This document shows, piece after piece, positions 1 to 37,960 of a DNA stretch of 37,960 bases (positions are counted from its first letter, which is position 1; each line of letters starts with the position of its first letter). The stretch is from a virus, in the IMG/VR virus record IMGVR_UViG_3300020202_000164, positions 1 to 37,960 of that record; one strand, given 5' to 3'. The notes beneath the pieces were generated by a model that ran no database searches, was not told the origin of the DNA, and was given only the letters and a program-made list of their open reading frames with translations. Made by a program: the position numbers and the translations under genes.

Positions 1-2365
1 TACCAATCCCTGCGCTACTCGCTGCGCTGAACTGAGCCGCAGAGGTTCCATCTGGTGAACCGATGAACGAAACAGTCCCCGAGGTTATATTGGACTGTAT
101 AAGGTATGAGCGTTGCGTACCTGTGTCCAGCTTCCCAATAAGGCTTTGAGTGGTGGCCGTGAGGCTGTCTGGAGCAGCGTCGTAAATCATTTCTATGTCA
201 CCTGTTATGTCAAGAGCGGACTTGTCATCAGTCATAACATAGTTGCCGTTGACACCAGGCAAATCCACATAGGTGTCCTGTTGTACAAGGGCATTACCCT
301 TATTAACCCAGACATTGCCGTAAGCGTCCGTCCAATATGTTGCCAGTCCTGCCTTAGTTCCAGCGGTTGAGGATACGACAGATAATAGTGCTCCTGAGCG
401 TCCAGACAACAGCAGTCCATCTTTACCCACCGCCGTTGAACCTATACCAGAGGGTAGTGTTAGTGTTCTGGCTACGGTGGTATCAACCTCTAAGCCTGAA
501 AACGTGTTTGAGCCTGTAATGGTCAGACCACCGGCAGAGGCGGCTACGTTATATCTCAGTATTCCGTAAGTTTTGCCACCACCAGCGAATGTTCGTGTAT
601 TCGCACTCGCATTGCTCAGCACGAATGTCGCTTCGTCAGCATCGACGGTAGCAGTCGATGTGAGACTCACGAAGGTCTGCGTCGCCGTCGTCGTGAACGT
701 GGACACGCTGGTGCCGAACAAGAATGTCGTTCCGGCGCCTCCGACGAGCTGACCTCCAAACGTCAGCGAGCTTGAGCCGAAGTTAACAGTTGCTCCGCTT
801 GATACCGTAACCGTAGCCGCCCAGGAAGCCGTGTAATTTGCGGTGTTAAATGTACCAGATGCAACCAAAAAGGTATTGGTTGTACTAGTAAAGTCGCTAC
901 CAAGCGAGTATGACCCTGTAGTTGAGTTAATCTGCATTGCTACGCCGATGGCTACACCATTAGTCGTAATCGTGTGCGACCCTCGACCAATAAATACCCA
1001 CAAACTACCGGAAGCGACGGTTACACCCATTCCCGAGGCAAGCGTTAAGCTACCTGTCATATTTGATGTTGTGTTCACGGCGCTCGCCATACGTAAGGTC
1101 GTGCCCGTAGCTCCAGTCCAGTCGATATTTCTACCTAGACGCGGCATGTCTGTCGTAACAGTTTGTGTTGCGCTAAAGGCAGAAGCGATAACTACGTCAT
1201 CCTGACTGAGGGGCACTCGGCTTGTCCACTTCGTCACATCAGACCAGTTACCACCACTCGTACCTTGCCATGTTTGTGTTGTGCTAGGCGTGAAGGTAAT
1301 CCCAGAGTTCCCCGTGTTATCTCCCGAATTGCCCGTAATCGCAGATAAATTCCAGCTTGCCGCCCCCGCTCCTGTGATGTCTCGCCAGTCCGAATTTGAC
1401 GTGGACACTGCCGCTGCGGTGATTGTTCGACTTGTCCCAACTGTAAATGAGGCTACTAATAATCGGTTATTCGTACTATTTCCATTAGCTGTGAATGTAC
1501 CCGTAACCGTTACGTCTCCACCTAGTGTTAGGCTGTCTGTCTTAACGGCTGTTCCGGTGCGGGACAGGTTCGTCACAGTTGTGGGCGCTGCGATTGTGAT
1601 GAGGGAACCACCGGCTCCCGTAATGTTTAGCGTCCCGTAGACGACACCTGAACCCGCCGCCGAACTGCCGTGATTAAATATGGCGCTCGAGCCAGTCAGA
1701 TTGATTGTGCTCGATGCGCCAGACATGGTGAATCCCGTAGCGGTTTGCACCGTCCAGGCCGTGTTGGCACTAGTCATCGTCAGAGACGACGTTCCAAGGG
1801 TCAATGAACGTGTGGTGCTGTTTGACGACGAAAACAGCCCAGAAGTTACAGTCTTACTGTTCGTATCAAAATGTCCTGCGGCAAGAGTAATCGTTGCTGA
1901 ACCTCCGGTAGCCGTAAGGTTGTCTTGCAGTGTCCACTTACCGCCTGCGGTAAAGAAGGTTAGGCCGCCCATAGTCTTGCCAGCCGTAGTAATTGGCCAG
2001 CCAGCTCCACCGTTGTCCGTAGTAGCATTGAAGCGAATAGCACTTAATGAGCCAGCATTGTTATAGGTCATCCCAGAGGACAGGGTAAGCGCTCCGCCTG
2101 AAGCGTCTCCTATCGCCAGTCCTGGGGAAGCGTTACTATTGGTAAAAGTGCCCGTAAAACCTGTGAAGTTCAAGGAACGGCAGACCGCTTGTAGGGCGGT
2201 GGCGCTGGTCGTGATGGTTCCGGTGCCACTGTTAGCGTCAAAGAATACGTCGTCGGCAGCAGTAGGAACTGAAGAACCGCCAGCACCTCCAGAAGTAGCA
2301 GCCCACTTAGTTCCGGCAGTAGTGTCCCATGTGGCTGTGCCGCCAACCCAGAATCTATTCGCCAT
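1..2365 (-). CDS. Tail fibre / adhesin-like virion protein, N-terminal 788 residues (runs off left edge)
   Basis: The reading frame is open from ATG at 2365 to the window edge, so the C-terminus is missing. It begins MANRFWVGGTATWD, an opening I associate with beta-rich phage fibre proteins. The body is very rich in Gly, Ser, Thr, Asn and Ala, with short hydrophobic strands at regular intervals (for example TLGGDVTVTGTFTANG), which suggests a right-handed beta-helix or stacked beta repeats. The last visible 100 residues contain ALDITGDIEMIYDA, then SLIGK, then TSGTVSFIGSPDGTS, which looks like the start of a LamG/concanavalin-type binding domain. A likely role is host-surface recognition. It is the last gene of the leftward late run, 7 bases after the preceding gene. 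The fibre assignment is inferred from composition and position; the exact fold is not certain. Confidence 0.75.
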   Translation of the reverse strand, partial: MANRFWVGGTATWDTTAGTKWAATSGGAGGSSVPTAADDVFFDANSGTGTITTSATALQAVCRSLNFTGFTGTFTNSNASPGLAIGDASGGALTLSSGMTYNNAGSLSAIRFNATTDNGGAGWPITTAGKTMGGLTFFTAGGKWTLQDNLTATGGSATITLAAGHFDTNSKTVTSGLFSSSNSTTRSLTLGTSSLTMTSANTAWTVQTATGFTMSGASSTINLTGSSAIFNHGSSAAGSGVVYGTLNITGAGGSLITIAAPTTVTNLSRTGTAVKTDSLTLGGDVTVTGTFTANGNSTNNRLLVASFTVGTSRTITAAAVSTSNSDWRDITGAGAASWNLSAITGNSGDNTGNSGITFTPSTTQTWQGTSGGNWSDVTKWTSRVPLSQDDVVIASAFSATQTVTTDMPRLGRNIDWTGATGTTLRMASAVNTTSNMTGSLTLASGMGVTVASGSLWVFIGRGSHTITTNGVAIGVAMQINSTTGSYSLGSDFTSTTNTFLVASGTFNTANYTASWAATVTVSSGATVNFGSSSLTFGGQLVGGAGTTFLFGTSVSTFTTTATQTFVSLTSTATVDADEATFVLSNASANTRTFAGGGKTYGILRYNVAASAGGLTITGSNTFSGLEVDTTVARTLTLPSGIGSTAVGKDGLLLSGRSGALLSVVSSTAGTKAGLATYWTDAYGNVWVNKGNALVQQDTYVDLPGVNGNYVMTDDKSALDITGDIEMIYDAAPDSLTATTQSLIGKLDTGTQRSYLIQSNITSGTVSFIGSPDGTSAAQFSAASSAGIG

Positions 2366-2372
2366 CTGTTAC

Positions 2373-3377
2373 CTACTTGTATGCTAAGTTTACTGTGATT
2401 TCGTTGGCGGCCACTGCTCCTGTATCGGAGTCGGCTACGCCAGTCGTTAGCGCCAAAGCTATGCCTATTGTAAATTCTATGCCTGGAAGCCCTATTGGAA
2501 TGTTCGTACCTGCACCGGCCGCATTACCGGGAATGAGAAAAGTGTGAACTGGAACATCTGTACCCACTACAGGGCTAGACGCCTTATTGTAGATTTTCAA
2601 ATAACGAGCCGAAGCGTTGATATTACCTGCAGATATGTTATATAGCGTACCTGCTGAAGCCTTGACGCTGGTTGCATTAGTCGTAGCGGCTGAGACTAAC
2701 TTAAAGGGGGTAGCACCACCGGTTGCCATTGCTGAGATAGTGCCTACATTCGTACCGTCAGGATTGGTTACCCTTAGCGTGTTCGGGAACTGGGGCTTCA
2801 TGCGAGTAGCAGTCTCGATTGACTCTAGTTGCTCGGAGATTCGTTTCCACGCATCTAATAATTCGGAGTTGTCGGTCTCAGGTATCTCAACTTTGGGGAT
2901 TTTCTTAATCGCTGAGTTAAAGGCGTCGGGAATATCTTTCTTTAGGATGCGCTCGATACCTCTCAGGTCAACGTCAGGGGGACTCACGTTGACCTGGGGA
3001 GCATCCACGTTCACTACTGGTTTTACGTCCTTGGCCTTCGCAGCAGCCCCTACAGCCTTCTGCAGCTTCTCAACCGCCTCAACTACAGGTGTGGCGTAAT
3101 CAGGCATTTCAGGGGCTTTCTGTTGCCTAAACTCTAAGATAGCCTCCTGCATATTCTTTAGAATCTTAACGAAGTCATCACCCGTAACATGGTCAATAAT
3201 AAGGGTTTTGCGGCCAGGGTCCTTGTTCTGGTCGTCCATGATACCCAGCATCTCCTGGGCCATAGCTGCAATGTCTTCTAAGGTTTGGAGTTGCTTAACG
3301 TCCTGCTGCCACTTCTCCAGTTTTTCACGTTGTTCCTCTGTCAGTTTGCTTTCGTCAAGTCTTGGTTTTTTGTCCAT
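2373..3377 (-). CDS. Putative virion accessory protein with coiled-coil N-terminus and beta-rich C-terminal domain
   Basis: This 334-residue protein has a charged helical N-terminal half (many E, K and Q in residues 1-110) and a Pro/Val-rich linker (VNVDAPQVNVSPPDVDLRGI). After another helical stretch there is a beta domain over roughly the last 125 residues (VSAATTNATSVKASAGTLYN, then ARYLKIYNKAS). That last domain resembles small structural domains seen in many uncharacterised phage virion proteins. I chose the ATG at 3377 because it overlaps the upstream stop as TAATG, the standard coupling in this genome. An in-frame TTG lies four codons upstream. Its place between head genes and a fibre suggests a head-decoration or fibre-attachment role, which is inference. 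Confidence 0.65.
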   Translation of the reverse strand: MDKKPRLDESKLTEEQREKLEKWQQDVKQLQTLEDIAAMAQEMLGIMDDQNKDPGRKTLIIDHVTGDDFVKILKNMQEAILEFRQQKAPEMPDYATPVVEAVEKLQKAVGAAAKAKDVKPVVNVDAPQVNVSPPDVDLRGIERILKKDIPDAFNSAIKKIPKVEIPETDNSELLDAWKRISEQLESIETATRMKPQFPNTLRVTNPDGTNVGTISAMATGGATPFKLVSAATTNATSVKASAGTLYNISAGNINASARYLKIYNKASSPVVGTDVPVHTFLIPGNAAGAGTNIPIGLPGIEFTIGIALALTTGVADSDTGAVAANEITVNLAYK

Positions 3378-3619
3378 TATCTTACCCAACGGAGGTAGCG
3401 CCGGAACTCTTCAGCCCGTAGCATCACCTCTCTATCTCCTACTTTAAGTATAAATATACCGTCTTTTTCGGCAGCTTCGTTCATGTTCCAAATCATTTCC
3501 ACCTTGTCTCCGGTACTGTAATTCAGCAGTCTAGCCCGGTTAGAATCACGTTCAACGATGACGTCATAAGTGGACTTATTGTTCGGACGCAACTTTTGTT
3601 TCGTCTGTATCTTTTCCAT
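3377..3619 (-). CDS. Hypothetical small protein (80 aa)
   Basis: The likely start is ATG at 3619 (MEKIQTKQKLRPNN). A longer frame exists upstream, but it would run back through a strong terminator hairpin. The protein is basic at the N-terminus and then alternates hydrophobic and charged residues in a compact beta-like pattern (TYDVIVERDSNRARLLNY, then GIFILKVGDREVML). Its stop overlaps the next start as TAATG. I do not recognise the family. It lies directly after a terminator and a TGTGCTAAACT promoter-like element, so it may start a separate transcript with the downstream virion genes. Confidence 0.6.
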   Translation of the reverse strand: MEKIQTKQKLRPNNKSTYDVIVERDSNRARLLNYSTGDKVEMIWNMNEAAEKDGIFILKVGDREVMLRAEEFRRYLRWVR

Positions 3620-3635
3620 TGTAGAACCTGATTTT

Positions 3636-3646
3636 AGTTTAGCACA
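3636..3646 (-). promoter_or_regulatory. Candidate extended -10 promoter (TGTGC-TAAACT)
   Basis: On the minus strand TGTGC is followed directly by TAAACT, an extended -10 (TGn) arrangement that matches other candidate promoters in this genome. No convincing -35 is seen 17 bases upstream. It would start RNA just ahead of the gene at 3619. It overlaps the U-tract of the terminator just upstream. Confidence 0.35.
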
Positions 3647-3674
3647 AAAGGAAAGCGCCAGCATAAGCTGACGC
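3646..3674 (-). terminator. Rho-independent terminator after the capsid-gene cluster
   Basis: Read on the minus strand, an 8-bp stem (GCGTCAGC / GCTGGCGC, one G-U pair) with a TTAT loop is followed by TTTCCTTTT. It lies 29 bases past the stop of the 151-residue gene and would end or attenuate head-gene transcription. Confidence 0.75.
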
Positions 3675-3702
3675 AATCCCAAGCGGAAATATCCTGTTTA
3701 GG

Positions 3703-4158
3703 TTATTTCTTAGAACTCTTACGAGAGCGAGAAGTGTCGCTGTGCTCTTCGGCCTGAACCTCGTTTGCTGGTTCAGCGTCCTGCTTAGCTGCTGCAACTT
3801 CTTTGTCAGTAGCGAAACGAGGGTCTTGGTCCTGGTTTCCGCCTTCTGGCACACTCTTGTAAGCTGGTTCGTCAAGTCCTGTTGGGCGAACTTCTGGGTC
3901 TCCAGTCTCTTCGCCGTCAGCGTCGATAGCGTCCCAAGGGCTGTTGTGAGCGCCTTCACCATCAACAAGGACTTTGCTAACATCACCACCAACAGCTACA
4001 AGGTCGTGACCTTTTTGAACTGGGCGGTTAATGTTTGGGTAAACAGGGGCTTCTTCGCCGCCTGCAACCTTCACTGCTTCTTTCAAGTCTTCCTCAGTGT
4101 CGGCGAAAATTGTCTTGCGACCGCCGTTCTTGAGGTCAACTGTTTCAGAAAAACTCAT
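3703..4158 (-). CDS. Hypothetical acidic virion-region protein (151 aa)
   Basis: The protein starts at ATG 4158 behind a good ribosome binding site (AAGGAGTAACAC). The first 60 residues look folded (KTIFADTEEDLKEAVKVAGG). The rest is polar and low in complexity, rich in D, E, G and P, and ends in a basic SRSRKSSKK tail. This resembles small, partly disordered head-associated proteins. It follows two other small genes directly downstream of the capsid gene and is followed by a terminator. Its function is unknown. Confidence 0.6.
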   Translation of the reverse strand: MSFSETVDLKNGGRKTIFADTEEDLKEAVKVAGGEEAPVYPNINRPVQKGHDLVAVGGDVSKVLVDGEGAHNSPWDAIDADGEETGDPEVRPTGLDEPAYKSVPEGGNQDQDPRFATDKEVAAAKQDAEPANEVQAEEHSDTSRSRKSSKK

Positions 4159-4161
4159 GTG

Positions 4162-4362
4162 TTACTCCTTATTTTCTATTACTTCTAGCTTACCGTGCAG
4201 GGGAGTACTTAAGAGAGTGTTCAGCGCTTCGCCTTTTTTATGGGCTTCCAGCACTGTTCCCTTAAGTACCCTCGGGTCATTGGGGTCCCTGGCTAAGTGG
4301 AGCGTAACCTTGGGCTTGTCGCCAAGTTCCTCAGTTTGTGGGTCCACATCAGCCTGACGCAT
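4162..4362 (-). CDS. Hypothetical small protein (66 aa)
   Basis: The ATG at 4362 overlaps the upstream stop (TAATG), so the gene is translationally coupled. The sequence is highly charged with short hydrophobic strands (PKVTLHLARDPNDPRVLKG). It ends three bases before the next start and lies in the head-gene cluster. I do not recognise a family. Confidence 0.6.
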   Translation of the reverse strand: MRQADVDPQTEELGDKPKVTLHLARDPNDPRVLKGTVLEAHKKGEALNTLLSTPLHGKLEVIENKE

Positions 4363-4559
4363 TAAATGTTCTTCCCGCCTGCTACTTGTGCTACAGACCT
4401 AGCGGCCGGTAACAAAGTGGTTGCTGTTCCTGCCTGAGCAGTCATGTTCTTTAGCGTGTAAAGAAGTTTCTCCTCAAGCTTACTGTCGTTGTGATAGGCA
4501 GTAGCGTCAACATTGACTGCTGCTGCTATCAGTTCCATTTCTGCTCTACTCCACGACAT
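4362..4559 (-). CDS. Hypothetical small helical protein (65 aa)
   Basis: It starts at ATG 4559 with a clear ribosome binding site (AAAGGAGAATATA). The sequence is Ala-rich and predicted helical (AEMELIAAAVNVDATAY, then KLEEKLLYTLKNM). It is the first gene after the major capsid gene and is coupled to the next by a TAATG overlap. A head role is plausible by position only. Confidence 0.6.
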   Translation of the reverse strand: MSWSRAEMELIAAAVNVDATAYHNDSKLEEKLLYTLKNMTAQAGTATTLLPAARSVAQVAGGKNI

Positions 4560-4578
4560 TATATTCTCCTTTCAAAGA

Positions 4579-5442
4579 TTAAGGAGCGGTTGTGCGGGTT
4601 AACTCGATGACAGCAGAAGCACGTTCTACACCGACACCGTAGATGGTGTGCAGGGCGGTCTTCCAGCCCAAGGCGTCAACTGAGTATTCAGCTTCAAACC
4701 GAGGAGCTTGCTGCTTAGCGATGCTAATAGCGTCACGATGGAAGAACAGATTACGTCCAGTTGTGCTGGTTGGCACGTTCTGGGAGTGGTAAAGTTCCAT
4801 TCCATATACGTTAGCTACTAGACCAGTACCGCCGTTAACAGCCAGTCCGGTCTTACCAGTCTGGTCGTAGGCGGTGTATTTGTTAACGCTTAACAGGTCA
4901 GCCTTAGTGTTGTTACCGATGATACCTCGGCGGCCTTCCTGCGGTACGTTAGCAGCGTCAAAAGCTGTAACAACGGCGATAATATCAGCGTCGTCAACAG
5001 CAGCGCCACCAGCGACAGTTGTACCGGCTGAAGCGTAAAGTGCTAACAGGTCGGTGTCAATCTGACGAGCGAGGGCTTCTGCCATTCGCTCCTGGAAAGC
5101 TTGCTTAAGGTCAAAGGTAGCCTGTACTCGGGCGATGTCTTCAATAAGGACACCGACGTAGTAGTGCTTGTCAACTGTCAGCGTTACTGGCGCACCTTCA
5201 GGTGAGTCATAAGTAATGTTGGTGCTGGCAGCTTTGGCACGGGCGTTAACTGCTGCTGTGAATGGGATGTTGAGGACGTCACCGCCACCCTTCATCAATC
5301 CACTGCGGTCCTTTACGAGCTTAGCGGCTTGTAGCGCTCTGTCGAAAGGTTGTGCAATTTCCCGTGTCCATATCTCAGGGATGTACTGAGATGTTTGAGC
5401 AATAGCTCGAGTTACATTCGAGCCAGTGGTTGGATTAGCCAC
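4579..5442 (-). CDS. Major capsid protein (HK97 fold)
   Basis: This 287-residue protein has the layout of an HK97-fold coat protein. An N-terminal segment (YIPEIWTREIAQPFDRALQA) precedes the E-loop/P-domain region (DVLNIPFTAAVNARAKA, then DKHYYVGVLIEDIARVQA). A long spine helix follows (FQERMAEALARQIDTDLLALY), then an A-domain (RRGIIGNNTKADLLSVNKY) and a C-terminal strand region (VDALGWKTALHTIYGVGV). It lies directly after the acidic scaffold-like gene, the usual phage order. The start appears to be GTG at 5442 with only a weak GAGAG ribosome binding site, which is odd for what should be the most abundant protein. Length is typical of small HK97-type coats. Confidence 0.9.
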   Translation of the reverse strand: MANPTTGSNVTRAIAQTSQYIPEIWTREIAQPFDRALQAAKLVKDRSGLMKGGGDVLNIPFTAAVNARAKAASTNITYDSPEGAPVTLTVDKHYYVGVLIEDIARVQATFDLKQAFQERMAEALARQIDTDLLALYASAGTTVAGGAAVDDADIIAVVTAFDAANVPQEGRRGIIGNNTKADLLSVNKYTAYDQTGKTGLAVNGGTGLVANVYGMELYHSQNVPTSTTGRNLFFHRDAISIAKQQAPRFEAEYSVDALGWKTALHTIYGVGVERASAVIELTRTTAP

Positions 5443-5468
5443 GTTAAATCTCTCTTTCTAATTTTAAA

Positions 5469-6257
5469 TTATTGTTTTGGAGGTTTCATGCCGATGGCTG
5501 CGTACAGCTCCTCGGTGGTCATCTCCTCTGGTGGTTTGGTTAAGTCTAGTCTTTTAGCGGAGCTACCATCTGGTCTAAGACCTGTGGAGGCGGCTTGCTT
5601 AGCTACGTTCTTAACCGTTTGGGCGTTTTTCTGCCCGGCAATCTCTTCTACTAACTCCATGTTAGCTTCAACGAAATCCGCATAGCTCATATCTGCGCTT
5701 CTCACTGTCTGGGTGTCGGGGTCGAAACCTGACATTTTTAAGTACCAGGTGTTCATGGCGTCAGCTACGGCTGGATGAAACTCTTCCGAATTCGGGTCTA
5801 ATATCGGGTACTTCTTCTCGACTACAGGGGCGTCTATTTTCAGTGACGTCTTCCAGTCGATGAATTCTGCCCGTTTAAGTCCTTCGTTGTATTGGCTCTC
5901 ACCATAAGTTCGACGGTCGTTCTCTAAGGTATTTACCACTTCGTCGTCGGCGTCGAGTGTCTGGCGGTAGTCCAATGCTTCAGGTTGTTTGGGAGGTTGC
6001 TGCTGCTTTTGACGGGGGTCTCCGTACTTGGCAAGCAATTGTTGAATCCGCAGTTGTTCTCTTCTGCTAGGTGGCGCAGGTTCTTCGGTCGTGCCTTCTT
6101 CCTGTGGCTCTTCTGCAGGAGCTTCTGCTTCTTCGGTATCTGGTTCAGCCTGTTCCGTCGGCTGCTCTTCAGCTTCGGGTTCAGGGGCTTGAGGTTCAGT
6201 TGGCTGTTCAACGACCTCCTCATCCTCTGTTACTGGATTTTGTGGTTCGTCTGCCAT
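5469..6257 (-). CDS. Capsid scaffolding protein
   Basis: This 262-residue protein starts at ATG 6257 (ribosome binding site AGAGGAAGT). Residues 1-65 are almost pure E, P, Q, A and T and strongly acidic. A Gln/Pro-rich helical segment and a middle domain containing LDPNSEEFHPAVADAMNTWY follow. The end is charged (LTKPPEEMTTEELYAAIGMK). Composition, length and position immediately before the coat gene are what is expected of a podoviral/HK97 scaffold. A C-terminal coat-binding helix would fit the last 30 residues. The assignment rests on context and composition, as scaffold sequences are poorly conserved. Confidence 0.75.
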   Translation of the reverse strand: MADEPQNPVTEDEEVVEQPTEPQAPEPEAEEQPTEQAEPDTEEAEAPAEEPQEEGTTEEPAPPSRREQLRIQQLLAKYGDPRQKQQQPPKQPEALDYRQTLDADDEVVNTLENDRRTYGESQYNEGLKRAEFIDWKTSLKIDAPVVEKKYPILDPNSEEFHPAVADAMNTWYLKMSGFDPDTQTVRSADMSYADFVEANMELVEEIAGQKNAQTVKNVAKQAASTGLRPDGSSAKRLDLTKPPEEMTTEELYAAIGMKPPKQ

Positions 6258-6315
6258 ACTTCCTCTTTTCTGACCTCGTTTACATCCGGTCGGCGATGTT
6301 TATTTCATGCCACGT

Positions 6316-6337
6316 ATAACGGCGGCAGGCCCGTTAT
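6316..6337 (-). promoter_or_regulatory. Inverted repeat at the 5' end of the scaffold/capsid mRNA
   Basis: ATAACGG and CCGTTAT form a perfect 7-bp stem around an 8-base GC-rich loop. There is no U-tract, so it is not a terminator. If the candidate promoter just upstream is used, the hairpin is the very 5' end of the transcript and could stabilise it. Confidence 0.45.
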
Positions 6338-6339
6338 GC

Positions 6340-6600
6340 TTATAATACCACTTTGCGAAAGACAGGCAATCCCTCGTCGTCCGTTCCCTCTAATATATAG
6401 TCGGTTGGAATCGTCTGTACTAGGCGGCCCATATCCGTCATTCCCTCTAGTTGGTTGCCTTTAAGGGTCCAGGAGTTGGGTTTGAGCTGTTTCATATTTT
6501 GTGCCAGCTCGTCTTCGGTAATGTGGGCAACAGCGTCAGGAGGGGTAAGGTTTAGTACCTTCCTATAGAAGTCTGTATCGGGGTGAAAATATCTACCCAC
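6340..6600 (-). CDS. Hypothetical small protein (86 aa)
   Basis: The start is GTG at 6600, one base after the upstream stop, with no clear ribosome binding site of its own, so re-initiation is likely. The sequence is well mixed and looks folded (DTDFYRKVLNLTPPDAVAHI, then LEGTDDEGLPVFRKVVL). It sits between portal and scaffold, where small connector or head proteins are common. No family recognised. Confidence 0.6.
   Translation of the reverse strand: MGRYFHPDTDFYRKVLNLTPPDAVAHITEDELAQNMKQLKPNSWTLKGNQLEGMTDMGRLVQTIPTDYILEGTDDEGLPVFRKVVL
6342..6369 (-). promoter_or_regulatory. Candidate promoter for scaffold and capsid genes
   Basis: On the minus strand TTGCCT is followed after 16 bases by TATTAT, with TGG directly before it (extended -10). 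It lies at the end of the upstream 86-residue gene, about 85 bases before the scaffold ATG. Confidence 0.4.
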
Positions 6601-6601
6601 A

Positions 6602-6988
6602 CTAGCGACCCTTGGTGTATAGAGGCAAAGGACTCATATACTTAGGTTTGGCCGACTCATCGTATGGAATGGCCGCATAACGGATTGGAAACCGACCTCC
6701 GGTCTCCCATCCTACATTTCTTACGCCCTGCCCCGTTGGGTCATATAGAGGTGGTCCACCTACGAATCGCAGAACAGAAGAGCCTGCTGGTTGATTCATT
6801 ATCCGACCACCCCTACCTATCGTAGGTAAATTACGTGTTGTTAGTGTGGATGGTAGTGTCGGAAACTCATTTATTGGCCATGGTTTTTGTGGAGGTAGAG
6901 GTCTCATCACAGTCTGATATGTTCGTCCCTTATCAAAGGGGCTGACTTGAGCCGATAGTGCTTCTATTTGTTTTAGTATGCCTCGCAT
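6602..6988 (-). CDS. Hypothetical Pro/Gly-rich protein (128 aa)
   Basis: ATG at 6988 follows the preceding stop by two bases. After a short N-terminal helix (ILKQIEALSAQVSPFD) the protein is rich in Pro, Gly and Arg with little helical character (PLPPQKPWPINEFPTLP, then VGGPPLYDPTGQGV), so it may be extended or bound along another virion protein. It lies in the portal-scaffold interval. Function unknown. Confidence 0.55.
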   Translation of the reverse strand: MRGILKQIEALSAQVSPFDKGRTYQTVMRPLPPQKPWPINEFPTLPSTLTTRNLPTIGRGGRIMNQPAGSSVLRFVGGPPLYDPTGQGVRNVGWETGGRFPIRYAAIPYDESAKPKYMSPLPLYTKGR

Positions 6989-6990
6989 AA

Positions 6991-7326
6991 TTATTTACCT
7001 GACTTTTGTTTAGCATCCTCTTCGACGGCTTCGTTTGCTATCTGGTAACTGTTTAACAGAGCGTTGAATTCGGCGATTACGGCGTTGGCTACTACCCAGT
7101 CTTGGGGTGTGGGCAGGACGCCTTCTCTGACGTCTCTTCCGTCCGGCAGGTGGGATTGGTAGAACTTAATCCGGTCTTCGCAGTGTTGCTTGATTCTGGC
7201 GAACTCTGAACTACGGCTATACTTAGCCATCTTCTTTTCTTCTAATAGAGAGGTTTCGTCTACTTGCATTTGCGGCAGTTCTACCCCTGTGTCATCACCT
7301 GTGATTATGTTTTGTGGTCCTGGCAC
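6991..7326 (-). CDS. Hypothetical helical protein coupled to portal (111 aa)
   Basis: GTG at 7326 overlaps the portal stop as TAGTG. An internal ATG (MAKYSRSSEFARIKQH) 32 codons later could be an alternative start, but the overlap favours the GTG. The middle and C-terminal parts are helical and charged (SEFARIKQHCEDRIKFYQSH, then VANAVIAEFNALLNSY). Directly after the portal, it may be a small head-assembly factor. No family recognised. Confidence 0.55.
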   Translation of the reverse strand: MPGPQNIITGDDTGVELPQMQVDETSLLEEKKMAKYSRSSEFARIKQHCEDRIKFYQSHLPDGRDVREGVLPTPQDWVVANAVIAEFNALLNSYQIANEAVEEDAKQKSGK

Positions 7327-9263
7327 TACATCCCCGCAATCTGGTCTGCTACCTGAGCTATATCAGGGTCATGGAACAGACCTGCTTTATTTGCTATTCC
7401 TGTAGGTTGTGAGGCTTCTGCTTTCTGGATTTGCTCCAGCTTGGAGTCTAACTCCCTCTGTTGCATCTGTTGTTGCACTTCCTGAAGTTGCTGAGAGAGT
7501 TGCTCTACTTGCTGCATGAGCTGTTGTTCTTGTGGACTTGGACCATCTTTGGCGGTGATGAACTCGTCGGCATGTTTAATATCGCTAAGCGTACCAAAGG
7601 CGGCAGCAATCTTATCTGGGTGGAACTCAAATCGTTGGTCGTCCTTAAAGATGTTCTGGAATCCACTTAAGTCGTTTATGAACTGACGAAGGTTCTGAAG
7701 CTGCTTCTCCTTGTTGATTTTCATCGTAGAGTTAGGCGTGATACTGAAGCGGTACTCTACGCCCTTAAGTGAACCGGGCTTGATTGTGAGGTCTCCGACT
7801 GTGCCGGTCTCGTCCACTTTAAAGTTCTTAAACAGTTTGGTGATGTCTGCGTAACCAGACTTGATGATGGCTTGAATGTCTTCTGCGAACAGGCTGACAG
7901 GCACGTCTTCGGTTCCGATGTTCGCAACAAGACTAAAGAATCCATCTGTTAACTGCTCGATGGCAGTCTCAAGGTGTCGGCGTTCTGCTCCGTCTCTCGT
8001 AGCTTCAACGGCGTTATACATCTCAATCGCCGCCGGAGTTTTACCTTGACTTGGATTGAGGGCTTCGGCTCCAGGTATTGAGGCGTTTTGGGTTCCATAT
8101 AAGGATAGAAGACTTCCAGTAAGATTCGATTGAGCGGCTTGGTAAGTAGAAAGTCCAGCGGTGTTGGTAGGCATTGGACGGATAGAATTCGGAATAGTCT
8201 CCATCAGAACCGGGTTAGGCTTCGTTACGTCTAGTGTATGTTTCACGACACCGTTAGCGTTGACGATAATTCCAGGCGCAAGGTTTCGTTTCAGGTTAGC
8301 GAAGTAGAAATTGGTCAAACCGTCTCTACCGAACTGCAGAGGCTTGGCCCGCTGGAAGTCACCTAATCCGTAGAAGGAGTCGAATAGCGGTTGAGAGTAC
8401 TTTATAACAAAGGGTATGCGTCCGTTTTTGTGTGGGTTCTTGAGGCGGCGAATCTCCCTGAATCCGTGGTCAGGAGTAAACGTACACCACTCTCCCTTAG
8501 GTCCAGCTTCGTATCGTGTAGCCAGACATATACCTCTCTTCGTTCCCCCAGGCGCACGGTCTCTCTCTATAAGTGTGTCCTGCTCGTTGTCGTTGCCTGA
8601 GCTTTTGTCTGAAGTGTAGTCTAGAAGTTCCCGGATGGCTTTACGATTCCAGCCGTCACCTTCTTCTTCGTTGTCATATATATCTTCTAATCTTTTGCGG
8701 CTGACCCAAGTAAGGGCGGTGACGTAATCCATGTCTTCGATGGAAACTTTACCCTGTTGGGGAATGAGATTTCGAGGACTCCACAGCCAGCAGTCAGGAC
8801 CGACATACCCGGTGTGAGAAGTGGTCCAGTCATAGAACATCGGCATATAACCGTAAACTGAGGAATAAAGCTGCCACAAATTGAGCTTCTCTAGAAAGGG
8901 ACGCTGAGAGTTAGCATTAGGATAAATCCACTTCTGCCTAAGAATGTCCATGAATATCGCTTTACCGATGTCAGCCCGTCCTGCGGATTCGGTTTCACCC
9001 TCTGGCATTTTGGCGATAACACGGTCAGCCCGCTCTTTAGCTAGGGTCATTGCGTAGGAATCAGTAATTTTGCTGGAATCTACGGAATGGGAGACGGAAT
9101 CGTACACCATCCCGACCAGCATGGCCTCATAACTATCGAAAGAGGAAATATACTGTCGGTGAACGTCCCAATCCGATTCGTAATCTTTCCTAAAATTTAC
9201 TTCATATCGTGATTTTTCGTCACTTTTGTCGTTTTTTGTGTCAGTTTCGGGGTATTTTGCCAT
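7326..9263 (-). CDS. Portal protein
   Basis: This 645-residue protein is the size of a podoviral portal and sits between large terminase and scaffold/coat. The N-terminal domain carries segments typical of portals, such as DSYEAMLVGMVYDSVSHSVD, SVYGYMPMFYDWTTSHTG and DCWLWSPRNLIPQQGKVSIE. The central region has RIPFVIKYSQPLFDSFYGLG and the clip/stem-like AIEMYNAVEATRDGAERRHL. The last 70 residues form a Gln-rich coiled coil (from about residue 575), like the barrel or crown of long portals. It starts at ATG 9263 with ribosome binding site AAAGGAAAAAAC, behind a candidate promoter. No catalytic motif is expected. The family is clear from size, context and segment pattern, but the subtype is not. 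Confidence 0.85.
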   Translation of the reverse strand: MAKYPETDTKNDKSDEKSRYEVNFRKDYESDWDVHRQYISSFDSYEAMLVGMVYDSVSHSVDSSKITDSYAMTLAKERADRVIAKMPEGETESAGRADIGKAIFMDILRQKWIYPNANSQRPFLEKLNLWQLYSSVYGYMPMFYDWTTSHTGYVGPDCWLWSPRNLIPQQGKVSIEDMDYVTALTWVSRKRLEDIYDNEEEGDGWNRKAIRELLDYTSDKSSGNDNEQDTLIERDRAPGGTKRGICLATRYEAGPKGEWCTFTPDHGFREIRRLKNPHKNGRIPFVIKYSQPLFDSFYGLGDFQRAKPLQFGRDGLTNFYFANLKRNLAPGIIVNANGVVKHTLDVTKPNPVLMETIPNSIRPMPTNTAGLSTYQAAQSNLTGSLLSLYGTQNASIPGAEALNPSQGKTPAAIEMYNAVEATRDGAERRHLETAIEQLTDGFFSLVANIGTEDVPVSLFAEDIQAIIKSGYADITKLFKNFKVDETGTVGDLTIKPGSLKGVEYRFSITPNSTMKINKEKQLQNLRQFINDLSGFQNIFKDDQRFEFHPDKIAAAFGTLSDIKHADEFITAKDGPSPQEQQLMQQVEQLSQQLQEVQQQMQQRELDSKLEQIQKAEASQPTGIANKAGLFHDPDIAQVADQIAGM

Positions 9264-9289
9264 GTTTTTTCCTTTAAAAGGCTATGTTT

Positions 9290-9460
9290 TTAGTCTAGCA
9301 CATCCCATACATGAATTATGCAACGACATAAGTCTGAGGAAAGATAGGGCTTTTCATAACCAGGATACTTTTCCATAACACCGTTTAGCCATTGTTCCAT
9401 CTCTTCGATAGTCTCGGTGCGCTTAGAAATGTATTTACCCTGTTCTGCTTTTAGTGCCAT
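9290..9460 (-). CDS. Small hypothetical protein between terminase and portal (56 aa)
   Basis: This short frame runs from ATG 9460 to TAA 9290. It has a strong ribosome binding site (AAGGAGCAGTA) that begins at the terminase stop. The protein starts MALKAEQGKYISKRTETIEE and contains a central helical stretch (MEQWLNGVMEKYPGYEKPY) and two cysteines near the C-terminus (DLCRCIIHVWDVLD). The good ribosome binding site and tight packing support a real gene. Family and function are unknown. Confidence 0.7.
   Translation of the reverse strand: MALKAEQGKYISKRTETIEEMEQWLNGVMEKYPGYEKPYLSSDLCRCIIHVWDVLD
9292..9302 (-). promoter_or_regulatory. Candidate extended -10 promoter (TGTGC-TAGACT) before portal
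   Basis: On the minus strand TGTGCTAGACT lies 29 bases upstream of the portal ATG, inside the last codons of the 56-residue gene. It is identical to the -10 region of the well-formed promoter at 17873-17901 apart from the first base. The -35 is poor. Confidence 0.45.
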
Positions 9461-9469
9461 TACTGCTCC

Positions 9470-10840
9470 TTATAATAATCCATATTGGTTAGTACTTTTT
9501 TCCAGTTCAAACGTGAGCGGCTTGTCATCCTTCACTAGTCCGTACTTCATGTGCAGGAAGAAATATCTGAGTGCGTCCGGTCCGTGGTCATTCTCTTTAA
9601 CAGGTATATCAGATGGGTTGCGTTCCTTCTTCTCCTCTGGGAAGCGGTAGGACTCTAGTTCAAAAATAAAGTGTTTACAGTTTGAGCCTACAAATAAGCT
9701 AGGTTTGGGCAGACCAACTAGTTGTTGCCGAGCCTTCAATTTCTCCGTAACCAAAGCTATTCCGGTCGCATAGCCTTTTGAGTCACTAGTTTTGTTCACT
9801 CCCACTATTGGGAAGTGTCTCTGCATGACTTCAATCGCATCCCGGTTGGCGGAATCTGCGACCATCAGGACGATTCGCTTGTCTCCGATGACGTTCTTAA
9901 TTCTAGGAACCAGATTATCCAGAGTTTCCTCTTTTCCGTAAACTTCGTCCACTACATACCAGGTTTGGTCTTTGTCTACCCCTAATAATAGAAATGCTGT
10001 GGTGTGCCAGCCGAAGTCAATCGCCCCATAATAAGTCAAATCTTGGGGAATATCTGCTGGCTTGACTAGATGCCCGCCCTCTTCTTTTAATTTCCGGTTA
10101 AACAATGGGTAAACAGCTCCTTGTACGCTTCTAAATTCTAGTTCTACTTCCTGCAAAAAGCTAGACAACGTACCTTTACGCTCAGCTTCAGCTCGTTCTT
10201 GCTCAATAAACTCCTTCTTGACAAAGGGTGAATCTCGCCAAGTTGCCTCTTGATAGAACCATCTTGGGTTTTCCTTTGCATCTAATACGAGGTCATAGAA
10301 GTGGTTATAACCTCTCGGCGTACCCATGAATATCGCCCATCCATCGGTGGTGGTGAAGAAATGCTTATAAACCATGTCCCAGTTTTCTGGATTTTGGTCG
10401 GCATACTCATCAAAAATTATTCCGTGTCCCTTAAATCCACGATGGGAATCGGCTTGGTCTGAGCCCAAAAACTGAATCGTACTCCTGGGCAGTGTCTTAT
10501 CGTGATTAACAATAACTGTTTCGCCGGACGGAAGTTTAACTGGAGAATTTTCGATGTATTCTAGTGTGATTAAGAGGTCAAGTTGGTTAGGGTCACCGTA
10601 AATTATCTGTTTAGGAATCGTCGGTACATACTGACGCCATACAACCTCTTTAGCCTGCTTATAGGTTTTAAACACCACAAAATAGCGTCCTTGGTTTAAA
10701 ACAGCTGAAATCCAAGCGTGTTGGGTCGAGAAGTAGGTTTTACCCGACTGACGACCCCACATCAACACGCCACGTTTGTAGCCGTCCTGCATGAAAGCTT
10801 TATGAGCAAGCGCCTGCTTTTTGTGGGCGACGTAGCCCAC
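9470..10840 (-). CDS. terL: Terminase large subunit
   Basis: This 456-residue packaging motor has both expected domains. The ATPase domain has Walker A GRQSGKT (residues 29-35), Walker B IIFDEY (141-146) and the coupling motif MGTPRG (172-177). The RNase H-like nuclease has AIDFGWHT (Asp275), VADSAN (Asp329) and DHGPDALRY (Asp418, Asp422). Together they would translocate DNA into the prohead and cut it at the end of packaging. The start is GTG at 10840, overlapping the stop of a 40-residue gene as TAGTG. The small subunit is not adjacent but about 2.7 kb upstream on the same strand, beyond a plus-strand methyltransferase. Confidence 0.95.
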   Translation of the reverse strand: MGYVAHKKQALAHKAFMQDGYKRGVLMWGRQSGKTYFSTQHAWISAVLNQGRYFVVFKTYKQAKEVVWRQYVPTIPKQIIYGDPNQLDLLITLEYIENSPVKLPSGETVIVNHDKTLPRSTIQFLGSDQADSHRGFKGHGIIFDEYADQNPENWDMVYKHFFTTTDGWAIFMGTPRGYNHFYDLVLDAKENPRWFYQEATWRDSPFVKKEFIEQERAEAERKGTLSSFLQEVELEFRSVQGAVYPLFNRKLKEEGGHLVKPADIPQDLTYYGAIDFGWHTTAFLLLGVDKDQTWYVVDEVYGKEETLDNLVPRIKNVIGDKRIVLMVADSANRDAIEVMQRHFPIVGVNKTSDSKGYATGIALVTEKLKARQQLVGLPKPSLFVGSNCKHFIFELESYRFPEEKKERNPSDIPVKENDHGPDALRYFFLHMKYGLVKDDKPLTFELEKSTNQYGLL

Positions 10841-10962
10841 TACTTTACTCCGAGAGTCTTTTTGATGTCCCTAACCAAATCTTGCATCTGGTAGGTGCCA
10901 TAGTTCTTTTGGTTATGGTTTATCATGTGCCACCGTCTGATTAGTTGCGGTATGGTGCTCAT
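10840..10962 (-). CDS. Tiny conserved-looking protein coupled to terL (40 aa)
   Basis: ATG 10962 to TAG 10840 encodes a basic helical peptide, MSTIPQLIRRWHMINHNQKN and then GTYQMQDLVRDIKKTLGVK. It starts one base after the upstream stop and its own stop overlaps the terminase GTG as TAGTG. With coupling at both ends, translation through this gene probably sets terminase synthesis. Its function is unknown; a DNA-binding or terminase-accessory role is only a guess from charge and context. Confidence 0.65.
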   Translation of the reverse strand: MSTIPQLIRRWHMINHNQKNYGTYQMQDLVRDIKKTLGVK

Positions 10963-10963
10963 C

Positions 10964-11794
10964 TTACGCCCTAAATTTAGTGGTCATCTTGTCAAACGGA
11001 ATTGAGCCTGATTCCTCAGAATTCCGAGTGAAAACCTGCACGACTTGGCCGCCAATCACTTCGTCCTGGATTTTGGCTTCATCCTGAGTAGGTCGTGGCC
11101 AAAAGATGTCAAACAACCAATCTCGAACTCTCATGTAACGCATTTCATTTAAGAACAATCGCTCGTCCTGCTCGCCAACTTCGATTCCGTTTTCCCTGGC
11201 GATAGCCATCGCAGCCTGCGGGTCTTCGTGGAACACAAGCTTTCTAACGATGTAGAACTTGTCCATTTCTTTTCCGGTCTTGGGGTCGGTCACTTTAACC
11301 CGGTTTCCCTGGTCGTCTAAGACCAACCGGAGGAGTGTGACGTTGAACTTCGGTTCACGGATATTCTGACCGGTTTTAGTCTCGTAACTGGAAATTCCCA
11401 CCTCGTAGGTGATTTCGTAGTTATGTTTGAAAGCTAGCGGCTGGAGCCGAGGCTCATCTGAAAGCCGGGGGGTAGGGTCAGGATAAGCTGACGGGTCTAC
11501 CGTGTATTTGGTGAATTCCCCTAAGAGTCTTCCTTCCCGGTTTAACTGGGGGTCGTTGGGATTTTGCTGGGCTTTGTTCTGATTGACCATCGCTTGGCGC
11601 ATCAGGTCCATCATTTCCTTCATTTCCAAGACTTGGCGTTTTAAGTCATTTACGTCTTGGTCTGGAGCTATTTCCGGTTCCTCTTTTGGTTCCGGTCTAG
11701 GTGTTAAAGGCGTCTCCGCTTTCTTTTCTCTGGCGGCACGCATCTTCTCACCCCAAGCTTTACGCTCTTCGGGTGTCATTTCTTTCCTTGGCAT
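10964..11794 (-). CDS. Hypothetical coiled-coil protein upstream of terminase (276 aa)
   Basis: It starts at ATG 11794 (ribosome binding site GAGGGTAAT). The N-terminus is basic and helical (TPEERKAWGEKMRAAREKKA), then Pro/Glu-rich, then a coiled coil (DVNDLKRQVLEMKEMMDLMR). Residues from about 100 look like a folded alpha/beta domain (ITYEVGISSYETKTGQNI, then EMRYMRVRDWLFDIFWPRPT). It is first in the run leading to terL. I do not recognise the family; a packaging or head-assembly role is suggested by position only. Confidence 0.65.
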   Translation of the reverse strand: MPRKEMTPEERKAWGEKMRAAREKKAETPLTPRPEPKEEPEIAPDQDVNDLKRQVLEMKEMMDLMRQAMVNQNKAQQNPNDPQLNREGRLLGEFTKYTVDPSAYPDPTPRLSDEPRLQPLAFKHNYEITYEVGISSYETKTGQNIREPKFNVTLLRLVLDDQGNRVKVTDPKTGKEMDKFYIVRKLVFHEDPQAAMAIARENGIEVGEQDERLFLNEMRYMRVRDWLFDIFWPRPTQDEAKIQDEVIGGQVVQVFTRNSEESGSIPFDKMTTKFRA

Positions 11795-11844
11795 ATTACC
11801 CTCACAAATTAATTATTTTGTTTTAAGGGTGTTGTATTTTCTTT

Positions 11845-11874
11845 ATTTAAGCATAAACTCGAACTAAGATGCAA
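11845..11874 (-). promoter_or_regulatory. Candidate minus-strand promoter for the terminase run
   Basis: TTGCAT and TTAAAT are separated by 18 bases on the minus strand, with TATGC directly before the -10 (extended -10 form). The start point would be about 40 bases before the ATG at 11794. The -35 overlaps the first codons of the divergent methyltransferase gene, so the two genes may compete. Confidence 0.5.
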
Positions 11875-12480
11875 TACATGGTTCGGTTACCTGAGAAGCT
11901 GAAAATCTACTACAACGACCGGGTGTACTCCCCTGAGTACTCCTCACTAGAACCTATTTGGTTGGCGGACAAGCTGATTAACGACGGTGGGCGGGAAGAT
12001 TTGTCCGTGCTGGATGTGGGCTGTGGTTCGGGAGTCTTAGGTCTGGGAATAAAAAAACTCCACCCCAAAGCCCAAGTTTTTCTATCTGACGTAGACCCAG
12101 AAGCCGTGAGGGTAGCAAAACTCAACTCCAAGCGATTAGGGCTTCCTGTAGTGGTCTACGACGCCGACATGCTACCTGACGGGAACTGGGACATCATCGT
12201 GGCTAATCTACCTACTTATTCGGAGGAAGACATGGAACAAGACCTCCACGGACCCTTTGACGCCTACTACGCCGGAGAGCCTCTAGCGTTCTACGAGGAC
12301 CTGTTTTCTTCGGCTAAAGGGCGTTGTAAGGCGATTATTTGCGAGTGTCAGGAGAAGTATCAGGAACCTTTTCTCAAAATGACGGAGAGGGAGGGGTGGA
12401 ACTTGGTTCTCAGGACTAAGTATGGATTTGCATTCTTCCCTCAGTCTAGTACAACTACAAGCAAAAATACGCCTACCTGA
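11869..12480 (+). CDS. SAM-dependent class I methyltransferase (PrmC/HemK-like)
   Basis: This 203-residue Rossmann methyltransferase has motif I VLDVGCGSG (residues 47-55), an acidic motif II (LSDVDPEA, Asp74 region) and a motif IV-like NLPTY at 113-117 preceded by DIIVA. In PrmC/HemK and N6-adenine enzymes motif IV is NPPY or DPPY. Here it is NLPTY, so a glutamine or other amino-group target is likely but the substrate is open. It is the only plus-strand gene in this minus-strand stretch. No ribosome binding site precedes either ATG (11869 or 11878). A TTGTAT-N16-TAAACT element at 11832-11859 would place the start point only a few bases before the ATG, so the mRNA may be leaderless. It could modify host or phage protein, or act as a moron gene. 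Confidence 0.8.
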   Translation: MQYMVRLPEKLKIYYNDRVYSPEYSSLEPIWLADKLINDGGREDLSVLDVGCGSGVLGLGIKKLHPKAQVFLSDVDPEAVRVAKLNSKRLGLPVVVYDADMLPDGNWDIIVANLPTYSEEDMEQDLHGPFDAYYAGEPLAFYEDLFSSAKGRCKAIICECQEKYQEPFLKMTEREGWNLVLRTKYGFAFFPQSSTTTSKNTPT

Positions 12481-12534
12481 AACAAAGCTAGCCACACGAA
12501 CGCCCAAAAACAATCCCTACCTGAAGTATAGGAG

Positions 12535-12960
12535 TTAAGCTTTTTCATCTATACCCGCCGCCTTTTTAGCGGCTTCTAGAACATGGCTTCGTTGCAAGCA
12601 CCCTTCACCGTTTGGATTCCAACTCTCCATAAGGTTAGCTAGCTCCATCTCAAACCTGTCGTACCACTCTTGGCCTGTCATGATATTGCTGTCACCGTTA
12701 ATGCTGTAGATTTCCGTTCCCTCGACTTCGCCTATAACGCCTCCAGTAGCTTTAGTGAAGTTACCTGCTGCGTCAGAGAACACATATCCACCCTCAAGTG
12801 GTTGGACGTAACCCGCCTCGCTAAAAGCTTGTTTGATAGCGGCTTTGGCTTTAGTGACTTCACGTTCTTGGTAGTCGGCCATCTCGTTAGGGTCATCAGA
12901 GTGCCAATCTGGTAGAGGCCAAAGCTCATCAAGTATCTCCCGCAGCTTGTCGTCAAGCAT
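12535..12960 (-). CDS. Hypothetical acidic protein (141 aa)
   Basis: ATG at 12960 lies inside the end of the preceding Phd-like gene (8-base overlap), so the two are co-translated. The protein is acidic with Trp-rich patches (LREILDELWPLPDWHSDD, then GQEWYDRFEMELANLMESW) and a beta-like middle (EGGYVFSDAAGNFTKATG). I do not recognise the fold. Its pairing with a DNA-binding, antitoxin-like protein raises the thought of a two-gene module, but it does not look like a RelE, Doc or Fic toxin. Confidence 0.6.
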   Translation of the reverse strand: MLDDKLREILDELWPLPDWHSDDPNEMADYQEREVTKAKAAIKQAFSEAGYVQPLEGGYVFSDAAGNFTKATGGVIGEVEGTEIYSINGDSNIMTGQEWYDRFEMELANLMESWNPNGEGCLQRSHVLEAAKKAAGIDEKA

Positions 12961-13303
12961 ATTTACATCCTTTCATCAGACACTTACCTCTATCATCTAA
13001 AGGTGTGCCGTGGACTTTACAAACTGCGCCCTCAAATCTTTGGCGCACATCCAATTTATCCTGCAACTCTTTAAAGACGTTATTTTTAGTAGGTGCGGTT
13101 GCCTCCAGGTTGATACGCGAGGAACCTTTGGGCTTAGGAAGGGTCTCTAAAACCTTTTTAGGCATAAACCCACTTTCACTGACATGACGAAGTTTTAACT
13201 CATACACCTCGTCGAATCGCTTAATCAAAACCTCGTTTCCGGTTAATGCCTCATTAAGAGCTTTTCTGGTCTGCTGTCTAAACTCACTTAGTGTGTACAT
13301 CAT
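12953..13303 (-). CDS. Phd/YefM-like DNA-binding protein with C-terminal zinc-binding tail
   Basis: Residues 2-40 (MYTLSEFRQQTRKALNEAL, then NEVLIKRFDEVYEL) match the pattern of Phd/YefM-type N-terminal domains, which bind operator DNA as dimers. A Lys/Pro linker follows, and the C-terminus carries Cys95, His98, Cys108 and Cys113, a likely zinc site. There is no recognisable toxin beside it, so it may be a phage repressor built on the antitoxin fold. Upstream is a TTGACA and a cluster of GTAC palindromes suited to autoregulation. Start is ATG 13303 or the adjacent ATG 13300, with no clear ribosome binding site. The Phd-like call is from pattern only. Confidence 0.55.
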   Translation of the reverse strand: MMYTLSEFRQQTRKALNEALTGNEVLIKRFDEVYELKLRHVSESGFMPKKVLETLPKPKGSSRINLEATAPTKNNVFKELQDKLDVRQRFEGAVCKVHGTPLDDRGKCLMKGCKYA

Positions 13304-13345
13304 GTAACTACTGTACAGTATGTACTAATAGTATGTCAAGTACAT
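13294..13345 (-). promoter_or_regulatory. Promoter with spaced GTAC palindromes (candidate operator)
   Basis: On the minus strand TTGACA (13334-13339) is followed after 18 bases by TACAGT, a candidate promoter for the Phd-like gene. TGTAC-type words occur with GTAC centred near 13296, 13314, 13323 and 13341, that is spacings of 18, 9 and 18. A perfect 12-bp palindrome, TACTGTACAGTA, spans 13309-13320 across the -10. This symmetry suggests binding of two dimers. Confidence 0.5.
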
Positions 13346-13502
13346 TTATGGATACGCTCAGATACTATCACTTTCGTTTTTATATAGTAGAGTACCGAGG
13401 TTCCTCCCAACAACAGAGGTGTGGGGGGTAGGGTAACAGAGGTGACTATCTATCTCTTTTTTTGTGTTTTTGTGTGCTCTCTACCCCTGTTAGGGTCGTA
13501 CA
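13304..13502. other. Intergenic region with AACAGAGGTG direct repeats, between terS and the Phd-like gene
   Basis: No gene is visible in these 199 bases. Beyond the operator, AACAGAGGTG occurs twice (13412-13421 and 13435-13444), separated by a G-rich run. An inverted repeat GTCGTAC / GTACGAC (13495-13501 and 13512-13518) overlaps the terS stop. There is no U-tract, so no terminator is called. The position beside terS would suit a packaging (pac) site, but nothing proves it. Confidence 0.3.
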
Positions 13503-14030
13503 TCATACATTGTACGACGTTACCCCCTTTTCATCAGATAAGGACTGTGTGAGGTCTATGGTAAGAACTACCCCTGTTGATTGCATGTCTATCTGTTGTT
13601 TAGCTTTGCCGTGTACTCTGTCTAAGATGTCTTTGGCGGCTGCTAGAGCTACAGAGGCATGTGCTGCTCCCTCTTTATCTGGGTTATCAGCATACTTCTC
13701 ACTCTGTTTCATCAGATTAAAAACAGTTAGCTCTGCATCCTGACTATATTTAGCTAGTTCCAACTGTACATTAGGTTTTCTTAGGTTATCGTGTGCTATT
13801 TGTTGTGCTGTTCCTTCTGTTATGGGTGTGAGGCCGTTTCCATAAGTTTTAAGTGCTGCTTGTGTGGCCGATTGTTTGGGGTTCTTTATAAGTTCTTGAA
13901 CAAAAGCTTTCTGTTTATTAGTGAGTGGTCTGGTTGGGCGCTTTCTATTCTTATAATGCTGCTTCTTAAACTCCTGAAGCGTTAAACCACGGTGTTTGAG
14001 TGCTTCTGCTCTGGTCATCTGCTTATTCAT
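13503..14030 (-). CDS. terS: Terminase small subunit
   Basis: This 175-residue protein has the arrangement of small terminases: a basic N-terminus (FKKQHYKNRKRPTRPL) and a helix-turn-helix region (LTNKQKAFVQELIKNPKQSA, then TQAALKTYGNGLTP). An oligomerisation region (AELTVFNLMKQSEKYADN) follows. The TNKQKAFVQEL and TQAALKTYG pattern is characteristic of TerS DNA-recognition domains, although NinH-like and other phage DNA-binding proteins share it. It would bind the packaging site and recruit TerL. It is transcribed on the same strand as terL but separated by three genes. A candidate -10 (TATACT) lies just upstream, and the strong early plus-strand promoter is divergent at 14084. Confidence 0.75.
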   Translation of the reverse strand: MNKQMTRAEALKHRGLTLQEFKKQHYKNRKRPTRPLTNKQKAFVQELIKNPKQSATQAALKTYGNGLTPITEGTAQQIAHDNLRKPNVQLELAKYSQDAELTVFNLMKQSEKYADNPDKEGAAHASVALAAAKDILDRVHGKAKQQIDMQSTGVVLTIDLTQSLSDEKGVTSYNV

Positions 14031-14070
14031 GTCTTTAGTATATAGGAATGGGTAGCTTGTGGAAAAGTCT

Positions 14071-14112
14071 TAGCACATTGTTATTGACATGGTTATAGCA
14101 GTGTGCTACAAT
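14071..14112 (+). promoter_or_regulatory. Strong early sigma70 promoter with flanking TAGCACA / TGTGCTA inverted repeat
   Basis: TTGACA (14084-14089), a 17-base spacer and TACAAT (14107-14112) form a near-consensus promoter firing rightward. An inverted repeat, TAGCACA at 14071-14077 and TGTGCTA at 14102-14108, brackets the -35 and overlaps the -10. This is an ideal place for a repressor, or a divergent pair of extended -10 elements. Start point expected near 14119. Confidence 0.75.
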
Positions 14113-14118
14113 GGAGTT

Positions 14119-14286
14119 ACAGTCGAATGATACGCAATCAACGACTAGCACAATAACAATCTAAAGAGCGGTGACAGATAGACAAGCCTGAGTCACCAAT
14201 AACGCTTACAAGGTGTAACTCCGCTCTAACGATTGCATTTAACAATTCAGTTACTAGCGTGATAGTCATTAATAAGGAGTACTATC
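14119..14286 (+). promoter_or_regulatory. Structured 5' leader of the 45-residue gene
   Basis: Three nested perfect helices can be drawn: GCAATC/GATTGC (14134-14139, 14231-14236), AGAGCGG/CCGCTCT (14165-14171, 14221-14227) and GGTGAC/GTCACC (14170-14175, 14192-14197). The last two share two G residues. The leader ends in a strong ribosome binding site (AAGGAG). It may be a cis-regulator or part of the larger RNA that follows. No U-tract is seen, so it is not a simple attenuator. Confidence 0.5.
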
Positions 14287-14424
14287 ATGACAATAGCGGT
14301 CTTTAATACAGAGGTAGAAGTGCTGGAATATCTAGCCAACTTACTCTGTCAAGAAGTAGGCCTATCTTTTAAACAGCTTGTAGAAGTACAGGCAGAACTT
14401 GACAAGGTAGGATTCTACCGCTAG
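14287..14424 (+). CDS. Small hypothetical early protein (45 aa)
   Basis: ATG at 14287 follows a strong ribosome binding site (AAGGAGTACTATC). The product is amphipathic and acidic, beginning MTIAVFNTEVEVLEYLANLL and continuing with CQEVGLSFKQLVEVQAEL. It is the first gene after the strongest promoter in the window, so it is probably made early and abundantly. The stop codon lies within the 5' arm of the hairpin that opens the downstream non-coding region. Function unknown. Confidence 0.6.
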   Translation: MTIAVFNTEVEVLEYLANLLCQEVGLSFKQLVEVQAELDKVGFYR

Positions 14425-14897
14425 CCAGGCATTTATTGCTGGCTACCACGCTAGTAAATAATTGACTGGTCTAACTGGACAATTAAGCCTGATGTAGAGA
14501 TTGGCGGCCGTCTAACGGAGCTAAGGAACGCTCTACTCTTAATTGTTCAACTGGCCGTATAACTTTAACCTTGGCTGCTATCGCTGGAAACAGTAATGCA
14601 GCGGCCAAAAAGCTAACAATATATGCAGGTGTTAGCAGCTCATACGGTCAAGAGCTAGTAGGAATATGCGCTAAAGCCGACGCCATTATATCGGGTCATC
14701 ACCTGCTAGCTACCAGTTATGACAATAAGTAAGCTATGCGGCGAATAGCTCTAAGTCTTGCGGCTCTCTTGTCGGGCGTTAATAGCCACTGAAAAAGTGT
14801 GGTCAGCCTAAACAGAGGTTTGATAGCTTGTTGTCATTACTGGCCAGTTAATAAATCTGTACTGCTTATGGCACTTGGCAGAAACTAGAGGTTTGAA
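14425..14897 (+). ncRNA. Candidate large structured non-coding RNA region (about 470 nt)
   Basis: No gene with a ribosome binding site is present on either strand, yet perfect or near-perfect helices are dense. These include TAGCCAG/CTGGCTA (14422, 14439), an 11-bp long-range helix GGACAATTAAG with 14538-14548, and TTGGCTGC with 14598-14608 (3-base bulge). Others are GGCCGTAT with 14642-14649, GCTAACA/TGTTAGC (14612, 14630), and AGCTAT/ATAGCT (14732, 14745). The loop GCAGG at 14625 can pair with CCTGC at 14702, a pseudoknot. Size, density and phage setting recall the GOLLD and ROOL classes of ornate phage RNAs, but I see no specific match. No terminator is seen before the gene at 14898. Helices were found by eye. 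Confidence 0.5.
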
Positions 14898-15257
14898 ATG
14901 AATGCAGCAATATATAAAGTTGATATGACTTTTTTAGCAGCAGAAGACGAATGGGAAAATGGCGAGACTGGCGAATATGGCGCAAGCTGGCAAGAATCTC
15001 AGGAGTTTGAAACACTAGCAGAAGTCAAGGAGTTTGTAAGAGATAGAACTTACTCAGGATACGAATATATCGAGTATGACAGCTATCTCAAGCGATACAC
15101 GACTACTTATACCGCCACAGATGAAAATGACGGCGAAATGAGCGACAGTGAAAAGCAAGCATGGCAAAGGGGCGAAATTAACGGCTGGACAATCATGTGT
15201 GACTTCACCGTTAAGAAGTTTACGCCTAAGACAATCGGAAACGTAAAGTTTAACTAA
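14898..15257 (+). CDS. Hypothetical acidic Tyr/Glu-rich protein (119 aa)
   Basis: ATG at 14898 has an AGAGG ribosome binding site. The protein is strongly acidic with many aromatic residues (AAEDEWENGETGEYGASWQE, then YSGYEYIEYDSYLKRYTT). The surface is DNA-like in charge, which is common in early phage proteins that target host nucleic-acid-binding factors. That is inference. It ends with a small beta-like region (WTIMCDFTVKKFTPK). No family recognised. Confidence 0.65.
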   Translation: MNAAIYKVDMTFLAAEDEWENGETGEYGASWQESQEFETLAEVKEFVRDRTYSGYEYIEYDSYLKRYTTTYTATDENDGEMSDSEKQAWQRGEINGWTIMCDFTVKKFTPKTIGNVKFN

Positions 15258-15330
15258 TCATAATCAGCCGAGTGTCGCAAGCGGTACAGATAACTGAATT
15301 AAATAAAAAATAATAAAAGGGGGAATAGCC

Positions 15331-15456
15331 ATGAGCTATTACAAAGTCGGAACTAAAGTTAATTTTAAGAAACAGCGGTTAATAGATTCAGCATTAGAAG
15401 GGGCATTTGTGGCCTCACTGATGGTCGGATTCATTGTAGGCGTGTTAATACCGTAA
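15331..15456 (+). CDS. Small single-pass membrane protein (41 aa)
   Basis: ATG at 15331 follows ribosome binding site AGGGGGA. The peptide begins MSYYKVGTKVNFKKQRL, with a basic cytoplasmic-like head, and ends in one hydrophobic helix (GAFVASLMVGFIVGVLIP). It is separated from the next gene by 11 bases. Small early membrane proteins of this kind can act in superinfection exclusion, but the function here is unknown. Confidence 0.65.
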   Translation: MSYYKVGTKVNFKKQRLIDSALEGAFVASLMVGFIVGVLIP

Positions 15457-15467
15457 AGGGGTATAAG

Positions 15468-15716
15468 ATGGACTATTTAGAGCAGGTAAAGAAATACGAG
15501 TCAAGCGTTGGCCTAGACACCTCGGTATATCATTATGAGATTCGAGAAGGTCGAGGACGCTATAACAAAGTAGTAGCACGTGACATTCTACGATTCTCTG
15601 ATGAGCCTACAAGTATAGCTAAGCATGGCCGAGCGGTGGCATTCATAGAAAAAGAGACTGGGCGTGTTTATCGTGCCGGAAGTTGGTCAGCTCCAGCTAA
15701 GGCACGAATAGCATAA
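15468..15716 (+). CDS. Hypothetical small basic protein (82 aa)
   Basis: ATG at 15468 has ribosome binding site AAAGGGG. The sequence is mixed and looks folded (YHYEIREGRGRYNKVVARD, then VAFIEKETGRVYRAGSWSA). It lies between two membrane-protein genes in the first early cluster. No recognised family. Confidence 0.65.
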   Translation: MDYLEQVKKYESSVGLDTSVYHYEIREGRGRYNKVVARDILRFSDEPTSIAKHGRAVAFIEKETGRVYRAGSWSAPAKARIA

Positions 15717-15737
15717 TAAATTAAAGAGGGTAATATA

Positions 15738-16004
15738 ATGGCAAGTGTGGCGGAAACATACAAGGCAGTAGAAAAGTTAGACGTAGGAACTTCAGTTCCC
15801 AGGCAAGTAAAGATTAAAACACCGTCTGAAACGTACGTTAAGGTACTTAAGAGCGTGATTGTGGTCTTAGCAGTGGTTTTAGGCATCTTTATGTGGCTAG
15901 CGCTCAGAAACGCTCGTCCGTTGGTTATAGACTCAATTGGTACTGATGATGGTGGAAATACAGTTTACGAAATAAGAATGGATAAAGGGGTAAATCAGTG
16001 GTAA
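15738..16004 (+). CDS. Single-pass membrane protein (88 aa)
   Basis: ATG at 15738 follows an AGAGGGT ribosome binding site. Residues 1-35 are polar, a transmembrane helix follows at about 38-57 (VLKSVIVVLAVVLGIFMWLA), and a short acidic/basic tail ends the protein. Its last codons overlap the GTG start of the next gene, which encodes an exported protein, so the two are probably made together. Function unknown; an envelope role is likely. Confidence 0.65.
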   Translation: MASVAETYKAVEKLDVGTSVPRQVKIKTPSETYVKVLKSVIVVLAVVLGIFMWLALRNARPLVIDSIGTDDGGNTVYEIRMDKGVNQW

Positions 16005-16273
16005 CAATTTTAATAAGCGGTTTAATCGGAGTGACTGCGACGCAAGTTTTACAGCCAGCGCAAGGTTACAGGCTTTATCAACCGACAGTTACAAGTCAAC
16101 ACCAAGTATTTAATCAAAAGCATGACGGTAGCAAGCTGACAGTGTTTAATCACAAGTCATGTACCAGAGTTCCGTTTAAAGACGGATTAAGGTGTGCGGA
16201 TATTAAAGAAAATAGGTCAGTCAAGTTCTGTATGCGTGATGGCAAAATAGTTCTGGGCTGCCACTTACAGTAA
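15998..16273 (+). CDS. Secreted small protein with four cysteines (91 aa)
   Basis: The start is GTG at 15998, inside the end of the preceding gene. A signal-peptide-like N-terminus (VTILISGLIGVTATQVLQP) is followed by a polar domain with Cys55, Cys66, Cys78 and Cys88, which could form two disulfides after export. It is the last gene before a terminator. Early expression and export suggest modification of the host surface, for example exclusion of later phages; that is inference. Confidence 0.65.
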   Translation: MVTILISGLIGVTATQVLQPAQGYRLYQPTVTSQHQVFNQKHDGSKLTVFNHKSCTRVPFKDGLRCADIKENRSVKFCMRDGKIVLGCHLQ

Positions 16274-16289
16274 GGATTAAGCTGGGATA

Positions 16290-16323
16290 ATTGAATTGAG
16301 CGGCGTTGGTCGCTCTTTTCAAT
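16290..16323 (+). terminator. Rho-independent terminator of the first early cluster
   Basis: GAGCG/CGCTC (16298-16302, 16311-16315) with outer TTGAA/TTCAA pairs is followed by TTTT within the outer arm. It lies 17 bases after the stop at 16273. Confidence 0.7.
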
Positions 16324-16324
16324 T

Positions 16325-16351
16325 AAAAGAGAAACCCCCGTTTCCGGGGGC
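16325..16351 (-). terminator. Minus-strand terminator with GNRA-type loop
   Basis: On the minus strand GCCCCCG and CGGGGGT form a perfect GC stem around a GAAA tetraloop, followed by TTTCTCTTTT. It would end a short leftward RNA begun at about 16381. Confidence 0.8.
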
Positions 16352-16381
16352 TGACCGTGTTCTCATTGCACTGGCGTGCTT
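16325..16381 (-). ncRNA. Candidate 57-nt small RNA, complementary to the 5' end of the divergent RNA
   Basis: A TTGACA-N17-TAATGT promoter (16388-16416) would start RNA near 16381. A small GCAC-GCCA-GTGC hairpin follows, then AGAACACGGTCA, then the GNRA-loop terminator. The 12-mer AGAACACGGTCA is the exact complement of bases 16421-16432 in the rightward RNA. No open frame fits. The promoter, size and terminator support a small RNA; an antisense role is inference. Confidence 0.5.
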
Positions 16382-16408
16382 GACTTCACATTATCATTGT
16401 GCTTAACT
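16380..16408 (+). promoter_or_regulatory. Rightward promoter of the 16.4-kb RNA
   Basis: TTGACT, a 17-base spacer and TTAACT, with TTGTGC directly before the -10, as in the other promoters of this genome. Start point near 16415. Confidence 0.6.
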
Positions 16409-16416
16409 CATGTCAA
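16388..16416 (-). promoter_or_regulatory. Leftward promoter overlapping the rightward one
   Basis: On the minus strand TTGACA, a 17-base spacer and TAATGT. The two promoters occupy the same 37 bases face to face, with the -35 of each next to the -10 of the other. Polymerase occupancy of one would block the other. Confidence 0.55.
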
Positions 16417-16662
16417 CACTTGACCGTGTTCTTTGCGGGATACCACCCATTAGGTAGAGGATAGCAAAGTAAAATAAGCCTCGGTAATGGGCTGACCGAC
16501 ACCATACGGATACCTCACGACGGAGTAAGTAAGGCGTAAAACCCTTACTCCAGAGAAGGAAACGGCTGGGAGAGGGAAGGTAACCAGGAGCCAAAAGGCT
16601 ACTGAACAAAATACGAACAAACTACAATAAAGAAAAGAGCCTCGTAATTGAGACTCTTTTTT
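16415..16662 (+). ncRNA. Candidate structured non-coding RNA (about 248 nt)
   Basis: The unit has its own promoter and terminator and no coding frame with a ribosome binding site. Helices include CCCATTA/TAATGGG (16446-16452, 16485-16491) with inner GAGG/CCTC, and GGAGTAAG/CTTACTCC (16522-16529, 16544-16551). AGCC-AAAA-GGCT (16589-16600) and the terminal hairpin complete it. A minus-strand frame of 68 codons crosses it but has no ribosome binding site and is an unlikely gene. It does not resemble tmRNA, RNase P or 6S RNA as far as I can tell. Role unknown; the complementary small RNA suggests regulated activity. Confidence 0.55.
16633..16662. terminator. Bidirectional terminator
   Basis: AAAAGAG-c-CTC and GAG-a-CTCTTTT form a long stem with a 6-base loop. 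The flanks read TTTTTT on the plus strand and CTCTTTTCTTT on the minus strand, so it can end the rightward RNA and the leftward mRNA from 16801. Confidence 0.75.
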
Positions 16663-16674
16663 GAATGATACGCA
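16663..16674 (+). repeat. Second copy of GAATGATACGCA
   Basis: The same 12 bases occur at 14125-14136, a few bases into the early leader. Here the repeat follows the terminator and belongs to a small hairpin (GATACG/CGTATC). Significance unknown. Confidence 0.5.
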
Positions 16675-16702
16675 CTTTGCAATGACGTATCTATTCTATC
16701 AC

Positions 16703-16801
16703 TTACTGCTGGTCTTGTCCAGCGTTGTCTCCGCCATCGTCCTGATTAGGTTGCTGATTAGGAACTGGGCGATTGCCCCCGTCTTGTCCGTCGTTAGCCA
16801 T
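16703..16801 (-). CDS. Tiny Asp/Gln/Asn/Gly-rich peptide (32 aa)
   Basis: ATG 16801 has a strong GGAGG ribosome binding site at good distance. The product, MANDGQDGGNRPVPNQQPNQ followed by DDGGDNAGQDQQ, has no hydrophobic residue to speak of and must be disordered. It is the last gene before the bidirectional terminator and follows the transglycosylase-like gene by 94 bases. The good ribosome binding site argues for translation; a function is not apparent. Confidence 0.5.
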   Translation of the reverse strand: MANDGQDGGNRPVPNQQPNQDDGGDNAGQDQQ

Positions 16802-16895
16802 GTTATGACCTCCGTTTAATTGACTTAATCAGTCTAACAGGAGTTAATTCAAACCTCAGTGGAAAATCCCTCAAACTGTCGTCATTATAGCCCAT

Positions 16896-17498
16896 CTAGT
16901 ACCAGTTATTCCGATTGTGAAAACCAACAGCGTTAGCCCATGACCCGTAACGTGACATGACATAAGAGTTCATCCATTTAACCTGACAAGCTCCATCACC
17001 TAGCGCACAGCCTGACTTGCCACATGGAAGTTCTTGAGCTACGCCACAAGCCCCCGAAGATTTATTCCGGGCAAATGGATTACAGCCTGATTCTCGGCGA
17101 ATTAGTTCGTTAGCGTTTGCCACGTCACCAATCCCAGCTCCACGTATCCAATCAGCGCATGAGCCACTAGGAGCCGCTGTAGGAGGCTTTGGCGCTTCAG
17201 CAGCGTAAACCTTCCTCTCGGACTCTTTAAGCAGCCTACGAGCTTCTAATTGCTTCTGAAGCTCTTGTTCCCGTTGCTTAAGTTTTTCGATTTCCTGTTG
17301 CTTCTCAGCTTCAGTCTTCGTCTTGTTTTCCTCTAATGTCCGATAGTCCTGGTCAAGCTTCTCAAGTTCGGAGTGGACGTTCCGAAGCTTGATTTCCTGA
17401 AGCTTGAGTTGGTTCTTGTCTGTGTGAACTTGATGAACTGCGTTTAAGGTGAAGCTAAAAATCAAAGTTGTTAGCAACACCATGAATATGCGTTTCAT
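16896..17498 (-). CDS. Exported coiled-coil protein with C-terminal SLT/lysozyme-like domain
   Basis: This 200-residue protein has a signal peptide (residues 1-20, IFMVLLTTLIFSFTLNA). A long charged coiled coil spans about 30-95, followed by a Pro/Ala linker. The C-terminal domain contains LIRRESGCNPFARN (Glu136 as candidate catalytic acid), SGACGVAQELPCGKSGC and the end SRYGSWANAVGFHNRNNWY. This matches the pattern of transglycosylase-like domains fused to coiled coils in secreted proteins. Six cysteines (114, 139, 151, 159, 164, 171) suggest disulfides. It would cut or remodel peptidoglycan outside the cell. It is not in the lysis cassette and lies next to early genes, so it may serve entry, exclusion or wall remodelling rather than lysis. 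Confidence 0.75.
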   Translation of the reverse strand: MKRIFMVLLTTLIFSFTLNAVHQVHTDKNQLKLQEIKLRNVHSELEKLDQDYRTLEENKTKTEAEKQQEIEKLKQREQELQKQLEARRLLKESERKVYAAEAPKPPTAAPSGSCADWIRGAGIGDVANANELIRRESGCNPFARNKSSGACGVAQELPCGKSGCALGDGACQVKWMNSYVMSRYGSWANAVGFHNRNNWY

Positions 17499-17554
17499 AG
17501 ATTTGGCCCTCGGTCATAGGCAGAAAGAGCCGTTTGTCTCCTTTCGACCAGACC

Positions 17555-17582
17555 ATTATACATTACTTGGAACATACGTTCC
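17555..17582 (-). promoter_or_regulatory. Candidate promoter with GGAAC-N4-GTTCC palindrome
   Basis: TATAAT lies on the minus strand at 17555-17560. In place of a -35 there is a palindrome GGAAC-ATAC-GTTCC (17569-17582), so the promoter may need or be blocked by a regulator. It would serve the gene at 17498. Confidence 0.4.
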
Positions 17583-17813
17583 TTATTTCTTACGAACTGA
17601 AGTTGCAACGGCATGTGTACCGGCCTGTACAACCAGCACGGCAGCGATGACCTTTAAAGTCAGGCTGTCACTGGAAAACCACAGGACGTAAGCAGCCGCA
17701 CCGCTAGCGCACATAAATGCTATGCGAGCTACGCCAAAGACGGCAGCCGTGAACTCAGCCAGAAAAATCTTAGCCACTGACGGCTTCGACTCTTTAGGAG
17801 TGGAGTTTTTCAT
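17583..17813 (-). CDS. Small membrane protein with two helices (76 aa)
   Basis: I start it at ATG 17813 (ribosome binding site AAAGGGGAATAAA); a longer frame upstream would run through a leader hairpin and promoter. A basic N-terminus is followed by two hydrophobic stretches (AAVFGVARIAFMCASGAAA and LTLKVIAAVLVVQAGTHAV) and a short KK tail. It is first in the transcript that also carries the exported transglycosylase-like protein. Function unknown. Confidence 0.65.
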   Translation of the reverse strand: MKNSTPKESKPSVAKIFLAEFTAAVFGVARIAFMCASGAAAYVLWFSSDSLTLKVIAAVLVVQAGTHAVATSVRKK

Positions 17814-17837
17814 TTTATTCCCCTTTATTAGTTTATT

Positions 17838-17865
17838 AAAAAGTGCGAGAGGGTTTCTCTCACAC
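17838..17865 (-). terminator. Leader hairpin / attenuator directly at the start of transcription
   Basis: On the minus strand GTGTGAGAG and CTCTCGCAC (9 pairs, one G-U) with a 5-base loop are followed by TTTTT. It lies directly after the start point predicted from the promoter at 17873-17901, so it could stop most transcripts early or protect the 5' end. Confidence 0.6.
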
Positions 17866-17872
17866 TCAACAC

Positions 17873-17901
17873 AGTCTAGCACGTTGCTTATGCTTTGTCA
17901 A
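17873..17901 (-). promoter_or_regulatory. Leftward early promoter
   Basis: On the minus strand TTGACA, a 17-base spacer ending GTGC and TAGACT. It belongs to the TGTGCTA promoter family. It is divergent from the promoter at 17936, and TAGCACG/TGTGCTA words (17878-17884, 17907-17913) bracket its -35. Confidence 0.7.
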
Positions 17902-17935
17902 TACTATGTGCTACTAAATTACAACAGCATTGTGC

Positions 17936-17964
17936 TTGACTCTAAGACTACAGTGTGCTACATT
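17936..17964 (+). promoter_or_regulatory. Rightward promoter of the main early operon
   Basis: TTGACT (17936-17941), a 17-base spacer ending GTGTGC and TACATT (17959-17964). The first gene begins at 17992 behind AAAGGAG. It would drive the whole run to 23046. Confidence 0.7.
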
Positions 17965-17991
17965 AAGAGAGTTAAAAGTAAAGGAGTGGAA

Positions 17992-18183
17992 ATGAGCAAT
18001 CTTACGAATGACAACCTAATAGAAGAAGCTATGGATTATATCAACTCAGGTGAGCTTTCGAGTACACCGCTAGAGAAGTTAATCGAGCAGGACATCAAGA
18101 ACGTAGACTTAGACTCACTCTGGTATCACGTTTTAGAAGCTAGAAACATATTAAGAGATGACGGAGCAGTAGATGTTGGATAA
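17992..18183 (+). CDS. Hypothetical acidic helical protein (63 aa)
   Basis: ATG at 17992 follows ribosome binding site AAAGGAG. The sequence is acidic and helical (TNDNLIEEAMDYINSGEL, then LEKLIEQDIKNVDLDSLWYH). It is the first gene of the main early operon and overlaps the next by 11 bases. A longer frame reaching 17722 is not supported because it reads back across the promoter. Function unknown. Confidence 0.65.
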   Translation: MSNLTNDNLIEEAMDYINSGELSSTPLEKLIEQDIKNVDLDSLWYHVLEARNILRDDGAVDVG

Positions 18184-18328
18184 AGAGCTTAAAGCCCTTC
18201 ATCAAGCGGTAGAGGAACTGGCGCAAACCGTAGACCTATTCTTAAAAGATGAAGTCTATATCTGTAGGCACTGCAAGCGTGAGAATGAGGGCTTTGGCTG
18301 TGAATATTGCGAGGAAACAGATGGGTGA
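18173..18328 (+). CDS. Small zinc-ribbon protein (51 aa)
   Basis: This short frame overlaps both neighbours (ATG 18173, stop 18328). An acidic helix (LDKELKALHQAVEELAQTV) is followed by Cys31, Cys34, Cys43 and Cys46 in CRHC-x8-CEYC spacing, a likely zinc-ribbon. The C-terminus overlaps the start of the nuclease gene, so translation is coupled. Small zinc proteins of this kind often assist recombination or transcription; nothing more specific can be said. Confidence 0.6.
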   Translation: MLDKELKALHQAVEELAQTVDLFLKDEVYICRHCKRENEGFGCEYCEETDG

Positions 18329-19181
18329 TTTGTTCGACACCGGCCTCAGACCAGTAGTAGACGCTTGGTTGTTGGCTAAGAGCAAGGAAGAGCGCTCATA
18401 CGGAGACTACTGGAGTGCCTCAAGTGCTGGCTACTGCATGAGAAAGGTGATGTTTGAGCGCCTGGGAGTTCCTAAGGTGGAGTCAGAAGACGACGCCCGC
18501 AAACAAAGAGTCTTTACCTCCGGCCACTTGTTCCACGAATGGATGCAAAAGATAACCAGAGAAGCCGGAATAAGCATAGCCCAGGAACTAGAGCTTCAGG
18601 ACGAAGAGCTGATGATTAGAGGGCATATAGATGACTTGGTGCTTATCAGTAGGGAAGTTACTTTATCGCCTGAAGAGCTGGGTTTTAAGAAAACAAGCGT
18701 AGCTATAGAGGTAGACCATCACCTTATTCTCTATGACTACAAGACACGCAACTCAAGAAACTTCGAGTACGCCAGAGAGATGAGCTACTTCCACAAAATG
18801 CAGCTAGGAACGTATATGTATATGCTGAGGAAAGAACAAGCTAAGCGCACAGACAACGGCCTGAAACTGTGGCCGTGGAGCGAACCAGAACTAACAGAGG
18901 GGAGGATTCTGAACCTTGAGAAGGATACGCTAAGGATGATAGAGACACAGCTCCTCTGGAATCCACAGCTCGAGTCTGAAGTGTTTGACTACTGGAACAC
19001 ACTAAATGCCTACTGGAAGAACAAAACCTTTCCTAAGTGTACCTGTGACGCCCATGAAGGAGGTTTCATGGCTAAGGAAAAGTGGAACGGTTACTTTTAC
19101 GAGGGAGAACCCTGCTCAATTAAGTGGTATGAGAAATGGAAGAAGGAAAATGATATTCAAGAACCCGCACATACTAACTAA
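18321..19181 (+). CDS. Cas4/RecB-like PD-(D/E)XK nuclease with Fe-S-type cysteines
   Basis: The start is ATG 18321 (MGDLFDTGLRPVVDAW), overlapping the zinc-ribbon gene; a longer upstream frame is in the same phase but would swallow that gene. The 286-residue product has His72 (GHLFHEW), Asp104/Asp105 (GHIDDLVL), Asp139 and Lys141 (ILYDYKTRN) and the RecB-type QLGTYMYML motif at Gln161. Together these define the PD-(D/E)XK exonuclease core. One cysteine before the core (Cys39) and three after it (Cys240, Cys242, Cys264) copy the iron-sulfur arrangement of Cas4 and AddB. It probably makes recombinogenic single strands for phage recombination. No Cas1, Cas2 or CRISPR is nearby. Confidence 0.85.
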   Translation: MGDLFDTGLRPVVDAWLLAKSKEERSYGDYWSASSAGYCMRKVMFERLGVPKVESEDDARKQRVFTSGHLFHEWMQKITREAGISIAQELELQDEELMIRGHIDDLVLISREVTLSPEELGFKKTSVAIEVDHHLILYDYKTRNSRNFEYAREMSYFHKMQLGTYMYMLRKEQAKRTDNGLKLWPWSEPELTEGRILNLEKDTLRMIETQLLWNPQLESEVFDYWNTLNAYWKNKTFPKCTCDAHEGGFMAKEKWNGYFYEGEPCSIKWYEKWKKENDIQEPAHTN

Positions 19182-19479
19182 GATTCAAGTCTGGACGCCC
19201 AGATACCACGACAAGAAGGACGGTGACGGGGAGTGGATTGTCCTCTTAGCAAAGTACAAGGTAGACAACGCCTCACCTTGGATTCTGGTAGAGTTCACTA
19301 AAGCCAAGCACTTAATGGGACAGAGGTTCTGCATTAAGCGTAGTGACGCCCAGACCTACCGGATAGAAAAGAACGGCAAGAAGGCGTCAGCCATAGACTG
19401 TTATGCTGTACCCATAAGCAAGTTAGAAAGGTGGGATACCGTAGAGGAAGTTAAACAAATTGTAGAAAGGATATTCTAA
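19150..19479 (+). CDS. Hypothetical protein coupled to the Cas4-like nuclease (109 aa)
   Basis: ATG at 19150 lies inside the end of the nuclease gene (32-base overlap) with a GAAGGAA ribosome binding site. The sequence looks like a small mixed alpha/beta domain (GEWIVLLAKYKVDNASPWIL, then RFCIKRSDAQTYRIEKNG) ending in a helix (VEEVKQIVERIF). Tight coupling suggests a partner of the nuclease. No family recognised. Confidence 0.65.
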   Translation: MIFKNPHILTKIQVWTPRYHDKKDGDGEWIVLLAKYKVDNASPWILVEFTKAKHLMGQRFCIKRSDAQTYRIEKNGKKASAIDCYAVPISKLERWDTVEEVKQIVERIF

Positions 19480-19694
19480 TGGGAGGAACTAAGATTGGCG
19501 GACAGAGAGCGGCCGCAACCAACAAGGAAAGATACGGTGAGGATTTCTACCAGAAAATCGGAGCCAAAGGCGGTAAGATGGGCAGAACGGGCGGCTTTTT
19601 CGCTAACCGTGAGCTAGCTCGTATCGCCGGACACCGAGGAGGGATTAAGAGCACTAGGAAAGGAACCCCGAACGGGGGCAAAAAGAATGCCTAG
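19479..19694 (+). CDS. KGG-motif small basic protein (71 aa)
   Basis: ATG at 19479 overlaps the upstream stop (TAATG). The protein is Gly/Lys/Arg-rich with repeating AKGGKMGRTGGFFANRELA and then RIAGHRGGIKSTR, the pattern of small KGG-type phage proteins. These are thought to bind nucleic acid, but their function is not established. A second, related gene lies at 20076. Highly basic and probably disordered until bound. Confidence 0.65.
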   Translation: MGGTKIGGQRAAATNKERYGEDFYQKIGAKGGKMGRTGGFFANRELARIAGHRGGIKSTRKGTPNGGKKNA

Positions 19695-20082
19695 ATTTAC
19701 ATTTTCTAAACTAAGTAAGATGGGTGACTTCGACGAGAAGTACGGACAAGCTTACTGGGGCAGCCCGAACGAACAGTTGGTCCCAGTGAAGTTCAATTCC
19801 ATGAACCCAAACATCACCCAAGAAGACGCTATCGAAGCCGAGGAAGTCCTGCTTAAGAAGTCAAGTAAGGGTACAGAGTACCACCAGTTAAAGAAAGTTA
19901 AGGTTGTAAACCGTCTACAAGAAGTAGGCCGTGTGCAGCAAGCGCCAGTTCTGGAAGCAGTAGGAGCGCCAACTGCCCCCAGACCCACATCAGACAGCGA
20001 AATCCTAGAACGCCTTAAAAGAATCGAGGAGAAGCTGGATACTTTAATCGGACCAGTAGAGGAAGAGGAACCCAAATGGTAA
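19687..20082 (+). CDS. Possible single-strand DNA-binding (OB-fold-like) protein (131 aa)
   Basis: The start ATG 19687 overlaps the KGG gene by 8 bases. Residues 15-75 (QAYWGSPNEQLVPVKFNS, then AEEVLLKKSSKGTEYHQLKK) resemble a small OB-type strand pattern. Residues 75-110 are a Pro/Ala linker. The C-terminal helix (SEILERLKRIEEKLDTLI) ends in EEEEPKW, an acidic tip like that of SSB proteins. Next to a Cas4-like nuclease and a NinG-like protein, a single-strand DNA-binding role is attractive, but the assignment is weak. Confidence 0.4.
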   Translation: MPRFTFSKLSKMGDFDEKYGQAYWGSPNEQLVPVKFNSMNPNITQEDAIEAEEVLLKKSSKGTEYHQLKKVKVVNRLQEVGRVQQAPVLEAVGAPTAPRPTSDSEILERLKRIEEKLDTLIGPVEEEEPKW

Positions 20083-20273
20083 CACCCAACAGAAACGGTA
20101 CGCCTGAGGAGCGCTCAGAGTGGTTCCGTCAAATGCAGAAGAAGTCCCGCCTCAACTATAAAGGTACGGGTGGGTTCAGGGCGCTCAAAGAAAAAGACCC
20201 AGCTAGGCTCAAACAAATAACCAGCATGGGAGGGAAATCAAGGTGGGCAAAACACCCAAAAAACCAGGAGTAG
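20076..20273 (+). CDS. Second KGG-like small basic protein (65 aa)
   Basis: ATG at 20076 overlaps the preceding stop by 7 bases. The sequence carries KGTGGFRALKEKDPARLKQI followed by TSMGGKSRWAKHPKN, a variant of the GG-F-L-x-GG pattern of the 71-residue protein at 19479. It is very basic. Its C-terminus overlaps the NinG-like gene by 31 bases. Nucleic-acid binding is inferred from charge. Confidence 0.6.
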   Translation: MVTPNRNGTPEERSEWFRQMQKKSRLNYKGTGGFRALKEKDPARLKQITSMGGKSRWAKHPKNQE

Positions 20274-20671
20274 CAATACTTAAGAGAAAAGCAGACGCCC
20301 TCTGGTCCCAGTACATCAGGCTCAGAGACGCAGATAAGGACGGAATGGTGAAGTGTATCAGTTGCGACAAAGTAGGTTACTGGAAAACGATGCAGAACGG
20401 ACACTTTGTTTCTAGAAGCTCATCAAGTCTTAGGTTCGACGAGGAGAACTGCAACGCCCAGTGTGTCGGCTGCAATATGTTTAAACAGGGCAACCAGTAC
20501 GCCTACGCCATAGCCTTAGACCTGAAGTACGGGGATGGCACGGCCAAGAAACTACACGACAAGAGGTTCGAGACCCACAAATGGACTGTTCCGGAACTGG
20601 AAGAAATAATTCACGACGCTAAGGAAGCAATCAAGTTTTATGAGACGCATAATCAAGATAATCAGGGTTAG
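20243..20671 (+). CDS. ninG: NinG/Rap-like recombination protein
   Basis: The start appears to be GTG 20243, inside the preceding gene. The 142-residue product has LKRKADALWSQYIRLRDAD, Cys38 and Cys41 (CISC), the GHF motif around His54, then Cys70, Cys74 and Cys77 (NAQCVGC). This is the zinc-bound HNH-like core of phage lambda NinG (Rap), a structure-specific nuclease that cuts D-loops and Holliday-like joints. It pairs naturally with the Cas4-like exonuclease upstream. A C-terminal helix (LEEIIHDAKEAIKFYE) closes the protein. Confidence 0.8.
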   Translation: MGKTPKKPGVAILKRKADALWSQYIRLRDADKDGMVKCISCDKVGYWKTMQNGHFVSRSSSSLRFDEENCNAQCVGCNMFKQGNQYAYAIALDLKYGDGTAKKLHDKRFETHKWTVPELEEIIHDAKEAIKFYETHNQDNQG

Positions 20672-20675
20672 AGAT

Positions 20676-20834
20676 ATGGGCAAGTACAAGCTTACAGACG
20701 CCCTGATGGACGACGGAACCGAAGCCAGCGCCTATACCCCATTAGATGAGAAGTTCGAGGCAGGAGATAAGGTCGAGGTCTTTTTCCACGAACAATGGAA
20801 TACCGTTAAATTTAGGAGGAAGCCAAATGTCTAA
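20676..20834 (+). CDS. Hypothetical small protein (52 aa)
   Basis: I start at ATG 20676 (MGKYKLTDALMDDG), preceded by AGGGTTAG; a frame from 20640 would run back into the NinG-like gene. The protein looks like a small all-beta domain (KFEAGDKVEVFFHEQWNTVK) with a basic end. It overlaps the next gene by 8 bases. No family recognised. Confidence 0.6.
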   Translation: MGKYKLTDALMDDGTEASAYTPLDEKFEAGDKVEVFFHEQWNTVKFRRKPNV

Positions 20835-21090
20835 GGTGAGGGAGATACTGAAAGAGTTCTCCGACATTGACGGCAATGAATTAGGCGAGGACAAGTTCGT
20901 GGGACACCACGACGTGGATAAAGCCGAGCAAGCAATCCTCGCCTGGGTCAGTGAAGTGATAGGCGAGGACGAAGAGCAAAACGTACTGTCACGGGTAGTG
21001 AATGACGTCGGCGTGTATGAAGTCGGTATCGCCGAAGAAGCTCGAAACGAACTCCGAGCCGAGCAGCGAAAGCGAGCGGGACTGGAGTAG
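20827..21090 (+). CDS. Hypothetical acidic helical protein (87 aa)
   Basis: ATG at 20827 has a strong AGGAGG ribosome binding site. The sequence is acidic and helical (SKVREILKEFSDIDGNEL, then AEQAILAWVSEVIGEDEEQ), with a charged end (RNELRAEQRKRAGLE). It is packed tightly with its neighbours in the early operon. Function unknown. Confidence 0.65.
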   Translation: MSKVREILKEFSDIDGNELGEDKFVGHHDVDKAEQAILAWVSEVIGEDEEQNVLSRVVNDVGVYEVGIAEEARNELRAEQRKRAGLE

Positions 21091-21100
21091 AATATGAAGT

Positions 21101-21313
21101 ATGAGTCCCAGACAAAAATTAAGAAACTTGGTAGATACGCCGTTCTCAAAAGACAGGCTGATTATCTGGACTTTAGGTGTTTCGGTTGTCTCGTCACTGG
21201 CCTTCATCTTCACTCTCGCTTATCAAGGAAAAGAAATCCCGCCCTCGCTGACTATGGCCGCTGGCTACGTAATCAGCGCCTTCACGCAGAAGTTGAAAAC
21301 CGATGACTCTTGA
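21101..21313 (+). CDS. Small membrane protein with two helices (70 aa)
   Basis: ATG at 21101 follows GGAGT. Two hydrophobic stretches (IIWTLGVSVVSSLAFIFTLA and SLTMAAGYVISAF) flank a short polar turn, with a basic N-terminus (SPRQKLRNLVDTPFSKDR). Another frame across the same bases (from 21094) gives a much less protein-like sequence and is rejected. It overlaps the next gene by 11 bases. Holin-like in form, but placed in the early operon rather than the lysis cassette. Confidence 0.65.
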   Translation: MSPRQKLRNLVDTPFSKDRLIIWTLGVSVVSSLAFIFTLAYQGKEIPPSLTMAAGYVISAFTQKLKTDDS

Positions 21314-21443
21314 CGCACTCATAACCCATTACAAGAAAGTCCTAAAGAAAGAAGACCCGGACAGCCTCACATACATAGTAATAAGTGGAATGCTAGAGCT
21401 TGCTTTAGCTGTAAAGGAGGAGATAAGAAATGATTACTTTTAA
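21303..21443 (+). CDS. Hypothetical small helical protein (46 aa)
   Basis: ATG at 21303 lies inside the end of the membrane-protein gene. The product (MTLDALITHYKKVLKKEDPD, then SLTYIVISGMLELALAVKEE) is helical and amphipathic. Its end carries the ribosome binding site of the next gene (AAAGGAGG), with which it overlaps by 14 bases. Function unknown. Confidence 0.6.
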   Translation: MTLDALITHYKKVLKKEDPDSLTYIVISGMLELALAVKEEIRNDYF

Positions 21444-21579
21444 CGGAAAAACCTACAAGTTTGACCAGACTATAACCTTTGCTGATGACTTTACAGCTTG
21501 GTATGACTCAGATACCGATGAAATGGTTATTGAATCGAACGGAAAAGTTTACAGAGCAAAGCCAACCAAGAAGAACTAA
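21430..21579 (+). CDS. Hypothetical small beta-rich protein (49 aa)
   Basis: ATG at 21430 has a strong AAAGGAGG ribosome binding site. The product (MITFNGKTYKFDQTITFADD, then DTDEMVIESNGKVYRAKPTK) looks like a tiny beta-hairpin domain with a basic end. It ends 9 bases before the HNH gene. Function unknown. Confidence 0.6.
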   Translation: MITFNGKTYKFDQTITFADDFTAWYDSDTDEMVIESNGKVYRAKPTKKN

Positions 21580-21588
21580 GGAATTAAT

Positions 21589-21996
21589 ATGAGAACTTGT
21601 ACAGCTTGCAAATTAGAGAAAGAGGAATCTGACTTCTACTTTTCTAAAACCCACAATAGACTGGACTATTACTGTAAAGCATGTCATAGAAATATTGTCA
21701 GAGAGTACGCTAAAACAGATAAAGGAAGAACGGCAACTAAGAGAAGAAGCGCTAAGATGCTTTCGCTTTATAGGAATAAAGATAAAGCAAGACGAAAGTT
21801 GCGTTACGAGGTCAGAATGGGTCGGATAGTAAAGCCATCAGCCTGTGATAGTTGTAACAACGAACTGAAGGTAGAAGCTCATCACGAGGATTATGATAAG
21901 CCCCTTGATGTGAATTGGTATTGCAACCCCTGCCATAAAAGCAAGCATGGGAAACTGACAGATTTTAGTTTAATCGGTAAATCGGAGGAGGGGTAA
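21589..21996 (+). CDS. HNH-family protein with N-terminal zinc ribbon (135 aa)
   Basis: The N-terminus has CTAC and CKAC pairs (Cys4, Cys7, Cys29, Cys32), a zinc ribbon. A basic helical linker follows (RRSAKMLSLYRNKDKARRK). The C-terminal part has CDSC (Cys86, Cys89), EAHHEDY (His98, His99) and CNPCHKSKH (Cys112, Cys115, His120). That is the zinc-stabilised HNH/beta-beta-alpha-metal arrangement of small phage nucleases. A paralogue with the same layout lies at 37383. Such genes are often mobile homing endonucleases, but they can also act in packaging; this one sits in the early operon. Confidence 0.75.
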   Translation: MRTCTACKLEKEESDFYFSKTHNRLDYYCKACHRNIVREYAKTDKGRTATKRRSAKMLSLYRNKDKARRKLRYEVRMGRIVKPSACDSCNNELKVEAHHEDYDKPLDVNWYCNPCHKSKHGKLTDFSLIGKSEEG

Positions 21997-21999
21997 GGA

Positions 22000-22269
22000 A
22001 TGAGTAAGATTAGAACAGCGATTGTTTATCGCACAGAAGCGCAAAACGTAGTAGATGAGTCTGAAAAGATTAATTACCTAGACTCTGACCAAGTGCAATT
22101 CGAGTTATGTGTTTTCAGCGATGGTCGAGTAGCACAACGCTGGTTAGTTGGTAAAGGTTCTTGTGTTTGGTGGGATGACTTAGAAGACCTTTACCGAGTC
22201 CATATTTACGCTCACCCCGATTACGGTACTAGAGTTGAATGGTCAGACGGAAAGGTAGAACAACTATGA
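22000..22269 (+). CDS. Hypothetical beta-rich protein (89 aa)
   Basis: ATG at 22000 follows a GGAGGGG ribosome binding site. The sequence has an even alternation of hydrophobic and polar residues (VQFELCVFSDGRVAQRWLVG) and two adjacent Trp near WWDDLEDL, consistent with a small folded beta domain. It overlaps the next start (ATGA). Function unknown. Confidence 0.65.
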   Translation: MSKIRTAIVYRTEAQNVVDESEKINYLDSDQVQFELCVFSDGRVAQRWLVGKGSCVWWDDLEDLYRVHIYAHPDYGTRVEWSDGKVEQL

Positions 22270-22397
22270 ACTACCTTACCTACAGAAAACGCTGCATAGA
22301 AAAGGGTCTGCACCCTATGTCTTTTAGTGAGTGGCAAAGTAAGGAGCTAAAGAAAGGAAAGAGAAATGAACCAAGCAGTAAGAAAACCCGATATTGA
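22266..22397 (+). CDS. Tiny basic protein (43 aa)
   Basis: ATG at 22266 overlaps the upstream stop as ATGA, the coupling signature of this operon. The product (MNYLTYRKRCIEKGLHPMSF, then SEWQSKELKKGKRNEPSSKK) is basic and helical. Its C-terminus overlaps the following gene by 32 bases in a different frame and carries that gene's ribosome binding site (AAAGGAAAGAGAA). Function unknown. Confidence 0.55.
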   Translation: MNYLTYRKRCIEKGLHPMSFSEWQSKELKKGKRNEPSSKKTRY

Positions 22398-22518
22398 GTT
22401 TAGGCGTCAGATTAGCCCAGGAAATTATCGTGATTACGGGCATATCTACTGGAGACCATTTATAGTTCACCTACTCGGTAGAACTATTATTGGTAAAAAA
22501 CATTTGAGGAAGCCATGA
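22366..22518 (+). CDS. Tiny basic protein (50 aa)
   Basis: ATG at 22366 is preceded by AAAGGAAAGAGAA. The product contains FRRQISPGNYRDYGHIYW and then RPFIVHLLGRTIIGKKHL, and is strongly basic with aromatic residues. Its stop overlaps the next ATG (ATGA). Overlap at both ends and a plausible ribosome binding site support translation. Function unknown. Confidence 0.55.
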   Translation: MNQAVRKPDIEFRRQISPGNYRDYGHIYWRPFIVHLLGRTIIGKKHLRKP

Positions 22519-22862
22519 CCAAAGACGATTTATCTGAAATTGAAAACATGATAGGAAAATCATTAGGATGGGTTAAATACGACTCAGCCAACGATTACGA
22601 GATGTCGCCATTCGGAGGTATGTGGGTTGAGCCTGATGGTAAACTAGGCCACGATATAATTAAACTAGCACAGAAGATTCACGCTCTCCTCTCCCGTACT
22701 AAAGCTACTGCATATAATGAGGGGGTTAGGTTTGGGCGGATAGATGAGTTAAAAAACTTAAAAGTCATTCGCAAGAAACGGGGTTACTACGCAAAGAACT
22801 TATATAAAGCCTTTGATTACGTTGATAAGCGCCTAGCTGAACTAGGAGGAAGTGATGGATAA
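22515..22862 (+). CDS. Hypothetical protein (115 aa)
   Basis: ATG at 22515 overlaps the preceding stop. Residues 1-60 look folded (DLSEIENMIGKSLGWVKYD, then PFGGMWVEPDGKLGHDIIK). The rest is helical and basic (NLKVIRKKRGYYAKNLYKAF). It overlaps the last gene by 8 bases. No family recognised. Confidence 0.65.
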   Translation: MTKDDLSEIENMIGKSLGWVKYDSANDYEMSPFGGMWVEPDGKLGHDIIKLAQKIHALLSRTKATAYNEGVRFGRIDELKNLKVIRKKRGYYAKNLYKAFDYVDKRLAELGGSDG

Positions 22863-23046
22863 AGAAGAACGATTTAAATCTTACTTTGGTGAGGTAGCAT
22901 TTATCGCTTTAGAGCAAGTTCCTAGCAATAGGCGAGTGATAAGTGTGCTACAAGATACAAATGCCTTTGGACAAGATTATGTTGAGGTTGTGACAGAGTT
23001 AGTAGAATCTGATGACGCACAAGGGCGCACATTAAAGGATAAATAG
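22855..23046 (+). CDS. Hypothetical protein, last gene of the early operon (63 aa)
   Basis: I use ATG 22855 (ribosome binding site AGGAGGAAGTG); a GTG one codon upstream is possible. The product (MDKEERFKSYFGEVAFIALE, then ALEQVPSNRRVISVLQDTNA) is mixed and acidic at the end. It is followed by a structured, gene-free stretch. Function unknown. Confidence 0.6.
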   Translation: MDKEERFKSYFGEVAFIALEQVPSNRRVISVLQDTNAFGQDYVEVVTELVESDDAQGRTLKDK

Positions 23047-23089
23047 AAATGAGGCTAATCTGACAACAACTCAACCTCCATATTTGATA

Positions 23090-23260
23090 GCTGGTGCTTA
23101 CCAATCGTTCTAGCAGGTAGGCTAAGTATCGCAGAACGGGAGGACGGAAGACTTAAAACCTCTCTGCTCCCCGATTGCATCAGCCAGCAAGCCGACAGGT
23201 AAACTTGTCGAGTGTGGCTTGAAATAATAGTACGACTACGGCGCTAGGCAAGTCTGTCGG
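23090..23260 (+). ncRNA. Candidate pseudoknotted RNA element at the end of the early operon
   Basis: The 218 bases between the early operon and the convergent minus-strand genes hold no gene. Hairpin GCTTACC/GGTAGGC (23096-23102, 23116-23122, one G-U) has a loop whose CGTTCT (23106-23111) pairs perfectly with AGAACG (23133-23138), an H-type pseudoknot. GCTGG/CCAGC (23090, 23184) encloses it, with GGGAG/CTCCC inside. The 3' part offers two exclusive folds: CAAGCC/GGCTTG with CGACA/TGTCG, or CCGACAG with CTGTCGG at 23254-23260. The last is followed by only a weak TTATTTAT tract. It could be a terminator, a 3'-end stabiliser or a separate RNA. Confidence 0.45.
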
Positions 23261-23264
23261 TTAT

Positions 23265-23462
23265 TTATGCAGCGTCGTCAGGTGGACCAAACCACTCAGT
23301 AAACAGAGGGGTACATACTACCGAGCCTATGTCTCCGGGTCTTAGAACCTTCTCGTCTTCTTCAATACATCTTTTAGCTGCCAAGTCAATAACATCAGCT
23401 TCTTCTATAGCCTCTTTTAGTTCGCCGTCAAACTGGTCAAAGTCAAACCGTTTGTGTGTCAT
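23265..23462 (-). CDS. Hypothetical acidic protein (65 aa)
   Basis: I use ATG 23462 (MTHKRFDFDQFDGELKEAIE), which overlaps the preceding gene by 20 bases, so translation is coupled; no clear ribosome binding site is seen. The sequence is acidic with a helical middle (LKEAIEEADVIDLAAKRCI) and ends near the convergent early operon. Function unknown. Confidence 0.55.
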   Translation of the reverse strand: MTHKRFDFDQFDGELKEAIEEADVIDLAAKRCIEEDEKVLRPGDIGSVVCTPLFTEWFGPPDDAA

Positions 23463-23652
23463 TGTCCGGCCAGTCGATAACACCTTGTTCTGGGCTGGCT
23501 AGGGGGTCTCTATGATGATTGGAGTGATACGACTCAGTTCCGCTGTGAAACGGCTCAAACAGGCTGCAAATAGCTCTCCCGATGCGTCTGATTGGGTGAG
23601 GCAGCAAGTCGAACTCTGGCATTACGTTTTGGTTGATAGATTTTTCGCTCAT
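23443..23652 (-). CDS. Hypothetical protein (69 aa)
   Basis: ATG at 23652 has a distant GGGAG. The N-terminal half contains FDLLPHPIRRIGRAICSLFE, an amphipathic region; the rest is polar with many His, Asp and Ser (HSNHHRDPLASPEQGV). It lies just past the terminator of the holin-like gene, so it may have its own promoter. I see no -35/-10 pair I would defend. Function unknown. Confidence 0.5.
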   Translation of the reverse strand: MSEKSINQNVMPEFDLLPHPIRRIGRAICSLFEPFHSGTESYHSNHHRDPLASPEQGVIDWPDNDTQTV

Positions 23653-23677
23653 GTTTAAATCATACTCCCGCTAAACC

Positions 23678-23713
23678 AAAAACAAAAGACAGGACTCGGT
23701 GGATTGAGTCCTG
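23678..23713 (-). terminator. Rho-independent terminator of the lysis cassette
   Basis: CAGGACTC/GAGTCCTG is a perfect 8-bp stem with an 8-base loop, followed on the minus strand by TCTTTTGTTTTT. It lies 53 bases past the holin-like gene. Confidence 0.85.
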
Positions 23714-23765
23714 CCAGTAAAGGGGTGGGGACGGACGGAGGGGTCCATGGCCGCCCCGCTTATGA

Positions 23766-23969
23766 TTATAGAGTATCGCCGGGAGTTCTGCCCGTGAAAA
23801 AGTACCACACTCCGGCCAAGAGACCGAATAAGAATGAGTACCCCTTCAGGAAACTACCTAGAGAACGAATTGTCTCTTGGTCTACTGTTGCCAGTAAAGT
23901 GCCTAGTAAGGCTAGAACGAGGGCGGTTACAACTCCGACCACTACTGATAATACGACTTTCCGTACCAT
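23766..23969 (-). CDS. Holin-like membrane protein, two helices (67 aa)
   Basis: ATG at 23969 follows a strong ribosome binding site (AAGGAGAATAAC). The first helix (VVLSVVVGVVTALVLALLG, residues 5-24) and a second (FLFGLLAGVWYFFTG, 46-60) flank a polar linker with TVDQETIRSLGSFLKG. A short charged tail follows. Size, topology and position at the end of the lysis cassette fit a class II holin, which would open the membrane to release the endolysin. Other small membrane proteins nearby are rival candidates. Confidence 0.6.
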   Translation of the reverse strand: MVRKVVLSVVVGVVTALVLALLGTLLATVDQETIRSLGSFLKGYSFLFGLLAGVWYFFTGRTPGDTL

Positions 23970-24031
23970 GTTATTCTCCTTAGTTAATACCCTTATGTTA
24001 CAGAGGTATCTGCAATACTGCTGAGAGAATT

Positions 24032-24187
24032 CTACCGCTCGTTTGGCGTCTGATATACACCCAGCGCTGTAGCTAGAGCGATAATCATGCTGATTAAGTC
24101 GCTGTCAGAGCCGATAAGCTGCAGGAATAAAACGCCCGCACCTATCAAGGCTACGACGAACTTCCGATACTTAGCCCAGTTTTCCAT
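24032..24187 (-). CDS. Small phage membrane protein of lysis-cassette type (51 aa)
   Basis: ATG 24187 overlaps the preceding stop as TGATG. The product, MENWAKYRKFVVALIGAGVL then ISMIIALATALGVYQTPNER, has two hydrophobic stretches. It shows the K-Y-R-K-F and T-A-L-G-V-Y-x-x-P-N pattern I associate with small membrane proteins in lysis regions of actinobacterial phages. A holin or pinholin-partner role is likely but unproven. Confidence 0.65.
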   Translation of the reverse strand: MENWAKYRKFVVALIGAGVLFLQLIGSDSDLISMIIALATALGVYQTPNER

Positions 24188-24324
24188 CACTTTCCTTTCT
24201 TCTTTGGGAGCTTGCGTCCCTTAGATTCTTTATCCCAATGGTCAACGTCCACGCCTTGCTTTTCTAACTTGGCCTTGTTGGCATGAAAGTACTTGCGTTG
24301 TGCATCTGATTTATACGGACTCAC
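24187..24324 (-). CDS. Small basic conserved phage protein (45 aa)
   Basis: The start is GTG 24324 behind a strong GGAGG; stop and start overlap both neighbours. The sequence (SPYKSDAQRKYFHANKAKL, then EKQGVDVDHWDKESKGRKLP) is a common pattern of small basic phage proteins, with Y-K-S-x-A-Q-x-x-Y-F-H-A-N and K-L-P near the end. These are often found near lysis or structural genes; function is not established. Confidence 0.7.
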   Translation of the reverse strand: MSPYKSDAQRKYFHANKAKLEKQGVDVDHWDKESKGRKLPKKKGK

Positions 24325-24446
24325 TTAGTCCTCCTCTTATTAGGTTGGCCTGACTTGTTAATCTTAAAGCCGCCGTAACGCTTGTTTAGCTGACGTCCTG
24401 CCCAAGCAAACAAACCTGTAAGAAATAGTTTTTTGACCTTACCCAT
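24321..24446 (-). CDS. Tiny basic protein with a short hydrophobic segment (41 aa)
   Basis: ATG 24446 follows GGGAGG. The product (MGKVKKLFLTGLFAWAGRQL, then NKRYGGFKINKSGQPNKRRT) is very basic with a short amphipathic helix that could lie on a membrane. It overlaps the next gene (GTGA) and starts at the end of the protease gene. Function unknown. Confidence 0.6.
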   Translation of the reverse strand: MGKVKKLFLTGLFAWAGRQLNKRYGGFKINKSGQPNKRRTK

Positions 24447-25124
24447 CTATCCTCCCTTCTTAATTGTTCGCACTACTGGTACACAAGCTTCGCCTTGCTC
24501 GTGTAACAGCCGGTCCATATCCTCGAAACTAATGAAGCACTCACCATTAACGCCCCAGTCCTGCCCCCATGAATTGTGAAGTTTGAAGTACTTCTCTTTG
24601 ACGTTAACTGAGTGACAGAGGATAGCGTGTCCACCGGCTAGACGTCCGGTCGGTTTAAGGAAGCCTTTGGTGTCTGGCTGGAACATTCCCTCGTACCAGT
24701 TAAGACCGAGGACGGCGGGACCTGCGTAGCCTACCGCTAGAATGAGGTCATCTAATCCGAAAGCCCAACGGTATTCTGTCATGTAACCAATGTTACTAAC
24801 TACCTTAGCTCCAGCCAGAACGGACGTCCCTTCGTAAGCTTCTCCGGCCCATTCATCTATCTTCTGAGCTGAGGTGTAGATTCCTCTGGCGTAAGAGTTA
24901 TCTACGGCGATTATCTTAGGTCTGGCATTTAAGTCGTGCGCCCATGCGAATCCCACACAAGCACCTTCTCGGCCTTGGTCTAACCACGCCTTACACGACC
25001 ACGTATAGGAACGTTGTTTCTTAGGGACCAGCGCTCGAATAGGAAAGTTCCTGCTTCTCTCATCGAACTGAGGAATCCTGTCGAGCCTTTTATCTGTCGT
25101 CCTGAATCCGCCCCTTAGCTTCAT
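24447..25124 (-). CDS. Papain-fold (C1) cysteine protease
   Basis: This 225-residue protein has the papain signature: DQGREGACVGFAWAH (Cys56, with Gln50 as oxyanion residue), AGGHAILCHSV (His166) and LHNSWGQDWGVNGECF (Asn184). The order and spacing fit peptidase family C1. There is no signal peptide or long propeptide. It sits between the amidase and small basic genes, overlapping the amidase stop (ATGA). It could cut peptide cross-links or surface proteins during lysis, or process phage proteins. A papain-type enzyme in a lysis cassette is unusual, as CHAP or NlpC enzymes are the norm. Confidence 0.85.
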   Translation of the reverse strand: MKLRGGFRTTDKRLDRIPQFDERSRNFPIRALVPKKQRSYTWSCKAWLDQGREGACVGFAWAHDLNARPKIIAVDNSYARGIYTSAQKIDEWAGEAYEGTSVLAGAKVVSNIGYMTEYRWAFGLDDLILAVGYAGPAVLGLNWYEGMFQPDTKGFLKPTGRLAGGHAILCHSVNVKEKYFKLHNSWGQDWGVNGECFISFEDMDRLLHEQGEACVPVVRTIKKGG

Positions 25125-26041
25125 ATCTTGATTCCTAAGAAGTTTAGAATCGCTTGTAAGGCTCTCTTAATCCAAGAAATGTCAGGCTCTACTGGTGGAG
25201 GGGGGTTGTCTGGTTGTGGCGGTTCTGGTTCCGGCGGTTTAGGTGGCTCAGGTGGAGTAGGAGTAGGCGCTACGAATGGGTCTAGGTCTTTCACGTTAAA
25301 CCCATTAGTAATCTTCTTCGTGTACGAGTACTCGGTCAGGTAGTAGGTAGCACCCAAAGTCTCATTCACACACTGACCGTATGTTGTGACTTGGTGTCCT
25401 TTAGGGAACTCAGCCTTCGATGTCATACTCCACTTGGTGTTGTTGAAGTCCCATAAATGAGTCGGTTGTTTGTTGGTCACGAATACTTTATTGGAAGTAA
25501 ACTTAGTCCAGCTAAGTGTGGCTTGGGCCGGAGGAGTAGGCGCGGGAGCTGGAACCGGATTGTAACCACCAGCCTTCCACTTGTTAGCTTCAGCTCGCAT
25601 GCGGTTCAAGTCCAATGACCCAGGGCAGGCGGTCGCAAACCAATGTTTGTGGGGGTACAGAGCTAGTCCCTTGGGGTTATACCGCCCCTCTAGCTCTTTA
25701 ATCAGCCAGCCGACTTTCTTATATCCCTCAGCTCCTAGTGTAGGCTGACACTCAATCGAGATAGTGGTTGGATTACCTGACTGTGAAGTCCAAGCTACGT
25801 TGTCCGGGTGTACCATCAACGTAATCTTGTTGTCCGAGACCACATAGTTAACGCTCTTCTTACCCAGCTTACCTTGGGAGAGGAAATAGTTGACGATAGC
25901 GTCATGCTTACTGGCAGGCTCTCCTCCGCCCCACCAGTGAATGGTAATTCCACTCCTTGAATAACGTCCGTAATAAGCCTGAGCTTGAGCAGGCGTATGC
26001 CAACTACCGGCGGCAGCTAGCTTAGTTTCGATTGTATACAT
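25121..26041 (-). CDS. Endolysin: N-acetylmuramoyl-L-alanine amidase (Amidase_2)
   Basis: The N-terminal domain (about 25-145) has ITIHWWG (His35, zinc ligand), a strand with Glu97 (TISIECQP), and YPHKHWFATACPG (His131 and Cys139, the remaining ligands). This is the Amidase_2/PGRP set, which cuts the bond between muramic acid and L-alanine. A Pro/Ala linker leads to a second domain (about 175-255, SWTKFTSNKVFVTNKQPTHL, then WSMTSKAEFPKGHQVTTYGQ) that probably binds the wall, as SH3-like domains do. A Pro/Glu-rich spacer and an amphipathic C-terminal helix (SWIKRALQAILNFLGIKI) follow. No signal peptide, so a holin is needed. ATG at 26041 has a good AAGGAGG ribosome binding site. Confidence 0.9.
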   Translation of the reverse strand: MYTIETKLAAAGSWHTPAQAQAYYGRYSRSGITIHWWGGGEPASKHDAIVNYFLSQGKLGKKSVNYVVSDNKITLMVHPDNVAWTSQSGNPTTISIECQPTLGAEGYKKVGWLIKELEGRYNPKGLALYPHKHWFATACPGSLDLNRMRAEANKWKAGGYNPVPAPAPTPPAQATLSWTKFTSNKVFVTNKQPTHLWDFNNTKWSMTSKAEFPKGHQVTTYGQCVNETLGATYYLTEYSYTKKITNGFNVKDLDPFVAPTPTPPEPPKPPEPEPPQPDNPPPPVEPDISWIKRALQAILNFLGIKI

Positions 26042-26060
26042 GGTCCCTCCTTATGCTTAT

Positions 26061-26071
26061 ATCATAGCACA
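26061..26071 (-). promoter_or_regulatory. Candidate extended -10 promoter (TGTGC-TATGAT) before the endolysin
   Basis: TGTGCTATGAT on the minus strand lies 20 bases before the amidase ATG. No good -35. The TATGAT matches the -10 consensus at five of six positions. Confidence 0.45.
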
Positions 26072-26308
26072 CTACTTAACTTCGTCTTCTTTGACGTTCC
26101 CGTAACCAGAGATTAAGAAGTCAAAACCTTGTAGTGAGATAAGCACAGCGCCGATAAGTTCTAGGCTCAGATTGAACCAGATGGTTGCTACACCTAGAGG
26201 AATTAAAACCAACCCGCTAATAAAGATTGTCCAGTTTGCAGGTTTGATAACTTTACCAAAGACCCTGATAACCTTTTGCTCCACCTTCTTGGCTTTACTC
26301 TTTGGCAT
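26072..26308 (-). CDS. Membrane protein with two helices (78 aa)
   Basis: ATG at 26308 is preceded by GGAG and overlaps the upstream gene by 14 bases. A basic N-terminus (SKAKKVEQKVIRVFGKV) is followed by two hydrophobic helices (TIFISGLVLIPLGVATIWF and LELIGAVLISLQGFDFLIS). Just upstream of the endolysin, it is another holin-like candidate. Function is inferred from topology and position. Confidence 0.6.
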   Translation of the reverse strand: MPKSKAKKVEQKVIRVFGKVIKPANWTIFISGLVLIPLGVATIWFNLSLELIGAVLISLQGFDFLISGYGNVKEDEVK

Positions 26309-26552
26309 CTCCGTACCGTTCTACTTTTACGCCTGTGGCCTTTTCTGCGGTGTCGTAGCAGTCTTTTACATACTGAGGCGTGCGGTTAGGCGGAGAAGTG
26401 GCCGCAAAGCAGTTAGTGGCCCGCTGGTAGGTCTGGTTTACTAGTCCGGTCCGGTAATTCCGGTCCGTAGCCAATCGGTTAGAAATCAACATGATTCCAT
26501 TAAAGATTAGAAAGACAAGTAAGGTCCCGATAGATACTCGTTTGCTCTTCAT
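26295..26552 (-). CDS. Small membrane-anchored protein (85 aa)
   Basis: I use ATG 26552, which overlaps the upstream stop as ATGA, rather than an upstream in-frame start. One N-terminal helix (SIGTLLVFLIFNGIMLIS) is followed by a polar tail with Cys48 and Cys65 (NCFAATSPPNRTPQYVKDCY) that probably faces the outside and may be disulfide-linked. It could act as a spanin-like or inhibitor protein, but this is inference. Confidence 0.6.
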   Translation of the reverse strand: MKSKRVSIGTLLVFLIFNGIMLISNRLATDRNYRTGLVNQTYQRATNCFAATSPPNRTPQYVKDCYDTAEKATGVKVERYGDAKE

Positions 26553-27055
26553 ATACAGAGTTCTCCTACTGGACATCCGATTATAGGTTCATCTACTAGG
26601 GGAAGTATGCTTTGAGGAGGTTCTGGTGGATTTTCAGGTGGATTCTGAGAGTTATTAGGCTGATTATTACTAGTATTTGCAGTACTATTCAGAGATGATG
26701 AAGAAACAGAAGGCTGATTACCCGGAGATTGTGAAGAAGAATTTGCTTGATTTGAAGGTTCTGTACCCCCACTTGTTTGCATAGGCGGTACGGCTGTGGT
26801 TATGACACATTGCTCGTAATCGGCATCCGTAACAGTCCTACTCTGAGTAGCGATAACTAACTTCCCTAAACAGACTGCTAAGGCGTCTTGTCCATCATGG
26901 TCTTCTTCTAGTTGCTCAACAGCTCTTTTTACGGCTTCGACATTCTGTTCAGTCTTGTGGTTGATTTCAAACAACTGATAGAGAACAAACCCGAATATGA
27001 CTATCGCCAAGGCGTAAAGTACATAAGGTTGTTTTCTTTTAACTGACTCAATCAT
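26549..27055 (-). CDS. Membrane-anchored Ser/Asn/Pro-rich protein (168 aa)
   Basis: ATG at 27055 overlaps the upstream stop (ATGA). An N-terminal helix (YVLYALAIVIFGFVLYQLFE) is followed by a short coiled coil (HKTEQNVEAVKRAVEQLEED). A cysteine-bearing region (QDALAVCLGKLVIATQSRTV) and about 55 residues of Ser/Asn/Pro/Gln low complexity come next, then a C-terminal CPVGELCI. It looks like an extracellular stalk across the cell wall. It lies in the lysis cassette next to an XhlA-like protein. Confidence 0.6.
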   Translation of the reverse strand: MIESVKRKQPYVLYALAIVIFGFVLYQLFEINHKTEQNVEAVKRAVEQLEEDHDGQDALAVCLGKLVIATQSRTVTDADYEQCVITTAVPPMQTSGGTEPSNQANSSSQSPGNQPSVSSSSLNSTANTSNNQPNNSQNPPENPPEPPQSILPLVDEPIIGCPVGELCI

Positions 27056-27330
27056 GTCGTTGCAATCACATACGCTGTCAAAGCGGCTAAGGCTGCGAAT
27101 ACCAGCTTAACTGCTTGGGCGTTTAATGTGCCTCCATTTTTACCCACTTCAGGGTGGGTGTCTTGGTATTCCTTGAGAATCTTTTTAGCGAACTCGGTAT
27201 CACTGTGCCATCTCTTGAGCTTCTCAATCTCAACGCCATGCTCCGCCATTCTTGCCTCCGCCAATTCCATCTTTTTGACCAAATCTTGAAGCATCCGGTG
27301 GAGTTGTGCGGTAGAGGGAGTTCGTGCCAT
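27052..27330 (-). CDS. XhlA-like coiled-coil protein with C-terminal membrane anchor (92 aa)
   Basis: ATG at 27330. A long heptad-patterned helix (LHRMLQDLVKKMELAEARMA, then EHGVEIEKLKRWHSDTEFA) ends in one transmembrane helix (AVKLVFAALAALTAYVIATT). This is the layout of hemolysin XhlA-type phage proteins, which associate with the membrane and assist holins. Start and stop overlap neighbours. The family call rests on architecture only. Confidence 0.6.
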   Translation of the reverse strand: MARTPSTAQLHRMLQDLVKKMELAEARMAEHGVEIEKLKRWHSDTEFAKKILKEYQDTHPEVGKNGGTLNAQAVKLVFAALAALTAYVIATT

Positions 27331-27346
27331 TCATCAATTTCCGTTC

Positions 27347-29170
27347 CTAGACGTAGGCACTCTCTGCTCGAATTATTGCTGGTTGCCCTTGATTAGCGGA
27401 GTCTATGTAGAACCAAAGATTTATTGTTCCAGTACCACCATGAGAGAGCTGATTGAGGTAGTAAGGAGCTAGGGTGGTTACAGACATGGGGTTACTAACG
27501 CTGACCGGCGTACCATACTGTGTATAGGCAGTGCTGGTGTTTCCAACAGCCGTCCTAAATCGTATATCGCCCTCCGTATTTGTTGCGGTTGAAAGAGAGG
27601 CAAGAGCCGTGGCATTAGCCGTGGAACCATGCTGGTAAAGGACAGAACCGCTATATTCGGTTACCCACTCACCCACTGGAATAGTTAATTGGATGCCTCC
27701 GTTATACCATACATCATTTGTTGCTCCACCTTTTGTAAGTACTCCAGAAAGAATGAGAGTTTCTACGACCCACTTGCCTCTGTTACTTGAAAAGCCAAAG
27801 GGATTTCTGTGTGTAGAATACACTACTGAGGTTACCCCACCAGACGTAGGTATAGTATTACCCTCAGATACTTGAACCGTAACAGTAGTGGTTGCGACTT
27901 TAGTAACGATTCCATAATCGAGAGTGGAGCTAATTGTGCCTTGTCCTTGACCACCAAATGGGCTGTCTGCGTTAGTGGCTAATGCGCCTCCGTTAGCAGT
28001 CAGGTTGTTGGCGTTCGTAGTATTGAGGTCATTAAGGGTGTTATTAAATGAATAGGCTGAGATTAGAGAAGTTTCTGTCCCAGCTAAACTTTGATTCATC
28101 GCAGCCTTGATAGTAGCTTGCGTAACTTTTGCTGAGTAAATAGCTACTTGAGCTAATTTACCATCAAAAGGTGAGGTCCCTCCATTGTAGCTGCCCACCT
28201 CAAAGTTTCCGGCTTGTACTAAAGCAGTGGGCATAGTTCCAGCAGTAGCTTTGGTACAAGGAACATCAACACCATCAAGCATTACGTAGCTAGTTGTAGT
28301 AGACACGCCAGCAGTAGACATATCTAACTGGACAGCGACGTGAACCCATTTTCCTAAGGGTAAAGACTGGTAGCTTGTTACCTCGGTATAATTTCCTGAA
28401 CCCCCATTATGAGCAGTAAGGTGGATACGGCCCGTCGAATCAACATAACAATACCAGCCACTTGTACCATTATATCTCGAAGCAATAATAGCTGCTGTAG
28501 GGTAACTTTCTATTTTTACCCACGCACTAACAACAAAGTCATCAGTAAATGTCATACCAGCAGGAGAAGTTTTGGAGAAGTATTGTGTGCTACTGCTCTC
28601 TAAATCAGCACACTGAGTAGGTGCTGCTGCTGTCCTAGTTGTCCTGAGTCGCATGCCCGGAGAAAGTGTAGCTGCCATCGTAGAGGAGAAGGTTAGGTCA
28701 TAAGAGCGGTTTCCGTTATGCGTGACAGCGGTAGGAGCTGTACCTAAAGGTTCCCAACCACTTAAGTCATCACTTCCTAGGCCTAGGGCTGTGCGGACAG
28801 CAGTAGTTTTTAAGGCTCCTGTTTGTTCTGCGAACTGCAGGATACCCTTAGTCATCATGGATATATGGGTAGCGGTTGCGTAATCTACAACAGTAGCACC
28901 TAAAGCATGGGTCTGGTTAGTTCCGGCAGTCCAGACTACAGAGGTAATCTGAGAGCCTGCGGTGTCCACGACTCCAGTGAAAGTTTGTTTCTTAGTGGCG
29001 TCTGTAGGGTCAATAACTAACGCAACAACTTCGCCGTTGGTATAACCGGCGACTGAGTTTAATCCGACTGTTGCTGCTCCTGAAGAGACTGAACCTGAAG
29101 TAGTGGTCGTGAACCCGTTTTCCGCTGAGGGAAAGAAGTTTGTTGTTACTCCTGTGACTGAGGTACTCAT
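27347..29170 (-). CDS. Tail fibre / receptor-binding protein with LamG-like domain (607 aa)
   Basis: Residues 1-150 are beta-rich with Gly/Thr/Val repeats. A LamG/concanavalin-type domain spans about 195-360, with FTDDFVVSAWVKIESYPTAA, then GWYCYVDSTGRIHLTAHNGG, SLPLGKWVHVAVQLDMSTAG and FDGKLAQVAIYSAKVTQAT. The rest is again beta-rich, ending in a compact domain with LNQLSHGGTGTINLWFYID. LamG folds bind sugars, so a role in recognising the host wall is likely. It lies right after the lysis cassette and before the tail nozzle gene. The domain assignment rests on clear W-V-K, G-x-W-x-H-V-A and F-D-G-x-L-A patterns. Confidence 0.8.
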   Translation of the reverse strand: MSTSVTGVTTNFFPSAENGFTTTTSGSVSSGAATVGLNSVAGYTNGEVVALVIDPTDATKKQTFTGVVDTAGSQITSVVWTAGTNQTHALGATVVDYATATHISMMTKGILQFAEQTGALKTTAVRTALGLGSDDLSGWEPLGTAPTAVTHNGNRSYDLTFSSTMAATLSPGMRLRTTRTAAAPTQCADLESSSTQYFSKTSPAGMTFTDDFVVSAWVKIESYPTAAIIASRYNGTSGWYCYVDSTGRIHLTAHNGGSGNYTEVTSYQSLPLGKWVHVAVQLDMSTAGVSTTTSYVMLDGVDVPCTKATAGTMPTALVQAGNFEVGSYNGGTSPFDGKLAQVAIYSAKVTQATIKAAMNQSLAGTETSLISAYSFNNTLNDLNTTNANNLTANGGALATNADSPFGGQGQGTISSTLDYGIVTKVATTTVTVQVSEGNTIPTSGGVTSVVYSTHRNPFGFSSNRGKWVVETLILSGVLTKGGATNDVWYNGGIQLTIPVGEWVTEYSGSVLYQHGSTANATALASLSTATNTEGDIRFRTAVGNTSTAYTQYGTPVSVSNPMSVTTLAPYYLNQLSHGGTGTINLWFYIDSANQGQPAIIRAESAYV

Positions 29171-29209
29171 TTAGCTTTTCCTTATTTGTTTCCTCTTATC
29201 TTAATCATA

Positions 29210-31225
29210 TCATGTACGGTCCAAACGCCAACTTCTCGGTTTGCCACCAGAGGTCTCGGTTCCCCAAGTTTGCAGGGTTCTTAGAACGTATCCAGCATCA
29301 AGCGTGTTGGTGGTGATTCTCCACTGAACGGCGTTTAGTTCCCTTCCGACACGGAAGTATCTCTTAACGGACGATTCTGAGAAAGTGTCTATCGCTGTCG
29401 AAGTGTCGTCCCAGAGGGTCGTGTCCCACAAGAAAGTGTCCCAACCAGTAGAACTCAACTGCGAGGTGACGGTGGTTGAGCCTTGTGATGTGAAGCCACG
29501 ACCCCTTTCTATACCGATAAGCTCTACTCCTATCTCTCCTGTGGGATTAGAGAATTCAAGTTCGGCTTCTTCGGTCCACTGGAACTCAAAACGATTTCTG
29601 GTAACTGGGTATAGGCCGGTCTGTAGGACGGTCGTAAAGGCCGCACCGTAGTCTCCCTGAATTGAGGTAGAGATTTCACTTAGTCTGTTGTCTCCTGGTT
29701 TAAGGGCTAGGAGCTTCTGAGAGCCACCTGATGTGGTGTAGCGCAGGAACTTCTTAAATCCAATAGTGAAGGCGTAAGGAAGCCACGCTTTGCGTTCAGT
29801 ATCGTAAACAGCGGTAGCATTGTTAGTCGTAGACCCATAAGGAACTGAGAAGTAAACCTTAGCGTCGTAGTAGACAGATGAAATGCCACTCTCTCCACCC
29901 GTTGTTATCTGCTTAATTGTCGGGCGGATATTCCCTGATGCCTCGTCAGTTGAGAGCAGGTTTAGGAATTGCGCCCGGCTTCCTAGGTTATAGAAGGCTT
30001 GGGAGTTATAGAAGAAGTAGTCATTTAAGACGTTCACAACTGAACCAGGAGCAGGTGTTCCACGAGACCCCGGCAAAAGGTAGGCACTAGGAACAGTGAT
30101 GCTAATGTCACCGATTGTCAGGGTCTCCAGAGTCATCTGCAGAATTCCGCCTTGGCCGTCAGCCGAGTCACACCAAACAGTAGCGTAAGGCGTACCTTTA
30201 CCATCACGGTAGTCTCTAACCGCTACAGGTATAAGTTTGCCACCTTCTTGCCAGTCCAGATAACCACCATCGTAAGCAGAAGAGAAAGCTCCGGCATCAG
30301 AACCAGCTCCAGTAAACCAGATACGGTATCTGTTGTTGGTGTCTCTTACGCCGTATTGGCGTGAGCCTACGTTGGTTAATTCAGCTACTTTAGGTCCTTG
30401 GGTGGTGTTGTCTGTTGGAGCTGTGGTTGAAGGAACCGGAATAGCCGTACCATCATCCACCCAAGTAGAAGCCGAACCGTTAGTAGCAGGTACAGAACTC
30501 AGGTAGTAATAGTCCACGTTATCGGTACTCACATAGATGTCCCAGCGTGTCTGGTTTGCTGCACCCACAGGGGTAGTAAGGGTCACGTAGTTTGTCGTGG
30601 CATCCCATTGTGTGCGTTCTAAGTTACTGGATACCGTACCTGTGTTAGGGTCTGAGGCGGCCGAATAACCCACTTCATTAACTCGAGCTACTTTGTAGTA
30701 ATAATTGAAGGCCGAGCCTGTTCCTAGACCAGTTTCTGCGGCAGCAGGAGCGCTAGGAGTCGCTAAAGCCGTGTAAGTCTGCAAAACGGTACTGCCGTCG
30801 TATCTGACGATGTTGTCTGTTCCATTCGTGAGATACAGATAACCACCGTTTTGGTTCATGTTCGTGGTAATATCGGCCGTTAGCGTAGCTCCAGTACAGG
30901 CAGTCCAAGAGGCAGCGTCATCTGTCGAACGATAAACCGTGCCTCCTGCCACTCCTACCAAGTGAATAGCCCCGTCAAAGTCGAAGTAATCCATTCCATC
31001 CCAGGGTTCTCCGTTGGGTGATGCCACACCGAACCAATCCACTCCTGGACGGGGACCAGCCTGTCCCTCCTCATATAAGAAGATGTTGTCGGCCTGCTCA
31101 AGAGCGTCCTTCGGGAGAAGAGACTTGTTTACCAGCGTAATAACCCCTCGTTTTTGCGAGGCGAGAGTTAGATACCTTGGTTGTGGGAAGGTTGTTGGCA
31201 GGTTCTCATCAACGGATAAGGGCAT
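29210..31225 (-). CDS. Tail tubular / nozzle-like protein (671 aa)
   Basis: The N-terminus (LVNKSLLPKDALEQADNIFL, then GQAGPRPGVDWFGVA) shows the pattern of short-tail nozzle or stabilisation proteins that line the DNA exit channel. The rest is beta-rich with propeller-like blades (GMDYFDFDGAIHLVGVAGGT, then YLYLTNGTDNIVRYDGSTVL), a fibronectin-like insert around residues 150-250, and a final region with RLSEISTSIQGDY and VLQTGLYPVTRNRFEFQW. Size and adjacency to the adaptor-like gene match the gp11/gp12 pair of podoviruses. Function is from architecture and context. Confidence 0.7.
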   Translation of the reverse strand: MPLSVDENLPTTFPQPRYLTLASQKRGVITLVNKSLLPKDALEQADNIFLYEEGQAGPRPGVDWFGVASPNGEPWDGMDYFDFDGAIHLVGVAGGTVYRSTDDAASWTACTGATLTADITTNMNQNGGYLYLTNGTDNIVRYDGSTVLQTYTALATPSAPAAAETGLGTGSAFNYYYKVARVNEVGYSAASDPNTGTVSSNLERTQWDATTNYVTLTTPVGAANQTRWDIYVSTDNVDYYYLSSVPATNGSASTWVDDGTAIPVPSTTAPTDNTTQGPKVAELTNVGSRQYGVRDTNNRYRIWFTGAGSDAGAFSSAYDGGYLDWQEGGKLIPVAVRDYRDGKGTPYATVWCDSADGQGGILQMTLETLTIGDISITVPSAYLLPGSRGTPAPGSVVNVLNDYFFYNSQAFYNLGSRAQFLNLLSTDEASGNIRPTIKQITTGGESGISSVYYDAKVYFSVPYGSTTNNATAVYDTERKAWLPYAFTIGFKKFLRYTTSGGSQKLLALKPGDNRLSEISTSIQGDYGAAFTTVLQTGLYPVTRNRFEFQWTEEAELEFSNPTGEIGVELIGIERGRGFTSQGSTTVTSQLSSTGWDTFLWDTTLWDDTSTAIDTFSESSVKRYFRVGRELNAVQWRITTNTLDAGYVLRTLQTWGTETSGGKPRSWRLDRT

Positions 31226-31228
31226 AGG

Positions 31229-31930
31229 TTACCACCTTCCGCCTAACTCAGCTCCCCATCTCATGCCTGAAGTATCTGCCTGTGACCACGGATTAGACCA
31301 AGTTCCAGAGTTGTTATCTAGCTGCATTTGTCTGAGGGCGTTTTCAGCGTCAGCCTTGGCTGAAGAGTAGTAAGGATTTCTAGCGGCACGGAACTGGTTA
31401 GCTAACATTCTGTGGACGATAAAGTAGGGGTCAGGTATTTCGCTTACGTCGCTTCCTGTGGCGTATTCTGTGGGCTTTTTATAGTAATCATACTCAATGC
31501 TCCACCCGCTGTAGTTAGAGGGCGGAGAGGGGCTTAAATGAAGCGTATAGCCATCATACGGGTTACCTGAGAACCAGCAATAATTGTTTAAGGTTGTGGT
31601 GAACTGTGCTTGATGGGGGTCGATTATCGGGTAACGGTGTTGGACTACTCCGTCAGAGTTGAGGAGCCGAACATAGCCACCAGCCTCTTTGAAGTTATCT
31701 GAGACTTCGTAATCTGTTTGTCCGGTAATTATAGTCTGGTCGCCGCCCCCGTCAGTCTGGTTGGTCGTAAAGAGTTCACGCCAGTAAGTGCCGTCATAGT
31801 TGGCCCATCTGTTAAGAGCCTCATTTGCGAGCCTCATTCCCACTGTATATTCGTCTTCGGTCGAAGCAGGTACGTCACTATCGGCTCGGAACTGGGTGTA
31901 GAAGGCTCTAAAGATTTCGTCAAAAGTCAT
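31229..31930 (-). CDS. Tail adaptor-like protein (233 aa)
   Basis: ATG at 31930 has ribosome binding site AAAGGAAAAGCAA. The N-terminal half is helical (TFDEIFRAFYTQFRADSDVP, then GMRLANEALNRWANYDGTYW). The centre is beta-rich (GYTLHLSPSPPSNYSGWSIE), and the C-terminal helix carries FIVHRMLANQFRAARNPYYS. This pattern fits the head-tail adaptor (T7 gp11 / P22 gp4 type) that joins portal to nozzle. It is directly upstream of the nozzle-like gene with a 3-base gap. Exact homology is not shown. Confidence 0.65.
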   Translation of the reverse strand: MTFDEIFRAFYTQFRADSDVPASTEDEYTVGMRLANEALNRWANYDGTYWRELFTTNQTDGGGDQTIITGQTDYEVSDNFKEAGGYVRLLNSDGVVQHRYPIIDPHQAQFTTTLNNYCWFSGNPYDGYTLHLSPSPPSNYSGWSIEYDYYKKPTEYATGSDVSEIPDPYFIVHRMLANQFRAARNPYYSSAKADAENALRQMQLDNNSGTWSNPWSQADTSGMRWGAELGGRW

Positions 31931-31963
31931 TTGCTTTTCCTTTGTGTGTTCTCATTCATTGTA

Positions 31964-34900
31964 TCAGACCCTACTCTTCTTCATAGTTACCTTGGGAGCT
32001 GCTCTCTTAGAGGCTTTACGGCTTTTCGGAGCAGAAGCTTTTTTAGCTGAGACTTTAGGCTTAGCGATATTCCCTCCAGCGTTAAGCGATAGGGCGTACT
32101 TGTAGGGGTCAAGTGCAGTATCAGAACCACCTCCACCCCCTCCGCCGCTACCACCGAAGCCAAAACCTCTGCCTCCGCTACCAGAACTCATGGAGCGGGC
32201 AATACTCATAATATCCTTAGCAGCGCTTTCATCTAGCTCTTCACCTTCATAACGAGCTTGTGCGCCCTCTTCATTTAACTGCCAAAGGTTCTTCTCTAAC
32301 CAATAATCAGAAAGGGCTGGGTTGTTCTTGATGAAGTTCTTGCGTGCGGTCTTGTCGGACATTGAGAAGTACTGCTCCTCTAAAGCCTTCATTCGTGGGT
32401 CTTCTGGGAAACGGTCTAGCTGAGGCAATCCTAAGTATGCTCTTTTAGCACGGTTGTACTCTTCGTTTTGGGCCAGATATTCGGTGACGTCGGTGTTCTG
32501 CTTGTAGAATTGCGCTTTTAGTGCTGGGTCAGTTATCTGTGCGGCAGCCTCTAATTTGTTACTGACGGTGCTGCTAATTTGAGGCCGAGGTATTCCACTT
32601 GGGTCTTTATCCTGAGTTGTCGCTCCACCAAGAGGGGCGTTGGCTTTTGATGGCCCTTGTTCCTTTTTGTTGAGTTCATCTAACTTGTCATAGAAAGCGG
32701 AAACCTTATTGTTGTAATCTTTAAGCCAAGGTTGTTGACGTTCAATTACTTTAGACATGGCTTTATCACCCGGGTTAAAAGCTTTGTTAGCTTGTAATGA
32801 CAGAACTACCTGCCTCTGCCGGTCGCTTAGGTCAAACAGTGGGTTACCGGGCGCTCCCCTCTCACGCTGTCTGCGGTCTAATTCTTTATCGGCCTCAAAT
32901 ACTTTCGGATTCTGCAGATAAATACCAGCCTTGACGCCCGAGTCTATGATTGTTTTTTCACCTAGCTGCTCGCCTAGGAAGTTAGTTTTAGAAGGGTGAA
33001 TACTATTAAAGGCTGCCAAGTCTGTTTTATTTAAGCCCTTGGTCACTTCAGCCACGTCCTCAAAGTATCTTCGCCCTGATGTCTTGTTTTCGTCTAGCAG
33101 TTCACCGCTAGCTTCAAAGAGACGGCGACTAAAGTCACGGCTAATGGAACGTCCACCGATTTGCTCTTTCGGTATCGCACCCTGAGAAGCTAAGGCATTA
33201 TCTAAAGCATTTATTCCGTATCTTCCAAGAGAACCCGAGATGTCATTGATGGCCTTTTCTACTTTTAATGGCGAAGTGTTGAGTTGATTTGCAATCCATC
33301 GTGCTGTACCTGAAGTGCCTTCGTATGCTCTCTTGGTAGGGTCATCCGTTTCCTCCATCATATATTCCGGGACTATCTTGTTGCCGGAGTACAGGTCTTG
33401 GTTCATGCCCTGCTGCACCCATGGTTTAGCTTGCTGAGGAATCAAACCTCCGACAAGTTTCTTGGTGTCGGTTATATCCACTGGTCCAGATAGACCACCC
33501 AACATATCCTTAAACATAGCCGCTACGTTTTCTATTGGTTGTTTGCCGAAGAAGGCATCTGCGACATCTCTTGCAGGGTCAGTCAGTTCACGGTAGCCTT
33601 GGGGCTTGGGTATCTTATAAACACCTTCCCAACTTCCATTCTTATTCTGCTTAGGATTTGGACCGACAATAATAAAGTTATCTTCTTTCTCAAAGTCATC
33701 TATGGATTCGTAAACCTTGCGTCGATTCTCATCGCTGTAGTTGTAAGCAGACAGGGCTACTGATGGAGTTGCCACCATGCCCACGGACTTCATAACAGTC
33801 CCCAGAGGCCTGTCCCTAAACGCCCTTACGACATTCCTAGAACCCTGTACGCTAGCATTGAAGTACGGGATGAACAGGTTAACGGCTCGGGTAAAGTCAC
33901 TACTCCTTTGAAAGTCTACAGAGTTTTGACGAGCCGCTAGGACCGCTTCTCTAATAGCTGCATCTTCAGTTGCCCCTCGTGCAATAGCTTTCTTATAAGT
34001 ACCTCGGAAGTTCTGGAATCGAGTAGCTTTTTCGGTGATGGCGTTCAAGTCTTCGAGGCTTCTGATAGGGTCGGTGACCATATTCTTCAGCTTTCCTGCC
34101 TGTCCCTCACGCACTTCACGTAGCATACGCCTACTGTTCTTAGCGTTTCTTAGCTCGTCGTAGAAAGTTTGGTCTCCAGCGAATTCTTCAAACTGCTTCC
34201 ATAGTGGGTCGTTTGATTGACTACCAAAGTCTTTTACGGCTGACCGTAGCCCAGCGACTATATTTCTTGGGTCATGTGTAGCAACAACATCCTTAGAATA
34301 AAGTGCGCTGGAAGCTTGGTCACGGAGGTAGTTCGTTACCGTAAACGGAGCAGATAGTGCCGTAGTACCGGCACGGAATAGCCTAGTAGGTGCGGATATT
34401 ACTCTAGCGATTACACCTAGGCGGTAGGGGTTGACATTATCTATAACTTCTTTAATATCTCCTGGGACCTCGAATGTTTCCTTTTTGCCGTTCACAAACC
34501 TAGAGATTGTATTCTTGTGCGTGCTCTTGGTTACGGGCCTAGCAAGCCCAGTCTCTAATAGCAGGTCAATAGTGTGGTTGGCTGCTTTATTACGCTGTAT
34601 CTCTAGCTGAAGCTGTTGAGTTCTGCGGGCGGCTGTCTGAGTAGGAGATAATATCTCTCTCTCAGAACCAGTTCGACGCTGTTTAGCGGTCGTAGTTCCA
34701 AAACTTCGTGACTTGGAACCAGAGAATTTAGGAGCTACTAGGTCCTCCATATTGCGCTGAATACGGACATAATCACCGTTAGCCGTCCAGTCATCTAGGG
34801 TTTCTTTGCTTATAATTCCAGCATCAAACAGGTCTCTAGCTCGTTCTTTATAGAAGTTGTTTAATGCTTGGTATCGTGCGCCGAACTTAGCGTCACCAGC

Positions 34901-36265
34901 GGCTACGGTAGCTTGGTTAGCTTCAGGAGTATTACGAGTCCTAAGCCCTTCGTAATTATTTAGCTCAGCTCTTGCTGCAACGTATTTGTCAAAGTCATCT
35001 GCTTCTCTCTTAGTAAGCCCACGCATGGCATCACTAAAGTTTTCAGAGTTTCTTAATTTAGCATTAGCTATAGAATTAGACGCACGGATATTTCCGGTAT
35101 CAAACATCCATTGGTCTACTAACCCTTGCTTCCCGGTTTGGTCTTCTATTCGACGTAATAGGGCAAGCATTTGTGCATCGTCATCTACTAACGACCCTGC
35201 TTCGTTCTTAATACGTTGCCAGAGATTCCTGTTACCAAATGGGTCAGTCGGGTCAACATCTAACTGATTAGCAGTAGGCTGCTTCATGCCAACTTTAGGT
35301 TTAGCAGAAGTGGCGATATAACCGCCTTGGCGGACACTGGTTGGGTCCAAGAATTCGGCAACTCTAGTATCTATCTCAGCAGGACTTCCGTTAACAAAAT
35401 CTACACCCGTCTCTTTGGTTAGTCTCCGGGCGTTCTGGTCCAAGGCTAGACGCTCTTTAGCATTTGGCTTATACCTACCCATTTTTGTATCGGCCCAGTC
35501 AGACAATTGGCCCTTAACTTCGGGGCCGATTCGCATATTGCGTGGAGTAAATGCAACCTCATCAGCCTTGGCTAAAGCCTTAGGTAGGTTCTTAGCCGCA
35601 GCACCAGCTACAGGTAATCCACCTCCTATAACTCCGCCAGCTGCTCCACCTACAGCTGCGCCCAGTCCGGTGGCTTTTGCAATATCACCTAATGAGGCGT
35701 CTTGGGCAGCAGCTTGTGCGCCACCATAAAGCCCGCCGTAAACTGCTCCTTCTTTTGCTCCAACCTTAGCGGCGGATAAGGCTCTTGAGGCTAGCTTAGC
35801 ACCCTTTCCAGCTTGAGCTACTTTACCTATCGGTATAAATCCAGCAGGACCTTCTATTGTACCTGCTACAACATTGCCTATACCTCTTTTAAACTGGCCA
35901 CTGCCAATCTCAGCCAATCCTTGCCCTTGTTTAAATGGGCTATTAAAGAAGTCCTCAACAATGCCTGACCCCTTCCATGAGCCTACATTTACCTTTGGAG
36001 CCTGCTGCCATACTTGTGGTTTAGTCCAAGTATCTGCATAGGCTGATGCCGCAGCCCGAGGCAGGTTAAAAGTAACGGGTTGATTTTGCTGTATAAACTG
36101 TTGTCTCGCCTGTGGATTAGCAAGTACTCCGAAACCACCTTGTATAGAGGCTACTCGCTGATTAGCGGCAGCTAAAGAGGCGTTGGCACGACGAAGAGCC
36201 TCCTCATTTTGAGGAGTAATAGCCTCCCAGATGCTTTTGCCTAGCTTCTTAATGTTTAGGGCCAT
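31964..36265 (-). CDS. Giant internal virion protein with LPD38-like region (1433 aa)
   Basis: This is the largest gene in the window (ATG 36265, ribosome binding site AGGAGG). An N-terminal region is followed by a Gly/Ala-rich membrane-active stretch (about 170-225, AVGGAAGGVIGGGLPVAGAA). Long helical regions come next. A segment at about 635-815 (APFTVTNYLRDQASSALYS, then EKATRFQNFRGTYKKAI and NLFIPYFNASVQGSRNV) has the signature I associate with LPD38-type polyvalent-protein domains. Helical repeats follow, then a poly-Gly run and a very basic tail (KKASAPKSRKASKRAAPK). It is probably packaged inside the capsid and injected with DNA, like T7 gp16. No nuclease or lysozyme motif was found. 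Confidence 0.8.
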   Translation of the reverse strand: MALNIKKLGKSIWEAITPQNEEALRRANASLAAANQRVASIQGGFGVLANPQARQQFIQQNQPVTFNLPRAAASAYADTWTKPQVWQQAPKVNVGSWKGSGIVEDFFNSPFKQGQGLAEIGSGQFKRGIGNVVAGTIEGPAGFIPIGKVAQAGKGAKLASRALSAAKVGAKEGAVYGGLYGGAQAAAQDASLGDIAKATGLGAAVGGAAGGVIGGGLPVAGAAAKNLPKALAKADEVAFTPRNMRIGPEVKGQLSDWADTKMGRYKPNAKERLALDQNARRLTKETGVDFVNGSPAEIDTRVAEFLDPTSVRQGGYIATSAKPKVGMKQPTANQLDVDPTDPFGNRNLWQRIKNEAGSLVDDDAQMLALLRRIEDQTGKQGLVDQWMFDTGNIRASNSIANAKLRNSENFSDAMRGLTKREADDFDKYVAARAELNNYEGLRTRNTPEANQATVAAGDAKFGARYQALNNFYKERARDLFDAGIISKETLDDWTANGDYVRIQRNMEDLVAPKFSGSKSRSFGTTTAKQRRTGSEREILSPTQTAARRTQQLQLEIQRNKAANHTIDLLLETGLARPVTKSTHKNTISRFVNGKKETFEVPGDIKEVIDNVNPYRLGVIARVISAPTRLFRAGTTALSAPFTVTNYLRDQASSALYSKDVVATHDPRNIVAGLRSAVKDFGSQSNDPLWKQFEEFAGDQTFYDELRNAKNSRRMLREVREGQAGKLKNMVTDPIRSLEDLNAITEKATRFQNFRGTYKKAIARGATEDAAIREAVLAARQNSVDFQRSSDFTRAVNLFIPYFNASVQGSRNVVRAFRDRPLGTVMKSVGMVATPSVALSAYNYSDENRRKVYESIDDFEKEDNFIIVGPNPKQNKNGSWEGVYKIPKPQGYRELTDPARDVADAFFGKQPIENVAAMFKDMLGGLSGPVDITDTKKLVGGLIPQQAKPWVQQGMNQDLYSGNKIVPEYMMEETDDPTKRAYEGTSGTARWIANQLNTSPLKVEKAINDISGSLGRYGINALDNALASQGAIPKEQIGGRSISRDFSRRLFEASGELLDENKTSGRRYFEDVAEVTKGLNKTDLAAFNSIHPSKTNFLGEQLGEKTIIDSGVKAGIYLQNPKVFEADKELDRRQRERGAPGNPLFDLSDRQRQVVLSLQANKAFNPGDKAMSKVIERQQPWLKDYNNKVSAFYDKLDELNKKEQGPSKANAPLGGATTQDKDPSGIPRPQISSTVSNKLEAAAQITDPALKAQFYKQNTDVTEYLAQNEEYNRAKRAYLGLPQLDRFPEDPRMKALEEQYFSMSDKTARKNFIKNNPALSDYWLEKNLWQLNEEGAQARYEGEELDESAAKDIMSIARSMSSGSGGRGFGFGGSGGGGGGGSDTALDPYKYALSLNAGGNIAKPKVSAKKASAPKSRKASKRAAPKVTMKKSRV

Positions 36266-36275
36266 AAGCGGCCTC

Positions 36276-37292
36276 CTACGCTAACCTGCGTGGCCTAGGA
36301 ATTGTGAATATAGGTAATCCTGCACCTGCCGGAGCTGTGCCTTGGAAGGTCATAGGAGCTTCGGTAGTAAAGTTGAACATTCCCTCACCTAATGAAGTAC
36401 CTGCACGGGCCATTCTTGCGGCTTCCTCTCGCCTTGCATCTGCGTCACTGGGTCGGATTCCAGATAAGCCCTGAGTGAGCTGTTGGTCATAGGTCTGAAG
36501 CTTAGCAAGAACATTCTGACGAATACGTTCCTTCTCTTGGTCTATAGCTATCCTGTCAGGTAATGAGGCGTTCTGCATCTGAGCATCAAGTTGAGCAAAA
36601 GCGTTCCGAGCCTCATTGACAATAGTGTTAATTGATTCTTCTTTAGAACCTTGAAGCGCTCGTGTTCCTGATGCTTGCTGAACATTAAAGGCGTCTTGAG
36701 CATCTTGCACGGCTTGGTTGCCCATCTCGTACTGGTTACCTACGTCAGCCATCTCTCCTCTGCCAATCTGCCCATAAGCGTTTGCTATAGCACCTGCAGC
36801 ACTTGAATCACCTGCGTTTTTATTAGCTAGCATTACATTACCAGAGCGAATACCACGACCTACCATGCCCATAATTCCTTGAACACCCTGCATTTTTGCC
36901 AGTTCATTATTCGAGGCTTGGCGGTTAATATTCTGTTGACCAAGACGGCTTGAATCGAGGAAGTCTGCAATACTTCTTCCGTATCGACCTGCTGTTACAT
37001 CGCCGGAGGCATTAGCTGAATCTATAATTCCTTGCTTTTGCGTATTGAAACCACTTACAAGATTGTTAAAGGCGGTACGTCCTCCCCATTTTGCATAGGG
37101 GTCGGGAGGTGGAGGTGGGGCTGTTGTAGTGGTGCGAGTGGGTGTAACGGCAGGCTCACCGCCACTTGTAACGTAAAAGGGGTCGCTTGGTCCAATTGTG
37201 TATCCTGGGGTAGGATTTAAATCGAAGGTTGCTGGAGGGTTATCGTTTATTTGGTAGGGATAAGGGTTCATCCCTAGTCCTAGTAAGGCCAT
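36276..37292 (-). CDS. Internal virion-type protein (338 aa)
   Basis: This 338-residue protein has a Pro/Thr-rich N-terminus (TPTRTTTTAPPPPPDPYAKW). Long Gln/Ala/Asn-rich helices follow (NDLQ-type, for example NVMLANKNAGDSSAAGAIAN, then YEMGNQAVQDAQDAFNVQQA), with charged coiled coils (IAIDQEKERIRQNVLAKLQT). This is typical of ejected internal proteins that sit on the portal. It is first in the late run and is separated from the giant internal protein by 10 bases. The ATG is at 37292, with a weak AAAGGAAAAAAT ribosome binding site. Confidence 0.65.
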   Translation of the reverse strand: MALLGLGMNPYPYQINDNPPATFDLNPTPGYTIGPSDPFYVTSGGEPAVTPTRTTTTAPPPPPDPYAKWGGRTAFNNLVSGFNTQKQGIIDSANASGDVTAGRYGRSIADFLDSSRLGQQNINRQASNNELAKMQGVQGIMGMVGRGIRSGNVMLANKNAGDSSAAGAIANAYGQIGRGEMADVGNQYEMGNQAVQDAQDAFNVQQASGTRALQGSKEESINTIVNEARNAFAQLDAQMQNASLPDRIAIDQEKERIRQNVLAKLQTYDQQLTQGLSGIRPSDADARREEAARMARAGTSLGEGMFNFTTEAPMTFQGTAPAGAGLPIFTIPRPRRLA

Positions 37293-37343
37293 TTATTTTT
37301 TCCTTTATATCTTGTTTCAATGTTCAATACACTATCTTAATAA

Positions 37344-37372
37344 ATAATACACCGCACCTACCCATCGAGCAA
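37344..37372 (-). promoter_or_regulatory. Candidate late promoter for internal and tail genes
   Basis: On the minus strand TTGCTC, a 17-base spacer ending in GTG, and TATTAT. It lies about 50 bases before the ATG at 37292, in the gap below the HNH gene, and could drive the whole run down to 27052. Confidence 0.5.
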
Positions 37373-37382
37373 TACGTCGCAT

Positions 37383-37769
37383 TTATGCTTTATGATAGCT
37401 AGTATGACAACTTGAGCAAAGCCAGATAACTTCTAAGGGCTTTGTATAATCCATATGATGCCCCTCTATCCTTCCTTCTACACCACAAACTTCGCAGCTA
37501 TTCGACTTCGGCAACCTGCCCGTTTTTACTGCCAATGTGATTGCCTTACGAGCCATTAACTTGTCGGGATGCTTTTCGTTCGTTCTTATACGAGCCTGAC
37601 GTATGTTTTGTTTTCCTCGCAATGACTTATTGTATCTTTTGTGCTTCGTGTTATTACACGGACGGCACATATAGTACTGCCTAACTCCGCCAGATTTGTT
37701 TACAAATTTAGAAGACTTGAGTAAATTTTCGGTTATACCACAATGCTTACAACGGAGTATATCTACCAC
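37383..37769 (-). CDS. HNH-family protein with zinc ribbon (128 aa), paralogue of the one at 21589
   Basis: The layout is the same as the early paralogue: Cys7, Cys10, Cys35 and Cys38 in a ribbon, then CEVC (Cys92, Cys95), EGHHMDY (His104, His105) and CSSCHTSYH (Cys118, Cys121, His126). The start appears to be GTG 37769 with no ribosome binding site. A TATAGT sits at 37776-37781, so the mRNA may be leaderless. It interrupts the late minus-strand run between a fibre gene and the internal proteins, which suits a mobile homing endonuclease. Confidence 0.7.
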   Translation of the reverse strand: MVDILRCKHCGITENLLKSSKFVNKSGGVRQYYMCRPCNNTKHKRYNKSLRGKQNIRQARIRTNEKHPDKLMARKAITLAVKTGRLPKSNSCEVCGVEGRIEGHHMDYTKPLEVIWLCSSCHTSYHKA

Positions 37770-37812
37770 AATTTAACTATACCACAATACCACTAGCGAA
37801 TACAAAAACAAA
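37770..37812. other. Gap between fibre C-terminus and HNH gene
   Basis: No terminator or gene is visible. It contains a TATAGT -10-like word (37776-37781, minus strand) discussed under the HNH gene. Confidence 0.3.
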
Positions 37813-37960
37813 TCATAGGGTTATTACCATATTGTCCTCAACCTGTGTGACTCTTAGGCTTATGTTTGAAGGCTGTTGGGCGTCTAATAGGCTGTCATCT
37901 GTAGCTCGGATTAATAGGGATGTGTTGGCGGGTTTGCGGACCGTAAGGGTGGTGACATCT
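37813..37960 (-). CDS. C-terminus of a virion/fibre-type protein (runs off right edge)
   Basis: The last 48 codons of a minus-strand gene entering from the right edge: DVTTLTVRKPANTSLLIRAT, then RVTQVEDNMVITL and a TGA stop at 37813. The strand-like pattern fits a fibre or structural protein end. Joining the right edge directly to the left edge puts this frame out of phase with the fibre gene at 1-2365. It is therefore either a different gene or the same gene with bases missing between the window ends. Confidence 0.6.
   Translation of the reverse strand, partial: DVTTLTVRKPANTSLLIRATDDSLLDAQQPSNISLRVTQVEDNMVITL

Follow-up and report, generated by a model that had tools for sequence, protein, structure and literature searches.

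A candidate antisense cassette of uncultured phages in which a small RNA matches the 5' end of a large non-coding RNA

The DNA analysed here, hereafter the window, is a 37,960-base IMG/VR virus record, and all contigs compared with it are metagenomic fragments. The best isolate relative of its terminase family reaches at most about 34% identity. Two predicted transcripts, a small leftward RNA and a large rightward RNA, are placed at the locus described below, which holds the following features.

16313-16331, both strands: inverted repeat CTCTTTT-CAATT-AAAAGAG, followed by AAA and a GC hairpin, with no R' copy
16325-16381, - strand: predicted small antisense RNA of about 57 nt, from P_L to its terminator
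16333-16352, - strand: terminator of the small RNA, a hairpin with a GAAA tetraloop
16352-16363, - strand: R, the pairing segment AGAACACGGTCA in the small RNA, directly 5' of the terminator stem
16380-16408, + strand: rightward promoter P_R, TTGACT-17-TTAACT, with TGTGC ahead of the -10
16388-16416, - strand: leftward promoter P_L, TTGACA (16416-16411)-17-TAATGT
16415-16662, + strand: putative large non-coding RNA of about 248 nt, from promoter and terminator positions and predicted fold
16415-16430, + strand: 5'-terminal hairpin AACAC-UUGACC-GUGUU, overlapping rcR'; its counterpart in relatives is ACUAUUUG-rcR'-CAAAUAG
16421-16432, + strand: rcR' UGACCGUGUUCU, complementary to R, within the 5' end of the large RNA
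16420-16435/16607-16620 (P1), 16446-16491 (P2), 16492-16579 (P3) and 16585-16604 (P4), + strand: predicted stems of the large RNA
16431-16436/16464-16469, + strand: possible pseudoknot of the large RNA, from the predicted fold
16633-16660, both strands: terminator shared by the large RNA and the lysis-type operon that faces it, able to terminate in both directions

The two interleaved promoters were found by sequence and pattern check where the original prediction had put them; a generic promoter scan of the window lists neither P_R nor P_L. The predicted start of the large RNA at 16415 lies 7 nt past the -10 of P_R, and the distance to the 5' hairpin in related contigs is 7-8 nt. The -10 of P_L (TAATGT) is weaker, the equivalent place in relatives holding TTGACA-16/18-TANNNT. 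The leftward GAAA-loop terminator and the bidirectional terminator of the large RNA are likewise present as predicted, and the positions of promoter and terminator support the proposed 57-nt leftward unit, whose fold has a z-score of -3.63.

Promoters of the TTGA...TGTGCT type number only three in the window (14084, 16380 and 17936), those at 14084 and 17936 facing into operons. The class TTGACW-N12-TGTGCT, recurrent at operon heads in this phage, is represented at 14084, 16380 and 17936 (+) and at 17901 (-), where the leftward sequence is ACGTGCTAGACT, and it also occurs in contig L003. At 17843-17901 (-), the promoter is followed within about 10 nt by a strong, terminator-like hairpin, GTGTGAGAGA-AAC-CCTCTCGCAC-TTTTT, which precedes lysis-type genes and looks like an attenuator. 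A 32-codon ORF with a good ribosome site (MANDGQDGGNRPVPNQQPNQDDGGDNAGQDQQ; 16703-16801, -) is the last gene ahead of the bidirectional terminator. The most stable fold found in the window (14241-14456, +; z -5.15; 10-bp closing stem UACUAGCGUG/CACGCUAGUA) is possibly another structured RNA; the strong promoter at 14084 is upstream of it, and it overlaps a 45-aa ORF (14287-14424) with a good ribosome site. Further along, at 24447-26041 (-), a papain-like cysteine protease gene adjoins an N-acetylmuramoyl-alanine amidase gene.

The 12-mer TGACCGTGTTCT stands at 16352 and 16421; the small RNA carries it in antisense, and the large RNA has it in sense near its start. This 12-base sense/antisense match, as originally noticed, is the window's only exact direct repeat of at least 12 nt with copies no more than 120 nt apart, and R has one extra one-mismatch site in the window beyond the two copies. 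Among 1000 shuffled pairs of small and large RNA, none had a 12-nt match and four equalled the duplex energy. A 2-nt bulge extends the match to TTGC, giving 16 bp.

No credible ORF was found in any + strand frame of 16415-16662, in keeping with the earlier view that the large RNA codes for no protein. As for its description as a 248-nt structured RNA, the unit, the terminator and the lack of an ORF hold, and the word "structured" is weakly supported by folding energy, because the z-score is modest (-2.75 with the terminator, -1.9 without) and some 8% of the segments in the window reach the same stability. The strand at 16415-16430 has an alternative fold, P1 with 16607-16620.

A divergent small RNA complementary to the 5' region of a longer RNA is the layout of type I toxin-antitoxin loci, and the locus could be read as a tisB/istR-like pair in which the large RNA is a toxin mRNA. 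The divergent small RNA of about 60 nt and the short complementarity agree with this (PMC4147584), but none of the + frames of the large RNA offers a small hydrophobic toxin ORF with a plausible size, start codon and ribosome site, which already contradicts such a reading, and the family A RNAs of relatives, described below, are structured RNAs rather than mRNAs. A toxin-antitoxin pair is hence scarcely credible here.

Neither the small nor the large RNA has a sequence homologue in Rfam, phages, plasmids or IMG/VR, and no Rfam family reaches its gathering threshold in the window or in relatives. The DNA of the RNA locus shows similarity to phage and plasmid records at chance level only, close DNA relatives of it are absent from all collections searched, and protein-style scans of the locus against viral and genome contigs gave no match. 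The neighbouring genes used as queries (15738-16004 and 16896-17498) returned no relatives. In most terminase relatives the early region is missing, and they have no DNA match to the window RNA, and the genome contigs searched with the terminase gave distant relatives only, of mixed taxa and at most 30% identity. Weak likenesses of the window RNA to L046, L050, L082 and L092 (E 0.02-1), none of which survives a search of all loci, and Rfam matches obtained with permissive thresholds, among them one to RNAI (E 2.9) on the small RNA of a relative, were judged to be chance. With no homologue of the large RNA, a single sequence underlies the structure and strand proposed for it.

Relatives of the locus were instead located through the downstream RecB-like nuclease gene, in the same gene neighbourhood, and by two pattern scans. 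In most of them the corresponding gap contains a TTGACA promoter that reads leftward and, a few tens of bases further, a GC-rich terminator; about 20 related contigs from uncultured viruses have an equivalent small-RNA unit. Some records are identical (L002/L046, L003/L049, L009/L104, L028/L066, L050/L058 and L053/L057) or near-duplicates (L092/L103). On the opposite strand, a second promoter and a hairpin lie beyond the small-RNA terminator, so the small RNA and the rightward RNA overlap; the rightward transcript starts ACTATTTG-loop-CAAATAG, continues with AAAA and then runs through the small-RNA terminator hairpin backwards. The loop of this 5' hairpin repeats the segment R of the small RNA, and R is wholly different between phages (TATATCAAACGAAAT in L046, TGTACACGAAGTA in L027, TAGTGTTACAAA in L055 and TGATGTTTGAGC in L009). 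There are exactly two copies of R per contig in the contigs tested, one just inside each transcription start and about 45-70 bp apart; the R' copy lies in the loop of a conserved hairpin stem and R does not. The match is only 7 nt in L003 and L028, and L050 has an 11-nt inverted copy instead of a direct one. The original prediction had staked itself on the repeats and promoters being conserved in close relatives: the architecture is kept, but the exact sequences, the interleaving of the promoters and the large RNA are not.

The longest complementary run between small RNA and target averages 10.5 nt (7-15) for a phage's own target and 4.5 nt for other phages' targets, a difference reached in 0 of 20,000 permutations across 13 cassettes, the window included. 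Target segments were set by predicted transcript starts; the repeats had already been seen, and an independent confirmation set was therefore needed. A scan of 2.9 million viral contigs with the hairpin stem alone, leaving the loop unspecified, gave 52 places, among which both promoters were correctly placed in seven new contigs, a near-duplicate and two known contigs. Every one of these correctly promotered hits repeats its loop downstream, over 7-14 nt, whereas almost all hits lacking both promoters are without a repeat, with low-complexity or short matches at most. For the seven new contigs, none of the other possible assignments, out of 5,040 in all, does as well as the true pairing (exact permutation, 1/5,040). 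Furthermore, only the direct orientation of the repeat is enriched and inverted copies are not, which fits pairing because RNA complementarity needs a direct repeat. Three of the four substitutions within the match, as read by eye, keep a G-U pair (L047, L083 and one of two in L065), which is suggestive only as support for RNA pairing. The cassette, the co-variation of R and R', their orientation and their position at both transcript starts can thus be read directly from the DNA.

The device recurs in about 20 other uncultured viruses and, as the matching sequence changes from one to the next, the match very probably works as a switch specific to each virus. The two terminators, the pair of promoter-like sequences and the 12-nt repeat could also have come together as chance neighbours, considering that about 0.3 close 12-nt repeats are expected (an estimate) in a window of this size and that P_L is weak. 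However, the matched repeats in some 20 other contigs, the independent set and the small-RNA fold (z -3.63) speak against chance, which the relatives contradict unless the window itself is an unrelated coincidence; it is very unlikely. The main rival is that R and R' are operators of a repressor that co-evolves with both promoters, the RNA complementarity being a by-product. Exactly two copies, one inside each start, about 45-70 bp apart and differing between phages, are what operators would look like. Yet R is not palindromic, the two copies have opposite orientations with respect to the promoters they belong to, and enrichment is confined to the direct arrangement; moreover, the relatives place R' but not R in a conserved hairpin loop, substitutions are mostly wobble-compatible, and no repressor gene was noticed beside the cassette. 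Paired operators therefore appear an unlikely explanation.

In 13 aligned contigs the rightward RNA runs on into a conserved, covarying and pseudoknotted RNA, here called family A, for which Rfam holds no such family. It comprises a long stem that contains an internal A-C mismatch, an inner stem ending in a CUCUG-type loop and a 3' hairpin, and the loop pairs with the 3' end to form the pseudoknot. Covariation is 0.409 against 0.187 for shuffled data on a MAFFT alignment, and 0.610 against 0.228 on a model-fitted alignment, which leans towards structure; the pseudoknot arms match better within than between phages (0 of 20,000). A fragment of family A lies in L009 at 2954-3015 (-), about 1 kb from a cassette (3967 downwards, -) that precedes an HNH-type gene, named by eye from its translation, rather than family A. 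In the 143-kb contig L056, at about 1150-1250 (-), the 5' module alone is present (GGTGTTGTACAACCACC...CAACAAAGATGTAA), closed by GGCAACA/TGTTGCC, and may be a separable RNA domain. Arrays of about 20 tRNA genes each adjoin family A on the same strand in L027 (2867-5798) and L028 (5783-8222). The phage RNAs GOLLD and ROOL, which are 500-800 nt long, are linked with tRNA arrays, a link that family A shares in these two contigs. The RNAs described here resemble GOLLD and ROOL in being non-coding structured phage RNAs (PMC12286853), but they are about 150-250 nt long, have no Rfam match and are tied to an antisense cassette.

The window shares part of this architecture: a TTGACA-type promoter pointing leftward whose terminator follows after 35-65 nt, and an R with a matching 12-nt copy in the hairpin that opens the rightward transcript. 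It departs from the relatives in that P_R lies between the small and large RNAs, the transcripts are divergent and no repeat copy is found beyond the small-RNA terminator. The inverted repeat at 16313-16331 looks like an old position of the 5' hairpin (compare CTATTTG-R'-CAAATAG-AAAA in relatives). The large RNA gives no match to the family A covariance models R1 and R2, one of which was widened, the best window hits (12.6-12.7 bits) lying elsewhere. As such, the window is read from its sequence as a rearranged member of the cassette class whose large RNA is not detectably family A. With P_R and the hairpin on the other side of the small-RNA gene, only the 12-nt match in trans is left; if the window does descend from such a cassette, the match survived the rearrangement but the overlap did not, which speaks for pairing in trans as the functional part.

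Several known systems offer partial parallels. In ColE1, as here, a short antisense RNA recognises a hairpin of a longer non-coding RNA, and the loop sequences of RNAI/RNAII differ between elements and define compatibility (PMC9458437). Unlike this pair, RNAI is fully complementary to and overlaps RNAII in cis, and RNAII primes replication. Divergent short RNAs complementary to the 5' region of a longer RNA are known from IstR-1/tisB, shoB/ohsC, zor/orz and dinQ/agrB, IstR-1 having 21 complementary nucleotides (PMC4147584), but the longer RNA here encodes no peptide. Similarly, the P1/P7 c4 and P22 sar RNAs are short, phage-coded antisense RNAs, and the specificity of c4 differs between related phages (PMC12197685); they target antirepressor (ant) mRNA, whereas the target here is non-coding. 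The original reading of the locus as an antisense pair is strongly backed by the turnover of matched R and R' in relatives, while its analogies with toxin and replication systems find no support: the large RNA has no toxin ORF, and no replication gene or primer feature was found.

The locus is probably a phage antisense cassette whose small RNA is a phage-specific regulator of the large non-coding RNA through pairing of R. We infer that both RNAs are produced and meet in vivo, the small RNA pairing through R (12 nt, or 16 bp with the bulge) with the 5' hairpin of the large RNA. Since this would unpair P1 at its 5' strand and undo the possible pseudoknot in the predicted fold, the pairing most likely lowers the amount of the large RNA or blocks its folding; it would prevent folding or mark the large RNA for RNase III. 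With an R that is not shared between phages, each of them would control only its own kind, like the loops of plasmid RNAI/RNAII. Against this explanation, the -10 of P_L in the window is weak, the matched sites by the two promoters could be operators, an extra copy of R is not obviously needed where both RNAs fully overlap, and L003, L028 and L050 have short matches or no direct copy. The presumed direction of regulation, repression, and the role of the large RNA as its target could also be reversed: the small RNA may protect or refold the large RNA, or be an effector for which the large RNA is a sponge or decoy. Identical pairing evidence would be expected, and a non-coding large RNA offers no translation for the small RNA to block. 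However, antisense RNAs acting at a 5' hairpin usually repress (RNAI/RNAII, Sok and IstR-1), and a non-repressive role seems rather unlikely.

It is possible, if short of probable, that these loci form an undescribed class of regulatory phage cassette, with a large non-coding effector RNA under the control of an antisense RNA that diverges fast and gives a phage-specific RNA immunity or compatibility group; the effector would differ, many phages having family A, the window an RNA unrelated to it and one contig an HNH gene. If true, a group of uncultured phages would possess a self-specific control circuit made of RNA only, whose main controlled product is a new covarying RNA family. Turnover of a pairing segment with its match preserved is rarely this clean, and the cassette would offer a testable case for the evolution of antisense specificity, and hence of phage compatibility or superinfection control.
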